DNA of 64,000 nucleotides from Aquisalinus luteolus. Its GTDB lineage: Bacteria > Pseudomonadota > Alphaproteobacteria > Caulobacterales > Parvularculaceae. Each line of letters opens with the position of its first letter. The first letter of the stretch is position 1. The notes under the pieces were generated by a model. It worked only from the letters and a program-made list of their open reading frames with translations. It did not search any database and was not told where the DNA came from. Where the stretch lies: positions 1,554,001 through 1,618,000 of the forward strand of contig NZ_VCJR02000001.1 of the NCBI RefSeq assembly GCF_009712425.2. Reading direction: 5' to 3'. Positions 1 to 64,000 of this stretch are shown piece after piece. A program made the position numbers and the translations under genes.

Positions 1-10
1 GCCAAGAGCA

Positions 11-3000
11 TCAGACGAGCTCGACGTCAGCGACGCCTTCAATCGTCTTGATTGCGCCTTTCATGGCCACGGTCGCTGCGACCTCGCCCGGCAGCTTCAT
101 TTCGACCTCGCAGCCGGTTTCAGGCAGGTAAAGCAGGATTGAGGCCGTCCCCGTTGCTTCTGCAGGCTTGCCGCTGTCGAACAGGCGCCGGCGGATCGAC
201 GGCAGCGCCTCGGGCGTCATCACCGATATGCGCAACTCGGCCTTGGTCGTGGCAGCAGCCCGTTCCAGCAATTGCACGCCCTCCCCGGTCAGGCGGATCT
301 CGCCATCCCGGTCCTCGGCGGTGACCGACATCAGCACCAGCTTGCCGGGCTGGAGATGGTCCCGCGCGGCATCGAGCAGTTCAGAGAACACCGTGACCTC
401 GAACTCGCCCGTCTGGTCCGACAGGGCGACCCAAGCGAAGGGCTTGCCGGTCTTGGACCGGCGCGGCGTGAAGGCGCGGATCACCCCGGCAATCGACAAA
501 CTGATGCGCGTATCGGCCGCGCGCTGGGCGACCTCGGTGAACGGCACGACATTCAGCTTACGCAGGGCAGATGCATAGTCATCGAGCGGATGGCCCGAGA
601 AATAGAAACCGATGGCGGCGCGCTCGTTGTCGAGCCTCTCCAGTGGTGGCCAGTCATCGGCCTTTTTCAACGCCGGCCGGGCGAGCGCAGGCGCTTCCGC
701 CGCGCCAAACAGGCCACCCTGGTCGGAATTGCGCTCTTCTGCGACAGCCGAGGAATACCGCACAAGGAAGTCGGCATTGGCAAAGATCTGCGCCCGGTTC
801 GGATGGATGGAATCAAACGCCCCGGCCTTGGCGAGGTTTTCAAAGCCGCGCTTGCCGATCATGCGCCCGTCGACGCGCTCGACGAAATCGAAGATGTCAG
901 CAAAAGACCCGCCCTCGCGTCGTTTCTGGGCGATGTGGGCCATGGCTGCCTCGCCGACATTCTTGATCGCGCCTAGGGCATAGACGACAGCACCCTTGTC
1001 GCCGTCACCATCCGGGTCGGCCTTCACAGTAAAATCGGCCTCCGAGGCATTAACATCAGGCGCCAGTACGGTGATGCCGCTGGAACGCGCCTCCTTCATG
1101 AAAATGGCGAGCTTGTCGGTGTTGGCGCGATCGAGCGACATGGACGCGGCGAGGAATTCAGGCCCGTGATTGGCCTTCAGCCATGCTGTCTGGTAAGCGA
1201 TCCAGGCATAGGCGGCGGCGTGTGACTTGTTGAAACCGTAGCCCGCGAATTTCGCGACCATCTCGAAGATTGATTCAGCCTTGGCGCGGTCGACATTGTT
1301 TTCCTCCGCGCCTTCGACGAACCGGATCTTCTGCTTGTCCATCTCCTCTTTCTTCTTCTTGCCCATGGCGCGGCGCAGAAGGTCGGCTTCACCGAGGGAA
1401 TAGCCTGACAGGACCTGCGCGATCTGCATGACCTGCTCCTGATAGATGATGACCCCGTAGGTCTCCTTCAGGATGTTCTCCAGGAGCGGATGGAAATAAT
1501 CGGGATCCTCGCGCCCGAACTTGCGCTCGATATAGGTCGGGATGTTTTCCATCGGCCCCGGACGATAGAGCGAGACAAGCGCGATGATGTCTTCGAGAGT
1601 GTCAGGCTTCAGGCCGCGCAGGGTCGAGCGCATGCCGGTACTTTCAAGCTGGAACACGCCGACCGCCTGTCCCTCGCCCAGCATGTCGTATGTCTTGCGA
1701 TCATTGGTCGGGATATGGTCGATGTCGATCGTGACCTTGCGCTTGGCCAGTAATTCGACAGCGCGGCGGATGACGGTCAGCGTCTTCAGGCCGAGGAAGT
1801 CGAACTTCACGAGCCCTGCCGGCTCGACCCATTTCATGTTGAACTGCGTCGCCGGCATGTCGGAGCGCGGATCGCGATAGAGCGGCACCAGCTCGTCCAG
1901 CGGGCGGTCGCCAATCACCACACCGGCGGCGTGGGTCGATGCGTGGCGGTAGAGGCCCTCGAGCTTCTGAGCTTTGACCAGCAGGTCGGCGACCTGACTG
2001 TCCTTGTCACGCTCCTCGCGCAGGCGCGGCTCGGTGTTGATCGCCTCGCGCAGGGTGACCGGGTTTGCCGGATTGTTGGGCACCAGCTTGCAGAGCCGGT
2101 CAACCTGCATGAACGGCATGTTCAGCACACGGCCGACATCGCGCAGCACCGCGCGGGCCTGCAGTTTACCGAAGGTGATGATCTGCGCGACCCGGTCGCG
2201 ACCGTATTTCTCCTGCACATAGGAGATAACCTCGTCCCGCCGGTCCTGGCAGAAGTCGATATCGAAGTCGGGCATGGAGACCCGTTCGGGATTGAGGAAG
2301 CGCTCGAACAGCAGCCCGAAGCGCAACGGGTCGAGATCGGTGATCGTCAGCGACCAGGCAACGAGAGAGCCTGCACCCGACCCCCGTCCCGGCCCGACCG
2401 GCACGCCATGGGACTTTGCCCATTTGATGAAGTCGGCGACGATCAGGAAGTAACCCGGAAACCCCATGCCGCGGATGATTTCCAGCTCTTTCTCGAGCCG
2501 AGCCCAGTAATCCTCGACAGGGGCGGCAGGGTCGCCGTCAGCAAGGCGCCGCTCCAGCCCTTCACGGGCCTGGCGGGCAAGCTCCGCTGCCTCCCCGTCC
2601 ACATCATCGGCAAAGCGCGGCAGGATCGGCTTGTGCAGGCGCGGGCGAAAGGCGCAGCGCCGGGCAATCAGCACCGTGTTCTCAACCGCCTCCGGCAAGT
2701 CCTCGAAAAGTTGCGCCATTTCCGCCGGCGACCTGAAATAATGGTCGGCGGCAAGCTGGCGGCGGTCATCCATATGCACATAGGCGCCCTCTGCGATGCA
2801 CAGGAAAGCGTCATGAGCCTCATGGTCGTCAGGGGACGGAAAATAAGGCTCGGCGGTTGCGACCAGCGGCAGCTCGCGGTCATAGGCCAGCCCGAGCAAC
2901 TGGTTCTCATAGGGCTGGCGGAAGCCGCCACGCCCATCGGAGTGGCGCTGTAGCTCAATATAAAGCCGGTCGCCAAAGATCGCCTGCAGGCGCGTGACCA

Positions 3001-3472
3001 GATCGGCCGCCTCTGCCTGACGGTCGAGGGCAAGGAACCGATCGACCGGCCCGTTCGGTCCGCCGGTCAGGCAGATCAGCCCGTCGGCATAGCCCTCTAT
3101 CCGCTCGAGCGAGGAAGCAATCGCCGTCTCATTGGCCGACGAGAGGAACGCGTCACTGGTCAGTTTGAGGAGGTTGCGATAGCCGGCTTCATTCGTGGCA
3201 AGGAGAACGAGGGACGGCAGCGGCCCGGTCGAGGGCTCGGGCTGGCCAAGCGATCCGGGATCGAGCGCCAGTTGCAGGCCGGTGATCGGCTGAATACCGG
3301 CGGCAGACAGGACCTCGGAAGCTTCCAGCGCTCCGAAGAGGTTGTTCGTGTCCGTTACCGCGACGGCGGGCATCTCATGTTCAAGGCACAGCTCTTTCAG
3401 CCGGCCGATATGGATGGCCCCTTCGGCCAGCGAATAAGAAGAATGGAGATGAAGATGGATGAACGGCTGCAT
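11..3472 (-). CDS. dnaE: DNA polymerase III alpha subunit (replicative polymerase)
   Basis: Catalytic subunit of the replicative DNA polymerase. The 1153-residue product has the usual DnaE length and order: an N-terminal PHP domain with the His cluster FIHLHLHSSYSL (about residues 4-15), the palm with GPGRGSGAGS near residue 360 and the catalytic acidic motif PDFDIDF (residues 401-407), then tandem HhH and an OB fold near residue 970-1060 (ISLSIAGVIRAF). The PHP histidines at the start are largely kept, so proofreading or structural metal binding is possible. It is complete: the TGA stop lies at 11-13. It is the last gene of a same-strand run; a 31-codon ORF with a LexA box ends 64 bases upstream, so part of its transcription may be DNA-damage linked (inference). 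Identification is firm. Confidence 0.97.
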   Translation of the reverse strand: MQPFIHLHLHSSYSLAEGAIHIGRLKELCLEHEMPAVAVTDTNNLFGALEASEVLSAAGIQPITGLQLALDPGSLGQPEPSTGPLPSLVLLATNEAGYRNLLKLTSDAFLSSANETAIASSLERIEGYADGLICLTGGPNGPVDRFLALDRQAEAADLVTRLQAIFGDRLYIELQRHSDGRGGFRQPYENQLLGLAYDRELPLVATAEPYFPSPDDHEAHDAFLCIAEGAYVHMDDRRQLAADHYFRSPAEMAQLFEDLPEAVENTVLIARRCAFRPRLHKPILPRFADDVDGEAAELARQAREGLERRLADGDPAAPVEDYWARLEKELEIIRGMGFPGYFLIVADFIKWAKSHGVPVGPGRGSGAGSLVAWSLTITDLDPLRFGLLFERFLNPERVSMPDFDIDFCQDRRDEVISYVQEKYGRDRVAQIITFGKLQARAVLRDVGRVLNMPFMQVDRLCKLVPNNPANPVTLREAINTEPRLREERDKDSQVADLLVKAQKLEGLYRHASTHAAGVVIGDRPLDELVPLYRDPRSDMPATQFNMKWVEPAGLVKFDFLGLKTLTVIRRAVELLAKRKVTIDIDHIPTNDRKTYDMLGEGQAVGVFQLESTGMRSTLRGLKPDTLEDIIALVSLYRPGPMENIPTYIERKFGREDPDYFHPLLENILKETYGVIIYQEQVMQIAQVLSGYSLGEADLLRRAMGKKKKEEMDKQKIRFVEGAEENNVDRAKAESIFEMVAKFAGYGFNKSHAAAYAWIAYQTAWLKANHGPEFLAASMSLDRANTDKLAIFMKEARSSGITVLAPDVNASEADFTVKADPDGDGDKGAVVYALGAIKNVGEAAMAHIAQKRREGGSFADIFDFVERVDGRMIGKRGFENLAKAGAFDSIHPNRAQIFANADFLVRYSSAVAEERNSDQGGLFGAAEAPALARPALKKADDWPPLERLDNERAAIGFYFSGHPLDDYASALRKLNVVPFTEVAQRAADTRISLSIAGVIRAFTPRRSKTGKPFAWVALSDQTGEFEVTVFSELLDAARDHLQPGKLVLMSVTAEDRDGEIRLTGEGVQLLERAAATTKAELRISVMTPEALPSIRRRLFDSGKPAEATGTASILLYLPETGCEVEMKLPGEVAATVAMKGAIKTIEGVADVELV

Positions 3473-3536
3473 GATCTCTCCTTAGCCCGATTTGCCCGCC
3501 TTTCATGCCGCCGAGTTTTCCCCAATCACACTCGCT

Positions 3537-3632
3537 TTACCCGGCGAGCAAACCACTCCAGAGATAGACTGCCGCCACCAGCCCGAGCATGACGCCGAGG
3601 CCGAGACCATCGCGGATAAGATGTGCATTCAT
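3537..3632 (-). CDS. SOS-associated 31-residue single-pass membrane micro-protein
   Basis: A very short reading frame, ATG at 3632 and TAA at 3537-3539. It starts MNAHLIRDGLGLG and ends YLWSGLLAG. The middle (about residues 9-28) is one hydrophobic helix, so a single-pass inner-membrane protein is predicted. An ideal ribosome-binding site AAGGAGG (3638-3644) lies five bases before the ATG, strong evidence that it is translated. A perfect alphaproteobacterial LexA box lies 19 bases upstream of the start. Size, topology and control recall Caulobacter SidA, a 29-residue SOS-induced division inhibitor; no sequence homology is claimed. It could instead be an unrelated stress micro-protein. Confidence 0.68.
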   Translation of the reverse strand: MNAHLIRDGLGLGVMLGLVAAVYLWSGLLAG

Positions 3633-3637
3633 GGGAA

Positions 3638-3644
3638 CCTCCTT
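3638..3644 (-). promoter_or_regulatory. Consensus ribosome-binding site AAGGAGG
   Basis: Read on the minus strand this is AAGGAGG, five bases from the ATG at 3632. It is the best Shine-Dalgarno match noticed in the window and is the main reason to accept the 31-codon frame as a gene. Confidence 0.75.
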
Positions 3645-3650
3645 AACCTT

Positions 3651-3665
3651 GTTCACATTATGTTC
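3651..3665 (-). promoter_or_regulatory. LexA (SOS) box GTTC-N7-GTTC
   Basis: The plus strand reads GTTCACATTATGTTC, a perfect match to the direct-repeat LexA box known from alphaproteobacteria (GTTC-N7-GTTC). It sits in the only substantial spacer upstream of the micro-protein and dnaE. On the minus strand a CATAAT hexamer, a possible -10, lies inside it. A near-match lies at 3677-3691. The promoter itself is inferred. Confidence 0.7.
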
Positions 3666-3676
3666 TTAATATCAAT

Positions 3677-3691
3677 ATTCCCTTTTTGTTC
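3677..3691 (-). promoter_or_regulatory. Possible second LexA half-matching box
   Basis: Plus strand ATTCCCTTTTTGTTC: seven of the eight fixed positions of GTTC-N7-GTTC, 26 bases from the perfect box. A paired site could allow cooperative repression, but a seven-of-eight match can occur by chance. Confidence 0.35.
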
Positions 3692-3760
3692 TCATGTCCA
3701 GCAGTTTCCTCCGGAAATTGTACCGGCCAGAATTCCACAGCAAGATGAAGAAGTTAGTGC

Positions 3761-4474
3761 CTATTCGCCGAGAATGGTGACGGTGCTTTCGTCGATCTCG
3801 ACCTGTACGAGACGGCGATCCTTGATCGCAACGACGCGGTCCATGCGGGCGGCCAGCGCCCTGTCATGGGTGGCGATCAGGGCGGCAAGCCCCCGCTCCT
3901 GCACGATGTCCAGCAGCGCATCGAAGACACGACCCGATGTTTCGACATCGAGATTGCCTGTGGGCTCATCGGCCAGCAAAAGGGACGGTTCATTGGCCAA
4001 GGCCCGGGCTATGGCGACGCGCTGTTTCTCACCGCCGGAGAGCTGGGCCGGCTGGTGCTGCAGGCGCTCGGCGAGGCCGAGATTGGTAAGGATATTGGTC
4101 GAGCGGATATCTGCCTGCTTGTGGCTGCGCCCGGCGATCAGCTGTGGCAGGGAGACATTGCCTAGCGCCGTGAATTCCGGCTGCAGGTGGTGAAACTGAT
4201 AGACGAAACCAAGCGTGTCGCGGCGCAGGCGGGTGCGCTCTGCATCGTTCATCATCGAGGTTGCCCGGCCGTTGATATAGACTTCGCCACTGGTTGGCGG
4301 CTCGAGCAGGCCGGCGACATGCAGCAGTGATGACTTGCCCGAGCCAGACGGCCCAAGCAGTGCGACGATCTCGCCCTTGCTGATGGTGAAATCAACGCCT
4401 TCCAGAACCTTCAGCTCGCCGTAAAAACGGTCAAGTTTTTCAAGGTGTAATACTGTTTCTCTCGTATCGCTCAT
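3761..4474 (-). CDS. lolD: Lipoprotein-release ABC transporter ATPase LolD
   Basis: Cytoplasmic ATPase that powers release of outer-membrane lipoproteins from the inner membrane. The 237-residue product has Walker A GPSGSGKSS (residues 41-49), the ABC signature LSGGEKQR, and Walker B with LLLADEPTGNLD. The TGNL extension and overall sequence match the LolD/MacB/FtsE group. It follows the permease gene by 11 bases on the same strand, as expected for a LolCD operon, and the proS-lolC-lolD-dnaE order is common in alphaproteobacteria. Specificity for Lol rather than another MacB-like exporter rests on this partner and context. Confidence 0.93.
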   Translation of the reverse strand: MSDTRETVLHLEKLDRFYGELKVLEGVDFTISKGEIVALLGPSGSGKSSLLHVAGLLEPPTSGEVYINGRATSMMNDAERTRLRRDTLGFVYQFHHLQPEFTALGNVSLPQLIAGRSHKQADIRSTNILTNLGLAERLQHQPAQLSGGEKQRVAIARALANEPSLLLADEPTGNLDVETSGRVFDALLDIVQERGLAALIATHDRALAARMDRVVAIKDRRLVQVEIDESTVTILGE

Positions 4475-4485
4475 GACCTCTCCCC

Positions 4486-5799
4486 CTACTCGTAACGCAG
4501 CGCTTCGACGGGATCGAGACTGGCAGCGCGCCAGGCCGGATAGAGCGTCGACAGGAAGGACATGACCAGCGCAAAGGAGACAACCGAAATCACTTCGGCG
4601 AACTGCACCCGCGCCGGCATCTGGTCGAACAGATAGACCTCTGACGGGAACAGGCGGAAGCCGAACCAGTCGGACAGCGCCATCTCGATTGGCCCGACAT
4701 TCAGGCTGATCAGGACACCGAGAACAAGGCCTGTCAGCGTGCCAAGGAAGCCGATCATCATGCCAGACAGGAAAAAGATGCGCATGACAGAGCCACGCGT
4801 CGCGCCCAGCGTGCGCATAACGGCGATGTCCGACATCTTGTCCTTCACCAGCATGACAAGTCCGGTGATGATGTTGAGGACGGCGACAGCAAGGATCAGC
4901 GACAGGATGATCCGCATCAGCGCCCGCTCCGTCTGCAGCGCATTGAAATAGGACTGGTGCAGGTTCTGCCAGTTATAGGCGTAAAGCGTGTCACTTAGTT
5001 GGGCGAGGATGCGTTCCTGATAGGGCCGGATATCTTGCGGCGCGTCGACCCGCACCTCGATCTTGTCCACCGCCTCGCCACGGCGGAAGAACAGCTGCGC
5101 CTGCTGCAGCGGCATGTAGATAAAGCCGCTGTCATATTCGGACATGCCGATGGAATAGATGGCGCCGACATAATAGGTCTTGTCGCGGATCGGCGATGTC
5201 CCCATCGGCGTCTCTGCCCCGCCTGCCGTGATAACCGTCACCGGGCTGCCGATACCGACACCCAGATTGGCGGCGAGACGACGTCCCATGACGATCTCAT
5301 TGCCACCATTGCGCCCCTCGCCGAAGGTCTCGAGAGAGCCCTCGATCAGATGGTCTTCGCCGGCGATCAATTCAATACTCCTGAGGTCCTCCGGCTCTAT
5401 GCCATAGGCGATGGCAGCGGTCTGGCCACCTGCGGTCAGATAGACATAGTCCTGAACGATGGGGATCGCCGATTCCACCCCGGCGATCTGACGCAGGTCT
5501 TCGCTCAGACCAGCATAGTTCGTCAGCTCCGCATCCTGCGTTGCCTGAACATAGATGTGGCCGTTCACGCCCAGCAACTGGTCAAGCAGCTTGGCACGAA
5601 AGCCCTCCATCACCGACATGACAACGATCAGCACGGTGACAGCGAGCGCAATGCCAATGAAGGCGATGATCGAGATCAGGGAGACACCCGATCCCTTCTT
5701 GGTCGCCGAGATATAGCGACGCGCCACGGTCCATTCGAACAGGCCGAAAGGCCGTGTTGCCGAGCCTTCCGGCGTGGCTTTCTCTGTCGATGCGGTCAT
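4486..5799 (-). CDS. lolC: Lipoprotein-release ABC transporter permease LolC/LolE family
   Basis: Inner-membrane permease of the lipoprotein-sorting transporter. The 437 residues show the family topology: a first membrane helix near residues 38-65 (SLISIIAFIGIALAVTVLIV), a long periplasmic domain, then three helices in the C-terminal third (IILSLILAVAVLNIITGLV; the FFLSGMMIGFLGTLTGLVLG stretch; a last helix before YPAWRAASLDPVEALRYE). The closing PxWRAAxxDPxEALR motif is typical. Only one permease gene is present beside lolD, so the transporter probably uses a homodimer rather than separate LolC and LolE (inference). Confidence 0.92.
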   Translation of the reverse strand: MTASTEKATPEGSATRPFGLFEWTVARRYISATKKGSGVSLISIIAFIGIALAVTVLIVVMSVMEGFRAKLLDQLLGVNGHIYVQATQDAELTNYAGLSEDLRQIAGVESAIPIVQDYVYLTAGGQTAAIAYGIEPEDLRSIELIAGEDHLIEGSLETFGEGRNGGNEIVMGRRLAANLGVGIGSPVTVITAGGAETPMGTSPIRDKTYYVGAIYSIGMSEYDSGFIYMPLQQAQLFFRRGEAVDKIEVRVDAPQDIRPYQERILAQLSDTLYAYNWQNLHQSYFNALQTERALMRIILSLILAVAVLNIITGLVMLVKDKMSDIAVMRTLGATRGSVMRIFFLSGMMIGFLGTLTGLVLGVLISLNVGPIEMALSDWFGFRLFPSEVYLFDQMPARVQFAEVISVVSFALVMSFLSTLYPAWRAASLDPVEALRYE

Positions 5800-5944
5800 G
5801 GTCTCGCCCGGCGCCCTGAAATTGATATCCGGCAGACCATGGGCGGCTTCTTGCCGTCCGGCAAGTGTCGTCTGCTTAATCTTTCACCTGAAGAAAGACC
5901 GGCACTGACAGGCTTTTGGTCTTCAAACATAAAGAAGAGACGGC

Positions 5945-7312
5945 TCACGCCCTGCCCTCCATCCATTTGTATTTCTCCCCGGCCCGGAAGCGGGACAGGC
6001 CATTGCGCAGGACGGCCTCCAGATCATCGACGCGGGCAGCGATCTCGCGGCGATCATCTTCACTGACCATCGCCGTCATGGCCGCTTTTTCCAGCGCCTG
6101 TGCGTGATGGAGCACCACCGCCTTGCGGGCGGGGTCGTCGACATCGAACAGGACATTGGCGAGCACCGACAGGGTGGACAGGCTGGCATTCCGGTCCGGT
6201 GCCACATAGGGCCGGATGCGGTCGAAGATCAGGCTGGCGATCTCCTCGAAATTCAGCGGCCGGGCGATCACGCGGATATGGCCATCCTTGTCACGGCGTA
6301 CCGCCGCGGGTGACGATCCGCGACCGGCAGCCGACAGGGCCGCCCCCATCCAGTGGATCGTATCCGTTGCTGTGTAGGGGTCGTTGATGCCGGGCGACAG
6401 GGCGCGGGCAGTGATACCGGTCATCTGGTCGATCAGAAAGCCGATATCCTGGTCCTGCGTCTTCGCCGCGCCCCAGGCATAGCAGGCGCGAACGGCACTC
6501 AACGCTTCCGTGGAGGCATTCTCGGGTGGCCAGATCCATGCCAGCGGCCGGTCGTCGGTAACGAAGTCGCCCGGGCGGCGCGTGACGCGTACGATCAACC
6601 CCTTGTCCCGCGCCACATTGAAGATCTCTTCCGCCGACAGGGTGTAGATATATCCCGTGCCATTGGCGAGAACCGGCACGGCATCCTGCAGGAAGCCTTC
6701 GGGCATATCAGGTGAATCGCTGCCGCCATTACCCTCCCCCAGCTCCTGCGGAAAGCGGTTGCGAATGTCGCGCAGGAGATCGTTTCCCAGACGCGCGATC
6801 ACGTTGGAGACGTGGAGCGTCTCCAGGATATGGTGGATGAAATAGATGAAGGTGATCAGGCTGGCGCCGGCAAAGAACAGCGCGATGATGACCGTCAGGT
6901 GCGGCACGAACGTGGTCTCGCCCGCATGCACCCGATACAGCGCCAGCAGGCAATAGACGAAGGTTGCGATGAAGATGCCGAGAACCGCCTGGTTCGACTT
7001 GTCGCGCATGAATTCCGGGATGATGTGCGGCCCGTACTGGCCTGACGCGAAAACGATGGCGGCGATGGTGATGGAAAAGACGATACCGGCGACAGAGATC
7101 ATGGACCCGCCGACCATGCTCAGGATCGTGCGCGCGCCTTCCGGACTGCTGGAACCGAACCAGCTGATCTGCATGAAGAATTCTTCTTCAAGGATCACGT
7201 CGAGCTGGAGAGAGCCGAAGGCCAGCAATATCGCGCCCAGAACGATAACGCCCGGCACGAACCAGTAACTTGCCTTGATCCGGCGATAGAGCGCCAGCGC
7301 TTTCGTCTTCAT
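5945..7312 (-). CDS. DUF2254 family membrane protein
   Basis: Predicted inner-membrane protein of 455 residues in the DUF2254 family, whose function is not established. It starts with a basic segment and a first helix (WFVPGVIVLGAILLAFGSLQ), has further helices around the ISVAGIVFSITIAAIVFASG, LGIFIATFVYCLLALYR and LTVIIALFFAGASLITFIYF stretches, and a large soluble C-terminal half with PGINDPYTA. I start it at the ATG at 7312, which has GAGGG five bases upstream; an in-frame TTG at 7330 is the alternative. It begins 24 bases after the aspartoacylase-like gene and probably shares its transcript. Confidence 0.85.
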   Translation of the reverse strand: MKTKALALYRRIKASYWFVPGVIVLGAILLAFGSLQLDVILEEEFFMQISWFGSSSPEGARTILSMVGGSMISVAGIVFSITIAAIVFASGQYGPHIIPEFMRDKSNQAVLGIFIATFVYCLLALYRVHAGETTFVPHLTVIIALFFAGASLITFIYFIHHILETLHVSNVIARLGNDLLRDIRNRFPQELGEGNGGSDSPDMPEGFLQDAVPVLANGTGYIYTLSAEEIFNVARDKGLIVRVTRRPGDFVTDDRPLAWIWPPENASTEALSAVRACYAWGAAKTQDQDIGFLIDQMTGITARALSPGINDPYTATDTIHWMGAALSAAGRGSSPAAVRRDKDGHIRVIARPLNFEEIASLIFDRIRPYVAPDRNASLSTLSVLANVLFDVDDPARKAVVLHHAQALEKAAMTAMVSEDDRREIAARVDDLEAVLRNGLSRFRAGEKYKWMEGRA

Positions 7313-7336
7313 GAGGTCCCTCGCATACAATCCCCT

Positions 7337-8371
7337 TTATACGATTTCCGTATCGAACAGCGGATCGCTGCCGAGCTGCTTTTCAAGGGACTGGATATCC
7401 TCGTCGATGGCCCCGGGGTCGAACACCTTGGCGATATGAAAGATTGCATCGCCCTGGTTCACCGCCGGCATGTTTGACCGCCCGATGACGATGCCGCTGA
7501 TCGGTGCACGCAGTTCCTTTTCCTCGTATCCGAGCGGGTCGGAGACGATGGAAAGCACTTCCCCCTTCTCGACCGCATCGCCAAGCCCCTTGAGCAGGCG
7601 CATCAGCCCGCCGGATGGCGCACGGACCCAGACGCTGAGTTTGGACATGACCGGTTCCTTCGAGCCTTGTGCGAAACCGCGACGATGCAGCATGCCGAGA
7701 TATTGCATGACCCGCATCACGCCCTTCACGCCGATGCGCACGGCGAACTCGTTGAAGCGCAACGCCTCACCCGCCTCATAGAGCAGCGTGTTCACGCCCA
7801 CCGCCTGGGATGCTTCACGCAGCGAACCGTCGCGGATATCCGCTTTCAGGATGATCGGCGCACCGAAGGCTGCGGCCATATCCCTGACGGCGTCACTTGC
7901 GAGATCAGCCCTGATCTGGGGCAGGTTTTCCCGGTGGATCGCGGCGGTGTGCAGGTCGATGCCATAGTCAGCGCGCGAGACGATCTCTTCCATGAACTTG
8001 TAGGCGAGCTGCCCGGCAAGCGATCCGGTCTTCGAGCCCGGGAAAGACCGGTTCAGGTCGCGGCGATCCGGCAGGTAGCGCGAATTGGCGATAAAGCCAT
8101 AAGTGTTGACGATCGGGATCAGCAACAGCGTGCCACGCACTTTCTCGACCGTCAGCTTGCTGACCAGCCGCCGGATGATCTCCGCACCGAGGATCTCGTC
8201 GCCATGGATAGCGGCAGACACGAACAGCACCGGCCCTGGCTTCCTGCCGTGCATGACATGCACCGGCATCGACACCTGGGTGTGATCGGACAGGACACTG
8301 AGGGGCAATTCGACAGTCTTTTGCGTACCCGGTTCGATGGCCTGCCCACCGATCGTGAATGGCTCTCGCAT
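7337..8371 (-). CDS. Succinylglutamate desuccinylase/aspartoacylase-family zinc hydrolase
   Basis: Zinc-dependent amidohydrolase of the M14-like AstE/aspartoacylase superfamily, 344 residues. The zinc motif HGDE (SAAIHGDEILGAEII, near residue 55-70) and a later IDLHTAA (near residue 140) supply the expected His/Glu ligands. The C-terminal segment (ELRAPISGIVIGR, VNQGDAIFHI) looks like the biotinyl-lipoyl-type beta domain seen in this subgroup. It lies nine bases behind rimK, and this linkage is known in several proteobacteria. A role in trimming or recycling glutamate-type modifications made by RimK is plausible but inferred. Confidence 0.85.
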   Translation of the reverse strand: MREPFTIGGQAIEPGTQKTVELPLSVLSDHTQVSMPVHVMHGRKPGPVLFVSAAIHGDEILGAEIIRRLVSKLTVEKVRGTLLLIPIVNTYGFIANSRYLPDRRDLNRSFPGSKTGSLAGQLAYKFMEEIVSRADYGIDLHTAAIHRENLPQIRADLASDAVRDMAAAFGAPIILKADIRDGSLREASQAVGVNTLLYEAGEALRFNEFAVRIGVKGVMRVMQYLGMLHRRGFAQGSKEPVMSKLSVWVRAPSGGLMRLLKGLGDAVEKGEVLSIVSDPLGYEEKELRAPISGIVIGRSNMPAVNQGDAIFHIAKVFDPGAIDEDIQSLEKQLGSDPLFDTEIV

Positions 8372-8380
8372 CAGGCAGTC

Positions 8381-9286
8381 TTATCCCTTGCCCTTGGTCT
8401 TCGTCTTGCCCGGCACCGCTGCCTTCTCGATGTGCTCGATGATCTTGCCTGCAACGTCGATGCCGGTCGCGGTTTCGACGCCTTCCAGGCCGGGCGAGGA
8501 GTTCACCTCCATCACTACTGGCCCATGGTTGGAGCGAAGCAAGTCGACACCGCATACATTCAGGCCCATGGCCTTGGCCGCGGCGACAGCAGTGGAGCGT
8601 TCGGTTGGCGTGATCTTCACCGCGCTGGCAGACCCGCCGCGATGCAGGTTGGAGCGGAAATCCCCCTCCTTTCCCTTGCGCATCATCGAGGCAACGACCT
8701 TGTCGCCGACCACGAGACAGCGGATATCCTCACCATTGGCTTCCTTGACGAATTCCTGGACCAGAATATCGGTCGAGACCGAAGAGAATGCCTGGATGAC
8801 GGATTCAGCCGACTTGTTGGTTTCGGCGAGCACGACACCCAGACCCTGCGTACCCTCCAGCAGCTTTATGACGACCGGCGCACCGCCCATCAGGTCGAGC
8901 ATCTTTTCAGCATCGGACGTGCGGTGGGCGAAGATGGTTACAGGCAGGCCGATACCCTTGCGCGCCAGAAGCTGCAGCGAGCGCAGCTTGTCACGCGAAC
9001 GGGAGATCGCAACCGATTCATTGACCGGATAGACGCCCATCATCTCGAACTGGCGCAGGATGGCAGTACCGAAAAACGTCACCGACGCCCCGATACGCGG
9101 GATGACCGCGTCATACTTGCCCAGCTTCTCCCCACCATAAATGATCTCGGGCTTGTGGGCAGCGATGTTGATATAGCAGCGCAGGTGATTGATCACGTCG
9201 ATTTCGTGACCGCGCGCTTCTGCGGCTTCCACCAGCCTTTTGTGAGAGTAAAGATTGGCGTTGCGGCACATCAGTGCAAGTTTCAT
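8381..9286 (-). CDS. rimK: Ribosomal protein S6 glutamate ligase RimK (ATP-grasp)
   Basis: ATP-grasp ligase; the family adds glutamate residues to the C-terminus of ribosomal protein S6 and can make poly-glutamate. The start chosen is [18 protein letters not shown] at 9286, preceded by AAAGG, giving 301 residues, the normal RimK length; the upstream extension to 9385 has no family character. Typical segments are [32 protein letters not shown] (phosphate/ATP loop), [15 protein letters not shown] and [13 protein letters not shown] (metal ligands). It sits between the zinc protease and the aspartoacylase-like gene, the typical rim cluster. Confidence 0.93.
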
Positions 9287-9302
9287 AACGAACCTTTGTT
9301 GG

Positions 9303-9761
9303 TTACTTTTCTGTCTTTTGTTTCTGTACGAACGATCGCGATGGATCGATGAGATAGCGCTTGCGCAGGGCCTCGCGCCCGACAAGTGCCCGGAACCCCA
9401 TCTGGTCCCGGTTGGTCAGGGTGAATTCCGCCGGCCATACATCGCTGCCGATCTGCAGCTCTGTACGGATAACATAGCGGATCTCCTCCTTGCCGTTTGA
9501 GCTCCTGACCGCGCGCCGGTCGGCCACTGGCGCTTCGCAGTAAATCTCCGGCTTTTTCTTGCGTTGTACCGGATGGATATAGAACGAAACGAACATCGCG
9601 CCATCGCGGTCAAATTCACGCACTTTGTAGGCATGAATGGCCGACGTCTTGGCGCCGGTGTCGATTTTGGCCTTCATGCTCTCCAGTCCGAAGGCAGGCA
9701 GACCGATCCATTCGCGCCATCCCAGCGTTTTGGGGGGCGTTTTGGCCGACGCCTTCTTCAC
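9303..9761 (-). CDS. RimB-like ATP-dependent zinc protease (retropepsin fold)
   Basis: A 152-residue member of the ATP-dependent zinc protease family (also called RimB) that partners RimK. The signature [12 protein letters not shown] near residue 32-43 is an aspartic-protease-like loop, and LVGREAL near residue 128 is the second conserved element. Members are thought to regulate RimK output. Its ATG overlaps the proS stop codon (ATGA at 9758-9761), so translation is probably coupled to proS, and rimK starts 16 bases after its stop. The gene name rimB is used for Pseudomonas relatives; here it is by analogy. Confidence 0.87.
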
Positions 9762-11101
9762 GCCGGAACGAGAGCCGAGATAATCTTGCCCGACACATGA
9801 TCCAGCGCTTCATCGGGCGTCAGTTCGATGCGCTCACCGCTATGGCGCTCCTTGACCTCGACATGGCCGGTGGCAAGGCCACGCGGGCCGACGACCATTT
9901 GATATGGCAAGCCGATCAGGTCCATCCGGGCGAACTTCTCACCCGGGCGCGCCGGTGTGTCGTCATACAGGACCTCGATACCCGCGCCTTCCAGCTTGGC
10001 ATAGAATTCCTGGCACAGGCGGTCGCTTTCCTCATCGCCTGGCTTCAGGTTGATGAGACCTACATGGAACGGCGCGACGGGCACCGGCCAGCGGCAGCCA
10101 TTCTCGTCATGATAGGCCTCGATCAGAGCCCCCATCAGGCGGGAAACACCGATCCCGTAGGAGCCCATCTGCACCGGCACATTGCGACCGTCATGACCGG
10201 AGACCACGCAGTTCATCGGCGCTGAGTATTTCGTACCGAAGAAGAAGATGTGACCGACCTCGATACCGCGCGCGGTTATGCGGTCATCCTCCGGCACCTT
10301 CTCGAATTCCTTCTCGTCGTACATTTCGTCGGTCGCGGCATAGAGCGATGTGCGCTCCTGCACGATCGGTTCAAGGTCGCCATCGAAATCGACATCTGGC
10401 CCTGGCACGGCCATGTCGATCAGCTCTCGATGGCAATAGACCTGACTTTCACCAGTTTCCGCCAGCACGATGAATTCGTGGGACAGGTCGCCGCCGATTG
10501 GGCCGGTGTCGGCTTTCATCGGTACCGATTTCAGGCCCAGCCTGTTGAAGGTGCGCAGGTAAGCCACGAACATCTTGTAATAGGACTTGCGTGAGGCTTC
10601 CTCTGTCAGGTCGAAGGAATAGGTATCCTTCATCAGGAATTCGCGGCCGCGCATGACACCAAAGCGCGGACGGATCTCGTCGCGGAACTTCCACTGGATG
10701 TGATAGAGCATCTTCGGCAGGTCCTTGTAGGACCGTGTGCCGGCGCGGAAAATCTCGGTGATCAGTTCCTCATTGGTCGGGCCGTAGAGCATCTCGCGGT
10801 CATGACGGTCAGTGATGCGCAGCATCTCCTTGCCGTAGGCCTCATAGCGCCCGCTTTCACGCCACAGCTCGGCCGACTGGATGGTCGGCATCAGCATCTC
10901 CACGGCGCCGGCGCGGTTCTGTTCCTCGCGCACGATCTGCTCGATCTTCTGCAGGACGCGAAAACCGAGCGGCAGCCAGGAATAGATGCCCGCAGCGCCC
11001 TGTCGAATCATGCCGGCGCGCAGCATCAGCTGGTGAGAGATGATCTGGGCATCCGCCGGCGTTTCCTTCATCAGCGGCAGATAAAAGCGGGATAGGTACA
11101 T
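9758..11101 (-). CDS. proS: Prolyl-tRNA synthetase (short alphaproteobacterial type)
   Basis: Class II aminoacyl-tRNA synthetase that charges tRNA-Pro. At 447 residues it is the short form lacking the editing insertion of the longer bacterial enzyme. Motif 2 and 3 regions are visible ([21 protein letters not shown] is interrupted here as [11 protein letters not shown] then [24 protein letters not shown] near the C-terminal third). The start [15 protein letters not shown] is the family standard. It heads the same-strand run of the S6 modification cluster, DUF2254 and lolCD, and its stop overlaps the next start by four bases. Confidence 0.96.
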
Positions 11102-11283
11102 GTGTTTTCGGTCCTGTCAGAATTTCAGGCCTCTTTAGGTACGCCCGGGCCTGTTGTCCATATCTGTCCTGATGCCTGCGCACAGCGCAGAACGCAAGAA
11201 AAGCATACCTTTACGAAGGCTGCCAACAGGAATTGATCAGGTTGAAGCGTCAGCAGTTCTGACAGCGGCAAAGACTGCGGCGG

Positions 11284-11712
11284 TCAGGCCGACTTGTTGC
11301 AGCAGTAACCAGTGACTTCGATTCGCAGCCGATCAACGTAGAACCCGTTTTCCAGGGCACTTTCACGGGCTGCCTCTTCCAGCTTCTCGCTGCCGATCAT
11401 CCGGCTGTTGCCGCAGGTGTCACAGACAAGAAAGACCGGGATATCGGATGCCGACGGGCTGGTCACCGAATAGGCCTTTGTGGTGTCGAGCTTGTAGACA
11501 AGCCCCATATCCATCAGGTCAGACAGGGCACGGTAGACGGTCATCGGCGCGCGTACGCCTTCGTCTTTCACACGCTCGAGCAGTGCATAGGCTTTCATCG
11601 GGTTGCCCTCACGCTTCAGGGCGTCGAAAACGATAGCCTGGTTGCGGCTGAGGCTGTTGGACCCCTTTTCCCGCTGCGCGGCGCCAGCTGCCTTGTTCAT
11701 ATAGTCCACCAT
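11284..11712 (-). CDS. zur: Fur-family regulator, probable zinc repressor Zur
   Basis: Winged-helix metalloregulator. The Fur-family HTH is visible (SRNQAIVFDALKREG, APMTVYRALSDLMDMGLVYK) followed by the dimerisation part with the CDTCG metal-site motif and a C-terminal CC pair (GYCCNKSA). I start at the ATG at 11712 (MVDYMNK), which has AGGGG four bases upstream; the frame is open to 11793, and 11700 is another option. The HHDH motif of classic Fur is not seen. The zinc assignment rests on the neighbouring TonB receptor with His-rich loops and the palindrome at 14525-14541; Fur, Mur or Irr function cannot be excluded. Confidence 0.8.
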   Translation of the reverse strand: MVDYMNKAAGAAQREKGSNSLSRNQAIVFDALKREGNPMKAYALLERVKDEGVRAPMTVYRALSDLMDMGLVYKLDTTKAYSVTSPSASDIPVFLVCDTCGNSRMIGSEKLEEAARESALENGFYVDRLRIEVTGYCCNKSA

Positions 11713-11864
11713 AACACCCCTATCGTGTCTGACGGGCCCGGCAGAAGCTATTACACCCACTGCGTCCGCTCGGCGACCCATTTTGCGAGACATTCAGGTT
11801 GCATGACACGATACAAGCAATGATTGAACCTGATGACCCGTTCTCAATGGTTAAAGGGTATTAT

Positions 11865-11919
11865 TTCCGGACCTGAATCACAACCGGTTTTTATATCGGC
11901 TGTGATATCAGGCCCGGAA
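11865..11919 (-). repeat. 55-bp imperfect inverted repeat between receptor and zur
   Basis: Left arm 11865-11882 and right arm 11901-11919 pair almost fully (TTCCGGACCTGAATCACA against the complement of TGTGATATCAGGCCCGGAA). The right arm begins TGTGATATCA, identical to the first ten bases of the palindrome at 14525-14541. It follows the receptor stop by seven bases and precedes zur, so it may be an mRNA 3' stem, an operator for zur, or both. It lacks a clear U-tract. Confidence 0.55.
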
Positions 11920-11926
11920 TTCCGGA

Positions 11927-14116
11927 TCAGAATCCGGCTTCGAAAGAGACCCGGAAGTTGCGCCCTGGCAAAGGCACTTCGTCCTTCAGGAAGGACGTAT
12001 GCTGGCGTGCTTCCTCGTCTGTGAGGTTGTTTGCGGCGACCCGAAGGGCAATTTTCTCGTTCTCCGGGAAAGGCCGATATGTCACGTAGAGGTTGAGTAG
12101 CGTGTAGCTTTCTGTTTCCAGCTCGAACTCTGCGATCTCATCCTGATCGGCGGCATGATCAACTTCTCCGCGAATCGATACCCGGTCCCAGTCGGCATTC
12201 AGGCCTGCCAAGGCACCAAAAGGCGGGATGCGTGGCAGGTTACCATTGCCGCCATCGATTTGGGCGCGGACATATTCTACAGACCCATCCGCAACGAACT
12301 CTGCTCCGAAAGCCGACCCCAGCAACAGGTCAGCCTCTGCCTCGAAACCGCTGAAGGTCGCATCGGCGGCAGTATAGGCAAAAACCGGCAGGCCGTCCTC
12401 CTCGCCGCCCGTTTCGGCCTGATAGATATAGTCGCTATAGTCAGTATAGAAACCGTTCAGGGTGAAGTTCAGCCGGTCATACCGGCCACGCAGGACCAGC
12501 TCGCCGCCGGTGCTGATCTCCTTGTCCAGCGAAGTATCGCCAAGCTCGAACGCATCGGTCGCAAGATGCGGTCCGTTGGAGAACAGCTCTTCGGTGGTCG
12601 GTGCCCGCTCGGTACGGAAGACCGTGCCGCCGAGCTTGAAGTTTTCCGTCAGCTCATAGCCCGTGCCGCCCGAAATGCTGAAACCGTCAAACGACAGGCT
12701 GGTGCCCATGTCATCTTCGTGCTCGGTGCGCTCATAACGCGCCGCGCCTTCGAAGTGCCACGGCCCTGTTTCATAGTCCTGGAACGTGAAGATACCGACC
12801 TGGCTGGTCTCGGTCGGCGGCACGAAGGCTTCCTCGCCGATGGCAGAGAACTCGCGCTGGCGCACCTGCACGCCGCTCGCTCCGCGCCAGCCGCCCTGCG
12901 GACGCTGGACCAGCTCGAGGCGGCCTTCCCAGCCCTGATTGGCGAAGATCGTGCCGACCTCACCTGACGGCTCTATCTCGCGATGCTCATAATCCGAAAT
13001 GCCGAGGGCGACACGAACGGTCTCGAATGGCGTTGAGTCGAGCCGATATTCGCCGCGCAGGTCATAGCGAAGCTGTTCGAGATTGATGCGGACACCACCC
13101 TCTTCCTCGCCGTGCTCGTGTTCGTGTTCATGCTCGTGATCTTCGTCATGTTCGTCATCGTGATCATCGTCGTGATCTTCTTCCTCGTGCGCATGATCAT
13201 GCCCCGCCGGAATACCGTAGTCGGAATTAGTCTGCTTGACGGCGGCTCCAAAAGTGAAGCGGTCATTGATGAAGGACGTGCCGAAGGAAACGGCACTGGT
13301 CTCGAAACCGGAGTTTTCCAGTGTGCCAAATGCCTCTTCCTCTTCTTCATGCTCGTGGTCATGATCATCGTCATGATCCTCTTCGTCATGATCGTGCCCT
13401 TCTTCCTCCAGCGCCCGGAAAGCGGCAGATTCGGCAAAGCCGGGTATGTCGTAATCATGAGCTTCGCGTAGTGCAGCGTCGAAGTGAATGACGAGAGATG
13501 TGTCGCCGAATTTTGCCGCTTCGAAATCCGTTGCAAAGGCAACATCCCGGCCCTCATCGACACTGGACGCGCCGGCCCGCATGCTGGCCTCCAGCCCGTT
13601 TTCAGGGACGGAAGTCGGAATTCGTCCGTCGATGACGTTCACCACGCCACCTGACCCCGAAGAGCCATAGCGCAGCAGGCCGGTACCGCGGATGATCTCG
13701 GCCTGCTCAGCCTGTGCCGGTTCCACGGCGACGGCGTGGTCGGCACTGGACGAGGAGGCGTCGATGGAGCCGATACCGTTGTCGAGCACCTGGATACGGT
13801 CCCCGCCCTGCCCGCGGATGATCGGGCGGCTGGAACCGGGACCGAAGAAGGATGACGATACGCCGGGTTCAGCCTTCAGCATCTCCCCGATCGTATTGCT
13901 CATCCGTTTCTGGATTTCCTCGCGGGTGACGACCGAGGCGCCGATAAGCAGGTCATCCTGCTCCTTGGCGATAGGTGATGCGGTAACGACGATCGTGTCC
14001 TCGGCAACCTCGTCCTGTGACTGATCCTGCGCCGTGTCCTGTGCGAACGCAGTTGAAAGGCCCGCCAGACAGATGGCGGAAATGGCGCCTGACAGGCGCA
14101 GCTGTTGCTTGAGCAT
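11927..14116 (-). CDS. TonB-dependent outer-membrane receptor with His-rich loops (ZnuD-like)
   Basis: Outer-membrane barrel receptor, probably for zinc. The start at 14116 (MLKQQLRLSGAIS) has GGAG upstream and opens a signal peptide ending near AFAQD; a TTG at 14131 is the alternative. After a TonB-box region (EDTIVVTASP) come the plug (GEMLKAEPGVSS, RPIIRGQGGDRIQVLDNG) and the barrel, ending in aromatic F. Two insertions rich in His, Asp and Glu lie near residues 237-262 and 306-340 of the chosen product, inside predicted extracellular loops. Such loops mark ZnuD-type zinc receptors. The 109-codon exported-protein gene is upstream and zur downstream on the same strand. Confidence 0.9.
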   Translation of the reverse strand: MLKQQLRLSGAISAICLAGLSTAFAQDTAQDQSQDEVAEDTIVVTASPIAKEQDDLLIGASVVTREEIQKRMSNTIGEMLKAEPGVSSSFFGPGSSRPIIRGQGGDRIQVLDNGIGSIDASSSSADHAVAVEPAQAEQAEIIRGTGLLRYGSSGSGGVVNVIDGRIPTSVPENGLEASMRAGASSVDEGRDVAFATDFEAAKFGDTSLVIHFDAALREAHDYDIPGFAESAAFRALEEEGHDHDEEDHDDDHDHEHEEEEEAFGTLENSGFETSAVSFGTSFINDRFTFGAAVKQTNSDYGIPAGHDHAHEEEDHDDDHDDEHDEDHEHEHEHEHGEEEGGVRINLEQLRYDLRGEYRLDSTPFETVRVALGISDYEHREIEPSGEVGTIFANQGWEGRLELVQRPQGGWRGASGVQVRQREFSAIGEEAFVPPTETSQVGIFTFQDYETGPWHFEGAARYERTEHEDDMGTSLSFDGFSISGGTGYELTENFKLGGTVFRTERAPTTEELFSNGPHLATDAFELGDTSLDKEISTGGELVLRGRYDRLNFTLNGFYTDYSDYIYQAETGGEEDGLPVFAYTAADATFSGFEAEADLLLGSAFGAEFVADGSVEYVRAQIDGGNGNLPRIPPFGALAGLNADWDRVSIRGEVDHAADQDEIAEFELETESYTLLNLYVTYRPFPENEKIALRVAANNLTDEEARQHTSFLKDEVPLPGRNFRVSFEAGF

Positions 14117-14189
14117 GAAAATAGTCTCCAATAATCGCGATAGAGCCCGTGCGCTCGGGGCACACAGGCGGTGTCAGTTCGTGTCGTGA

Positions 14190-14519
14190 TTACTGGAAAA
14201 GAGGTGGGCCGCGCTGGCGCGGCGTATCCGGCGCGAAAGAGGCCAGCGAGACCGAGACAGCAAGAGGAACTTCGGCAATCTCACCGACCGGCTGTGGCAG
14301 TACCGGCAGCTCGGGTACATCGACGTCGCCATCGCGCTGGGCCGCATGGCCGAGGAGACAGACTTCGCCGCCATGGGTGTGATCGAGATCGCCGTACTGG
14401 ACGGCGTGGGCGGAAGCCGCGCCCTGCAACAGCACATAGAAGACAGCAAAAATGGCCAGAAGCATCCTGCTCCTGCCAGCCATATCCCGGATACGGTCAA
14501 ATGCTGTCATGCTGCGCAT
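14190..14519 (-). CDS. Small exported His-containing protein of the zinc locus
   Basis: Up to 109 residues; the start is uncertain. The ATG at 14519 is only five bases from the palindrome, so initiation at 14483 (MAGRSRMLLAIFAV) is also likely; that form is a clear signal peptide ending at ASAHA. The mature part has HTHGGEVCLLGHAA and a proline-rich tail with no recognised domain. Similar short His-containing exported proteins (DUF2946-like) often sit beside TonB metal receptors. It is 73 bases upstream of the receptor start and probably the first gene of the zinc operon. A periplasmic metal-handling role is inferred. Confidence 0.65.
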   Translation of the reverse strand: MRSMTAFDRIRDMAGRSRMLLAIFAVFYVLLQGAASAHAVQYGDLDHTHGGEVCLLGHAAQRDGDVDVPELPVLPQPVGEIAEVPLAVSVSLASFAPDTPRQRGPPLFQ

Positions 14520-14524
14520 GCTAG

Positions 14525-14541
14525 TGTGATATCATATCACA
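14525..14541 (-). promoter_or_regulatory. 17-bp perfect palindrome, probable Zur operator
   Basis: TGTGATATCATATCACA is an 8-1-8 perfect inverted repeat immediately upstream of the zinc-locus genes. Fur-family regulators bind such AT-rich palindromes. On the minus strand it contains TATGAT, a good -10 hexamer, so bound repressor would block RNA polymerase. The match to Zur rather than another Fur-family protein is inferred from gene context. Confidence 0.7.
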
Positions 14542-14631
14542 TCTCGACCGGCAAAGCCTTTCGGGCAGGCGCAGACTGTAAAAATCGAAGGATTGACGCT
14601 GCCCGAAAATTCAGGGATACACACCCACCTT

Positions 14632-14707
14632 GCCCCTATAGCTCAGCTGGTAGAGCAACTGATTTGTAATCAGTAGGTCGTTCGTTCGAGTCGGACTGGG
14701 GGCACCA
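14632..14707 (+). tRNA. tRNA-Thr (anticodon TGT)
   Basis: Full cloverleaf: acceptor GCCCCTA (14632-14638) pairs with TGGGGGC (14697-14703); D arm GCTC...GAGC; anticodon stem ACTGA/TCAGT enclosing TTTGTAA, anticodon TGT; T arm around GTTCG TTCGAGT CGGAC; CCA is encoded at 14705-14707. It reads ACA threonine codons. Confidence 0.95.
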
Positions 14708-14809
14708 CCACACCTCTGTCGTCTCAATTTGCCGCATCACTGACCCATGCTCGCCTCGTGACGATGATGGCGTTACGGCCTATAGAACTTTCCAACGAAG
14801 GTAATGGCG

Positions 14810-15232
14810 ATGCGAAATACACTCCTGTCAGCAATCATGATCCCGACTGCGATGCTGCTATCCAGCTGCGGCAATGGCGAACCGGCACAGCCGCAGCTCA
14901 GCGACGAGGAACGCCTCGCCATGGCGCCGAGCGTCAAGAACGGCGAACGCCAGTTCCTGCAATGCGCTGTCTGCCATGATCGGGTCGAAGGTACCGGGCA
15001 TCGTGTCGGCCCGAATCTGTGGGGCATCGTCGGCGCGCCTGCCGCCCGACATGAGGATTTCACCTATTCCAAGGCGCTGGAGCGCTCAGGTCTCGTTTGG
15101 GATACGGCAACGCTCGATGCCTATATCCAGGATCCCAAGGAGGTCGTTCCCGGCGGCCGCATGGCCTATGCCGGCCTCGACAACGAAGCCGATCGCCGGG
15201 ATCTCGTAGCCTATCTGGAAACGCTGAAATAG
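14810..15232 (+). CDS. Class I c-type cytochrome lipoprotein
   Basis: Small electron-transfer protein of the cytochrome c family, 140 residues from the ATG at 14810 (GAAGG eight bases upstream; 14804 is an in-frame alternative). A lipobox LLSSC near residue 20 suggests membrane anchoring on the periplasmic side. The haem motif CAVCH is followed by GHRVGPNLWGIVG, the usual cytochrome c2-type stretch, and the distal ligand Met is probably in GGRMAYAGL. It stands alone between tRNA-Thr and a convergent hydrolase gene, so its redox partner is unknown. Confidence 0.9.
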   Translation: MRNTLLSAIMIPTAMLLSSCGNGEPAQPQLSDEERLAMAPSVKNGERQFLQCAVCHDRVEGTGHRVGPNLWGIVGAPAARHEDFTYSKALERSGLVWDTATLDAYIQDPKEVVPGGRMAYAGLDNEADRRDLVAYLETLK

Positions 15233-15242
15233 GCGGCCTGAC

Positions 15243-16793
15243 TCAGACGCCCTTTTTCCAGTCGATCGAGTAGAGATCGAACCGGCGGTCGCGCAAATTG
15301 CGCACCGTGCCCTGTGCCCTCGCCCAGGTGATATCGGTGAAGTCGAGATCGGCGACAGCGACCGTCTCGACATTCTCGCTTGTCTCAGCTGCTATCCCGT
15401 CACGCGCGAAGGGATAATCGCACGGCGTCAGGATGCAGGATTGCGCATACTGAATATCCATGTTCTCGACATTGGGCATGTTGCCGACATTGCCTGACAT
15501 GACGACATAACACTGGTTCTCGATCGCCCGCGCCTGGGCGCAATATCGCACGCGCAGATAGCTTTGGCGCGTATCGGTACAGAACGGGATGAACAGGATG
15601 CGGGCGCCCTCATCCGCCAGCCTTCGAGCGAGTTCGGGAAATTCCGAGTCGTAACAGATCAGCACGCCAATGGGCCCGCAATCTGTCTGGATAACGCCGA
15701 TTTCGTCCCCGCCCTGAATATTCCACCAATAGCGCTCGTTCGGTGTCGGGTGGATCTTCTCCTGCGCATGGACGGAGCCGTCGCGGAGGAACACATAAGC
15801 CACATTCTGGATCTCGCCATCATCCGTGCGCGTCGGGTGAGACCCGCCGATAATGTTTATATTGTAGCCGATCGCCATTTCCCGCATCTTTTCGATGAAA
15901 CGCGGCGTATAGCGCGTCAGCTGCTCGATCGATTCAGCCGGCGACAGCTTTTTCTGCTCCAGTGCCAGCAATTGCAGGGTGAACAGCTCCGGGAAGACGA
16001 CGAAATCCGAGCGGTAATCCGCCGTCACATCGACGAAATATTCAACATTGGCCATGAACTCGTCGAACGAACCGACCATGCGTGCCGAGAACTGCACTGT
16101 CGCAACACGGACATCTTCTTTCTGGCCATGGGGCAGTTCCGTCTCGCCTGGCATCTCCTTGGCATAGGGGTTGCGCCAGATCATGTGACTGGCATAGCCG
16201 CCGGATGCCTTGTCCGAGGCAAGGTAATCCTTCAGTACCCCGATGGGCTCGAACCCCTGACGCAGCTGGAAGCTGATGACCTGGTCGGATGTCTTGCGGT
16301 TGACGACAGCGTTCAGATATTCCTGCGGTGTGGGATAGGTCTTCTTGCGCCGCTGCCAGCCGGGCATGCGCCCGCCGAAGACGATCCCCTTCAATTCTTT
16401 CGCTTCGGCAAGTCCCTGCCGGGCATCATAAAGGCGCTGGCCGATGCGCAGGCGTCGGCGCGTCGGGTCGACCAGCACTTCCATGCCATAAAGCCAGTCA
16501 CCGGCCGGGTCGTGCCGGGAGGCATAGCCACCGCCGGTGATCTCCATCCAGGTATGGTCGCCCATGGCGGTCTTCTCATCGATCCGGAAGCTTGCCGCAT
16601 AGCCGACCACATCGTCATCATACTCGACAACGAACTGGCCCTCCGGGAAGGCAGCGATCTGACCGCGGATCATGCCGGCGGTGCAGGAATTGCCCTCGCC
16701 ATAGACGCGAATGCTCAGCTCATGGATGGCTTGCACGTCTTGCGGGGTGGCGACACGGATATTGAGAGAGGCGGAAGTGCGTTTGTTTGGCAT
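15243..16793 (-). CDS. GNAT acetyltransferase-nitrilase fusion protein
   Basis: Two-domain enzyme of 516 residues starting at 16793 (MPNKRTSASLN, AGGGG upstream). Residues about 10-200 are a GNAT-type domain (IRVATPQDVQAIHELSIRVYG; LVDPTRRRLRIGQRLYDAR in the acetyl-CoA loop region). Residues about 225-510 are a carbon-nitrogen hydrolase with the Glu-Lys-Cys triad in FVVFPELF, QEKIHPTP and GVLICYDSEFPELARR. This fusion is known as a family in bacteria, but its substrate is not established. The converging cytochrome gene ends ten bases away. The fusion is one continuous frame, not a sequencing artefact. Confidence 0.9.
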   Translation of the reverse strand: MPNKRTSASLNIRVATPQDVQAIHELSIRVYGEGNSCTAGMIRGQIAAFPEGQFVVEYDDDVVGYAASFRIDEKTAMGDHTWMEITGGGYASRHDPAGDWLYGMEVLVDPTRRRLRIGQRLYDARQGLAEAKELKGIVFGGRMPGWQRRKKTYPTPQEYLNAVVNRKTSDQVISFQLRQGFEPIGVLKDYLASDKASGGYASHMIWRNPYAKEMPGETELPHGQKEDVRVATVQFSARMVGSFDEFMANVEYFVDVTADYRSDFVVFPELFTLQLLALEQKKLSPAESIEQLTRYTPRFIEKMREMAIGYNINIIGGSHPTRTDDGEIQNVAYVFLRDGSVHAQEKIHPTPNERYWWNIQGGDEIGVIQTDCGPIGVLICYDSEFPELARRLADEGARILFIPFCTDTRQSYLRVRYCAQARAIENQCYVVMSGNVGNMPNVENMDIQYAQSCILTPCDYPFARDGIAAETSENVETVAVADLDFTDITWARAQGTVRNLRDRRFDLYSIDWKKGV

Positions 16794-16899
16794 GCCCCTA
16801 TAAATGGACGCATCGCGCCACCTGTCAAACAGCGGCTCCTGAAACCTGTTGACCGCAATCTGGCACAGGCGGATATTTGTGCTCCGGGAGGCTCTCACC

Positions 16900-17382
16900 A
16901 TGATCAGGAAAACTCTTGCTGCTGCGGCATCTGCAGCACTTCTCTCCGCCTGTGTAACCGAGGCGGTTGATCCTTATGACAGCGACCCGCCGGGCCTCGA
17001 GCGTGCCATGGCGCAGCTGATGGCCGGGCCGGCCTGCCTCGACAGCGATTTTATTGTTGGCGACCTTCACGGCGAGGATCATCCACATCTGGAATATACC
17101 GAGCAGTGCGTTGCCCCTTTTCCGGCATCCCTCGAGCGCGCGGGCATTTCCGGCCGGTGCGAGGTGGGTTTTGATATCGACCCGGAAGGCGTGCCGGTGG
17201 ATGTCGCGCCATCCTGCACCGCCTGGACCAATCTGCCAGACTGGAAACCATTTGCCGAAGCGATGTTTGCAGCGTCCGCCACCCGGGCGATGGAGCATAG
17301 CCGCTTTCAGCGCCCAGCCGACTTTCCCCAAAAGACATCGACAGGGCTGGTCCAGCCTGTAAGATTTGAATTTGCCGAATAA
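16900..17382 (+). CDS. Lipoprotein with TonB C-terminal-like domain
   Basis: 160 residues from the ATG at 16900, which has GGGAGG upstream; the frame is open further but without merit. A signal peptide with lipobox LLSAC ends near residue 18. The second half (VAPFPASLERAGISGRCEVG, FDIDPEGVPVDVAPSC) matches the pattern of TonB C-terminal domains, with cysteines that could form disulphides. There is no TonB proline-rich spacer or cytoplasmic anchor, so it is not an ordinary energy transducer. It is divergent from the GNAT-nitrilase gene and 13 bases before the glyoxalase-type gene. Confidence 0.75.
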   Translation: MIRKTLAAAASAALLSACVTEAVDPYDSDPPGLERAMAQLMAGPACLDSDFIVGDLHGEDHPHLEYTEQCVAPFPASLERAGISGRCEVGFDIDPEGVPVDVAPSCTAWTNLPDWKPFAEAMFAASATRAMEHSRFQRPADFPQKTSTGLVQPVRFEFAE

Positions 17383-17395
17383 AAGGGAGGCAGTC

Positions 17396-17800
17396 ATGCC
17401 CGGAAAACACGTGGGACAGATTCTCTGGACGGATCTGACGGTATCCAATTGTGAAGAAGTCCGGGCCTTCTACGAAGCGGTCATCGGCTGGTCTTCGACC
17501 GGACTGGAGATGGAAGGACGTACCGATTACCTGATGGCCGCGCCCGACCCCCGACCTGCCCCGCAGGAAGGCATGGAGAAAACAGCCGCTGGCATCTGTC
17601 ATGCCATGGGCGACAATGCCGGCCTTCCGCCGCAATGGTTGATCTACTGGGGCGTAGCCGACCTCGATGCCTCAATGACAGCTTGCGAGAAGCTGGGCGG
17701 CAAACTGATCTCAGGCATCAAGGGATATGGCAATAACCGCTATTGTGTCATCTCGGACCCCGCGGGGGCAGTATGCGCGATCTTCGAGCAGAATGACTGA
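17396..17800 (+). CDS. VOC (glyoxalase/bleomycin-resistance) family protein
   Basis: A 134-residue protein of the vicinal oxygen chelate superfamily, from the ATG at 17396 with GGGAGG upstream. The paired beta-alpha-beta modules are seen in WTDLTVSNCEEVRAFYEAVIGW and WGVADLDASMTACEKLGGK through ISDPAGAVCAIFE. The class includes dioxygenases, lyases and antibiotic-binding proteins; the substrate cannot be read from sequence. The next gene starts inside its last codons (ATG at 17793), so the two are probably translated together. Confidence 0.82.
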   Translation: MPGKHVGQILWTDLTVSNCEEVRAFYEAVIGWSSTGLEMEGRTDYLMAAPDPRPAPQEGMEKTAAGICHAMGDNAGLPPQWLIYWGVADLDASMTACEKLGGKLISGIKGYGNNRYCVISDPAGAVCAIFEQND

Positions 17801-18302
17801 CATTGCCAACAGGCTGGCGCGAGACCTTGAGCAGTATGATGGCAGGGCCATTACGCTGCTGTCCGAATGCTATGCCCGGCATGCAAGCAAGCCCGGCTTC
17901 GTCGACGGCCTGATTGTGCTGATCGGTCACGACCGCGACGAGACATCCGACGGCGCGACATGGATGCTGAAATATCACTGCGAACAGTCCAGCCCTTTGG
18001 CCAAGGGCTACACAAAGCAGCTCATCGAAAAGCTCGGCTCAATCCACTCATGGCAGTCCTGCCTGCATGTTTGTCAATGTGCTGATTATTTTGAAGTATC
18101 TATAGAAGATGCACAGATTTACGCCGAATGGCTGGCACCGCTTACAATTCACCAGCGTCCCTTTATCCGCGCATGGTCGATGCACGCCCTCTGCAGGCTG
18201 GCCGAGCAGCACGATCAGTTCAGTTCACTCGCCACCAAGGCAAAACAAAACGCGCTGAATGACCCTGCCTCGTCAGTGAGGGCGCGGGCTCGAAATATCT
18301 GA
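17793..18302 (+). CDS. HEAT-repeat-like protein of unknown function
   Basis: A 169-residue, probably all-helical cytoplasmic protein. It starts at 17793 (MTDIANRLARDLEQYDG), overlapping the VOC gene by eight bases. Repeating helical segments such as GATWMLKYHCEQ, RPFIRAWSMHALCRLAEQHDQF and NDPASSVRARARNI recall HEAT-type repeats used in protein-protein contacts. I do not recognise a specific family. The overlap suggests a functional link to the VOC protein, but none can be named. Confidence 0.65.
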   Translation: MTDIANRLARDLEQYDGRAITLLSECYARHASKPGFVDGLIVLIGHDRDETSDGATWMLKYHCEQSSPLAKGYTKQLIEKLGSIHSWQSCLHVCQCADYFEVSIEDAQIYAEWLAPLTIHQRPFIRAWSMHALCRLAEQHDQFSSLATKAKQNALNDPASSVRARARNI

Positions 18303-18349
18303 ACCGTGTGACCATGACTGTGTTGCCTTTCTGAAACGAGGGAGGTCCC

Positions 18350-18763
18350 ATGGACGCTATCGCTAACTGGCTGAACGACAATGCTGGCTATTTCGCCAGC
18401 TACCCGGCGCTATGCGATTCAGTCGGCACCTATTATGTTTTCTGGTTCGCCCTGATCTCACCGGTAGTTATTTATCTAGCGGGTAATCTATGGGGTGTTC
18501 TGACGGATTCCAGACCCGGCAACACGCTGATTCCCCTACTGGTCAGTGTTCTGCTGGGTATCCTGCAATTCGCTTTCATCCAAGGCTGCGCCGATCCGCT
18601 GACGGCAGGTGGTTATACCGATGAACTCATTCGCACGACCATCACCGTTATCCTGAATTATTTCGTGGCTTTCTCTGGCCAGAACCTTTTGTTCGGTCGC
18701 AACCGTGAAAAGCCGTCCAGCGAGACAGGTTCCAAACGTCGCGGCTGGATCGACCCGTGGTAA
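18350..18763 (+). CDS. Small multi-pass membrane protein, unknown
   Basis: A 137-residue membrane protein with GGGAGG before its ATG. At least three hydrophobic segments are visible: YYVFWFALISPVVIYLAGNL, the TLIPLLVSVLLGILQFAFI stretch, and TTITVILNYFVAFSGQNLLF, followed by a basic hydrophilic tail. I do not recognise the family. It is 47 bases after the HEAT-like gene on the same strand and converges on the aldolase-class gene, eleven bases away. Confidence 0.7.
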   Translation: MDAIANWLNDNAGYFASYPALCDSVGTYYVFWFALISPVVIYLAGNLWGVLTDSRPGNTLIPLLVSVLLGILQFAFIQGCADPLTAGGYTDELIRTTITVILNYFVAFSGQNLLFGRNREKPSSETGSKRRGWIDPW

Positions 18764-18774
18764 GATAAGGCGCT

Positions 18775-19623
18775 CTAGTGGTCGAAGCCCGGGTTCTGGC
18801 GCTTCAGCTTGCGCATCAGGCCCGGCCAGGTGAGGTTGTCGCCCAGACCTTTCGCAAAGCCCGGTGCGCCCTGCTGGCGGACCAGATTGCCCATCTCTTC
18901 AGGCTCCTCGATCAGGTTCTCCGTTCCCGCCGCCTGCGCCAGGATCTGCGTCTTGCAGGCCTGTTCCAGGAAATACATCCGCAGGAAGGCGATGGCGCAA
19001 TTCTCGCCCATGGTCAGCGTGCCATGATTGCGCAGCATCAACAGGTTTTTCTCGCCGATATCCTTCACCAAGCGCTCGCGTTCCGAGAGATCCAGCGCGA
19101 TACCTTCATAGTCGTGATAGGCCAGATCGTCATGCACGATCATGGAGAACTGGGTATAGCGCCTCAGCCCGCCCTTCTGGGCCGAAACGGCAACGCCATA
19201 GGGCGAATGCAAATGCAAGACGCAGTTGGCGTCGTGCCGGTTCATGTGCACCGCAGAATGGATGGTGAAGCCGGCCGGGTTGGGGAAATAGGGTGTCGAA
19301 CCGACAAGATTGCCGTCCACATCGATCTTGATCAGGCTCGACGCCGTCATCTCGTCGAACAGCACGCCATAAGGGTTCATCAGGAAACGGGCCTTGCCGT
19401 CTTCGTCGGGCAGGCGCAGCGAGATATGGGTAAAGACGAGATCGTCCCAGCCATAGAGCGCGGCGAGCCTGTATGTCGCCGCCAGGTCGCAGCGTAGCGC
19501 CCATTCCACATCGGAGACCTGGCCCTTCAGGCTGTCTATGGTCGTGGGGTCGGGTATATCGAAGCCTTTCACGACACCGATGGCCTCGACCTGATCCATG
19601 CCTGCCTTCTGCTGGATATTCAT
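18775..19623 (-). CDS. Class II aldolase/adducin family protein
   Basis: A 282-residue zinc-type class II aldolase/adducin domain protein. The metal-binding histidines are in HLHSPYGVAVS (near residue 145) and LRNHGTLTMGE (near residue 205). The N-terminal part WALRCDLAATYRLAALYGWDDLVFTHISLRLP is typical of the aldolase/epimerase fold. AAGGAG precedes the ATG. The relatives include fuculose-phosphate aldolases and decarboxylases; the substrate is unknown here. It diverges from nadK across a 135-base spacer. Confidence 0.88.
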   Translation of the reverse strand: MNIQQKAGMDQVEAIGVVKGFDIPDPTTIDSLKGQVSDVEWALRCDLAATYRLAALYGWDDLVFTHISLRLPDEDGKARFLMNPYGVLFDEMTASSLIKIDVDGNLVGSTPYFPNPAGFTIHSAVHMNRHDANCVLHLHSPYGVAVSAQKGGLRRYTQFSMIVHDDLAYHDYEGIALDLSERERLVKDIGEKNLLMLRNHGTLTMGENCAIAFLRMYFLEQACKTQILAQAAGTENLIEEPEEMGNLVRQQGAPGFAKGLGDNLTWPGLMRKLKRQNPGFDH

Positions 19624-19758
19624 GACGGCGCTCCTTCCACTGGCTTTATCTGGCTTTTCGTTTGGAAATAGTTTGCCGGATCATGGTATGCGTGTTCAAG
19701 AGCTTGTGGCAGTACCACGCGATATGGGGTAGCAGGAAGCCAGCAGGAACAAGGACTT

Positions 19759-20526
19759 ATGGATTCGACCCGGATAGCCTTTCTGGCCAGCGACAAGCCC
19801 GAAGCGCAAGAAGCGCTTCAGGGGCTCGCCCATCGCTATGGCAATCTGCCGGTCGAGGAGGCTGACGTCATCGCGCCCATCGGCGGGGACGGCTTCATGC
19901 TGGAAACCCTGAAGGCCTATATGAGCGCGGACAAGCCGATCTATGGCATCAACCGCGGCACGGTCGGCTTCCTGATGAATTCCTTTTCCATCGAGAACCT
20001 GCCCAAACGCATTGCCAATGCCGAGGCGGCCCGCATCCGCCCGCTGGAGATGACCGCGACGGATCGTGACGGTGCCGTGCAGACAGCCATCGCCTTTAAC
20101 GAGATTTCCCTCTTGCGCGAGACGCGCCAGACCGCTCGCATCGCCATCCACGTGAACGGCAAGACGCGGATGGACATGCTGATCTGCGACGGCATCCTCC
20201 TTGCCTCGCCCATCGGCTCGACCGCGTATAATCTTTCCGCCCATGGCCCGATCATCCCCATCGGCGCGAAATTGCTAGCCCTGACACCGATCAGCGCGTT
20301 CCGCCCACGGCGCTGGCGCGGCGCCCTGCTGCCCCATGATGCAGAGGTTTCCTTCGAGATTCTCGAGCCTTCCCTGCGGCCTGTTTCAGCCGTTGCGGAC
20401 AATTACGAAGTACGCCGTGTCTCGAAGGTCACGGCGTTGGAGAGCCGTGAACATGTGGTGACGATGCTCTATGACAACGATCACTCCCTCGAGGAGCGGA
20501 TCGTGCGCGAGCAATTTTCCTATTAG
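19759..20526 (+). CDS. nadK: NAD kinase
   Basis: Phosphorylates NAD to NADP using ATP or polyphosphate. The 255-residue product is the short alphaproteobacterial length. It has the catalytic GGDG motif (APIGGDGFMLETLKAY), the conserved YGINRGTVGFLMN and the glycine-rich ILLASPIGSTAYNLSAHGP loop. AAGGA lies just before the ATG at 19759. It appears monocistronic; the penicillin-binding protein gene follows after 177 bases. Confidence 0.94.
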   Translation: MDSTRIAFLASDKPEAQEALQGLAHRYGNLPVEEADVIAPIGGDGFMLETLKAYMSADKPIYGINRGTVGFLMNSFSIENLPKRIANAEAARIRPLEMTATDRDGAVQTAIAFNEISLLRETRQTARIAIHVNGKTRMDMLICDGILLASPIGSTAYNLSAHGPIIPIGAKLLALTPISAFRPRRWRGALLPHDAEVSFEILEPSLRPVSAVADNYEVRRVSKVTALESREHVVTMLYDNDHSLEERIVREQFSY

Positions 20527-20703
20527 GCCAACAGAAACAAGGCCTTCCAGCGTGTGTAACATCATGGCAACCATCGCGGCAGTGTGATGGTTTGGGGAGA
20601 GAATTCCCTTGCCCGGCACCCCGCAAAGTTGTCAAATTAGGTGGGGAGAAAATCGAACAATTTGTTGCGTTGCCCTGTTCTTCTACCTGAGGAGCATCTT
20701 GGC

Positions 20704-23172
20704 ATGAATGACCAGTATTCGGGCCGCTTTATGAGCGTGAGCGGCCCACGTAATCCCGACATCAGGAAGGCGCTGGGCAGACTCCTGCGTCGGGCATATA
20801 TATTTGCCGGTTTTGCGTTGCTGGCCGCCCTTTTCCTGGTTCCTGCCATTACCGGCCTCATGGCTTGGCACAAGCTGACCAATGGCACCCTGCCCGATCG
20901 CAATGCAGAAGCCGAGCGCGCAACCTATGTTTTCCTCGACGAAAGCGGAAGGGAAATCGGTGTCCGTGGACCTAACCGCAAGCCTGTCTCGTTTGCGAAC
21001 ATCCCTGCCCATACCGTTCAGGCCTTCCTGTCTATCGAAGACCGCCGTTTCTATGATCACGGCGGTGTCGACCCCATCGGCATCGCCCGGGCGGCAATAA
21101 GCAATTACGAGGCCGGCCGCATCGTAGAGGGTGGCAGCACGATCACCCAGCAGCTGGTCAAGAATATCTACCTGACATCCGAACAGACGCTTGATCGCAA
21201 GATGCAGGAAGCAGTCTATGCCATGCGTCTGGAAAACCGGCTGACGAAACAGGAAATCCTCGAGGATTATCTCCACACTGTCTATTTTGGTTCCAATGCC
21301 TATGGCATCGAGGCGGCGGCAGAGATTTATTTCGGCAAGAACGCCAATAAACTGTCGCTGGCCGAGAGCGCGATGCTGGCAGGCCTGATCAAGGCGCCGA
21401 GCAATTATAACCCCTTCCAGCGCGAGGAACTCGCACGTGAACGCGCCCGCCTCGTGCTCGGCTCCATGAAGCGCGACAAGACCATCACGCCGATCCAGGA
21501 ACAGCTCGCGCTCTACGACCTTGAGCAGATTTCCTTCAAGAAAAAGCCAGCAGAGCCCAATGGCTATTTCCTCGACCTCGCAGCAACGCAAGCGGAAGAA
21601 CGGGGGACATCGACTTATAACACGCTGGAGACCACGCTCGATCGGCCGTTTCAGACCATTGCGGAAAACACGATCCGCGAGATCATGACGGAGGAGATGA
21701 AGACCTCCTACAATGTCAGCGAAGCGGCCATGGTGGTCATGCGCCCGACGGGCGAAGTGCTCGCCATTGTTGGCGGCACGGATTATGGCCGCAGCCAGTT
21801 CAACAGGGCGACGTCCGCCCAGCGCCAGCCCGGCTCGTTGTTCAAGGCCTTCGTTTATGACGCCGCCATGAAGAAAGGCTGGCGTCCTGACGATTATGTC
21901 GTCGACGTACCGATGACGCTGCCGGTTCCCGACAAAAAGGGCGAATATTACAAGCCGGCCAATTACGACGACCGCTATTACGGCATCCTCGAAACGAAGT
22001 CCGCCTTTGCCTATTCGCTGAACTCCGTCGCCCTTCGCCTGCAGGAATATGCCGGTCGCGAACAGGTCATCGCAGACGCCCGCGCTGCAGGCCTCGATGC
22101 GAACCCCGACCCGTGGCCGAGCCTCGCCCTCGGCGTGTTCGAGACCAACCTGCTCGACATCACGGCTGCCTATGCCTCGCTGGTCAGGAACCAGAAGGTC
22201 GAACCGACCGTCTTCGAGCCGGAGCGTCGCCTGATGCCGGTGGCGCCCGACCGCATCAACAAGGACCTCCTGACACTGATGCAGGAGAGCGTCCAGTCCG
22301 GCACCAGCCGCACGACGCAGATCAGCGTGCCGTCTTTCGGCAAGACCGGCACGACGCAGGACTATCGCGACGCCTGGTTCATCGGCATGACCGACAACCT
22401 GATCGTCGGCGTATGGGTCGGCAATGACGACTATACGCCGATGAAAAAGATCACCGGTGCCGCCCTGCCCGGCCTGATCTGGAAAACCTATATGGAACAG
22501 GCGTTGCCGCATCTGGCGCTGGAAAAGAACGCACCGACCTTTTCGACCAAGCCACTGGCCGAGATCGTCAATCCGCCGGAAGGCGAGGAGGACGAGTCCC
22601 GCTACATCTCGCCGCCGCGCAAGCGCATCCTTGGCCCGGCTCGGGTCAATGCCGATGGCTCGCTGAACTTTTATGGCAGAACCTATTATCTCGCCGGAAT
22701 CGATCGCGGCGCGTATCAGTCCTACACGCTGCTGGCCGACAAGCTGCCGCAGATCGCCAATCGCCGCGAGATGATGTGCGAAATCTATCGCGGTGCGGCC
22801 AAATGCGAGCTGAATGGTCGTGACCTGGCGACGACCATCGCCGCCAGCGGATGGGCGCCGATTTCGACCGATGCCGAAAGCGATCTGTGGTATGCGGAAC
22901 AATCTGCCCGTGATGCCGGCAAGGGCATATGGGGCGATGCCTATCAGTATGGTTCATGGGGCACATACTCGGCGTCTTACAGTGTCGATGAACCGATGAA
23001 TGACCGCTATGGCGCAAGCTCGCCTGACAAGTACCGGCCTCAATCCTCCCGCCTCATCGTCGGGGAAGCTGCGGCCAGTGCCGCCGCCAGCGTTGCCGAA
23101 GCCGCCACAGAGGCCAGTGAAGAAGCGGTGGCTGCGACGGCTGGCACCGGCGCTGTCGCTGGCCTGGATTAG
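20704..23172 (+). CDS. Class A penicillin-binding protein with SNase-like C-terminal tail
   Basis: Bifunctional peptidoglycan synthase of 822 residues, start at 20704 (MNDQYSGRFMSVSG) with GAGGAG upstream. One N-terminal membrane helix (AYIFAGFALLAALFLVPAIT) precedes a glycosyltransferase domain (FLSIEDRRFYDHGGVDP, GGSTITQQLVKN, EDYLHTVYFGSNAYGIEAAA) and a transpeptidase domain with SLFK (in QPGSLFKAFVYD), SLN and KTGTT. After about residue 645 comes a segment with YYLAGIDRG, CELNGRDLATTIAASGWAP and AEQSARDAGKGIWGD that resembles the end of a staphylococcal-nuclease fold, then an alanine-rich tail. The nuclease-like part lacks an obvious catalytic set and may be a binding module. Confidence 0.92.
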   Translation: MNDQYSGRFMSVSGPRNPDIRKALGRLLRRAYIFAGFALLAALFLVPAITGLMAWHKLTNGTLPDRNAEAERATYVFLDESGREIGVRGPNRKPVSFANIPAHTVQAFLSIEDRRFYDHGGVDPIGIARAAISNYEAGRIVEGGSTITQQLVKNIYLTSEQTLDRKMQEAVYAMRLENRLTKQEILEDYLHTVYFGSNAYGIEAAAEIYFGKNANKLSLAESAMLAGLIKAPSNYNPFQREELARERARLVLGSMKRDKTITPIQEQLALYDLEQISFKKKPAEPNGYFLDLAATQAEERGTSTYNTLETTLDRPFQTIAENTIREIMTEEMKTSYNVSEAAMVVMRPTGEVLAIVGGTDYGRSQFNRATSAQRQPGSLFKAFVYDAAMKKGWRPDDYVVDVPMTLPVPDKKGEYYKPANYDDRYYGILETKSAFAYSLNSVALRLQEYAGREQVIADARAAGLDANPDPWPSLALGVFETNLLDITAAYASLVRNQKVEPTVFEPERRLMPVAPDRINKDLLTLMQESVQSGTSRTTQISVPSFGKTGTTQDYRDAWFIGMTDNLIVGVWVGNDDYTPMKKITGAALPGLIWKTYMEQALPHLALEKNAPTFSTKPLAEIVNPPEGEEDESRYISPPRKRILGPARVNADGSLNFYGRTYYLAGIDRGAYQSYTLLADKLPQIANRREMMCEIYRGAAKCELNGRDLATTIAASGWAPISTDAESDLWYAEQSARDAGKGIWGDAYQYGSWGTYSASYSVDEPMNDRYGASSPDKYRPQSSRLIVGEAAASAAASVAEAATEASEEAVAATAGTGAVAGLD

Positions 23173-23182
23173 GCAGGCCCGA

Positions 23183-24787
23183 TCACGCTTCTTTCATCGT
23201 CGCCGAAATCTTTTCCGCCATCATCATGACCGGCGCATTTGTATTGCCGCCGATAATGCTCGGCATGAGCGACGCATCGACAACCCGCAGGCCCGTCGCG
23301 CCATATACCGATCCCCCGCTATCCGTCACCGCCATCTCATCGTCTTTCCGGCCCATCCGGCAGGTGCCAACCGGATGATAGATCGTCTCCGCCCGCGCCC
23401 GGATGAATGACGCCCATTGCTCGTCCGTCCTGTCGAGATTGTCCGGATACAGCCATTTATCGACATAACCCGCCAGCGCCGGTTGCCGGGCAATTTCAGC
23501 GATCAGCTTCGCAGCCGCTATCAGGGCTTCCAGATCGCCCTCGCCTGACAGATAGGCCGGATCGATGACCGGATGCTCTGCCGGATTGGCGGAGCCGAGC
23601 CTGACCCGACCTCGCGAGGCAGGATAAAGATGGCAGGCATGCAGGGTGATGCCATTGGAGCCGATGAATTTCTCCTCGCCATGACGGTCGGAATAGCCGG
23701 GCAGGAAATGCAGCTGGATGTCGGGTTTCTCCAGTCCCTCTTGAGACTTCGCAAAGCCGCAGCCTTCGGCGAGGTTCGATGTCATCAACCCCTTGCGGCT
23801 AATAGCATATTCGCCAAGCGCCAGCGCCATCTGGCCCATGCTCTGCAGGGAATAGCCGATGGTCTTGCCGGGCTCGGATTGTGCCAGCAGCGAGATATCG
23901 AGATGGTCTTGCAGGTTCTCGCCGACGCCCGGCAGGTCAATGACGGAAGATATGCCGTAAACTGACAGATGACCCGCCGGCCCCACGCCAGACAGCATCA
24001 GCAGCTGCGGCGTGTTGATCGCCCCGGCACACAGGATCACTTCCCGCTTGGCGAGCAGCTCCTTCGCCTCGCCGTCGACAATGGCATCAATACCTTTCAC
24101 CGACGTGCCATCAACAAGCACACGTCGCACCATCGCCCCGCTGAGGATCGTCAGGTTCGACCGATCCCGGACGGATGGACCAAGATAGCCGGTGTAAGCC
24201 GAGCATCGCTTGCCATCGCGGGTCGTAGTGTCGAACACGCCGATACCTTCGCGACTCCCTGCGTGAAAATCGTCGATCCGACGCAGGCCCGCCTCGATGC
24301 CTGCCTTCACGAATTGATCGGTTGCCGGATGGCCCTTGAAGACTTTCGTCACACCGAGCGGCCCGCCCTGGCCGTGCCACTGGTCCTCGCCTGCTGAGTA
24401 GTCTTCAGACTTCTTGAACCAGTGCAGCGCCTCCATCGCCGACCAGCCCTCGGCCCCCGCCTCTGCCCAGTCGTCATAATCGCCTAGGTCGCCACGGCTG
24501 TAGCACATTGCATTGATGGCCGATGATCCGCCCAGAACCTTGCCGCGCGGCCAGTAAAGGCGGCGGTTGTCGAGATGAAGCTGGGGTGCCGTGTAGTAAT
24601 TCCAGTTATTACCGCGTGAGCCGAGGATTTCGCCCAGCATGCCTGGCACATGGATACGCAAATCGCGGTCTCGGCCACCGGCTTCCAACAGACACACGGA
24701 TACGGACGGGTCCTCGCTCAACCGGCTCGCCATCACACAGCCCGCGGACCCTGCCCCGACAATCACATAATCGAACTCTGTGCGCAT
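23183..24787 (-). CDS. GMC-family FAD oxidoreductase (choline dehydrogenase-like)
   Basis: FAD-dependent alcohol or choline-type dehydrogenase, 534 residues from the ATG at 24787. The Rossmann FAD motif is FDYVIVGAGSAGCVMASRL, followed by the GMC signatures around YWPRGKVLGGSSAINAM and CAGAINTPQLLMLSGVGP. The active-site histidine is probably in IYHPVGTCRMG, and a second conserved Asn/His lies near GGNTNAPVMMMAEKIS. The substrate is not determined by sequence. It ends ten bases from the convergent penicillin-binding protein gene. Confidence 0.92.
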   Translation of the reverse strand: MRTEFDYVIVGAGSAGCVMASRLSEDPSVSVCLLEAGGRDRDLRIHVPGMLGEILGSRGNNWNYYTAPQLHLDNRRLYWPRGKVLGGSSAINAMCYSRGDLGDYDDWAEAGAEGWSAMEALHWFKKSEDYSAGEDQWHGQGGPLGVTKVFKGHPATDQFVKAGIEAGLRRIDDFHAGSREGIGVFDTTTRDGKRCSAYTGYLGPSVRDRSNLTILSGAMVRRVLVDGTSVKGIDAIVDGEAKELLAKREVILCAGAINTPQLLMLSGVGPAGHLSVYGISSVIDLPGVGENLQDHLDISLLAQSEPGKTIGYSLQSMGQMALALGEYAISRKGLMTSNLAEGCGFAKSQEGLEKPDIQLHFLPGYSDRHGEEKFIGSNGITLHACHLYPASRGRVRLGSANPAEHPVIDPAYLSGEGDLEALIAAAKLIAEIARQPALAGYVDKWLYPDNLDRTDEQWASFIRARAETIYHPVGTCRMGRKDDEMAVTDSGGSVYGATGLRVVDASLMPSIIGGNTNAPVMMMAEKISATMKEA

Positions 24788-24863
24788 AAAAATGCCTGCC
24801 TCCCGGTTCCGGAAGGCAAGCATGAATCAGTTCAGTCGCAAAGCGCGGTATACAGCGGAGAAA

Positions 24864-25700
24864 CTAGCTCGCCAGTTCCTTGGCACGCTTGATAGCGGCC
24901 TTCACCGCCTCTTCCATCAACGGGCGCATACCATCCTCGCGGTCAAGCACACCGACGGCCTGTGCCGTCGTGCCGCCCGGCGATTGCACCGCTTTGGACA
25001 GTTCCGGCGCTGAACGCGGATCGGCTTCCATCAGGTAACCGGCGCCGATCACCGTCTCGCGGGAGATCCGCTCCGACAGTTCGCGGTCAAGACCGACGGC
25101 GACACCGGCATCGGTCATCGCTTCGACCAGCAGGAAGGCATAGGCCGGCGCGCAGCCGGAAATCGCCATGGCGCGGTCAAGCTCGTCTTCGGAGTTCATC
25201 CAGACGGCAGAGCCGGTCGCAGAGATCAGCCGGTCGGCAGCGGCCCGCTGTTCCTCGCTGACATTATCACCAGCATAAAGCAGGGTGCAGCCCTTGCGCA
25301 CTGCGGTCGGCAGGTTCGGCATCACGCGCACGATGGGGGCATTGCCTGCGCCCGCGCCTTTCAGATGATTGCGGATCGTCTCGATGGAGACACCGGCGGC
25401 GACGGACATGAACATGGTCTTGTCAATGTCGGGCCAGTCAAGGTCAGGCAGGACGGAGGGGAACATTTGCGGCTTTACGGCAAGCACGCAGATATCCCAG
25501 GCCTGATCGTTTTCGGGGTTTACCGGCACGCCGCGCGTCTCGCACATCTCAACGACGTTGGGACGACCAGACGGCGAGATGACGCCGGAACGCGCCGGAT
25601 CGAGCAGGTCTTCCTCGATCCAGCCTTTGAGCATTGAGCCGCCCATGGAGCCGGCGCCAAGCAGGAGTACGGATAATTTCTCGGTGTTTATATCAGTCAT
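24864..25700 (-). CDS. proC: Pyrroline-5-carboxylate reductase
   Basis: Last step of proline synthesis, NAD(P)H-dependent. The 278-residue product has the dinucleotide loop LLLGAGSMGGSMLKGW, VKPQMFPSVLPDL, VRVMPNLPTAVRKG and the signature region SGCAPAYAFLLVEAMTDAGV through SPGGTTAQAVGVLD. It follows the YbjN gene by 12 bases and precedes the GMC gene on the same strand. Confidence 0.95.
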   Translation of the reverse strand: MTDINTEKLSVLLLGAGSMGGSMLKGWIEEDLLDPARSGVISPSGRPNVVEMCETRGVPVNPENDQAWDICVLAVKPQMFPSVLPDLDWPDIDKTMFMSVAAGVSIETIRNHLKGAGAGNAPIVRVMPNLPTAVRKGCTLLYAGDNVSEEQRAAADRLISATGSAVWMNSEDELDRAMAISGCAPAYAFLLVEAMTDAGVAVGLDRELSERISRETVIGAGYLMEADPRSAPELSKAVQSPGGTTAQAVGVLDREDGMRPLMEEAVKAAIKRAKELAS

Positions 25701-25712
25701 GAGACCGATATA

Positions 25713-26216
25713 TTACGCCGTGCCCTCGGTTTCAAACAAAGAAGCCGCAATTGCCTCATCGGCCGTCTTTCCGCCCCACAGGACGTAGTTGAACGCCGGG
25801 TAGAAGCGCTCGAACGCCTCGGCCGCGCCGCGGATGAGGATTTCGGCCTGAACCTCGTCAAAATCCGCCATTTCAGACAGGACCGTGCCGTTGCGATAGA
25901 CGATGCCATTATCGTCCGACCACAGATCGAAATGGCCGAGCCAGACACGTTCATTAATGCGAGCAAGCAACTTGCAGACCTCGCCTAGCTTTTCCTGAGG
26001 CACTTTCAGTTCCAGCGGCGCGCCCAGCTGCAGGACACGCATGTTCTCCCGCCAGGCAAACCAGACGGCGATATCGCGCCACATGCCACCGACATTGATA
26101 TGCAGCTCGGTCGCATCGACCCGCTCCGCATTCATTTCCGACTGGCTGGCTACCTGCTCGATGATATCGAGCGGATCGTTCAACTGAGGATCATCGTGGT
26201 GAAGGTCAAATGCCAT
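25713..26216 (-). CDS. YbjN domain protein
   Basis: A 167-residue protein of the YbjN family, start at 26216 (MAFDLHHDDPQLN); the frame extends upstream without family character. YbjN proteins have a fold like type III secretion chaperones and may act in stress or motility control, but no firm function is known. The stretch LGEVCKLLARINERVWLGHF, then LWSDDNGIVYRNG, is characteristic. proC follows after 12 bases, a linkage common in alphaproteobacteria. Confidence 0.85.
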   Translation of the reverse strand: MAFDLHHDDPQLNDPLDIIEQVASQSEMNAERVDATELHINVGGMWRDIAVWFAWRENMRVLQLGAPLELKVPQEKLGEVCKLLARINERVWLGHFDLWSDDNGIVYRNGTVLSEMADFDEVQAEILIRGAAEAFERFYPAFNYVLWGGKTADEAIAASLFETEGTA

Positions 26217-26365
26217 TCGCTGTTCCCGTACCTTGCAACGAGCGGAAAACGCCGCCCCGCAGTTAACCATTGCGGGGCGAGTCGGGAGGTCCATCAATGA
26301 TTCGTCTGGCGTGTTGAAAATCAGCAGGCGGACGCGGCTTTCCGGCAACTATGGTGGAAAACCGC

Positions 26366-28687
26366 CTAATCCAGAGCGGGCATCTCAAGAATCCGGGTTT
26401 CGCCACCCTTCTCAACCGCGATTCCCCGCACCGGCAAAGTCTCCCCTGTGGATAATCCACTACCGGGTAACAGGCGGGGCTCATTGGCAAAATTCACCGT
26501 CAGGGCCGTGCCATCGGCAAACTCCGTGCGCTGAACCAGCCGGTCCTCGCTGAGGAACTCAAAGCCCGTCATCTGCTGGTCCCAAAGCTCGGCGTGCAGC
26601 GGGCCCCAGACCTCGTGATAGGCTTGGATAAGCGGCATATCGCGTTTCAGGACGCTGTCATGCAGGTGGTAAAGCGGCGGGACCATATGGAGGATCTGCG
26701 TCAGGCCGATGCGGTCGCGCTGACCGACAGGCTTGAGCGAGCCGTATTCCCAGTGATGGCTGGTGATGATGCTGTCATGCAGGGCGATCTGGAACAGCGG
26801 CAGGCGGTGCCGGGGGGCATACATGGCATCCGCCACGGGTTCAGGCAGGGGCGTTGACTTGAAATAGATGTCGGGCCGCTCCGGTGGCCAGTATGTGCCG
26901 CGATAATATTCCGAGCCACGCTCGCGCATGCGCGGGTCCATCCACCCGACGGGCGGCGTCGTGATGCCATGGCCGATCACCAGGTCGCGCGAGAACAGCC
27001 AGGTGCCGTTTTCCGACGCCGTGACGAGCCCCAGATCGTTGGCGATGTACCCTATCCGGTCACGCAGCTCTGCAATGATCTCGGCCCGCCCCGTCGGGTG
27101 ATCCTCGCTGTAGTCGTTATAGGACAAGCCCGTCGCATCGACATCGATGAAGTAGCTGTTGAAGCGAGCCGCGTCGGACACCGCTTTCATCCGTGTGCGC
27201 GCATAGTCGCGAACTTCGAGCGGGTTCACATAAACACCACGCCCGGCAAAGCCCGTGACTTTCCGGCCATCTTCCCGTGTATAGGCAGCAGCCTCATAAA
27301 TTTCCTGACCCTGTTGCGCCGTCTGCCATGTGTCGACCAAGTCTTCAGGATGCGCGCTTGCATAGCTGTCATAGGTACCGACGAGATAGCCGGCGTCCTT
27401 CGCAACCTTGACGGCTTCCGGATGCCACAGCGCCTCCAGCCAGTTTGCCGTACCGATCCAGGCGGTATCGATCCCCGCCCCTTGCAATTCTTCGACCAAG
27501 CCAGAGGACAGCCCACCGCCCCAGCTGGCCGGATCAGCCATCATACCCGGGAACTCGCCCGTCAGCGCCGAGCGGGCCGCGTTGATCCACGCTTCCTGCG
27601 CAGCCGGGTCATGGCCACCGGGCAGCGAGGCTACCGGCGGTGCGATAAGCACTTCCGGCAGTACGAGATTGATGAACCGCGTCATCGTCGTCCGGCCATA
27701 GCCGGAGACATAGCCCTGCGGGCCGCGCGCTTCCTCGATCAGATCGTTGATTTCCTTTCGGTTTTCGGCAGGCACCGCGTCCCAGAGCACGGCAGAGAAT
27801 GTTCCGCTTTCATCGCGCCGCGCAGCGAAGCGCTGCACGAAGCCTTTCCAGTCGGTGATGTCACCCGGCGAAAGCGGCCCTGAGTCATGGACATAGAGAT
27901 GCGGCGCCCCGGCTAGCTTCGCTATGTCCGGGTTGTCAGCCGCTTTCTGCGCCAGCGTGCGGAAATGGTTCGTGCCCTCGAGATAGTCGCGAAAATATTT
28001 AGCGCCGATTACCGGATCGGCTGGCCCAAGCGCGATGCGAACGGTGTAGGGCTCATCGAGGTTGAACCGGGTGAAAGTCTGTCGTGCACCGACACTCAGC
28101 CGCCCGTCTTCATTGGCAAGGATCAGGTTGGCATCGAGCGGCGTCTGCAGGATATAGCTGGCAGAGATATCGCCTGCCAATGCCGTCCAGAAAGGCAGGG
28201 AGAGTTCCGAGCCGTCCATCTGTCCACGACGCGAGATCAGGAAATCAGCCCACTGAGCGTCATCGGCCTCAACCAGACGCCCCTCACCGAAAACCGGCAG
28301 GGCATAAGACTGGCCCAAATCTGCCGGGCTCCGCGGCCAGTCAAGGGCACTCGTCTCGCTAGCCGAGATGGATACCAGCAGGACATCCCCGTCGAGAGAT
28401 GCTGTTACCTGATAGGCCTGCCCTTCAATTGAGAGACGCCAATGATAACCGCTGGCGCTCTCTTCCATCCTGAAAACCTGGCCATCTGGAAAGGCGGCTT
28501 CGGCAACATCGAACAAGTCGCTAGCCTGAATTGCCCCTTTGACGGCGAGGGTTTCAGTATCGATTTCAAACCGGGCGTCGGGGCTGACGAGACCTACAGT
28601 CTCGGCGCTTGCTGTCGTCAAGGACAGCAGGACCGCAACCAACCCGGCCAGAAAATGTGGCGCTATTACTCTCCCTGCGCCAGCCAT
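26366..28687 (-). CDS. Secreted glycoside-hydrolase-like protein
   Basis: Large exported protein of 773 residues. The ATG at 28687 overlaps the ubiK stop (TGATG); a GTG at 28690 is also in frame. The signal peptide runs through LAGLVAVLLSLTTASA. The middle looks like a TIM-barrel glycosidase with acidic candidates in SYFIDVDATG and ASENGTW, resembling the GH101/GH129 endo-alpha-galactosaminidase type. I could not settle the family. A beta-rich N-terminal domain and a C-terminal small domain (TVNFANEPRLLPG) flank it. Role in glycan or mucin use is a guess. Confidence 0.6.
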   Translation of the reverse strand: MAGAGRVIAPHFLAGLVAVLLSLTTASAETVGLVSPDARFEIDTETLAVKGAIQASDLFDVAEAAFPDGQVFRMEESASGYHWRLSIEGQAYQVTASLDGDVLLVSISASETSALDWPRSPADLGQSYALPVFGEGRLVEADDAQWADFLISRRGQMDGSELSLPFWTALAGDISASYILQTPLDANLILANEDGRLSVGARQTFTRFNLDEPYTVRIALGPADPVIGAKYFRDYLEGTNHFRTLAQKAADNPDIAKLAGAPHLYVHDSGPLSPGDITDWKGFVQRFAARRDESGTFSAVLWDAVPAENRKEINDLIEEARGPQGYVSGYGRTTMTRFINLVLPEVLIAPPVASLPGGHDPAAQEAWINAARSALTGEFPGMMADPASWGGGLSSGLVEELQGAGIDTAWIGTANWLEALWHPEAVKVAKDAGYLVGTYDSYASAHPEDLVDTWQTAQQGQEIYEAAAYTREDGRKVTGFAGRGVYVNPLEVRDYARTRMKAVSDAARFNSYFIDVDATGLSYNDYSEDHPTGRAEIIAELRDRIGYIANDLGLVTASENGTWLFSRDLVIGHGITTPPVGWMDPRMRERGSEYYRGTYWPPERPDIYFKSTPLPEPVADAMYAPRHRLPLFQIALHDSIITSHHWEYGSLKPVGQRDRIGLTQILHMVPPLYHLHDSVLKRDMPLIQAYHEVWGPLHAELWDQQMTGFEFLSEDRLVQRTEFADGTALTVNFANEPRLLPGSGLSTGETLPVRGIAVEKGGETRILEMPALD

Positions 28688-28938
28688 CACTTGGCGTCGA
28701 GCTTGGCTTCCAGTGTCTCGATGCGCTGTTTGAGATTAGCGTTCTCTTCCATCGCCTTTACTGCCATCTCGCGCACGGCCTCGAATTCCTCGCGCTGGAC
28801 GAGATCACTGTCGGCGAGGAATTTCTGCACCTGGCTGCGGAACATGGTCTCCGCTTCCTGGCGCATGCCGTCCGCGGCACCGGCGGCCTCGGTCATGGCT
28901 TTGGCGAAATGTTCGAAAAACGGGTTCGACGTCTGCAT
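28687..28938 (-). CDS. ubiK: UbiK-type accessory factor (BMFP family)
   Basis: An 83-residue coiled-coil protein of the membrane fusogenic/UbiK family that assists ubiquinone biosynthesis in proteobacteria. It starts MQTSNPFFEHFAKAM and ends with a leucine-rich coiled coil (NLKQRIETLEAKLDAK), both standard. An AAGGAG site precedes the ATG. The downstream glycosidase-like gene overlaps its stop by one base. Confidence 0.85.
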   Translation of the reverse strand: MQTSNPFFEHFAKAMTEAAGAADGMRQEAETMFRSQVQKFLADSDLVQREEFEAVREMAVKAMEENANLKQRIETLEAKLDAK

Positions 28939-28996
28939 GGCAATCTCCTTTTGCAGGGAAAGTAGGCCGATACGCCGCTATCTGCAAACCTCCCTG

Positions 28997-29497
28997 CTAC
29001 TGTGCCGCAGCAAGCTCCGGGCGCCCTTCCAGCCATTGCACGTCCTGGCCGTACATGGTCACCGTCGAAATCGCCATCTTGGCAGAGCCGTCGACCGGCT
29101 TCCTCGAATAGGCCACATAGAGCAGCGTGTCATTCACCGGGTCATAGATTCGGCGCACCGAGATGACCTTGAAGATCAGGCTAGCCTTCTGGTCGAAAAC
29201 ACGCTCGCCATGCTTGCCCATGTCGATATCGCCGATGACCAGCGGCCCGGTCTGGCGGCAGGCGATGGAGGCGTTCGACGGGTCCTCGAACCAGTTACCC
29301 TTGGAAACACGGTCCCAGAAACCACGGTCGAAATGGCTCAAATGGCAGGTTACGCCCTCGACCTTGGGGTCTTTCAGCGCCTCGACCTTGATCTCGTTGC
29401 CGAGCCAGTCATTCTTGAATTCGCCGACCTCCTGCTCACCGCCGCCACAGGCGGCCAAGAGAAAGCAGACAGCTAAAACGCACGAGAATCTTGTCAT
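28997..29497 (-). CDS. creA: CreA family lipoprotein
   Basis: A 166-residue exported protein of the CreA family (function unknown; in E. coli it is beside creBCD). Signal peptide with lipobox LLAACGGG near residue 17; family features GEFKNDWLGNEIKVEALKDP, GVTCHLSHFDRG and NASIACRQTGP, the latter two with the conserved cysteines. It is divergent from lgt across about 100 bases. Confidence 0.88.
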   Translation of the reverse strand: MTRFSCVLAVCFLLAACGGGEQEVGEFKNDWLGNEIKVEALKDPKVEGVTCHLSHFDRGFWDRVSKGNWFEDPSNASIACRQTGPLVIGDIDMGKHGERVFDQKASLIFKVISVRRIYDPVNDTLLYVAYSRKPVDGSAKMAISTVTMYGQDVQWLEGRPELAAAQ

Positions 29498-29597
29498 AAA
29501 TCTTTTCCTGAACGGGGCTAAGGCCTAACAGTCCTGTAATTGGGTAAGTTCGCAGTCTGCGCAAGGGTGACAGGGCGATCAGGCGGGATTAGAAGGA

Positions 29598-30617
29598 ATG
29601 ATGATGAGCTTGCTGGCAGCGTTCGCGCTTGAAATTCCCTATCCGGACATCGATCCGGTGTTCTTCAGCATCGGCCCCCTGCCGATCCGCTGGTACGCGC
29701 TGGCCTATATCACCGGCATCGTGCTCGGCTGGATCTATGCCGTGCGCCTGTTGAAACGCGACACACTCTGGCAAGGGCCGCACGCGCAGAGCGCGCCGAT
29801 GAGCCGGGAAATGCTCGACGATCTCATCTTCTGGGTCACGATCGGCATCATCCTCGGCGGTCGCCTCGGCTATGTCCTGTTCTACAAGCCGGCCTTGATC
29901 ATCGCGCCGTGGGAACAGATCATAGGGTTCATCTACCTCCCGCCGGCGATCATGCTGTGGCAGGGCGGCATGTCCTTCCATGGCGGCATGCTGGGCGTCA
30001 CCATTGCAGGCTTCTTCTTTGCCCGACGCCACGGCCTGAAATTTTTCTCCGTTGCCGACCTTTTTGCGGTTGCCGCACCTCTCGGTCTGTTCTTCGGGCG
30101 CATCGCCAACTTCATCAATGGCGAGCTTTATGGCCGTCCGACCGATGCGCCCTGGGCCATGGTCTTTCCGACTGACCCGCTGCAGGCCGCGAGGCACCCG
30201 AGCCAACTCTATGAAGCGTTCCTCGAAGGCATCGTCCTTTTTGCCATTCTTGCCGTCGGCATCTGGACCTTCCGCATCCTGCGCAAGCCGGGCGTGGCGA
30301 CCGGCATCTTCCTCGCGGGCTATGGCCTGTCACGCATCATCGTGGAGTTCTTCCGCGAGCCCGATGCCCACATGCCTGACTTTCCACTTGGCATCACCAT
30401 GGGGATGATCCTGTCCCTGCCGATGGTCATGCTCGGCGCATGGCTGATCTGGCAAGGCTGGAACGGCAAGCTTGCCGGAACGCTCGGCAAACACACATCC
30501 TCCAAGACGCAGCAGTCGAAATCCGCCTCGGCAAGCTTGAATGACAAGCCTGCAGAAAAGGCACCGGCTGCAGATACCGACACGCCGAAAACCGACCAGC
30601 CAATTAGCAAGGCCTGA
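29598..30617 (+). CDS. lgt: Prolipoprotein diacylglyceryl transferase
   Basis: Inner-membrane enzyme that attaches diacylglycerol to lipoprotein cysteines, the first step of lipoprotein maturation. The 339 residues carry several membrane helices and the Lgt signature GRIANFINGELYGRPTD, with the catalytic-region YALAYITGI and GGRLGYVLFY. The C-terminal 50 residues are a hydrophilic Lys/Ser/Ala-rich tail, longer than usual. The next gene starts at the last base of its stop codon (TGATG), so they are coupled. It complements the Lol system encoded at 3.8-5.8 kb. Confidence 0.95.
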   Translation: MMMSLLAAFALEIPYPDIDPVFFSIGPLPIRWYALAYITGIVLGWIYAVRLLKRDTLWQGPHAQSAPMSREMLDDLIFWVTIGIILGGRLGYVLFYKPALIIAPWEQIIGFIYLPPAIMLWQGGMSFHGGMLGVTIAGFFFARRHGLKFFSVADLFAVAAPLGLFFGRIANFINGELYGRPTDAPWAMVFPTDPLQAARHPSQLYEAFLEGIVLFAILAVGIWTFRILRKPGVATGIFLAGYGLSRIIVEFFREPDAHMPDFPLGITMGMILSLPMVMLGAWLIWQGWNGKLAGTLGKHTSSKTQQSKSASASLNDKPAEKAPAADTDTPKTDQPISKA

Positions 30618-31753
30618 TGACAGACCCGAAAAAACAGGAAGACCGGGGCCCGACCCCGCTTGAAGAGATTCTTGTGCGCCTGATCGAGGATCACGGCCCC
30701 ATCCGCGTCAGCGACTACATGGCCGATGTTCTCGGCCATCCGCAGCATGGCTATTACATGACCCAGACCGCCTTTGGGCAAGATGGCGACTACATAACTG
30801 CCCCTGAAATCAACCAGGTTTTCGGCGAGCTGATCGGCGCATGGCTGGTACAGGCCTGGGAAGATATCGGCGCGCCGTCCTTCTTCAACCTGATCGAACT
30901 GGGCCCGGGCCGCGGCACGCTGATGGCCGATATTCTGCGCACGGCGAAAAAAGTGAAGCCGAAGTTCCTCGATGCTGCCGGCATCTACATGGTCGAAACG
31001 TCGGGCCGCCAGCGCTATCAGCAGCAGCGCAAGCTGCATGAAACCGGTCTCGACATCACCTGGGCGGCGGACATTTCGGATATCCCCCTCGCCCCGACTC
31101 TGATCGTCGCCAACGAGTTCTTCGATTGCATGCCGATCCGGCAATTCGTGCGCACAGCCACCCAGAATGAGTCCTGCTGGCGCGAACGGCTGGTCGATGT
31201 CAGCCGTGACGACAACAATCGCCCACGCCTGCATTTCACCCTGTCAAAGGAACTACACGAGACGCCCCGCGGCGCGCCGGACTTCTCCAAGCCAGAGGAT
31301 ATTTTCGAGATCAGTGACGACGCTCGCGATGTGATCGAGGATATTGCCGGGCGCTTCGCCAATCACAAGGGCCGTGCCCTGATCATCGACTATGGCCATA
31401 CACGCAGCGGCTTTGGCGATACGCTGCAGGCAATGCAGGCCCATCACTACTGGCCGGTCCTGAGTTCTCCGGGAGAGGCCGATGTGACCGCCCATGTCGA
31501 TTTCGAGGCGCTCTCGCGCGAAGGGCTTGCCCGAGGGCTGGAGGCACACGGCACAATTGAACAGGGCCTGTTCCTTGGCCGTCTTGGCATCGAACAGCGC
31601 GCCCGCAAATTGCTGGAAAATATTATCGAGATCGAACGACCAGCCTTCGAAAATGGTGTACGTCGTCTCGTCGAGCCGGACCAGATGGGCACGATGTTCA
31701 AGGTGCTCTGCCTGTCCTCGCCCGGGCTGACGACGCCCGCGGGCTTTGAATAG
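30617..31753 (+). CDS. MidA/NDUFAF7-type methyltransferase
   Basis: SAM-dependent methyltransferase of 378 residues related to MidA/NDUFAF7, which in mitochondria methylates a complex I subunit. The conserved N-terminus HPQHGYYMTQTAFGQDGDYI, the SAM loop LIELGPGRGTLMADILRT and ANEFFDCMPIRQF are family marks. It overlaps lgt by one base and precedes pgeF, an arrangement frequent in alphaproteobacteria. Whether it acts on respiratory complex I here is inference. Confidence 0.9.
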   Translation: MTDPKKQEDRGPTPLEEILVRLIEDHGPIRVSDYMADVLGHPQHGYYMTQTAFGQDGDYITAPEINQVFGELIGAWLVQAWEDIGAPSFFNLIELGPGRGTLMADILRTAKKVKPKFLDAAGIYMVETSGRQRYQQQRKLHETGLDITWAADISDIPLAPTLIVANEFFDCMPIRQFVRTATQNESCWRERLVDVSRDDNNRPRLHFTLSKELHETPRGAPDFSKPEDIFEISDDARDVIEDIAGRFANHKGRALIIDYGHTRSGFGDTLQAMQAHHYWPVLSSPGEADVTAHVDFEALSREGLARGLEAHGTIEQGLFLGRLGIEQRARKLLENIIEIERPAFENGVRRLVEPDQMGTMFKVLCLSSPGLTTPAGFE

Positions 31754-31763
31754 CGGTCGCGCA

Positions 31764-32519
31764 ATGGCACCGCCCTTCCTGACCTCTCCGCACATGAATG
31801 CCCGCCACGGGTTTTTCGGACGCGCAGGGGGCGTTTCCACTGGCATTTTCGAAAGCCTGAATTGTGGCCCCGGCTCCTCCGATGATTCTGCCAATGTCAG
31901 CGAAAACCGCCGACTGTGCGCCGCTGCGCTGGAAGCCGATGCCCTGTTCACAGGCTATCAGATCCATTCTGCCGAGGCGGTCTTTGTCGAGAAGGCCGAC
32001 CAGTCACAGCCCAAAGCCGATGCACTCGTCACGACGACACCCGGCCTTGCCCTTGGCATCCTGACCGCCGATTGCATCCCTGTCCTGTTTCATGACCAGC
32101 GAGCTGGCGTCATCGGGGCCGCCCATGCCGGCTGGCGCGGAGCTCTCGGCGGGATCCTCGAGTCATGTGTCAGCCTGATGCAGCTGCACGGCGCGACGCC
32201 GGCAAACATTCGTGCCGCTATCGGACCGTGCCTGCGCCCGCCGCATTTTCAGGTCGGCGATGACCTTGTTAGCGCTTTCATCGAGAAATATCCCGTCAGC
32301 ACACGGTTTTTTACCCCTGAAGAAAATAACGGAAAATACCAGTGCGACCTGACGGCATTTGCCACATGGCGTCTGTGCGAGCAGGGGCTCGAAGCCGCAA
32401 ACATCGTCGATACCGGCGACAATACACTGGCCGACCCTGAAAGATATTTCAGCTATCGCCATTCCAGACAGGCTGGTCATGCGGACTATGGACGGAACCT
32501 GTCTGCAATCGTGCTTTGA
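31764..32519 (+). CDS. pgeF: Peptidoglycan editing factor PgeF (YfiH, laccase-fold)
   Basis: Copper/zinc laccase-fold protein of the YfiH family that removes misincorporated residues from peptidoglycan precursors and may act on purine nucleosides. 251 residues from the ATG at 31764; a TTG at 31746 would overlap the previous gene. The metal ligands lie in YQIHSAEAVF, TADCIPVLF and AAHAGWRGALGG. It follows the MidA-type gene by ten bases. A weak hairpin with arms near 32574 and 32600 lies after its end. Confidence 0.92.
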   Translation: MAPPFLTSPHMNARHGFFGRAGGVSTGIFESLNCGPGSSDDSANVSENRRLCAAALEADALFTGYQIHSAEAVFVEKADQSQPKADALVTTTPGLALGILTADCIPVLFHDQRAGVIGAAHAGWRGALGGILESCVSLMQLHGATPANIRAAIGPCLRPPHFQVGDDLVSAFIEKYPVSTRFFTPEENNGKYQCDLTAFATWRLCEQGLEAANIVDTGDNTLADPERYFSYRHSRQAGHADYGRNLSAIVL

Positions 32520-32644
32520 AAACCACCCGCCAAAATATTTTAAGGAACTGCGGCTATCAGTGGTTGCCTCGGGTTTAAAAAAACGTCACAAACCCGGTGA
32601 CGACGAAAGAACGGGATCAGGCGTGCATGGGGCGACGCCGCTTG

Positions 32645-32664
32645 GACCGTCCAGCGGGACGGTC
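32645..32664 (+). promoter_or_regulatory. Perfect hairpin in the prs leader
   Basis: GACCGTCC (32645-32652) and GGACGGTC (32657-32664) form an eight-pair stem with a four-base loop, 40 bases before the prs start. There is no U-tract, so it is not a classic terminator; it may be an mRNA 5' structure. Function unproven. Confidence 0.5.
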
Positions 32665-32704
32665 GGACTGATATTTCCACACCCAGCGGGACACGGGTAA
32701 CGTC

Positions 32705-33649
32705 ATGAAAATTCTCTCCGGCAATGGCAATCTGACCCTGGCGAAAGACATTGCGAAAGTCCTTCACGTCAACCTGACCGAAGCCGAGATAAAGACCTTC
32801 GCTGATGGCGAAGTTTTCGTGGAAATTCATGAAAACGTGCGCGGCGAAGACGTCTTCGTTATCCAATCGACTTCCAAGCCCGCGAACGACAACCTGATGG
32901 AACTGCTGATCACCATCGATGCCCTGTCGCGCGCCTCGGCGAGCCGGGTGACGGCGGTACTGCCATATTTCGGATATGCCCGCCAAGACCGCAAGGCCGG
33001 TCCGCGCACGCCGATCTCGGCCAAGCTGGTAGCAAACCTCATCACCACGGCAGGTGCCGACCGTGTACTGACGGTCGATCTCCACGCAGGCCAGATCCAG
33101 GGCTTCTTCGACATCCCGACCGACAACCTCTATGCGGTCAAGGAAATGGAAAACCATATCCGCGCGAACTATCCGGTCGATTCAGACAGGGTCTGCGTCG
33201 TCTCGCCGGATGTCGGCGGCGTCGTGCGCGCCCGCAGCCTTGCCAAGCGCCTCGGCAATGTGCCGCTCGCCATCGTCGACAAGCGCCGCCAGCGTGCCGG
33301 TGTTTCCGAAGTCATGCACATCATCGGTGAAGTGAAGGGCATGCACTGCATCCTGTTCGACGACATCGTCGATTCAGGCGGTACACTCGTCAACGCGGCC
33401 GAAAAGCTGATGGAAGAAGGTGCCAGCTCCGTTGCTGCCTATGTCACTCACGGCGTGCTCTCCGGTGAAGCCGTGTCCCGTATCGAGAACGCCAAAGGTC
33501 TTGAGCGGCTGGTCGTCAGCGACTCGATCGAAGCGACAGAGGCTGTCCGGAACAGCAAGAAGGTCGAACAGGTCTCGATCAACAAGCTGCTTGGCGAAGC
33601 CATCCGCCGCATCGCCAACGAGGAAAGCGTCTCCAGCCTGTTCGACTGA
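32705..33649 (+). CDS. prs: Ribose-phosphate pyrophosphokinase
   Basis: Makes PRPP for nucleotide, His and Trp synthesis. The 314 residues begin [17 protein letters not shown] and contain [20 protein letters not shown], the [15 protein letters not shown] metal region and the PRPP loop [15 protein letters not shown]. The leader upstream (32520-32704) contains a strong hairpin. A bidirectional terminator follows its stop. Confidence 0.97.
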
Positions 33650-33675
33650 TCGGCGCTGTGAACAAACCAGAATCA

Positions 33676-33703
33676 AAAAGCCCGGCCATTGAGCCGGGCT
33701 TTT
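33676..33703. terminator. Bidirectional rho-independent terminator (prs / DUF4167)
   Basis: AAAAGCCCGGC (33676-33686) pairs with GCCGGGCTTTT (33693-33703): an 11-pair stem, six-base loop, with A-tract on one side and U-tract on the other. It lies between convergent prs and the DUF4167 gene and can serve both. Confidence 0.9.
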
Positions 33704-33736
33704 CAGTATCAGTAATTGAGTGATCTGTCGTGCGAC

Positions 33737-34330
33737 CTACTCGGCAGCAACTTCGGCCACCTTGCCTTCGTCACCGGACTGATCATTGCCATTGTCGTCG
33801 CTGTCCGAAGACGATTTGCGCGATGTCCGGCGAGTACGGCGGCGGCGCGGTTTTTCTTCGCCCTCACCTTCACCGCTATCGCTATCGGCGCTCTGGTCGC
33901 TCTTGTCCTCTCCAGAATCCTCTGAAGACTTGTCCTCGGCAGTCTTGTCGCTGGAATGGTCGTTCTCGGACTTGTCCCTGCGCGAAGACCTGCTTGATCT
34001 CTTGGCCTTGCTTTCACCATCATCGCTATCATCGTCATTGCTGACGGATGGCTGAGGCTCGTCGGACGGGTCATTCTGCTGGTTCTGTTGCTGCGGAGGC
34101 TGCATTGCCTTCATCACACGGAAGTAATGCTCTGCATGCTGAAGCAAGCTTTCCGCGCGCACCCGGTCGCCGGCGGATGCCGCGTCGCGGGCCAGTGTCT
34201 GGTACTTGTCGTGGATCTGGAGAGCCGTCCCGCGAATCTTGACTTCAGGTCCGGTGGAATCAAGAGCCCGGTTTACGTTGGGGCTCTGACGGCGCCGCTG
34301 GTTACGGCCGCGCTTCATGTTCTGCGCCAT
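33737..34330 (-). CDS. DUF4167 domain protein
   Basis: A 197-residue protein with a conserved basic N-terminus (MAQNMKRGRNQRRRQSPN and RGTALQIHDKYQTLARDA) and a long disordered Ser/Asp/Glu/Lys-rich tail. DUF4167 is typical of alphaproteobacteria and usually sits near prmC-prfA; RNA or nucleoid contact is suggested only by its charge. Here it is separated from prmC by aguAB. The family assignment is good, the function unknown. Confidence 0.85.
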   Translation of the reverse strand: MAQNMKRGRNQRRRQSPNVNRALDSTGPEVKIRGTALQIHDKYQTLARDAASAGDRVRAESLLQHAEHYFRVMKAMQPPQQQNQQNDPSDEPQPSVSNDDDSDDGESKAKRSSRSSRRDKSENDHSSDKTAEDKSSEDSGEDKSDQSADSDSGEGEGEEKPRRRRTRRTSRKSSSDSDDNGNDQSGDEGKVAEVAAE

Positions 34331-34676
34331 AAGGTAGTATCACCCTTTTTTACTGATCTTGTTTGAATAATGTTAGCTGCTTTCGCTTGCCGGGATACGC
34401 AAGCACAGCGGCTTGGATCCTCGTCTGGCCAAAAGGATTATGTCCCCGCGCGGATCGTATCCGCCATTTTCTCAGGCTATGCCCCTTACGGTCTTACCGT
34501 GCTGATTGATCTTGTCCTGTTGTCATCGCTCGGTTCAGCAAATGACGATAAAGTTGTGGGATCTGAGATCAAAAAGCAGTCTGAAAAACCCGTTTTCAGT
34601 TCTGTTACTTAGCATAATAACGATGTTATTCGTTAATTCAAACCCTTTTTTCGCGCCAATCGGCCCGGTTCTGGCC
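34331..34676. other. 346-base intergenic region, AT-rich, no gene seen
   Basis: No supported gene. It holds the promoter region of the DUF4167 gene and the 3' end of aguB. A 7-pair hairpin (CTGAAAA 34581-34587 with TTTTCAG 34593-34599), followed on the minus strand by a T-run, may terminate aguB transcription. A 6-3-6 palindrome AATAAC-GAT-GTTATT lies at 34616-34630. Confidence 0.5.
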
Positions 34677-35522
34677 TTATGCCTGGCTTATGACGCCATA
34701 AAGTTCGGGCCTGCGGTCGCGGAAAAAGCCGAAAGCAGCTCTCGCACGCTCCATTTCGTCGAAATCGACCTCAGCCATGGTGAAACCCGTCTCGGTGCGG
34801 TTCAGTTCCGCCATGATGTCACCACGGTGATTCGCGATGAAGGATGTGCCGTAGAAAACCTGGCCCTCTTCGTCGCCGACCCGGTTCGCCGCCGCGACCG
34901 GCACGACGTTGGAGACCGCATGACCGATCATCGCCCGGCGCCATGGCGCGGAAGTGTCGAGATCCGGCTCCTCCGGCTCGGTGCCGATGGCGGTCGGATA
35001 GAGCAGCACCTGGGCGCCCATCAGCATCATCGCGCGGGCTGTCTCCGGAAACCACTGGTCCCAGCAGATGCCGACGCCGAGGCGGCCATGGCGCGTGTTC
35101 CATACCTTGAAACCGGTATTGCCCGGGCGGAAATAGAATTTCTCCTCATAGCCCGGCCCGTCGGGAATATGGCTCTTGCGGTAAATACCGGGGGTAGACC
35201 CGTCCGCATCCGCCATGACGAGAGAATTGTAGTAATGCGGCCCGTCCTTCTCATAAATCGACAGAGGCAGCGCCACGCCCAGTTCACCGGCGAGCGGGGC
35301 CAGCTGCGTGACCACGGGATGCTCCTGCCACGGATAGGCGGAGGCGAAGAACTCGTCCTTTTCTACCTTGCAAAAGTACGGCCCCTGAAACAGTTCCGGC
35401 GGCAGGATGATCTCCGCCCCGGCATCGGCAGCCTGTTTCACCAAATCGGCCACGAGGTCGATATTGGCCTGCATGTCATCGCCGAACGGCGCCTGGAGAA
35501 CGGCAATCTTCTTTACGGTCAT
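34677..35522 (-). CDS. aguB: N-carbamoylputrescine amidase
   Basis: Second enzyme of the agmatine route to putrescine, hydrolysing N-carbamoylputrescine. The 281-residue nitrilase-superfamily product has the triad in ILPPELFQGPYF (Glu), YRKSHIPDGPGY (Lys) and GVGICWDQWFPE (Cys). It follows aguA by 16 bases, making the pathway assignment strong. The gene order aguA-aguB suggests one transcript. Confidence 0.94.
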   Translation of the reverse strand: MTVKKIAVLQAPFGDDMQANIDLVADLVKQAADAGAEIILPPELFQGPYFCKVEKDEFFASAYPWQEHPVVTQLAPLAGELGVALPLSIYEKDGPHYYNSLVMADADGSTPGIYRKSHIPDGPGYEEKFYFRPGNTGFKVWNTRHGRLGVGICWDQWFPETARAMMLMGAQVLLYPTAIGTEPEEPDLDTSAPWRRAMIGHAVSNVVPVAAANRVGDEEGQVFYGTSFIANHRGDIMAELNRTETGFTMAEVDFDEMERARAAFGFFRDRRPELYGVISQA

Positions 35523-35538
35523 CCGTGTACCTCTTTAT

Positions 35539-36591
35539 CTATCTGGGCTGCTGCTGCGTGATGCAGTGGAACGATCCACCGCCGGTCAGCACATGGGTCG
35601 CATCGATGGCATGGACATGTTCGCGGCCGACGGCATCGGCGAGCAGTTCCACCGCCTCCATCGCATAGCTTTCCTGTTTCTCAGTCGTGGCATAGACCGG
35701 CACGACCAGCGACTTGTTGGCGATATAGAAATTCATGTGGCTCGCCGGTACGATCTCGCCATCCTCGTTCAGGATGCGGCCCGGCGACGGGATCTCGATC
35801 ACCTCCAGCTTGCGGCCGGTGGCGTCCCGCGCCCCTGCCAGCGCATCGCGGATCGCGCGGTAAGCGTCCCTGTTCGGATCATCCTCGCCGGACGGCGCCA
35901 TGCACACGACCTTCCCCGGCGCGACGAAGCGGGCGATATTATCGACATGGCCGTCCGTGTGGTCGTTCAGCAGACCGTCATCGAGCCAGACGACTTTCTC
36001 GATACCAAGAGCCTCAGCCATCAGCGCCTCGAACCGCGCCTCCGTCATGCCCTTGTTGCGGTTCGGGTTCAGCACGCACTGGCGCGTGGTCAGGATCGTG
36101 CCCTGCCCGTCCGTGTCAATGGCTCCGCCCTCAAGAATAAAATCGTGTGCGGACAATTTGGTGTCCGCCATCTTGGCAACGATCGGCGCGATCTCGTCAT
36201 CGGATTCCAGCAAATACTTTCCGCCCCAGCCATTAAAGCCGAAGCGAGACGCAGTCAGCCCGCTACCGGCCTTTACGAAGATCGGCCCGGTATCGCGCAA
36301 CCAGATATCGCCAATGGGCGCCTCATGCAGGAACAGCCGGCCCGTCTGGATCAGATCATCCAGCATCGCCTCGGCGCTGTTGCGGGCTTCCTCGCCGCGC
36401 AAGAGGATATGCACGGTCTCGCCCGCGACGCTGTCATTTTCGGGGTCCGGCATGGCGATCGCCTCGAACAGGGCGGCGACTTCCTCGCGCGCGGGGGCGA
36501 GATTGTCTTCCCACAGATCGGCTGCGCTCGGCCAGGCAGACCAGACCGCTTCGTGCTCATCCCATTCTGCAGGGAAATGAATGTCGGCCAT
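35539..36591 (-). CDS. aguA: Agmatine deiminase
   Basis: Converts agmatine to N-carbamoylputrescine. 350 residues of the guanidino-group-modifying fold: WPSAADLWEDNLAPAREE at the start, WLRDTGPIFV, ILEGGAIDTDGQGTI, NDHTDGHVDNIARF and the C-terminal GGGSFHCITQQ with the catalytic Cys. It stands 15 bases after prmC and immediately before aguB; an arginine decarboxylase is not in the window. Confidence 0.95.
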   Translation of the reverse strand: MADIHFPAEWDEHEAVWSAWPSAADLWEDNLAPAREEVAALFEAIAMPDPENDSVAGETVHILLRGEEARNSAEAMLDDLIQTGRLFLHEAPIGDIWLRDTGPIFVKAGSGLTASRFGFNGWGGKYLLESDDEIAPIVAKMADTKLSAHDFILEGGAIDTDGQGTILTTRQCVLNPNRNKGMTEARFEALMAEALGIEKVVWLDDGLLNDHTDGHVDNIARFVAPGKVVCMAPSGEDDPNRDAYRAIRDALAGARDATGRKLEVIEIPSPGRILNEDGEIVPASHMNFYIANKSLVVPVYATTEKQESYAMEAVELLADAVGREHVHAIDATHVLTGGGSFHCITQQQPR

Positions 36592-36606
36592 GAATGGCTC
36601 CTCGTC

Positions 36607-37482
36607 TTATTGGGCCGGCAAGAGCGCGACGGCGCGCGCATGCCCGGCTAGGTCGTTTCTGGTGATAACAGATATCTCACGGCCTTGTGCCGCAAATCCA
36701 GCCTTCATCAGGCTTTCTATATCGCTGGCCTGTCCGGCGCCCGCCTCGATGATGACGATCCCGTTTTCGGCCAGCTGTTTCGGCAGCATATGGGACAGGA
36801 TGAGATAGGCATCAAGTCCCTTTTCTCCGGCAAACAACGCCATGGCCGGTTCGTAATCTTTCACCTCGACTGACAGGCTGTCGCGATCGCCGTCCGGTAT
36901 ATAGGGCGGGTTTGAGATGATCAGGTCAAACTTGCCGGAGACCGGCTCGGCGAAATCATGCTCCTGTACCTCGACGCGCTCGCCCAGTCCCAGCGCCTCG
37001 AAATTGCGCGAGGCGATAGCCAGTGCCGCCGGGCTGAGGTCGACTGCAACGCCTCTCGCCTGGGGAAATTCCGTCAGCAATGCAGCGAGCAAGCATCCGC
37101 TGCCGGTACCAAGGTCGAGGATCGTTTCCGGCGGGCGGGCGAGGCACAATTCGCGCGCCAGTTCGATCAACGTTTCACTGTCCGGTCGCGGCGACAGCAC
37201 ATCACCCGAAACCTGAAAACTCAGGCCCCAGAATTCCTTCTCGCCGGTGATCTGCGCCAGCGGTTCCCCGGCGGCGCGGCGGGCTACCAGTGACTCGTAA
37301 TGGGCTGCCTCTTCCGCCCCCAGCCTGTGATCAGGCCAGCCGATGAGGTCGGCATGGGACAGGCCGGTGACATGCTGCAAGAGAAGACGGCTGTCGAGCC
37401 GCGCAGTCTGGCTGGTGCCTGCAAGCGACACGACGCCAGCCTTCAGCGCGTCGGCGACGGTCGTGCCGGGCGCTAGGGCCAT
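36607..37482 (-). CDS. prmC: Release-factor glutamine methyltransferase PrmC
   Basis: Methylates the GGQ glutamine of release factors. 291 residues with the SAM loop ILDLGTGSGCLLAALLTEF and the catalytic IISNPPYIPDGD. It is one base after the prfA stop codon and obviously co-transcribed with its substrate gene. The start ATG at 37482 is the only good one. Confidence 0.95.
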   Translation of the reverse strand: MALAPGTTVADALKAGVVSLAGTSQTARLDSRLLLQHVTGLSHADLIGWPDHRLGAEEAAHYESLVARRAAGEPLAQITGEKEFWGLSFQVSGDVLSPRPDSETLIELARELCLARPPETILDLGTGSGCLLAALLTEFPQARGVAVDLSPAALAIASRNFEALGLGERVEVQEHDFAEPVSGKFDLIISNPPYIPDGDRDSLSVEVKDYEPAMALFAGEKGLDAYLILSHMLPKQLAENGIVIIEAGAGQASDIESLMKAGFAAQGREISVITRNDLAGHARAVALLPAQ

Positions 37483-37483
37483 C

Positions 37484-38560
37484 TTATGCGTCTTCGCTTT
37501 CCATGGCCGCCAAGCGGTCAGCCTGGTCCTGCTCGGTCAGCGCGTCGATCAGTTCGTCCAGCGCCTCGCCGGCGATCACCTTGTCGAGCTTGTAGAGCGT
37601 CAGGTTGATGCGGTGGTCGGTCACCCGGCTTTGCGGGAAATTATAGGTGCGAATGCGTTCGGACCTATCACCGGAGCCGATCTGGCCCTTGCGCTCAGCC
37701 GCGCGTTCCGCATCGGCGCGGGCGCGTTCAGCATCGTAAAGGCGCGCCATGAGAACCTTCATAGCCTTGGCGCGGTTCTTGTGCTGGGATTTCTCGTCCT
37801 GCTGGATGACGACGACGCCAGTCGGCAGGTGAGTAATGCGAACCGCAGAGTCCGTCGTGTTCACCGACTGGCCACCCGGGCCGGAGGCGCGGAACACGTC
37901 GATCCGCAAGTCGTTTTCGTTGATCTGGATGTCGACATCTTCCGGTTCCGGCAGCACGGCGACGGTCGCGGCGGAGGTGTGAACACGGCCCTGCGTCTCC
38001 GTTTCCGGCACGCGCTGGACCCGGTGAACGCCGGACTCATATTTCAACCGGGCAAAGACGTTATCGCCGCTGATCGAGGCCTGGATTTCCTTGTAGCCGC
38101 CCATGTCGGATTCCGAAGCGGACAATACCTCGACCCGCCAGCCGACGATCTGGGCGTGGCGCTGATACATGCGGAACAGGTCGCCCGCGAACAGCGCCGC
38201 CTCGTCGCCACCTGTGCCGGCACGGACCTCGAGGATGACGCTGGCATTGTCGGCCTTGTCCTTGGGCAGCAGCATGATCTGCAGCTGTTTTTCCAGTTGC
38301 GGCATGCGTTCCTTCAGTGCTTCCAGCTCTTCCCATGCGAGTGCCGCCATCTCCTTGTCATCGGAATAGGCCATCTCGTTGAGGTCATCGATCTGGTTGC
38401 GGGCATCCAGCAGTTCGCGCCCGGCCTCGGCAACGGGCCGCAATTCCGCATGCTCCTTTGACAGGCGGACGATATCATCCGGATTGGTCACGACGGACAT
38501 CTTTTCTTCGACAGCCTTGAACCGGCTGATCAGAGCGTCCAGTTTTTCACTCGGTATCAC
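37484..38560 (-). CDS. prfA: Peptide chain release factor 1
   Basis: Terminates translation at UAA and UAG. Start at the GTG at 38560 ([14 protein letters not shown]), with AAGG upstream; the frame from 38578 (TTG) is less likely. 358 residues with the stop-codon recognition area near [16 protein letters not shown] and the catalytic GGQ in [14 protein letters not shown]. prmC follows after one base. A terminator-like hairpin ends about 15 bases before its start. Confidence 0.96.
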
Positions 38561-38574
38561 GCGTATTATCCTTA

Positions 38575-38610
38575 ACAAAAACGGGATAACTCTCCCCAGA
38601 GCTATCCCGC
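38575..38610 (-). terminator. Terminator-like hairpin just upstream of prfA
   Basis: Arms at 38582-38593 and 38598-38609 pair with one internal mismatch (CGGGATAACTCT with AGAGCTATCCCG), four-base loop, followed on the minus strand by GTTTTTGTT. It may be the ispG terminator; but as it ends about 15 bases from the prfA start it could also act as an attenuator of prfA-prmC. Confidence 0.7.
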
Positions 38611-38703
38611 ATATCGCGGTATTCTAGCAATTGCGCAAGATCACTGCAAATCGTCACGGCAATGCGAAGGCTGCCAAACGGCTTCCCGTTCCGTCAGCAG
38701 CAG

Positions 38704-39822
38704 TTATTCAGCCGCATCAAGGCTTCTTGCTGCCTCGATCTCTTCGGCTTTTTTCTCAACCAATTCAACAAGATGGTCAATCATTTTGTCGTTTGACATC
38801 TTGTGGTCGGGCAGCCCAGCCAGATAGACCATGCCGGACTGGGCACCGCCGCCGGTAAAGCCGATATCCGTCTCTCGTGCCTCGCCCGGCCCGTTTACCA
38901 CGCACCCGATCACCGACAGGGTCATCGGCGTCGTGATATGCGCGAGGCGCTGTTCGAGAATTTCCACTGTCTTGATCACGTCGAAGCCCTGGCGGGCGCA
39001 GGACGGGCAGGAAATCACGTTCACGCCGCGATGGCGCAAATTGAGGCTCTTCAGGATATCGAAGCCGACCTTCACCTCTTCCACCGGGTCGGCGGAAAGG
39101 GACACGCGGATCGTGTCGCCGATGCCGGCCCAGAGCAGCGAGCCAAGACCAATGGCGGACTTCACCGAGCCAATGCGCAGGCCTCCGGCCTCTGTCACGC
39201 CCAGATGCAACGGCGCGTCTGTCGCTTCGGCCAGCGCGTGATAGGCGGCAACGGTCAGGAAGACGTCGGACGCCTTCACCGAGATCTTGTACTCATGGAA
39301 GTCATTGTCATCGAGGATGCGGGCGTGATCGAGGGCGCTTTCCACCATCGCTTCGGGGCATGGCTCGCCATATTTTTCCAGCAGGTGCTTTTCCAGCGAG
39401 CCACCATTTACGCCGATACGCATGGAGCAGCCATTGTTGCGGGCGGCGGAGATCACCTCCCTTACCCGGTCTGCCTTACCGATATTGCCCGGATTGATGC
39501 GCAGGCAGGCAGCACCGGCCTCGGCGGCCTCGATCCCGCGTTTATAGTGGAAGTGAATATCAGCCACGATCGGCACGGGCGAGAACTTGCAGATCTCCTT
39601 CATTGCCGCGGTGGACGGCTCGTCCGGGCAGGAAACGCGCACGATATCCGCACCGGCCTCAGCCGCCTGCTCGATCTGCTGCAGGGTCGCCTTTGCGTCG
39701 GCGGTGGAGGTATTGGTCATCGTCTGCACGGCGATCGGCGCGTCGCCGCCGACCGGCACATTGCCGACCATGATCTGACGGCTCTTGCGCCGTTCGATAT
39801 CCCGCCATGGACGTACACTCAT
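38704..39822 (-). CDS. ispG: 4-hydroxy-3-methylbut-2-enyl diphosphate synthase
   Basis: Iron-sulfur enzyme of the MEP isoprenoid pathway (GcpE). 372 residues from the ATG at 39822 ([16 protein letters not shown] upstream). The 4Fe-4S ligands are in [10 protein letters not shown] and [12 protein letters not shown]. Start region [18 protein letters not shown] and [10 protein letters not shown] are typical. It follows the rodZ-like gene, the rodZ-ispG link known in many proteobacteria. Confidence 0.95.
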
Positions 39823-39970
39823 GAGATTTGCCTTCTTGTCGCGCGAACACCTGCTCTTGGCTGGCCGAATGCTCCATGTGAGCAATCCGAAGCCCGGGTC
39901 AAGGCCCGGTCAGGTCGGCATGATTATGCCAGTGCGCTGTCTATCAGCACAATGGCCTGTTTTTGCGAAA

Positions 39971-41311
39971 TTATTGTGGCAATTCGAAGCGGAAGCGTGT
40001 CGAGCGGGTATAAACCGGGATCGGGTTGCCATTGCGTGTCGCGGGATCGAAGCTCCAGCGCGAGACGGCAGAAATTGCTGCGGCATTGAAGCATTCATTC
40101 GTGGTCTCGGTCACGCGAACATTGACCGGCGCACCACGGCTGGAAATGTCATAGGTCACGACAACCGCCTCAGTACCGGTCGAAAGGCGCTCGCAGCGGC
40201 GCGGATAGATCGGGGAGACCCGGGCGGTACTGACAGGTTCGGTATAGACTGCCTCTGTCACTTCGTTCGTCTCGACAGTCTCTGCGCCCTCTTCATCAAG
40301 CGCTTCCGGCGCAGCCTGACCGACAATCGCCTGTGGCGTCTGATCGATTACATCGGTCGCACTGGCAAGGCCGGTGTCCGAGGCCTCGAGTTCGTCTTCT
40401 GCCTCAGTCGCGGCGGGTTCTGTTGCCGTAACTTCAGGTTCTACCGGCTGCTCGACAGGGGCAATCTGCTCGGCATTGAGCTGTTCTGCGGCAGAAATAT
40501 CTGACAGCGCCTCCTCGCCAGACGCAATCGCCGCAGCATCTTGCTCGGACAGGGCCGGATCAACGGTTTCGCCCAGCAGCACTGCAGCGGCGTCTGTCGG
40601 AATTTCTACAGGTACATCACCATCTGCGGGCATGGTAGGATCGGTAACTGCCTCGCCGTTCTCCGCAGCAAGATCGACTGCTGTGGCGTCGAGCCCTGTC
40701 GGCTCCTGCGTTTCATTGGTCGGCATTCCGGGGATCGGTTCGACATTGGTGTTGGGTTGCGGACGGGCGACCGGGACTTCATTCGCGCCGCCATTGCTGG
40801 CCGTTCGCGCGTCGATCGGACGCTCCTGCAGCGGCGTGCCGGCGATTTGGACCGGGCCATCCGTCTCCGGCTCGCGCAGCACCTGCCAGGCGACCCAGAT
40901 GATGAAGGCAAGAATGGCGACAACGGCGAGCAGCGACAATTCCTTGCCACCGGAAAGCTCGCGCCGGGCCGGCATGTTCACCTGCGGCGCGATCGAAGAC
41001 CGCGCATAACCCGCCTCTTCCCTGAAGCGATTGACCAGTGCGTCAGCAGGCAGCTCCAGCAACTGGGCATAAGCCTTGACGAAACCGGTCGTGTAGGCAG
41101 CAACCGGCAGCTTGCCGATCTCCATCGCCTCGATCGCTTCGATATGGACTTCACGGATATTGGTCGCTTCGGAGACATCCTCGATCGATAGCTTGCGTGA
41201 CTCCCGCGCCGCGCAAAGCATGGCCCCGGCGGACTGGAAGCTGTCATCCTTGACGGAGCCGCGTTTTACGCGCTCCTCATCAAGCTCTACGACATCTGCG
41301 ACACTAGACAT
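39971..41311 (-). CDS. rodZ: RodZ-like HTH membrane protein fused to TonB C-terminal domain
   Basis: 446 residues from the ATG at 41311 (GGGG upstream). Residues about 25-95 are a RodZ-type cytoplasmic HTH (GAMLCAARESRKLSIEDVSE; AAYTTGFVKAYAQLLELPAD). One membrane helix (LSLLAVVAILAFIIWVAWQV) follows, then a 200-residue Pro/Ala/Glu-rich periplasmic linker. The last 85 residues (STARVSPIYPRRCERLSTG through YDISSRGAPVNVRV to RSTRFRFELPQ) match a TonB C-terminal domain, replacing the usual RodZ C-terminal domain. RodZ links MreB to the envelope. The combination may tie cell shape to a partner in the periplasm. ispG follows. Confidence 0.83.
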   Translation of the reverse strand: MSSVADVVELDEERVKRGSVKDDSFQSAGAMLCAARESRKLSIEDVSEATNIREVHIEAIEAMEIGKLPVAAYTTGFVKAYAQLLELPADALVNRFREEAGYARSSIAPQVNMPARRELSGGKELSLLAVVAILAFIIWVAWQVLREPETDGPVQIAGTPLQERPIDARTASNGGANEVPVARPQPNTNVEPIPGMPTNETQEPTGLDATAVDLAAENGEAVTDPTMPADGDVPVEIPTDAAAVLLGETVDPALSEQDAAAIASGEEALSDISAAEQLNAEQIAPVEQPVEPEVTATEPAATEAEDELEASDTGLASATDVIDQTPQAIVGQAAPEALDEEGAETVETNEVTEAVYTEPVSTARVSPIYPRRCERLSTGTEAVVVTYDISSRGAPVNVRVTETTNECFNAAAISAVSRWSFDPATRNGNPIPVYTRSTRFRFELPQ

Positions 41312-41504
41312 GACTATCCCCAACTCCGTATCCGGCAGTGCCAGAACGATACTGGCAGTATGGCCGTGGTCGGCCCCGAAATTCAATCAGGTTGTATGAT
41401 GCGAATCCGATGCCAACACACCTTTGGCCTGAGGAAAATAAATATTTTGCTGCGATGCAAAGGCAGTGGGTGCGAAATAGTTCACAACCCCCTCAAAAAC
41501 CTGC

Positions 41505-43787
41505 CTAAAGCGCCACTCCATGGCGATAGGCATATTCCAGCAGCTCATCGCGCAAGGTCTGTTTGCTGGACTGTAGGCGGGGCTCAAGCCACGCAACGAG
41601 GTCGTTCAGGTCGATAGAACGAATCATTTTCTTCAACGGACCGATGGAGGATGCAGGCACGGACAGGCGCTGGATATCCAGCGCCATCAGGGCCATCGCC
41701 ATCAATGGATCGGCTGCCTGCTCCCCGCAATAGCAGATCGGCTTGTCGGCCAGATTGGCCTTGTCGGCGATCATTTTCAGGAAGCTGAGAAAGGCCGGGT
41801 GCAGAGGATCATACCGTCCTGTCAGCTTGTCGGACTCCCGGTCGGCGGCGAAGAAAAACTGCGCCAGGTCATTGCCACCAAGCGACAGGAAGTCGACCAG
41901 CGGTGCGATGTGCTCCACACGCCACGCAGCCGACGGGATTTCTATCATCGCACCCAGCTTGATCGAAGCTGGCAGCGGCTTGTCCTGCCGTTTGCGCCGC
42001 TCGATTTCCTTATCGATGATGGCACGGGCCTGCACGATCTCGTCACTCGTCGTGACCAGCGGCAGCAGGATACTCAGTTCACGGCCTTCCGCCGCAGCGA
42101 TCAGCGCGCGCAGCTGCGGGCGGAGCAGGCCTTCGCGGTCAATCGACATGCGCAGGCCGCGCCAGCCCATGGCCGGGTTCGCCTCGTGGGACATCTTCAT
42201 GTAGGTCGCGGCCTTGTCGCTGCCGAGATCGGCGGTACGGAACACGATGGGTTTGTCATGCGCCGCATCAAGGATAGAGCGGTACAGCGTCTCCTGTTCC
42301 TGCGCCGTCGGTAGTTGCGGCCCGATCAGGAATTGCAGCTCTGTGCGGAAAAGGCCAATCCCCTCCGCCCCGGTCGCATCCAGATGCGGCATGTCGATGG
42401 CAAGACCGGCATTCAGGAATAATTCGATATTCGTCCCGTCCTTCGTTACTGCCGGCAGGTCGCGAAGGGCGGCATAAGCCTTCTGCTCTTCGGAATAGAT
42501 CGCCAGCTTGTCTTCATAGGACGAGATAATGTCCGAGCCCGGACGAAGGTGGATCTCGCCCGTGCCGCCATCGACAATGATGCGGTCGCCGATCTCTGCC
42601 TTGTCGATCACTGACGGGCACTTGCCCAGCAGCGGGATACCTAGAGAACGGGCAACGATCGCCGCGTGGGAGGTATCGGACCCCTCACCCAGCACGATCC
42701 CCTTCAGCTTGTTGCGGTCGAGTTCGAGAATTTCAGCCGGCCCGAGAGAGCGTGCGAGCAGCACGGCATCCTGCGGCAATTCCAGCTGCGCCTGATAGGC
42801 ATCGCCGCCCAGCGCCCTGAGCAGCCGACGCGACAGGTCGTCGAGGTCGTGCATGCGCTCGCGGATATAGGGGTCCTTGGCCTGGCGCATGCGCTTGCGG
42901 TTCTCGCCCTGCACCTGCTCCACGGCGCTTTCCGCCGTCAGGCCGGACTGGACCGCATCTTCCAGCCGCCGTGCCCAACCCTTGTCATAGGCAAACAGGC
43001 GATAGACCTCCAGCACCTCACGCGAGACGGTGGCAAGGTCCTGGTTGGCGGCAATCATCTCGTCGATGGACTTGCGCAGGGAAGCGAGCCCGGTTTGCAG
43101 GCGCTCGATCTCCTCGGCGACGTTATCGGCGAACACGCGGTGCTTGGGCGCCGGCGGCTCATGCAGCGCAACCGTGCCGATGGCGATACCGGCAACGATG
43201 GGCGCACCCATGAGATGCTCATGACGATGCAGGACGCGGTCGACTTCCTGCGCATCGGCCTCCTCCAGCAGGTCGCCGGCGGCGACGATTTCGGCCAGCA
43301 CGGTCGCGACGATCTGTGCGGCTTCGACCTCTTCCTCCGTATACTCACGGACAGCCTTGTTCTGGATGACGAGAACGCCCAGCACCTGGCCGGTGCGGAT
43401 GATCGGCACGCCCAGGAATGCGTTCAGCAATTCCTCGCCGACTTCAGGCCGGAACGAGAAAGACGGGTGCTTGGGCGCATCGCGCAGGTTGATCGGCTCC
43501 GCCGTGCGGGCAACATACCCAACAAGGCCCTCGCTCCACTGCATGCGCGTATTGTGCACGGCATCAGGGTTCAGGCCCTGCGTGGAGAACAGCTCCAGCA
43601 TGTCATCGGCGCGGCGCAGATAGATCGAGCAGACATCGGCCACCATGTTGTTGGCGATAGCGCTGGTCAGGTGATCGAGCCGCTGCTGCGCCCCCTCCTC
43701 GACAGCCATGACCTCGCGCAGGCGCTTTAGCAGCACGCGCGGCGAGCTCGTCTGGGTGCCGAGGCGTATGGAGCTGTCTATGGGCAT
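41505..43787 (-). CDS. ptsP: Phosphoenolpyruvate-protein phosphotransferase PtsP (EI-Ntr)
   Basis: Enzyme I of the nitrogen phosphotransferase system. 760 residues: N-terminal GAF domain (residues about 20-170, GLVGYVARTAEPINLRDA) and the PEP-utilising Enzyme I portion with the phospho-His in GEGSDTSHAAIVARSLGI and the catalytic Cys region ICYCGEQAADPL. GAF-EI-Ntr senses nitrogen metabolites in related bacteria. No HPr or EIIA gene is in the window. lysC lies 9 bases upstream on the same strand. Confidence 0.95.
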   Translation of the reverse strand: MPIDSSIRLGTQTSSPRVLLKRLREVMAVEEGAQQRLDHLTSAIANNMVADVCSIYLRRADDMLELFSTQGLNPDAVHNTRMQWSEGLVGYVARTAEPINLRDAPKHPSFSFRPEVGEELLNAFLGVPIIRTGQVLGVLVIQNKAVREYTEEEVEAAQIVATVLAEIVAAGDLLEEADAQEVDRVLHRHEHLMGAPIVAGIAIGTVALHEPPAPKHRVFADNVAEEIERLQTGLASLRKSIDEMIAANQDLATVSREVLEVYRLFAYDKGWARRLEDAVQSGLTAESAVEQVQGENRKRMRQAKDPYIRERMHDLDDLSRRLLRALGGDAYQAQLELPQDAVLLARSLGPAEILELDRNKLKGIVLGEGSDTSHAAIVARSLGIPLLGKCPSVIDKAEIGDRIIVDGGTGEIHLRPGSDIISSYEDKLAIYSEEQKAYAALRDLPAVTKDGTNIELFLNAGLAIDMPHLDATGAEGIGLFRTELQFLIGPQLPTAQEQETLYRSILDAAHDKPIVFRTADLGSDKAATYMKMSHEANPAMGWRGLRMSIDREGLLRPQLRALIAAAEGRELSILLPLVTTSDEIVQARAIIDKEIERRKRQDKPLPASIKLGAMIEIPSAAWRVEHIAPLVDFLSLGGNDLAQFFFAADRESDKLTGRYDPLHPAFLSFLKMIADKANLADKPICYCGEQAADPLMAMALMALDIQRLSVPASSIGPLKKMIRSIDLNDLVAWLEPRLQSSKQTLRDELLEYAYRHGVAL

Positions 43788-43796
43788 GTTACGGGA

Positions 43797-45125
43797 TCAG
43801 GATGCCTCAGCCAGGTTATGGAGACCATAGGCCTGATGCAGCGCCCTGACGGCCAGCTCTGTATATTCGGAATGGATCAGCACGCTGATCTTGATCTCCG
43901 ACGTCGAGATATTCAGGATATTGATGCCGCGATCAGCCAGCGTCTTGAACATTGTCGCGGCGACACCGGCATGGCTTTTCATCCCGACACCAATGACCGA
44001 AACTTTCGACACATTGCGGTCGGCGACGACATCCGTATAGCCGATCTCGTCCTTCAACCCGGCCAGCAGGTCCTGCGCCCTGGACAGGTCTGTCTCGTCA
44101 AGCGAGAAGGAAATGTTTGCCGCCTTGCCGGTCTTGGCCGGTGACTGGACGATCATGTCGACATTGATATTGGCCTTGGCCAGTTCGTTGAATATTCGTG
44201 CTGCACGGCCCGGCTCATCCGGAACCGTCATCAGGCTGATCTTCGCTTCGGACCGGCTGGGCGTAACGCCGCTGACTATATGTTTTTCCACGATCTCTTC
44301 CTCATCGCAAATTACGGTGCACGGATGCATCTTGCCGTCCCGGGCTTCTGCCGGATCGGCGAAGCTCGACAGAACCCGCAGCCGAACATGATACGCCATG
44401 GCAAGTTCCACCGAGCGGGTCTGCAAAACCTTCGCGCCCAGGGACGCCATTTCCAGCATTTCCTCATAGGAAACACGGGAAAGCCGGCGCGCATCCTGGG
44501 TGATGCGTGGATCGGTCGTATAGACACCGTCCACATCAGTATAAATGTCGCAGCGCTCCGCGCCAAGGGCGGCGGCAAGCGCGACGGCAGTGGTGTCAGA
44601 CCCGCCACGGCCGAGCGTTGCGATACGCCCGTCCGGCGCGATGCCCTGGAAACCGGCGACGATGGCGATCTCGCCGCTGTCGATTGCCGGGGCGAGATTA
44701 TCCGCCGGAATATCGAGAATACGCGCCTTGCCATGGGCTTCGCTCGTTTTCAGCGGGATCTGCCAGCCCTGCCACGACCGTGCCTTGTAGCCATGGGATT
44801 GCAGCATGACGGCGAGCAGCCCCGAAGTCACCTGCTCACCGGAGGAGACGACGGCGTCATATTCAAGGTTGTCCGAGACGCGTGAATTGCCGCGTGTACT
44901 TGCCTTCTTGACGTAATCAACGAGCTTGTTCGTCTCGCCTGCCATGGCCGAAACCACGACGACCACTGCATTGCCGGCATCGGCTTCGAGCTTCACGAAT
45001 TCAGCGACCCGCGCGATACGCTCGATATCGGCGACGGACGTGCCGCCGAATTTCATTACGATCCGTGAGCCGGTGCTCTGGCCGGGCGCGCCTATTGCCG
45101 CATTCTCGTCGGTTGGGGAAGACAT
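43797..45125 (-). CDS. lysC: Aspartokinase
   Basis: First step of the lysine, threonine and methionine pathway. I start at the ATG at 45125 (MSSPTDENAA), giving 442 residues; initiation at 45056 (MKFGGTSVADIE) is possible. The kinase motif KFGGTSVAD, the GFQGIAPDGRIATLGRGGSD substrate loop and two ACT domains near the C-terminus (SLMTVPDEPGRAARIF; SVIGVGMKSHAGVA) are seen, implying feedback by lysine or threonine. It diverges from ubiG. Confidence 0.94.
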   Translation of the reverse strand: MSSPTDENAAIGAPGQSTGSRIVMKFGGTSVADIERIARVAEFVKLEADAGNAVVVVVSAMAGETNKLVDYVKKASTRGNSRVSDNLEYDAVVSSGEQVTSGLLAVMLQSHGYKARSWQGWQIPLKTSEAHGKARILDIPADNLAPAIDSGEIAIVAGFQGIAPDGRIATLGRGGSDTTAVALAAALGAERCDIYTDVDGVYTTDPRITQDARRLSRVSYEEMLEMASLGAKVLQTRSVELAMAYHVRLRVLSSFADPAEARDGKMHPCTVICDEEEIVEKHIVSGVTPSRSEAKISLMTVPDEPGRAARIFNELAKANINVDMIVQSPAKTGKAANISFSLDETDLSRAQDLLAGLKDEIGYTDVVADRNVSKVSVIGVGMKSHAGVAATMFKTLADRGINILNISTSEIKISVLIHSEYTELAVRALHQAYGLHNLAEAS

Positions 45126-45272
45126 CTCAATTCCATCAACTATATGAATTCCAACAAGGAAGTGCCATTGCCAGACGATGGGGTTTGGGCCCAGAATCCG
45201 GCGCCGGTCTTCCAAGAGCGCATGTCTAAGGGCGTCGCCCCTTCAGTGCAAGCAAGAGGTTAGGAAATTATC

Positions 45273-46073
45273 GTGTCAGAAACGGCAAATAAGGCAGAAT
45301 CCACTAGGCAAGCACCTGTGTGCTCGCCCTCCGGCACCACTGTGGATGCGGGTGAGATCGACAAGTTTTCAGCCATGGCCGCCGACTGGTGGGACCCGAC
45401 CGGCAAGTTCAAGCCGCTGCACAAGTTCAACCCGATCCGCCTGACCCATATCCGTAACGAGATTTGCGCCCATTTCGGCCGTGACCCGAATGCCCCGCGC
45501 CCACTGGAAGGCTTGCGTCTTCTCGACATCGGTTGCGGCGGTGGCCTTGTGTCTGAGCCGATGGCGCGTCTGGGCGCCGAGGTGACCGGCATCGATGCCG
45601 CCGAAAAGAACGTGAAGACCGCCCTCACCCATGCCGCAGAACAGGGCGTGACCGTCGATTATCGCGCAACAACTGCCGAGGACCTGCTGGCCAGCGATAT
45701 CGAGCCCTTCGATGTCGTCCTGAACCTCGAAGTCGTCGAGCATGTCGCCGATGTCGACCTGTTCCTGAAGACCTCGGCCAATCTGGTGCGCCCCGGCGGC
45801 ATCATGTTCGTTGCGACGATCAACCGTACGCTGAAGGCCTTCGCCACGGCGAAATTCGCGGCGGAATATATCCTGCGCTGGCTGCCCATCGGCACCCATG
45901 ACCAGAACAAGTTCGTCAAGCCCGAGGAAGCCCGCCACGCTCTCGAGGGCGCCGGCATGGTGGTCGAACCACCTGTCGGCATGACCTACCAGCCCCTGTC
46001 GGACAAGTGGCACGTCACCGGCGATGCATCGGTCAACTACATGATCACCGCGACCAAGCCGCAGCTGTCCTGA
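45273..46073 (+). CDS. ubiG: Ubiquinone biosynthesis O-methyltransferase UbiG
   Basis: Performs both O-methylations in ubiquinone synthesis. 266 residues from a GTG at 45273. The SAM loop is [19 protein letters not shown], and the N-terminal [20 protein letters not shown] with [11 protein letters not shown] is characteristic. It diverges from lysC, as in many alphaproteobacteria, and converges on the ferritin-like gene, eight bases away. Confidence 0.94.
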
Positions 46074-46080
46074 CAGGCGC

Positions 46081-46395
46081 CTAGTCGCCGTTGCGGCCCA
46101 TGACCTCGTGCTCCTGTTCGAGGATATTTCCCTCCGTGAACAGATAGTCCTTCATTTCCTTGGCGAAGGTCTCGTCGTTGCGGCGCAGCCATTCCAGCGT
46201 CATCATGGCGTGCTCGACTTCCTCACGCATATTGTGCAGCAGGATTTCGCGCAACTCGGCGTCGTCGCAATCATCGGCGCGCTGGGCATACCAGTCGACC
46301 GCCTCCAGCTCCTCCATCAGCGAGGAAATTGCATAGTGCATCTTCAGCGTCTTCGCGGACAGTTTTCCGTACGGAACGTGAAACCCTTCAGCCAT
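46081..46395 (-). CDS. Encapsulin-type ferritin-like protein (EncFtn family)
   Basis: A 104-residue protein of the encapsulated-ferritin family from the ATG at 46395 (MAEGFHVPYGK; GAGGG ten bases upstream). The frame extends to 46524 with an Arg/Gly-rich extension of no family type. The iron site residues are in SLMEELEAVDWYAQRADDCD (Glu) and HNMREEVEHAMMTLEWLRR (Glu-x2-His). EncFtn proteins form annular dimers-of-dimers with ferroxidase sites between subunits and are normally packed in encapsulin shells. No shell gene is adjacent, and the C-terminus (EVMGRNGD) lacks the usual targeting peptide. Confidence 0.8.
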   Translation of the reverse strand: MAEGFHVPYGKLSAKTLKMHYAISSLMEELEAVDWYAQRADDCDDAELREILLHNMREEVEHAMMTLEWLRRNDETFAKEMKDYLFTEGNILEQEHEVMGRNGD

Positions 46396-46674
46396 ATCGT
46401 CATCACCCTCAATGTCAGTTGATCGGTCCCCGCCCCCACGGCCCGAACCGGTATCGAGAAACCGTCTTTTTGTATCCGGCGTCGACCGCCGGTTGCGTCT
46501 GAAAGTCGGAAATTTCATGGACACCCTCTCTCGGAAAGGATGCTATTTCGGCGCTGCAACATCGGCAATCGAATTGTTTCGATGGGCGCTATTTGCCGAA
46601 CCGATACCCCCTGTTCGGGGAATTGCGCTCCGGCAAGACGCGGCGCATTATCCGGCAAAAGATGGGGAGAATTC

Positions 46675-47967
46675 ATGCGCAAGATCATCCTGCTCGCCGC
46701 CAGCCTTATGCTGGCCGTTTCATCCGCCCAGTCCCTGGCACTGGCGCAGGACCCGAACAATGCGACCGAGCAGCTGCGGGCCCTTATTGTCATGTCAAAA
46801 ATGGGCAATGACTGTTACCTCGCCACAAAGCCGGAAGCCGCGCTAGCAGGCTTCGAGGCGAACGCACGCGCTGAAAGCTATAAGCAGAACGGTGTAGCAG
46901 GTGTTGATGAGTTCATTGCCAATCTGAATTCCAGCATTGAATCCGCCCCCTGCAATGCCGAGAACCTGGAGGCCCTGATCGATATCGCGCACACCCAGAT
47001 CAAACCGAAAATGCAGGGCTATACCCTCGCTGCCATGGACCATGGCATCTGCCCCGCATCCGCCGTCATGGTGTCCCTGCGTCTGTATGGCGTTGTCAGT
47101 ACACGCAACATGACGGCTGCGGAGCTGGAAGCCGCGGCTCCCTATCGCAAGCAGATGCTCGATCACCTGACCACCGCCTGCGCCGATGCCAGCATTTCCG
47201 GCTACAAGACCCTCGGTTTTGCCTATACGCTCGGCAGCAACGCCCTGTCCGACCTGCGCGATGACGAGCGCCGCGACTGCGATCAGGATGTCGAGGATCA
47301 GGACAGCGTCTTCGACTGCAGCTACGGGATGGACCTGCGCGGCGGCTACCAGGACGATGACAAGAAAATCGCGCGCTTCCGCAACAGGGCAGCGCTTGCC
47401 AAGGCTACCGCCCTGTCGATAGAGCGGCGGCTGTCCTGCGGTGTGATGTCGCCGGTAGAACAGGCGGTGGCAGCTGATCAATTCAAGATGGATGCGCGTC
47501 TTGCCCCTGTGAATATCGACCTCGCTCCCTGGGAAGATGACAACGAACCATTGCTGCGGAAAGAGGAGGAAATTCTCGAGCAGGCAGAGAAGAATGCAGC
47601 CGGAATGACCTGCGCAGACCTGACAGCGCCTATCCCGGCTCGCGACGCACCACGGACCGATGGCGGACCTGCGGGCGAAGCCGATACGCCTGCTGCTGGC
47701 GTCCTGAGGACACGCCAGACTGTTTCCCGCCTCGCCGCGACCTTCGCCGTGTTTAACGAATGCGCGGCCTTCCCGAATTTCGAGGTTACCAAATCCGCCT
47801 CACAGGAATGGCTTGCCGGTCTCTCCAATGAAGAACTGCGCATGGCCATCGTCGAAGCGCGCCTTATCGGCGAAAAGGTCGCCCAGTCCAATTGCGGCCA
47901 GAAATTCCCGATCACCTACAAACAGAACCCCATGGCCAGCATGGATGCGCTCGCCGGGAACTGGTAA
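46675..47967 (+). CDS. Secreted cysteine-containing protein, unknown
   Basis: 430 residues from the ATG at 46675 (GGGGAG upstream). Signal peptide MRKIILLAASLMLAVSSAQS ends near ALAQD. The mature protein is mainly helical and holds about ten cysteines spread along it (GNDCY, SAPCN, HGICP, TTACAD, RRDCDQ, FDCSYG, RRLSCG, GMTCAD, FNECAAF, SNCGQ), suggesting disulphides. I recognise no domain. It stands alone before a terminator; exported, probably periplasmic. Confidence 0.7.
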   Translation: MRKIILLAASLMLAVSSAQSLALAQDPNNATEQLRALIVMSKMGNDCYLATKPEAALAGFEANARAESYKQNGVAGVDEFIANLNSSIESAPCNAENLEALIDIAHTQIKPKMQGYTLAAMDHGICPASAVMVSLRLYGVVSTRNMTAAELEAAAPYRKQMLDHLTTACADASISGYKTLGFAYTLGSNALSDLRDDERRDCDQDVEDQDSVFDCSYGMDLRGGYQDDDKKIARFRNRAALAKATALSIERRLSCGVMSPVEQAVAADQFKMDARLAPVNIDLAPWEDDNEPLLRKEEEILEQAEKNAAGMTCADLTAPIPARDAPRTDGGPAGEADTPAAGVLRTRQTVSRLAATFAVFNECAAFPNFEVTKSASQEWLAGLSNEELRMAIVEARLIGEKVAQSNCGQKFPITYKQNPMASMDALAGNW

Positions 47968-47984
47968 ATCCAGATACAGCCAAC

Positions 47985-48015
47985 AAAAAGCCCGGCACAA
48001 TGGCCGGGCTTTTTT
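47985..48015. terminator. Bidirectional rho-independent terminator (unknown gene / tig)
   Basis: AAAAAGCCCGGC (47985-47996) pairs with GCCGGGCTTTTT (48003-48014), 12 pairs and a six-base loop, with A- and T-tracts. It lies between convergent genes. Its stem is nearly the same as that of the terminator after prs. Confidence 0.9.
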
Positions 48016-48034
48016 CATTCAGTAGGCTGAAAGC

Positions 48035-49390
48035 CTAGACAGCAGCGGCTGCCGTTTCGACATCGTCATCCGGGTCTTCCATCAGCTCGTCCTTGGAGAC
48101 TTTCTTCTCCTCGATCTTTGCTTCGCCGATGATGTAATCGATGACCTTGTCCTCGAAGATCGGCGCGCGCAGCTGCTGGATTGCCTGCGGGTTCTGCTGG
48201 TAGAAATCAGCCAGTTGCTTCGCCGGGATGCCGTATTGCTGGGCCTGCTGCTGGAAGGCGCGGTTCATGTCTTCCTGCGGCACTTCCACTTTCTGGGCCT
48301 TGCCGATTTCGGCGAGCACGAGGCCGAGGCGCACGCGGCGCTCCGCGATCTTGCGGTACTCTTCCTTCAGTTCATCCTCTGACTTGGACTTGTCTTCATC
48401 GTCCAGCTCGGTCTGCTGGACCTGACGCCAGATCTGGTCGAACTCGGCATCGACCATGCCCTGCGGCAGGTCGAAGTCGTGATTCTCGTCCAGCTTGTCG
48501 AGGATGGCGCGTTTCAGGTGCAGGCGCGACTGGCTGTCGAGCTCTGCCTGCAGGCGCTCCTTGATGGTAGTCTTCAGGGCTTCCAGATCGTCAAAGCCGA
48601 GATTTTTCGCCATCTCGTCATTGATCTCTGAGTCCTGCGGCGCCTGAACCTCTTTGACCGTCACATCGAAGGTCACGGCCTTACCGGCCAGATGCTCAGC
48701 CTGGTACTCTTCCGGGAAGGTCACTTCGATGGTTTTCTCTTCGCCGGTCTTCACGCCGACAAGTTGCTCTTCGAAGCCGGGGATGAAGCGGCCGGACCCC
48801 AGTTCCAGCGGCTGGTCCTCGCCCTTGCCGCCCTCGAACTCTTCGCCTTCCAGCTTGCCGACGAAGTCGATGATCAGGCGGTCGCCGTCTTTTGCCTTGG
48901 CTGTCTTGCCGCGCGGTTTGAAGTCGCGGTTCTGCTTGGCGATATTGTCCAGCGTTTCCTGGATTTCATCGTCGCCCGGCTCGGCGACCAGCTTGGTCAG
49001 GTCCATGCCGGTAACGTCCATCGGCTCGAAGGTCGGCAGGACCTCGACATGGATATCGTATTCGAGGTCGGCCTTGCCTTCGATGACGTCCTTGATCTTG
49101 GATTCATCGATATGCGGATGCGGGGCCATGGCCGGCTGCAGCTTGTTCTCGTCAAGCGCCTTGGCCTGGGCTTCCTGCATCGTCTCCTGGATCAGCTCGC
49201 CCATCATGGACTTGCCATACATCTTCTTCAGGAAGGAGACCGGCGCCTTGCCCGGGCGGAAGCCTTTCAGGTGAACCTGACCCTTCATCTCTTCCAGCTT
49301 GGCGGTCAGCTTTGCGTCAAGCTCCTTGGCCGGCACCTTGACGGTGAACTCGCGCGACAGGCCTTCGGTTGATTTTTCAATTACTTCCAT
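48035..49390 (-). CDS. tig: Trigger factor chaperone
   Basis: Ribosome-bound chaperone with peptidyl-prolyl isomerase activity. 451 residues: N-terminal ribosome-binding domain containing KGFRPGKAPVSFLKKMYG, FKBP-type domain in the middle (DGDRLIIDFVGKLEGEEFEGG; GFEEQLVGVKTGEEK) and a helical C-terminal chaperone part. The tRNA-Leu lies upstream on the same strand. Confidence 0.96.
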   Translation of the reverse strand: MEVIEKSTEGLSREFTVKVPAKELDAKLTAKLEEMKGQVHLKGFRPGKAPVSFLKKMYGKSMMGELIQETMQEAQAKALDENKLQPAMAPHPHIDESKIKDVIEGKADLEYDIHVEVLPTFEPMDVTGMDLTKLVAEPGDDEIQETLDNIAKQNRDFKPRGKTAKAKDGDRLIIDFVGKLEGEEFEGGKGEDQPLELGSGRFIPGFEEQLVGVKTGEEKTIEVTFPEEYQAEHLAGKAVTFDVTVKEVQAPQDSEINDEMAKNLGFDDLEALKTTIKERLQAELDSQSRLHLKRAILDKLDENHDFDLPQGMVDAEFDQIWRQVQQTELDDEDKSKSEDELKEEYRKIAERRVRLGLVLAEIGKAQKVEVPQEDMNRAFQQQAQQYGIPAKQLADFYQQNPQAIQQLRAPIFEDKVIDYIIGEAKIEEKKVSKDELMEDPDDDVETAAAAV

Positions 49391-49604
49391 TTGGTTGGCT
49401 TCCTGATCTTCCTTGGTCTTCTTGCTCTAACGGGACAGCTTCCGGCATGCCCCGCAAATCTCGTTTCGCTTCAGCCCCGTAGGAGGGCATTTTCTGTGTC
49501 GGGCAGCCGTTGCTACCAGTCCTCCTGCGCCAAGGCTTCGGAGGACACTCCGCCGCCTATATCGGCTTCGATCGGCTGCGCCACCCGAAGCCGAAGGCGG
49601 AGGG
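49391..49604 (-). other. Spacer between tRNA-Leu and tig with two inverted repeats
   Basis: No gene. One perfect stem GTCCTCC (49519-49525)/GGAGGAC (49540-49546) and one interrupted stem (49549-49570 with 49586-49601; TCCGCC and CGGCTTCG arms). The sequence around AAGGCTTCGGAGGAC resembles a widely scattered intergenic repeat of alphaproteobacteria, a recollection that needs checking. It may also process or terminate the tRNA transcript. Confidence 0.45.
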
Positions 49605-49689
49605 TGGTGCGGATGGGGAGACTCGAACTCCCACACCTTGCGGCGCCAGAACCTAAATCTGGTGCGTCTACCAATTCCGCCACATCCGC
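49605..49689 (-). tRNA. tRNA-Leu (anticodon TAG)
   Basis: Minus-strand tRNA of 85 nt with CCA encoded. Acceptor GCGGATG pairs with CATCCGC; anticodon stem CCAGA/TCTGG encloses TTTAGGT, anticodon TAG; long variable arm, as expected for class II leucine tRNA. It lies upstream of tig. Confidence 0.93.
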
Positions 49690-49853
49690 AATAATTCATT
49701 GGCCGTGCCAGCGTTGGGCCGGTATCCTGAGTACGGGCAATCCCCGCCCGGACCGGCACGTCCGTTCGAACCGGTGTCATAGCAGGATTGGCGGCGATGT
49801 CGAGGGCGATTTGCCGCTATTTTACGGTGCTTTCGGCCCAGCCAGCAGAGCTT

Positions 49854-51710
49854 CTACAAGCGGAGATTTCTGAGGTAGTGAACAGAACCTTCAAGAGTGA
49901 CATGACCGTAGTCGAAGACGAAGGGATGGCCTTCTCGATCGAACAGGTCACACTCCCGGTCGCAGTTGTTCTCGAAAATAGAGTAATAACGCACATTCTC
50001 CGGCAGGTTTTCCCTGTAGTAGGTTTCCTTGGTCATGGTGCGAGCCTGCTGGCCCTCATTTACAAGGCTCTGAATCTCTCTCAGGCGCTTGTCCGTGTTG
50101 GCCATGAATACCTCGTTGAGAGGCGGCGAGTATTCAGGGAACGGGCCGATAACCACAACGTCGCCCACCCTTTGCGTGAAAAATGGCAGTTTCTCGACCA
50201 GCAAGGCAGCGGAATCAGCGTGTGAACGGAAGGAAACGATCACCGTATCGATCTCGTCCCAGGCATCGAACTCCTCAAAAACATACTGAGCCATTTGCCG
50301 GCAGTCATCTTTCAACTGATCCCCGAGCTGCGGCAACGGCCTGCAGGAGCCGATGGTGAACAGTACGAAATTCACATCCGGGAAATGTGTTTTAAGGCCC
50401 GGATACAGATGTTGCGCGTGGCTATCGCCGATCAGCATGACGTTCTTCTTGTCCGGTTCTGTCGCGATGCAGATCGATTTATAGTTGGGCAAGCTAGGCA
50501 TCCTTTGTGCGCATTCCAGCTTTTCCCATTGGGCCACCGTCCTGTCCCGTGACAGGAAGAAAGCCGTATTGACGACCTCCTGATCGAACCGCGCCGGAAT
50601 GCCCTTCATGGCGATACCCGTACCGCCCAGAACGACCAACACACCGGTGCTGGCCAGCATGAAACGATAGATGGCCTGCCGCGAAACCATCACCTTCCTG
50701 CGACGGAATGGCTGCTCGAGAACATAGTAAGAAAGAATGCTCAGAACGGTCGCGGCGGCAATAGATGCCCATAGAGCCAGGCTGCTGCCGGGCGCGAGCA
50801 ATCTGGCAAGAATCAACAATGGCCAGTGCCAGAGATAAAGCGCATAGGAAATCTTGCCGATGAAGACGACCGGCGCAGCGGCAAAGAAGCCATAGACCGG
50901 GTCTTTGCGCAGCAATCCGCCCGCAGCGATGAACGCAGCAGCCCCTGCAGTCGGCAGCAGCGCAGACAAGCCCGGAAAGGCCGTATTTTCCGTGTAAAGA
51001 AAGACCGGACACAGCATGGCGGCGGCACCGACAACCCGCAGCGCAATGGCCTGCCAGTTCTTGCGCGCCTCCGGGATCACCCCTACGGCCAGCAAAGCCC
51101 CCAGCATCAGCTCCCAGAACCGCAGGAACGAGTTGTAGAATGCCTGCACTTCCATGCCATTCTGCACCACCCAGACAGAGGCACCGAAGGACAGGACGAA
51201 CACGCCAATAAGCACGTTCCTGACCAGACCTACGCCCCTAGCACGCATCATCAGCAGCGCGGCGACTGGAAAAATCAGATAGAATTGTTCTTCGACCGCC
51301 AGAGACCAGGTGTGCAGCAGGAGCTTGATTTCTGCCGCCTCGGCGAAATAGTCGGCTTCAGCGAGAAACAGCCAGTTAGAGACAAAGGCGGCGGCCGCAA
51401 TCAGGCTTCTGGAGAATTCCTCGAACTGTTCCGGCTGATAGAGAAACAGCGCAGTTACAAGGCAGAACAGGAAAACCGGTATCGCAGGCGGCAACAGGCG
51501 CCTGATCCGCCTCTCATAGAAACTGGCGAAGGTAAACTCACCAGCCACCATCTCTCCAAGGATGATTTTCGTGATGAGAAACCCGGAGATGACGAAGAAG
51601 ATATCAACCCCGACGTAACCGCCGGAAAAGAAGCTGGTATCGGCGTGAAAGAGTACAACTGAGGTTACGGCAAGCGCGCGTAACCCATCGATTTCCGGAC
51701 GATATTGCAT
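49854..51710 (-). CDS. OafA/YrhL-type acyltransferase with SGNH domain
   Basis: Membrane acyltransferase of 618 residues. It starts MQYRPEIDGLRALAVTSVVL, the classic acyltransferase-3 opening with the DGLRAL motif, followed by about ten helices to residue 370. The C-terminal third is a periplasmic SGNH hydrolase-like domain (KKNVMLIGDSHAQHLYPGLK; HVTLEGSVHYL). Such proteins O-acetylate surface glycans. It lies beside tRNA-Leu, but I see no flanking repeats. Confidence 0.92.
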   Translation of the reverse strand: MQYRPEIDGLRALAVTSVVLFHADTSFFSGGYVGVDIFFVISGFLITKIILGEMVAGEFTFASFYERRIRRLLPPAIPVFLFCLVTALFLYQPEQFEEFSRSLIAAAAFVSNWLFLAEADYFAEAAEIKLLLHTWSLAVEEQFYLIFPVAALLMMRARGVGLVRNVLIGVFVLSFGASVWVVQNGMEVQAFYNSFLRFWELMLGALLAVGVIPEARKNWQAIALRVVGAAAMLCPVFLYTENTAFPGLSALLPTAGAAAFIAAGGLLRKDPVYGFFAAAPVVFIGKISYALYLWHWPLLILARLLAPGSSLALWASIAAATVLSILSYYVLEQPFRRRKVMVSRQAIYRFMLASTGVLVVLGGTGIAMKGIPARFDQEVVNTAFFLSRDRTVAQWEKLECAQRMPSLPNYKSICIATEPDKKNVMLIGDSHAQHLYPGLKTHFPDVNFVLFTIGSCRPLPQLGDQLKDDCRQMAQYVFEEFDAWDEIDTVIVSFRSHADSAALLVEKLPFFTQRVGDVVVIGPFPEYSPPLNEVFMANTDKRLREIQSLVNEGQQARTMTKETYYRENLPENVRYYSIFENNCDRECDLFDREGHPFVFDYGHVTLEGSVHYLRNLRL

Positions 51711-51820
51711 CGAGACGAAACAACCTCAAAAAACTGACACACTGCGCTTCCCGTCCAAACAGCCAGCGCGCGACACAACTATGGCGTTACACAGTTTTTG
51801 CGTGGAGTCATTATTACAGA

Positions 51821-53311
51821 TTATGGATTCGCGCTTTTTTCGAGGCTGACAAGAACGCCCGGCAATTGCCGGTGAATATCCGACGCGATGAGGCCCGGGC
51901 CGAAGCTTGCTGCCGCCTGCGCATGCAGCCAGACACCGGCGCAGGCGGCCTCGAAGCCGGCCATGCCCTGCGCCATCAACCCGGTCACGATCCCGGCGAG
52001 CACATCGCCCGATCCTGCAGTTGCCAGAAAGGGTGTCGCATTCGCATTGATGGCGGCCCGGCCGTCTGGCGCGGCGATGACAGTGTCAGACCCTTTCAGG
52101 ATGACGGAGCAGCCCGCAATCTCGGCGGCCATGCGCGCAGCGGCAAGTTTTGACTGCCCTTCTGCAAGGTCACCGAACAACCGCGCAAACTCGCCGGCAT
52201 GAGGCGTGATCACATCCTTTTCCCGCAGCGCCTGGAACAGTGTCTCCGGATTGTCCTCGAAACTCGTCAGCGCATCGGCGTCGAGCACCGCGCCTGCGTC
52301 GCTGAACAGCAGGGCCGCTACCCGGTCCTTCGTCTGTACGCCGCGCCCGGCACCCGGGCCGATCAGCCCGGCCCTGACCTTCCGTTCGACGATGAACTGG
52401 CTGATCGTCTCGCCATCGGCCGCTTCGGTCAGCATCACCTCTTCCAGATGCCCGGCATTGATGTCCATGGCGTCCTGCGTAGACAGCATCGTTACGGCCC
52501 CGGCCCCGGCCCGCGCCGCACCCATTGCGGCAAGACGCGCCGCCCCGCTGGTATAGCGCCCGCCTGACATGACGACAGCATGGCCCCTGCTGTATTTATG
52601 GCTATTGGTTTCTGGCCACGGGAAATCGTCTCGCCAAAGATCTGGCCCGTTGATAAATGCCTTCGGCTCGATCTTGTTCAGCACGTCGGCATGGATGCCG
52701 ATATCGGCAAGGATCACATCGCCGCAATGGCCTTTGCCGGGATACAGCATGTGCCCGGGCTTCAGCCGGAAGAAGGTGACAGTCTTGTCGGCCCTGATCG
52801 CGGTGCCGAGTGCCTGTCCTGTCGTCCCGTCGATCCCGCTCGGCACGTCAATGGCGATCACGGGTGCTTCGGCTTTGTTGACCCGTTCGACAAGGTCGGC
52901 GACCTCCCCCTCTATCGGGCGCGACAGCCCGGCCCCGAACAGCGCATCGACGATTACTGCCGCTTTATGCGGCTCAGCCCTACTCAGAGGCTCGATCCCG
53001 CCATGCCAGTGCTCGGCCATCAGCGCGGCATCGCCCGAAAGCTTTTCCTTCTCCCCCAGCAGGGCCAGCGTTACAGGCCAGCCGGCATCCTTCAGCAGCC
53101 GTGCAACGACGAAACCATCGCCGCCATTGTTGCCCGGCCCGCAGAGGATCAGCACCGGCCTTGGCAGCCATGCCTGGCGCAGGCAGGCAGCGACGGCGGC
53201 CCCTGCCGCCTCCATCAGCGTTGCGCCGGCAGTGCCTGACTCTATTGTCAGCGCATCGGCGCGGGCCATCTCCTCGGTAGTCAGTAATTCTGTGGGGCGG
53301 TGTTTCATCAT
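51821..53311 (-). CDS. Bifunctional NAD(P)HX epimerase/dehydratase
   Basis: Repairs hydrated NAD(P)H. 496 residues: N-terminal YjeF epimerase half (TTEEMARADALTIESGTAGA, GPGNNGGDGFVVARLL) fused to the C-terminal ATP/ADP-dependent dehydratase (VITPHAGEFARLFG, FLATAGSGDVLAGIVTGL). Length and order are normal for the fused bacterial enzyme. It diverges from glnB across 121 bases. Confidence 0.94.
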   Translation of the reverse strand: MMKHRPTELLTTEEMARADALTIESGTAGATLMEAAGAAVAACLRQAWLPRPVLILCGPGNNGGDGFVVARLLKDAGWPVTLALLGEKEKLSGDAALMAEHWHGGIEPLSRAEPHKAAVIVDALFGAGLSRPIEGEVADLVERVNKAEAPVIAIDVPSGIDGTTGQALGTAIRADKTVTFFRLKPGHMLYPGKGHCGDVILADIGIHADVLNKIEPKAFINGPDLWRDDFPWPETNSHKYSRGHAVVMSGGRYTSGAARLAAMGAARAGAGAVTMLSTQDAMDINAGHLEEVMLTEAADGETISQFIVERKVRAGLIGPGAGRGVQTKDRVAALLFSDAGAVLDADALTSFEDNPETLFQALREKDVITPHAGEFARLFGDLAEGQSKLAAARMAAEIAGCSVILKGSDTVIAAPDGRAAINANATPFLATAGSGDVLAGIVTGLMAQGMAGFEAACAGVWLHAQAAASFGPGLIASDIHRQLPGVLVSLEKSANP

Positions 53312-53393
53312 GCTCAGCGCTTCAGGGATTGATATGTTTAAAGAAAATGTCTTTGTTGATAGTCTCCGAGTCAGTAGAACACTTCAGGTGTAA

Positions 53394-53771
<378 letters not shown>

Positions 53772-53778
53772 CCGCGAC

Positions 53779-53898
53779 ATTGCGATAAAATCTGGCACAA
53801 ACCTGTCAGCCGACACGGTTTTCCGCTAGGAATTGCGCAAAATCTGGCCTAAAACTGCTCCGATGTGTTGCATTGCGAAAATCAGGACTTGAAAACAG
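53779..53898 (+). promoter_or_regulatory. Three degenerate repeats upstream of glnA
   Basis: Copies at 53779-53805, 53832-53857 and 53872-53898 all begin ATTGCG, continue with AAAATC and GG, and end near A-CTG or ACAG. The third overlaps an inverted repeat CAGGAC/GTCCTG (53883-53888, 53899-53904). They fill the glnB-glnA spacer and may bind a regulator. A known consensus was not matched. Confidence 0.5.
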
Positions 53899-53983
53899 GT
53901 CCTGTTATCGCGCATGGTGCACACACTCACTGCCTTGCAAGGGGCGTATCGCCAACAACAAGAAATTCAGGGGGTTTGACCCG

Positions 53984-55390
53984 ATGTCTGCCGACAAAAT
54001 TCTTAAATATATCAAGGATAACGACGTAAAATACGTGGATCTGCGCTTTACCGATCCGAAGGGTAAATGGCAGCACGTCACGTTCGACCTGTCGATGGTT
54101 GACGAAGACTTCTTCACCGATGGACAGATGTTTGACGGTTCGTCTATCCAGGGCTGGAAAGCGATCAACGAGTCCGACATGATCCTCATGCCGGATACCT
54201 CGACCGCCGTCATGGACCCCTTCTTTGCCCAGCCGACGCTCGCTGTCTTCTGCGACGTTCTCGAGCCGTCCACTGGCCAGCCTTACAATCGCGACCCGCG
54301 CACGACTGCCAAGGCCGCTGAAGCCTATCTGAAATCCACCGGCATCGGCGACACTGCCTTCTTCGGCCCGGAAGCCGAATTCTTCGTCTTCGACGACGTC
54401 CGCTGGACTGTCGAACAGAACATGACCGGCTTTGCCATCGACTCTCTCGAAGGCCCCTATAACTCCGGTACCGATTATGGCAGCGGCAACCTTGGCCACC
54501 GTCCGGGCCCCAAGGGCGGCTATTTCCCTGTTCCGCCGGTAGATGCCGAACAGGACCTTCGTTCCGAAATGCTGACCGTTATGAGCGAAATGGGCCTCGA
54601 GCCTGAAAAGCACCACCACGAGGTTGCACCGTCACAACACGAGCTGGGCATGAAATTCTCCACGCTGGTGAAGATGGCCGACCGCATGCAGATGTACAAA
54701 TACGTCGTGCACCAGGTTGCAGCTGCTTATGGCAAGACGGCAACCTTCATGCCGAAGCCTGTCTATGGCGATAACGGTTCGGGCATGCACGTCCACCAGT
54801 CGATCTGGAAAGACGGCAAGCCGATGTTCGCCGGCGACCGCTATGCCGACCTGTCGGAAACCTGCCTCCACTATATCGGCGGCATCATCAAGCACGCCCG
54901 CGCGATCAACGCCTTCACCAACTCGCTGACCAACTCCTACAAGCGTCTGGTCCCGGGCTTCGAAGCGCCGATCATGCTGGCCTACTCCGCCCGTAACCGG
55001 TCCGCTTCCATCCGTATCCCTTGGGTATCTTCGCCGAAGGCAAAACGCCTCGAGGTCCGCTTCCCGGATCCGGGCTCCAACCCCTATCTCGCCTTCTCTG
55101 CCCTGCTCATGGCCGGCCTTGACGGTATCGAGAACAAGATCGATCCGGGCGATGCCATGGACAAGGACCTCTACGACCTTCCGGCCGAAGAGGTTGCAGA
55201 CATCCCGACTGTCTGCGGCAACCTGCGCGAAGCACTGGCTGCGCTCGATGCAGACCGCGAGTTCCTGAAGAAAGGCAACGTCTTCACGGACGACCAGATC
55301 GATGCCTACATAGAGCTGAAGATGGCAGACGTCATCCGCTACGAAACGACGCCGCACCCGGTCGAGTTCGCAATGTACTATTCCGTATAA
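53984..55390 (+). CDS. glnA: Glutamine synthetase type I
   Basis: Makes glutamine from glutamate and ammonia. 468 residues from the ATG at 53984 ([21 protein letters not shown] upstream). Conserved parts include [17 protein letters not shown], the [12 protein letters not shown] loop, [15 protein letters not shown], and the C-terminal [10 protein letters not shown] with the adenylylation tyrosine, so it is of the adenylylated GSI-beta type. PII from the preceding gene probably controls it. Confidence 0.97.
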
Positions 55391-55441
55391 GTTCTTTCGG
55401 AGATAGGCTCTCGACCGAATGGTCGATGCCTATGTTGCAGG

Positions 55442-55478
55442 AAAGGCGGCTTCCGGAGAGGGGGCCGCCTTTCTTTTC
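55442..55478 (+). terminator. Rho-independent terminator after glnA
   Basis: AAAGGCGGC (55442-55450) pairs with GCCGCCTTT (55464-55472), then CTTTTC. Nine-pair stem with a 13-base loop, 50 bases after the glnA stop. Confidence 0.85.
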
Positions 55479-55490
55479 GTCTTGTGTACG

Positions 55491-55679
55491 CTACCAGCGG
55501 ATCGGGTCGACATCGTCGGGATCGTTGGGCGGCTCGGGATCGGTTTCCGGAACGGCACCCGGATCATTGCGTTCGTCCGGCAGGTTATCGACCGGCTCCG
55601 GCGCCTCTTCTGCCGGGCCGCAGGCCGCTGCCAGCATCAAAGCCAGCGTGGCAATGCTCCATTTCATCCGGGTTTTCAT
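55491..55679 (-). CDS. Small acidic lipoprotein
   Basis: A 62-residue precursor with signal peptide and lipobox LAAAC, mature part Pro/Asp/Glu-rich (EAPEPVDNLPDERNDPGAV) ending DPIRW. AGGAG precedes the ATG. No family recognised; likely a small envelope lipoprotein handled by Lgt and Lol. It follows the DUF421 gene by 25 bases on the same strand. Confidence 0.6.
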   Translation of the reverse strand: MKTRMKWSIATLALMLAAACGPAEEAPEPVDNLPDERNDPGAVPETDPEPPNDPDDVDPIRW

Positions 55680-55704
55680 ATCCTCTCTCCTTTCAAAAAA
55701 GCGC

Positions 55705-56244
55705 CTATCGCGCAGGGATTCCGTCTACCGTCTTCAACGCGCTGCGGTCTGCGGCTTTTACCTCCGTGCGCGGAATGATACTGAAAGATGCATCGCTTTC
55801 CAGAATCACCCATTTGGCATCGTGGATCGACCGCAAGCCCTCTTCACGCAGCGCTGCGAGCACTTCCTGCTCGGTCACCCGCTCGCGCCGCATCGCCTCT
55901 GACATCAGCTTGCCGTTTTCTACCAGCAGGCGCGGCTGCGCTTTGATTGCGTTATCCACCGTATCGCTGCGCACGGCGAAAAATGTCAGGCAGTATTGAA
56001 GCGCCAGCAGCAGGCCGATCGCGAACAGGCTCTCCAGGATCGATACATCCTTGAGCAGTATGCCCGACGCCATGAGCGAGCCGAGCGCGACGGTGACGAT
56101 CCAGTCGAAATTGTTCATCTGCGACGTCGCCCGCTTGCCGACCAGACGCACGAAGCCGATGATCGCGAAATACAGGATCGGCGCAGTGACAAGGATGCGC
56201 CACAGCGTGTCCTGATCGTCGATGAAGAGTTTTATTTCATTCAC
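55705..56244 (-). CDS. DUF421/YetF-type membrane protein
   Basis: 179 residues of the YetF (DUF421) family: helices ILVTAPILYFAIIGFVRLVG, WIVTVALGSLMASGILL and LFAIGLLLALQYCLTFFAV, then a soluble beta part (QPRLLVENGKLMSEAMRRERVTEQ). The conserved GKR and LVENG motifs are present. Function is unknown; YetF proteins are often stress or sporulation linked in other bacteria. Confidence 0.87.
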   Translation of the reverse strand: MNEIKLFIDDQDTLWRILVTAPILYFAIIGFVRLVGKRATSQMNNFDWIVTVALGSLMASGILLKDVSILESLFAIGLLLALQYCLTFFAVRSDTVDNAIKAQPRLLVENGKLMSEAMRRERVTEQEVLAALREEGLRSIHDAKWVILESDASFSIIPRTEVKAADRSALKTVDGIPAR

Positions 56245-56375
56245 GGTCGACCCCCGTCAGTTAACCGTATCGTGAGAGGAAACAGGCCGATGGCCGGCTC
56301 GGTTCCCCGCCTGAACATGCCTTGCCCCTAACCCATGATAGGGAAAGGTTTACCTTGTTCTGCTAGCCTCGGTGC

Positions 56376-56993
56376 ATGGTCAGATATTCCCGATTGCTCG
56401 TCATCGCCGCCCTCACCGGTCTCGTTGCCGCCTGCGCCACGACCCCGCCCGCGCAACAGGAAAACGCCTGCAAGATCTTCGAGGACAAGCGCTCCTGGTA
56501 TTCGGCGACCCGCAAGGTCGAGAAGAAATACGGCGTGCCGATCTCCCTGCAGCTCGCCATCGTCAAGCAGGAAAGCGCCTTCCGCAGCCATGCAAAACCG
56601 GAACGCGGCAAGTTCCTGTTCATCTTCCCCGGCGCCCGCCCCTCGAGCGCCACCGGCTATGCCCAAGCGCTCGATACCACATGGGAAACCTACAAGGCCG
56701 ATACCGGCCGCCGCTTTGCCGACCGCAACGATTTCGACGACGCCGTCGACTTCATCGGCTGGTATGCAGACTTGTCGCGCCAGCGCTCCGGCATCCGCCC
56801 CGGCGATGCCTATAACCAGTATCTCGCCTATCACGAGGGCCAAGGCGGCTATAATCGCGGCTCATATCGCGGTAAGCCCGGCGTCCAGACCATCGCCCGG
56901 CAGGTCGCTCACAATGCCCAGACCTATGAAAGCCAGTTGAACCGGTGCGAGAAGAAATTCCGCCGCGGCATCCCGCTGATCCCGTTTATATAA
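56376..56993 (+). CDS. Lytic transglycosylase-like (SLT) lipoprotein
   Basis: 205-residue exported protein with lipobox LVAACATT near residue 20. The soluble part has the SLT fold marks: VEKKYGVPISLQLAIVKQES with the catalytic Glu, SSATGYAQALDTTWETYK and FIGWYADLSRQRSG, YHEGQGGYNRG. It probably cleaves or remodels peptidoglycan at the outer membrane. It is complete and stands alone. Confidence 0.88.
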   Translation: MVRYSRLLVIAALTGLVAACATTPPAQQENACKIFEDKRSWYSATRKVEKKYGVPISLQLAIVKQESAFRSHAKPERGKFLFIFPGARPSSATGYAQALDTTWETYKADTGRRFADRNDFDDAVDFIGWYADLSRQRSGIRPGDAYNQYLAYHEGQGGYNRGSYRGKPGVQTIARQVAHNAQTYESQLNRCEKKFRRGIPLIPFI

Positions 56994-57006
56994 GAAAACG
57001 CCTGAC

Positions 57007-57390
57007 TTAGGTGCCCTTCTTAAGGCCGGCTTTGATGCCCTCATCATGGCTCAGCGCCTCGATCTCCTTGCCGAGGAACCAGCTGACGACCGTGCGCACG
57101 GCGGCCACGATCGCGAGCACAATCACATCGTCCAGCGTCCGGTGCACGACGGTAAAGATGATATCGGCGACGATCAGGAATTCCAGCGCAGCGAGAATAT
57201 AGACACCAAGCCCGATCCGCGCCCGCTGCAGCGCCTGCGGCACGGTCACATCGGCCTTCACCACGCCGCCGACGACGTTCATTACGAAGCGCACCGACCC
57301 GACGATCAGGATGACCACGGAGATCATCTCGATGCCATAGGACAGGCCCTCCAGCACCCGGTTCACACTTGCTTCCAGGGCGAAATCCAT
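57007..57390 (-). CDS. DUF1622 membrane protein
   Basis: 127 residues of the DUF1622 family, with about three membrane helices (GIEMISVVILIVGSVRFVMNV, IGLGVYILAALEFLIVADII, LAIVAAVRTVVSWFLGKEIE). The RARIGLGVYIL motif is typical. Function unknown. The next gene upstream, on the same strand, is the small disordered protein. Confidence 0.87.
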   Translation of the reverse strand: MDFALEASVNRVLEGLSYGIEMISVVILIVGSVRFVMNVVGGVVKADVTVPQALQRARIGLGVYILAALEFLIVADIIFTVVHRTLDDVIVLAIVAAVRTVVSWFLGKEIEALSHDEGIKAGLKKGT

Positions 57391-57414
57391 CTCGTTTCCC
57401 CTCTTTGCGCCGCC

Positions 57415-57669
57415 TTAGCTGTCAGATGACTGCATGTTGCGCTCGGGCGTCGTTTTTTCCTTCTCGTCGCTCTTGCGCACGCGAGTAACGCCGGCCGGAC
57501 GCTCCCTGGCCCGCTTCTCCTCGTCCTTCGTGCCTTTCTTCTTCTGCAGCGTGCCGCCGGCACGGCCGCCATCGGTCGGCTCGCCCTCTTCGCCGAGGCC
57601 TTCGCGGCTCTCAAGCTGACCCTGGCGGGTTGTGGGCTCGCGTTCGAAATCTTCTGGTTTATCAGCCAT
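57415..57669 (-). CDS. Small hydrophilic disordered protein
   Basis: 84 residues from the ATG at 57669 (MADKPEDFEREPT; AAGGAG upstream). It is rich in Lys, Arg, Glu and Gly and no fold is visible (GGRAGGTLQKKKGTKDEEKR). It may be a stress or hydrophilin-like protein; the family is unknown. It is 24 bases upstream of DUF1622. Confidence 0.55.
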   Translation of the reverse strand: MADKPEDFEREPTTRQGQLESREGLGEEGEPTDGGRAGGTLQKKKGTKDEEKRARERPAGVTRVRKSDEKEKTTPERNMQSSDS

Positions 57670-57811
57670 GTCAGGTCTCCTTTTCGTTTCCTGACAGGCC
57701 AACGCCCAGCCACCGGCGCCCGTTCCGGTTAAATTCCCCACACGGCGCCCTTCAGGCTTGCCCGGTGCGGCCGAAAGCCTGTAGCTATCAGTGTTTCATG
57801 AAAGTTCTCTA

Positions 57812-57854
57812 GCGCATCCACAAAAGTGGAAACCGGTTTTGTGAAAAGATGCGC
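57812..57854. repeat. Palindromic repeat resembling a rhizobial intergenic element
   Basis: GCGCATC-CACAAAA (57812-57825) pairs with TTTTGTG-AAAA-GATGCGC (57837-57854) around GTGGAAACCGG. The form closely recalls the palindromic elements scattered in Rhizobiales. It ends 23 bases before parE. Confidence 0.55.
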
Positions 57855-57877
57855 GCAGACAGGAATGTGTAGTACCG

Positions 57878-59884
57878 ATGGCCCGCAAATCCGCCAAAGC
57901 CGCTGTTGAAGATGACCTGTTTTCCGGGGGTGACTACACCGCCAAGGATATCGAGGTGCTGGAGGGGCTGGAGCCTGTCCGCAAGCGGCCGGGCATGTAT
58001 ATCGGCGGCACCGATGAAAAGGCGCTGCACCACCTCTTCGCCGAAGTGCTCGACAACTCCATGGACGAGGCCGTCGCCGGGCACGCCAGCCGCATCGAGG
58101 TCGAACTACACGAGAACGGCGCGCTGACCGTCTCAGACAATGGCCGCGGCATGCCGATCGACCCGCACCCAAAATTCAAGAACAAGTCGGCGCTGGAAGT
58201 GATCATGACGACGCTGCACGCGGGCGGCAAGTTCTCCAACAAGGCCTATGCCACCTCCGGCGGCCTGCACGGCGTCGGCGCCTCGGTCGTCAACGCGCTG
58301 TCGGACGAGCTGACTGTCGAGGTCGCGCGGGGCCGCAAGCTCTATCGCCAGACCTTCTCCAAGGGCATCCCCACATCCAAGCTGAAGACCGTGGGCGATG
58401 CCCCCAACCGGCGCGGCACGTCCACCACCTTCCACCCGGACCCGGAGATTTTCGGCGAGAAGGCAAAGTTCAAGCCCGCCCGCCTGTTCCGCATGACGCG
58501 GTCCAAGGCCTATCTGTTCGGCGGGGTCGAAATCCGCTGGAAATGCGCAGCCAGCCTGATCAAGGACGAGACTCCGGCGCAGGAAGTGCTGAAATTCGAC
58601 AACGGCCTGCGCGACTATCTCCAGTCCGTCGTCGACAAGAAACCGACGGTCACCGACGATATCTTCTCCGGCAAGGTCGAGCGCGAGGGCGGCCACGGCA
58701 CGGTCGAATGGGCCGTGTGCTGGGGCCAGGCCGGGTTCGCCATGGAAGGCGGCCAGACCGCCGACGGCTTCTCACACTCATACTGCAACACCATCCCGAC
58801 ACCGGAGGGCGGCACCCATGAACAGGGCTTGCGCTCCGCCCTCACCCGTGGCCTGAAGGCCTATGCGGAGCTGGCGGGCGTCAAGAAAGGCGCCAACGTC
58901 ACGGCGGAAGACGTGATGGGCACCGCCGGCGCGATGCTGTCGGTCTTCATTTCCAACCCGGAATTCCAGGGCCAGACGAAGGACAAGCTCGCCACCAACG
59001 AGGCGCAGAAGCTGACAGAGACCGCCGTCAGGGCGGAGTTCGACCACTGGCTCGCCGGGCACCGCAAGCAGGCCGACCAGCTGCTCGAATGGGTCATCGA
59101 CCGCGCGGATGAGCGCCAGCGCCGCCGCAAGGAAAAGGAAGTCTCCCGCGCCAGCGCCATGCGCAAGCTGCGCCTGCCGGGCAAGCTCGCCGACTGCTCG
59201 CAACAGGCTGCCGACGGCACGGAGATTTTCCTCGTCGAGGGAGACTCCGCCGGTGGCTCGGCCAAGCAGGCGCGCGACCGCAAGACACAGGCGATCCTGC
59301 CCTTGCGCGGCAAGATCCTCAACGTCGCCTCGGCAACGCGCGACAAGATCGCCGCGAACCAGGAAATCAACGACATCATCCAGGCGCTCGGCAGCGGCAT
59401 CGGCTCGAAATTCGATATCGAGGAGCTGCGCTACGAGAAGGTCATCATCATGACCGACGCCGATGTCGACGGCGCCCACATCGCCGCCCTGCTCATCACC
59501 TTCTTCCATCGCTCGATGCCGGAGCTGATCACTGCCGGCCGGCTCTACCTCGCCCAGCCGCCGCTCTATAAAGTCTCGCAGGGCGGAAAGTCAGCATACG
59601 CCATTGACGAGGGCCATCGTGACAAGCTGATCGAGACGGAATTCAAAAAGGGCCAGAAGGTCGACGTCTCCCGCTTCAAGGGCCTCGGCGAGATGATGCC
59701 GGCGCAGCTGAAAGAAACGACCATGAACCCGGCCACGCGCACCCTCGCCCGCGTCGTCATCCCCGAAGACAAGGCCCCCGAAGTCATGGACCTCGTCGAA
59801 CGCCTGATGGGCAAAAAGGCCGAAGCGCGGTACAACTTCATCCAGGAGAATGCGGCGTTTGTCGCGGAGGAACTGGATATTTAG
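57878..59884 (+). CDS. parE: Topoisomerase IV subunit B
   Basis: ATPase subunit of decatenating topoisomerase. 668 residues: GHKL ATPase (LFAEVLDNSMDEAVAGHA; GGLHGVGASVVNALS), TOPRIM (EIFLVEGDSAGGSAKQARDR; IIMTDADVDGAHIAALL) and the C-terminal RFKGLGEMMPAQLKETTMNP. AGGAA precedes the ATG. Its stop overlaps the stop of the restriction-island nuclease (TTAG, 59881-59884). Confidence 0.96.
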   Translation: MARKSAKAAVEDDLFSGGDYTAKDIEVLEGLEPVRKRPGMYIGGTDEKALHHLFAEVLDNSMDEAVAGHASRIEVELHENGALTVSDNGRGMPIDPHPKFKNKSALEVIMTTLHAGGKFSNKAYATSGGLHGVGASVVNALSDELTVEVARGRKLYRQTFSKGIPTSKLKTVGDAPNRRGTSTTFHPDPEIFGEKAKFKPARLFRMTRSKAYLFGGVEIRWKCAASLIKDETPAQEVLKFDNGLRDYLQSVVDKKPTVTDDIFSGKVEREGGHGTVEWAVCWGQAGFAMEGGQTADGFSHSYCNTIPTPEGGTHEQGLRSALTRGLKAYAELAGVKKGANVTAEDVMGTAGAMLSVFISNPEFQGQTKDKLATNEAQKLTETAVRAEFDHWLAGHRKQADQLLEWVIDRADERQRRRKEKEVSRASAMRKLRLPGKLADCSQQAADGTEIFLVEGDSAGGSAKQARDRKTQAILPLRGKILNVASATRDKIAANQEINDIIQALGSGIGSKFDIEELRYEKVIIMTDADVDGAHIAALLITFFHRSMPELITAGRLYLAQPPLYKVSQGGKSAYAIDEGHRDKLIETEFKKGQKVDVSRFKGLGEMMPAQLKETTMNPATRTLARVVIPEDKAPEVMDLVERLMGKKAEARYNFIQENAAFVAEELDI

Positions 59885-60855
59885 GGTGTTTTTACTTCAA
59901 AGATGTTTTCGCGATGCCAAGCAAAGGCATCTTGTGAGGGATGTTTCGAGACATCATTAGGAAGGGATATTCTTTTCCCATCGAGGTCATAGAGATACTG
60001 ATTAAATCTTTCCACAGACGTATTTTTCTTAACGCTGATCGTAAAATCATCTTTCACACACCACAATCCGCAATCAAATGCCCAGTGAAGGCGACGATTT
60101 AGAGAAATTCCATTCTGAATTACATTTGATCCGTTATATTCTCGTGGAATAATGTGGGCAGCCTCTACTTCATTATTAGACAGGTCAATTGTTTTCATCT
60201 GATCAGCGGTAACGGCGCATTTCCCCCCGTAAGATTCTAATACTTCCAATCTGAATAACGAACTCCTTTGCTTTCTCCTTATCAGGTTTTCTTGAAACTG
60301 CGCGTCAGGATCGATTAAGAGTTCAGACCTTATCCGAGGATATTCTTCCTTATAGGCATCAGGATACCTAAACTCTTCTCCAAAATAACCGCTTGGAAAT
60401 TTTGTCTTTGAGGGAGCGATAATACCCGATGAAAGTTTTCGATCAATATCATCTGCCATAGCTCTCCAAAGAGGCGATCCTTTAGACAACAATTCAAAGC
60501 GATATCTAAATGCTGCTTTATCTGTGGAATGAATAAGTAGAAGGTCTTCTTCCTGACAGTTCTCTAATAAACCTTTCAAATTCCCGGTAACCCGGTACTC
60601 CGGTTTTCTTGTGCCACCCCAAGTTTGATACTGAAATCGTGTAACAAAAGAACCTATAAACAATCCATTCTTATACCCAGCCACACGAATACTTATGCTA
60701 TTAGTAGGCTCAGAAGGAGAAATTGTATCGGTGGCAAGTAGGGGGAAATACCAAATCAAACTCAATGGTATTACTGGCCCTGCTTGGTGGCCGCTTTGAC
60801 TCAAATCATTCTTTGTCAAATATTTGAAAATAGGTGTTTCTAGCTCATTACCCAT
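59881..60855 (-). CDS. HNH endonuclease with EcoRII-N-like DNA-binding domain
   Basis: 324 residues, the presumed restriction enzyme. The N-terminal 150 residues contain FKYLTKNDLSQSGHQAGPVI, close to the effector-binding, B3-like domain of EcoRII/BfiI relatives. The C-terminal part is an HNH nuclease: GKCAVTADQM, EAAHIIPREYNGSNVI, NGISLNRRLHWAFDCGLW. It is far AT-richer than parE next to it. It is one base downstream of vsr and follows dcm in one operon. CCWGG specificity is inferred from the methylase. Confidence 0.85.
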   Translation of the reverse strand: MGNELETPIFKYLTKNDLSQSGHQAGPVIPLSLIWYFPLLATDTISPSEPTNSISIRVAGYKNGLFIGSFVTRFQYQTWGGTRKPEYRVTGNLKGLLENCQEEDLLLIHSTDKAAFRYRFELLSKGSPLWRAMADDIDRKLSSGIIAPSKTKFPSGYFGEEFRYPDAYKEEYPRIRSELLIDPDAQFQENLIRRKQRSSLFRLEVLESYGGKCAVTADQMKTIDLSNNEVEAAHIIPREYNGSNVIQNGISLNRRLHWAFDCGLWCVKDDFTISVKKNTSVERFNQYLYDLDGKRISLPNDVSKHPSQDAFAWHRENIFEVKTP

Positions 60856-60856
60856 G

Positions 60857-61312
60857 TCAGCTGCCTAACTGCAAAATCCGATGATTTTCCATATTGATAA
60901 GCCAATTTTCTAGCTTATTTAAAATTTCATTTATTTCGTCAGCACTCCTATTTTTCAGACCACATTCCCATATTACCGCAACCCTTATTCCATGTCGTTC
61001 AATCATTGATGTATGTTTTTCATCGCGAACGATATTTGATCCTATTTTTTCGCGCCAAAAGTCTATTCGAGTCTTCGGCCACTTGAATAGGTGACAGTCA
61101 TGCCCATGCCAGAAACAGCCATGAACAAATATCACGGCGTTATATTTCGGCAGTACGAGATCAGGCTTTCCCGGCAGTGACTTATCATAAAGTTTATACC
61201 GAAACCCCCGCGCATGAAGTCCCTTGCGGATGATCATCTCGGGCTTGGTATCTTTGCCCTTGATGCCCGACATCATCCGGCTTCGGACTTCCTTTGAAAC
61301 AACATCAGCCAT
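60857..61312 (-). CDS. vsr: Very short patch repair endonuclease
   Basis: Nicks DNA at T:G mismatches left by deaminated 5-methylcytosine. 151 residues with the Vsr marks RSRMMSGIKGKDTKPEMIIR, GKPDLVLPKYNAVIFVHGCF and WHGHDCHLFKWPKTR. Its ATG overlaps the dcm stop by one base (TGATG), and the HNH gene starts one base after its end. Confidence 0.94.
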   Translation of the reverse strand: MADVVSKEVRSRMMSGIKGKDTKPEMIIRKGLHARGFRYKLYDKSLPGKPDLVLPKYNAVIFVHGCFWHGHDCHLFKWPKTRIDFWREKIGSNIVRDEKHTSMIERHGIRVAVIWECGLKNRSADEINEILNKLENWLINMENHRILQLGS

Positions 61313-62547
61313 CAGGCTACAGCTGCAACTTTTTCCTCTACGGTCAAGGCCTTCTTGATATGCGGCTCCATCAACTCCGCAATCGCCTCGATGACCGGAA
61401 CAACAACCGCGTTGCCAAACTGACGATAGGCCTGTGTGTCAGAGACCGGAATCCTCCATGATCGCCCCTTTGCGTCATACTCAAAGCCCATCAGTCGAGC
61501 GCATTCCGTGGGTGTGAGACGCCTTGGTCTTTGCCTGCCTCGCTGCTTCACAAGGATTTCGGAACCGTCCTTGTAGTATCTCGCTGACAGGGTGCGCGTG
61601 ACATCGTCCGGCCCGCAAAGTCCAAAGCCAAAACCGTTGCCCTGCCCCGCATGCTTCTCCTTGTAAGCTTGGAGATACTCCCAGAGCCGCGGTGTCAGCG
61701 TGTACTTACTATCGATTTCATTGTGTCCCTGAAGGATGTCCCCCAGAACAGGCCATTCATTTTGCGGCGGTATCAGCGCATCAAACTGGCTGAAATCAAA
61801 ATCAGTGTCATCACGGAAACCAACGATAAAAATACGTTCCCGCTTTTGCGGAACCCACGGATTGGATGCAATCACGCGATGCTGGATACGATATCCAAGC
61901 TCTTTCTCGAGAACACTGGAGATCACCTTGAACGTATTTCCCTTGTCGTGGCGCTGAAGGTTTTTCACGTTCTCCAGTAGGAATGCTTTAGGCCGGTGAT
62001 AGGCAATAATTTTCTGGATATCGAAAAACAAGGTTCCCTGAGTTTCGTCGGAAAACCCGTGAGGGCGACCAAGGGCATTCTTCTTGGAAACACCGGCTAT
62101 TGAGAATGGCTGACAGGGGAAACCCGCAAGCAAAACATCGTGCTCGGGAATCAATGAAGGATCAGCCCCATACGGACGAATATCGCCCGCAAAGACATGA
62201 TCATCACCATCCTGAAAATTGGCCCGGTATGTTTGCTGGCTGAACTTGTCCCATTCGCTTGTAAAGACACATTTGCCGCCAATACCCTCAAAACCAATGC
62301 GCAACCCACCGATACCCGCAAAAAGATCAATGAACCTGAAGTCGGCGGCAGGCTTCAGCGGCAATTGCGGCTTCATGTCCGCTTCTACCTTCAGGACACG
62401 CATATCCGGCAATGGAGCCTTTTGTTCGCCCAGATCATATCGTCTGATCTGACGCTCGGATTTGTCGAGCAACACAGCCGTTTCGGCAATGGTCAGTTCG
62501 GCTTGCTCACGCAAACGGCGAAAGTCGGAGATGTCATTTGTTCTCAT
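61312..62547 (-). CDS. dcm: DNA (cytosine-5) methyltransferase, Dcm-like
   Basis: 411 residues. N-terminal HTH (FRRLREQAELTIAETAVLLD then KSERQIRRYDLGE), SAM motif FIDLFAGIGGLRIGF, catalytic GFPCQPFSIAG, ENV, and the target-recognition and closing part (GNGFGFGLCGPDDVTRTLSA, RLTPTECARLMGF) that closely resembles E. coli Dcm and EcoRII methylases, so CCWGG is the likely site. The HTH suggests self-control at the promoter just upstream. vsr and the nuclease follow at once. AT-rich relative to neighbours. Confidence 0.94.
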   Translation of the reverse strand: MRTNDISDFRRLREQAELTIAETAVLLDKSERQIRRYDLGEQKAPLPDMRVLKVEADMKPQLPLKPAADFRFIDLFAGIGGLRIGFEGIGGKCVFTSEWDKFSQQTYRANFQDGDDHVFAGDIRPYGADPSLIPEHDVLLAGFPCQPFSIAGVSKKNALGRPHGFSDETQGTLFFDIQKIIAYHRPKAFLLENVKNLQRHDKGNTFKVISSVLEKELGYRIQHRVIASNPWVPQKRERIFIVGFRDDTDFDFSQFDALIPPQNEWPVLGDILQGHNEIDSKYTLTPRLWEYLQAYKEKHAGQGNGFGFGLCGPDDVTRTLSARYYKDGSEILVKQRGRQRPRRLTPTECARLMGFEYDAKGRSWRIPVSDTQAYRQFGNAVVVPVIEAIAELMEPHIKKALTVEEKVAAVA

Positions 62548-62554
62548 CTTGTTC
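62540..62554 (-). promoter_or_regulatory. LexA-box match over the dcm start
   Basis: GTTCTCATCTTGTTC on the plus strand fits GTTC-N7-GTTC. It is made by a 10-base direct repeat TTGTTCTCAT (62538-62547 and 62549-62558) and covers the start codon. About two such matches are expected by chance in 64 kb, so the assignment is tentative. Confidence 0.4.
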
Positions 62555-62599
62555 TCATAACCTCTGGGAAGATTTATGACAAGATGTCCTGATTTGTCC
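62554..62599 (-). promoter_or_regulatory. dcm promoter and SsoII-like operator
   Basis: On the minus strand TTGTCA and TATGAG are separated by 17 bases, the latter at 62554-62559, a good sigma-70-type pair; the predicted start of transcription falls at or beside the ATG at 62547. GACA-TCT-TGTC (62578-62588) overlaps the -35, and TGTCC recurs at 62585 and 62595. The M.SsoII-type methylase operator has the same GGACA/TGTCC halves. Confidence 0.55.
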
Positions 62600-62999
62600 C
62601 GCCTGCAAAAGATTCTTGTAGGGAAGTTATCCCCGCCCCTCGCACCGCCACCATACTCCCGTCCACGCGCCGGTGAGGATCGGCGCTGAGGGGATGGCTC
62701 CCGCCGGTGACCTGCCGGCGGCCCGTCCCATCAGGTTCCGGATCGCATGAGAGGGTGTGCGCAAGCTTCGCATCGTCGGTCCGGGCGGTGTTCCGTGGTT
62801 TAGCACTGCGGACCGGAGAGCCGCGTATCGGCCCGGCACCAGATCACCGCCGTGGGAGTGGGCTCTGCCCATACCTCTAGATATTCTGAAGGGCACCGCC
62901 CCGCTTCCACGGGCCCCCTTTCATCGCGCTGGAGCGTTAGCGAAGGCGGATCGGTTAAACGCTCGCAGCCCATCGGCTGGCGGCGTATTCAGTGCTTGC

Positions 63000-63080
63000 C
63001 CTTCGTGGGCCGCTGCGCGGCCACCTCAGGGTGAGGAGGAAAAAGCCTCATCCTGAGGTGCTCCGCAGGAGCCACGAAGG
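63000..63080. repeat. 81-bp nested inverted repeat
   Basis: CCTTCGTGG (63000-63008) and CCACGAAGG (63072-63080) form outer arms; inside, CCTCAGGGTGAGG (63024-63036) and CCTCATCCTGAGG (63046-63058) continue the pairing. Each arm holds its own small hairpin. It resembles intergenic palindromic repeats of alphaproteobacteria. Confidence 0.75.
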
Positions 63081-63107
63081 ACGAGGCGAGGCCAGAAAAA
63101 GAAAAGT

Positions 63108-63154
63108 CTCGCCAAGTGCCTGTATGGCACATTGTGCCTTACAGGCTTGGTGAG
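63108..63154. repeat. 47-bp imperfect hairpin
   Basis: CTCGCCAAG (63108-63116) and CTTGGTGAG (63146-63154), with GCCTGTA and TACAGGC plus GGCACA and TGTGCC inside. It has one bulge and a short apical loop. Confidence 0.65.
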
Positions 63155-63159
63155 CAATC

Positions 63160-63246
63160 GTTTTACAGCCGCGAATTTGTCAAGGCTATAACCGCTTCGC
63201 GGCGCGGGCGCAGCCCGCGGCCTTGACTAACTCGTGGCTGTGAAAC
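63160..63246. repeat. 87-bp inverted repeat with 27-bp arms
   Basis: Arms 63160-63186 and 63220-63246 pair at 22 of 27 positions (ACAGCC with GGCTGT; GTCAAGGC with GCCTTGAC). The loop has CGCGGGC-GCA-GCCCGCG. It ends 16 bases from the final gene and may also terminate it. Confidence 0.7.
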
Positions 63247-63262
63247 ACCCCGCAGCTCTCAC

Positions 63263-64000
63263 CTACCGCACCCGCGCCGGGGCCAGCACTACGGCGTTGG
63301 CGAGCAAGAGGTTCAGGCCGTTGAGATAGGCGCGGGTCGTCGGGCTCTGGGTGAAGCCGATGACGAGGCCGTCGCCCTGACGCTGCGCCATCACAAACGG
63401 CTTGTAGGCGAGCTGCGCGCGGTTCTCTTCCCACAGATAGCCGCTGAGCAGCATGTCGTCGGCCTGCGCGAAACGGAACACGTTCGTGCCGTCGCCATCG
63501 TTCAGCGGGCGGTAAATGTCGGCGCCGGTCACCAGCACGTTGGCGCCGTCATAGCCCGCCGCCAGCCAGTGATCGGTGTTGGCGACGGCGCGCAGGATGA
63601 CGCCCGGCACGTCCTCCGGCCGCTCCTGCGTGTTCCTGATCTGCGCCTCATAGGCTTCGTCGGAGTCGAGGATCGTGCCCGGGGCGCGGCTGCCTTCCGC
63701 GTCTTCCTTGCGCTTCTCTTCGTCCTCGGTTGCGGCATATTCCAGCTTGGTCGAGAGCAGGCCGTAATCCTCGCTCGCCAGCATGCTGACGCTGCCGGAG
63801 ATAGCAACGAGCACGCCGCCATTGCGCACAAAGGTCTTGATCGCATCGGCCCGGCCTATCTCACCGGCAAGGCCGCCATAATTGTCCGGCAGGATCAATA
63901 CATCGTACTCGGACAGATCGGCCCGCGCCAGGCTCGACGCCCTGATCGGCGTCACCGGCAGGCCGAGGTCGCGCTCCAGCACGAAGCGGGTGTTCCCGGC
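63263..64000 (-). CDS. C-terminal part of a large protein, probably M14 peptidase-like (partial)
   Basis: Open frame running off the window; the last 245 or so residues are seen. The region contains VLILPDNYGGLAGEIGRA, FVRNGGVLVAISGS and FVMAQRQGDGLVIGFTQSPT, a class I glutamine-amidotransferase-like fold found at the C-terminus of some M14-type zinc carboxypeptidases. The zinc-binding part is outside the window. The M14 link is from memory of the architecture and is uncertain. Confidence 0.5.
   Translation of the reverse strand, partial: AGNTRFVLERDLGLPVTPIRASSLARADLSEYDVLILPDNYGGLAGEIGRADAIKTFVRNGGVLVAISGSVSMLASEDYGLLSTKLEYAATEDEEKRKEDAEGSRAPGTILDSDEAYEAQIRNTQERPEDVPGVILRAVANTDHWLAAGYDGANVLVTGADIYRPLNDGDGTNVFRFAQADDMLLSGYLWEENRAQLAYKPFVMAQRQGDGLVIGFTQSPTTRAYLNGLNLLLANAVVLAPARVR

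Follow-up and report, generated by a model that had tools for sequence, protein, structure and literature searches.

A LexA-box micro-ORF preceding dnaE in Aquisalinus luteolus very probably encodes a distant version of the Caulobacter division inhibitor SidA

Inhibitors that stop division in the SOS response are usually regarded as inventions of single lineages. Caulobacter SidA, an inner-membrane protein of 29 aa whose induction goes through LexA, interacts with FtsW and also, to some extent, with FtsN; Z-rings stay assembled, and the FtsW variants F145L and A246T bypass its action (PMC4211646). According to the model put forward for SidA, an inactive FtsW/FtsI/FtsN state is stabilised (PMC4211646). 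The sidA gene of C. crescentus is CCNA_02004 (PMC11034885), CCNA_02005 encodes an inosine-uridine nucleoside hydrolase (PMC3667746), and the Caulobacter dnaE gene is CC1926 (PMC1839093), listed as SOS-regulated in earlier work (PMC3323433). A second Caulobacter protein, DidA, is a small single-helix inhibitor of the same divisome step (PMC4211646). In other bacteria, SOS-induced division arrest is brought about by YneA, SosA and SulA, and YneA is described as also acting on FtsW (PMC13396833).

The window, i.e., the whole stretch of 64,000 nt analysed here, carries on its minus strand a lolC-like gene, a lolD-like gene, a micro-ORF and dnaE, in this order. The features of the locus are the following:

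11..3472, minus strand: dnaE, replicative DNA polymerase III alpha (NCBIfam TIGR00594, over cut-off)
3537..3632, minus strand: sidA-like micro-ORF of 31 aa, MNAHLIRDGLGLGVMLGLVAAVYLWSGLLAG (translation)
3638..3644, minus strand: Shine-Dalgarno sequence AAGGAGG, 5 nt before the micro-ORF ATG (sequence)
3651..3665, minus strand: candidate LexA box 2, perfect GAAC-N7-GAAC, GAACATAATGTGAAC (GTTCACATTATGTTC on the plus strand), the second box conserved in relatives
3672..3677, minus strand: predicted -10 element TATTGA (promoter alignment; family consensus TATAGA)
3677..3691, minus strand: candidate LexA box 1, GAAC-N7-GAAT, GAACAAAAAGGGAAT, in the -35/-10 spacer (promoter alignment)
3695..3700, minus strand: predicted -35 element TGGACA, 17 nt from the -10 element (promoter alignment)
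3761..4474, minus strand: lolD-like ABC transporter ATPase, the next gene upstream of the micro-ORF (family named by eye)

A sequence-only reading of this DNA had proposed a 31-codon frame with a hydrophobic helix, AAGGAGG five bases before its ATG, a perfect LexA-type box and a second near-match. All of these are present at the positions listed above, and only the distance from the perfect box to the ATG, given as 19 bases, had to be corrected to 18. The product consists of a short N-terminal segment with a conserved [RK]D, followed by a single hydrophobic helix; the hydropathy peak is 2.06 (17-residue span) and one helix was predicted. The dnaE gene lies 64 nt downstream of the micro-ORF and, because the terminator scan found no terminator-like site between the two, their joint transcription is plausible.

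The nearest named relative indicated by the DnaE query was Aquisalinus flavus (86% in the best segment). Between the window and a genome that is probably A. flavus (G010; its match positions agree with those in CP042288.1), the peptide was identical and 12 of 12 codon differences were synonymous (P = 2e-7); the micro-ORF is under purifying selection. The dnaE-upstream regions of further genomes were examined with a combined rule, comprising a LexA-type box, a Shine-Dalgarno sequence, an ATG and a hydrophobic ORF of 22–50 aa. This combination occurred in 46 of 51 Parvularculaceae regions vs. none of 2,040 dinucleotide shuffles, and in 8 of 39 regions from other alphaproteobacterial families vs. 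none of 1,560 shuffles. The micro-ORFs found before dnaE in the family were mostly 25–33 residues long; they share the core [RK]D..G[LF] and have a single hydrophobic stretch. As judged from these sequence comparisons, the 31-aa frame is a genuine, conserved gene.

The promoter alignment documents a LexA-type promoter upstream of this gene. In the aligned family promoters (ct.Gaca.gAGAACAAAAaggGAATAtag), the -35 element is followed by the first box filling the spacer, the -10 element and the second box near the expected start, and the core of this layout is common to Caulobacteraceae. Of the two boxes, box 1 shows the stronger conservation (consensus AGAACAAAAaggGAATAtag), and box 2 is expected to overlap the transcription start. 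The bare motif GTTC-N7-GTTC was found at three sites in the window against 1.7 expected, with 26 of 100 shuffles reaching three, and at 80 sites in the whole genome vs. 67 for the reversed control. Such counts are near chance and the case therefore rests on conservation, not on motif counting. The window box at 3651–3665 is nearly equal to the ssb box of the same genome (GAACATTATGTGAAC), and GTTC-N7-GTTC boxes also precede the lexA, uvrA, uvrB, imuB, dinB-like Y-family polymerase and ruvC genes (the names uvrA and uvrB were assigned by eye, Pfam giving generic matches or none on the fragments); the motif is therefore taken as the SOS box of the organism.

Other sites with this motif were noted in the genome. 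The third window site (58103–58117) lies inside a parE-like coding frame (type II topoisomerase B subunit) and is probably due to chance. At 62540–62554, a perfect site, GTTCTCATCTTGTTC, includes the start of a gene for a DNA methyltransferase, overlapping its start codon (61312–62547, minus strand; PADLOC type II MTase, E = 2e-150), and a near-identical site, GTTCTCATATTGTTC (C3:3948), precedes another methyltransferase-like gene (L199); from these sites, both methyltransferases are possibly under LexA control. One more site (G000, C3:151505–151519; L193) was located 156 nt before mraZ; an FtsW-like gene follows about 9.6 kb after the site, in the same contig and on the same strand.

In genomes of the genus Caulobacter, the ORF directly before dnaE codes for 29 aa, matches NCBIfam NF033228 (div_inhib_SidA, "cell division inhibitor SidA") from end to end (E = 2e-20) and sits between an inosine-uridine nucleoside hydrolase gene (PF01156, E = 2e-79) and dnaE. 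The loci, among them that of Caulobacter vibrioides OR37 (L140), were named in one scan with a chimeric DnaE query covering the window's genus and Caulobacter. By the NF033228 match and the published neighbours of the locus the Caulobacter ORF is SidA, and the window ORF therefore occupies the sidA slot. A second SidA-like reading, MTRLIRETLAFAAAATFVWAVCVGALVVGDLFRSLPA, was found away from dnaE in one Caulobacter genome (L243, G075:C3:315102–315185); the 200 nt upstream of it contain no LexA-type box.

For the sequence relationship, the families of the order Caulobacterales were labelled f1 (Parvularculaceae, the window's own), f2, f3 (containing Caulobacter), f4 and f5. The window peptide gave no match to NF033228 (cut-off 35 bits), no match to this model was present anywhere in its genome at E <= 1, and Pfam and NCBIfam returned nothing above cut-off for the peptide. 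The NF033228 cut-off was passed in 25 of 200 genomes of the order, all from f3; the model thus describes Caulobacteraceae members only, and the window protein is for this reason filed under a wider family rather than under the equivalog model. The direct profile–profile comparison of f1 with f3 revealed no similarity (score 7.5, a value reached by 80 of 150 shuffles). The f5 profile was linked with f3 at E = 4e-7 and with f1 at E = 1e-4, in both cases with 0 of 150 column shuffles as good. When a profile built without f1 sequences was used, the window ORF ranked first in its own genome (E = 0.009, positions 3–30 of 30), as did the micro-ORF of G010 in its genome (E = 0.008); in most other whole f1 genomes this profile found nothing. 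A relationship between the window protein and SidA was therefore detectable, indirectly through f5 and through the leave-out profile. Considering the negative results of the direct f1–f3 comparison and of NF033228, the sequence link is indirect or borderline, and it leans on synteny and regulation. The earlier proposal of a functional counterpart of SidA was supported and, with the same dnaE-upstream slot and the profile links via f5, strengthened to common descent; the window protein is very probably a divergent form of Caulobacter SidA.

The window protein shares with C. crescentus SidA (CCNA_02004; NF033228) the slot directly before dnaE, the single predicted helix, a length of about 30 aa, an [RK][DE] pair of charged residues at the entrance of the helix, and a LexA-type promoter whose -35/-10 spacer holds a box. 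It differs from SidA in length (31 vs. 29 aa), in the replacement of FVWMM and in having W and a GLLAG-type C-terminus, and it is missed by NF033228. The usual Parvularculaceae promoter has two tandem boxes, unlike that of sidA, and the direct upstream neighbour in the window is lolD, whereas that of sidA is the nucleoside hydrolase gene. Compared by description, DidA differs more widely, as it is a 71-aa protein with a periplasmic part, SOS-independent, induced by DriD and not LexA, and directed at FtsN. YneA, SosA and SulA, likewise compared by description, are different proteins from different lineages.

On these grounds it is considered highly likely that the window frame is the SidA ortholog of Parvularculaceae (genus Aquisalinus), repressed by LexA and, once DNA is damaged, blocking the divisome at the FtsW/FtsI/FtsN step. 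For the window protein, the binding of LexA, induction by damage, insertion into the membrane and the target in the divisome are extrapolated from SidA. In undamaged cells, LexA would occupy the box between -35 and -10 as well as the box over the start site and keep the gene off. DNA damage would lead to LexA cleavage and production of the peptide, which would insert into the inner membrane as a single helix and hold the FtsW/FtsI/FtsN complex inactive, as in Caulobacter, so that septation would wait for repair. An FtsW-like protein is encoded in the genome (C3:161080–162141, E = 9e-93, a match below the curated cut-off of the model).

The window protein has not kept the FVWMM stretch of SidA, hence the contact with the target could differ. 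A SidA-family membrane peptide with a changed divisome or envelope target would agree with the GLVAAV-type residues found in place of FVWMM and with the lost direct f1–f3 similarity, but length, helix position, promoter and locus are the same as for SidA and nothing points to another target, which makes such a change improbable. Somewhat less probable still is a SOS-induced membrane-depolarising peptide, a toxin of the TisB/DinQ type rather than a specific divisome inhibitor. The size, the single helix and the SOS control also suit such peptides, and E. coli DinQ is described as a single-transmembrane SOS peptide (PMC3567139); however, the window ORF is tied to SidA by position, promoter and the chain of profiles, and conservation of the charged [RK]D/RE motif where the helix is entered suggests that a specific contact is made.

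The distribution of the micro-ORF in the order was examined with a combined profile. It matched in 103 of 200 genomes, by our own count 38 of 40 from f3, 38 of 39 from f5 and 27 of 41 from f1, with no match in the f2 and f4 genomes among these 200. In the same set, 100 of 104 matches shared the strand of dnaE and preceded it by 15–374 nt (median 77). A class-level search found members before dnaE also in families absent from the alignment (e.g., L237 and L238), L237 encoding MKQLAKDTFASIVFGMLLWSAILWISIFNSPAAIA with two LexA boxes. In one f1 genome (G020), the ORF with both boxes was found on another contig (L242, G020:C33:21000–22600) beside a SIS-domain-like gene, and no LexA-type box was left in the region before dnaE. 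As the boxes moved away from dnaE together with the ORF, they belong to the micro-ORF.

These data bear on the reading of the micro-ORF as a regulatory leader peptide or attenuator for dnaE, with dnaE itself being the gene of interest. The short distance to dnaE in the window, with no terminator found in between, would suit such a leader, as would the listing of Caulobacter dnaE as SOS-regulated (PMC3323433) and the f2 regions: in the three that were read (L083–L085), no recognisable micro-ORF was seen before dnaE, and two of them (L083 and L085) keep a GTTC-N7-GTTC box there. The leader-peptide reading is nevertheless judged quite unlikely and was set aside, since the residues and the hydrophobic helix are conserved beyond a mere ORF, the gap to dnaE is variable, the ORF and the boxes are away from dnaE in G020, and Caulobacter SidA works as a protein (PMC4211646). 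A chance ORF beside a LexA box, which the near-chance count of the bare motif would allow, is extremely improbable and was rejected as refuted by conservation, given the combined-rule counts against the shuffles and the purely synonymous codon differences.

In terms of family assignment, the preferred reading, i.e., a LexA-controlled SidA ortholog, makes the window protein an added member of the known SidA family, which, going by the profile matches, is much broader than annotated. A more far-reaching view, to which about even weight is given, is that SidA may be the most familiar branch of an ancient family of micro-proteins in Alphaproteobacteria, fixed before dnaE as a LexA-controlled sidA–dnaE unit. 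Members would occur in Caulobacteraceae, Parvularculaceae and a third family as well as in at least nine families from outside the order. Such a unit would tie a division brake to the replicative polymerase gene, and the LexA box credited to dnaE would belong first to the micro-ORF.

This gene indicates that SidA is a conserved family which, for the most part unannotated, keeps one fixed place on the chromosome in much of Alphaproteobacteria; within Caulobacterales, the curated model names it in 25 of 200 genomes and the broader profile in 103. As a warning, a LexA box that has been attributed to dnaE may in fact control an overlooked gene. A simple rule for finding the division brake in a new species is to look before dnaE, and natural sequence variants become available for mapping how a helix of 30 residues switches off the FtsW/FtsI/FtsN machinery.
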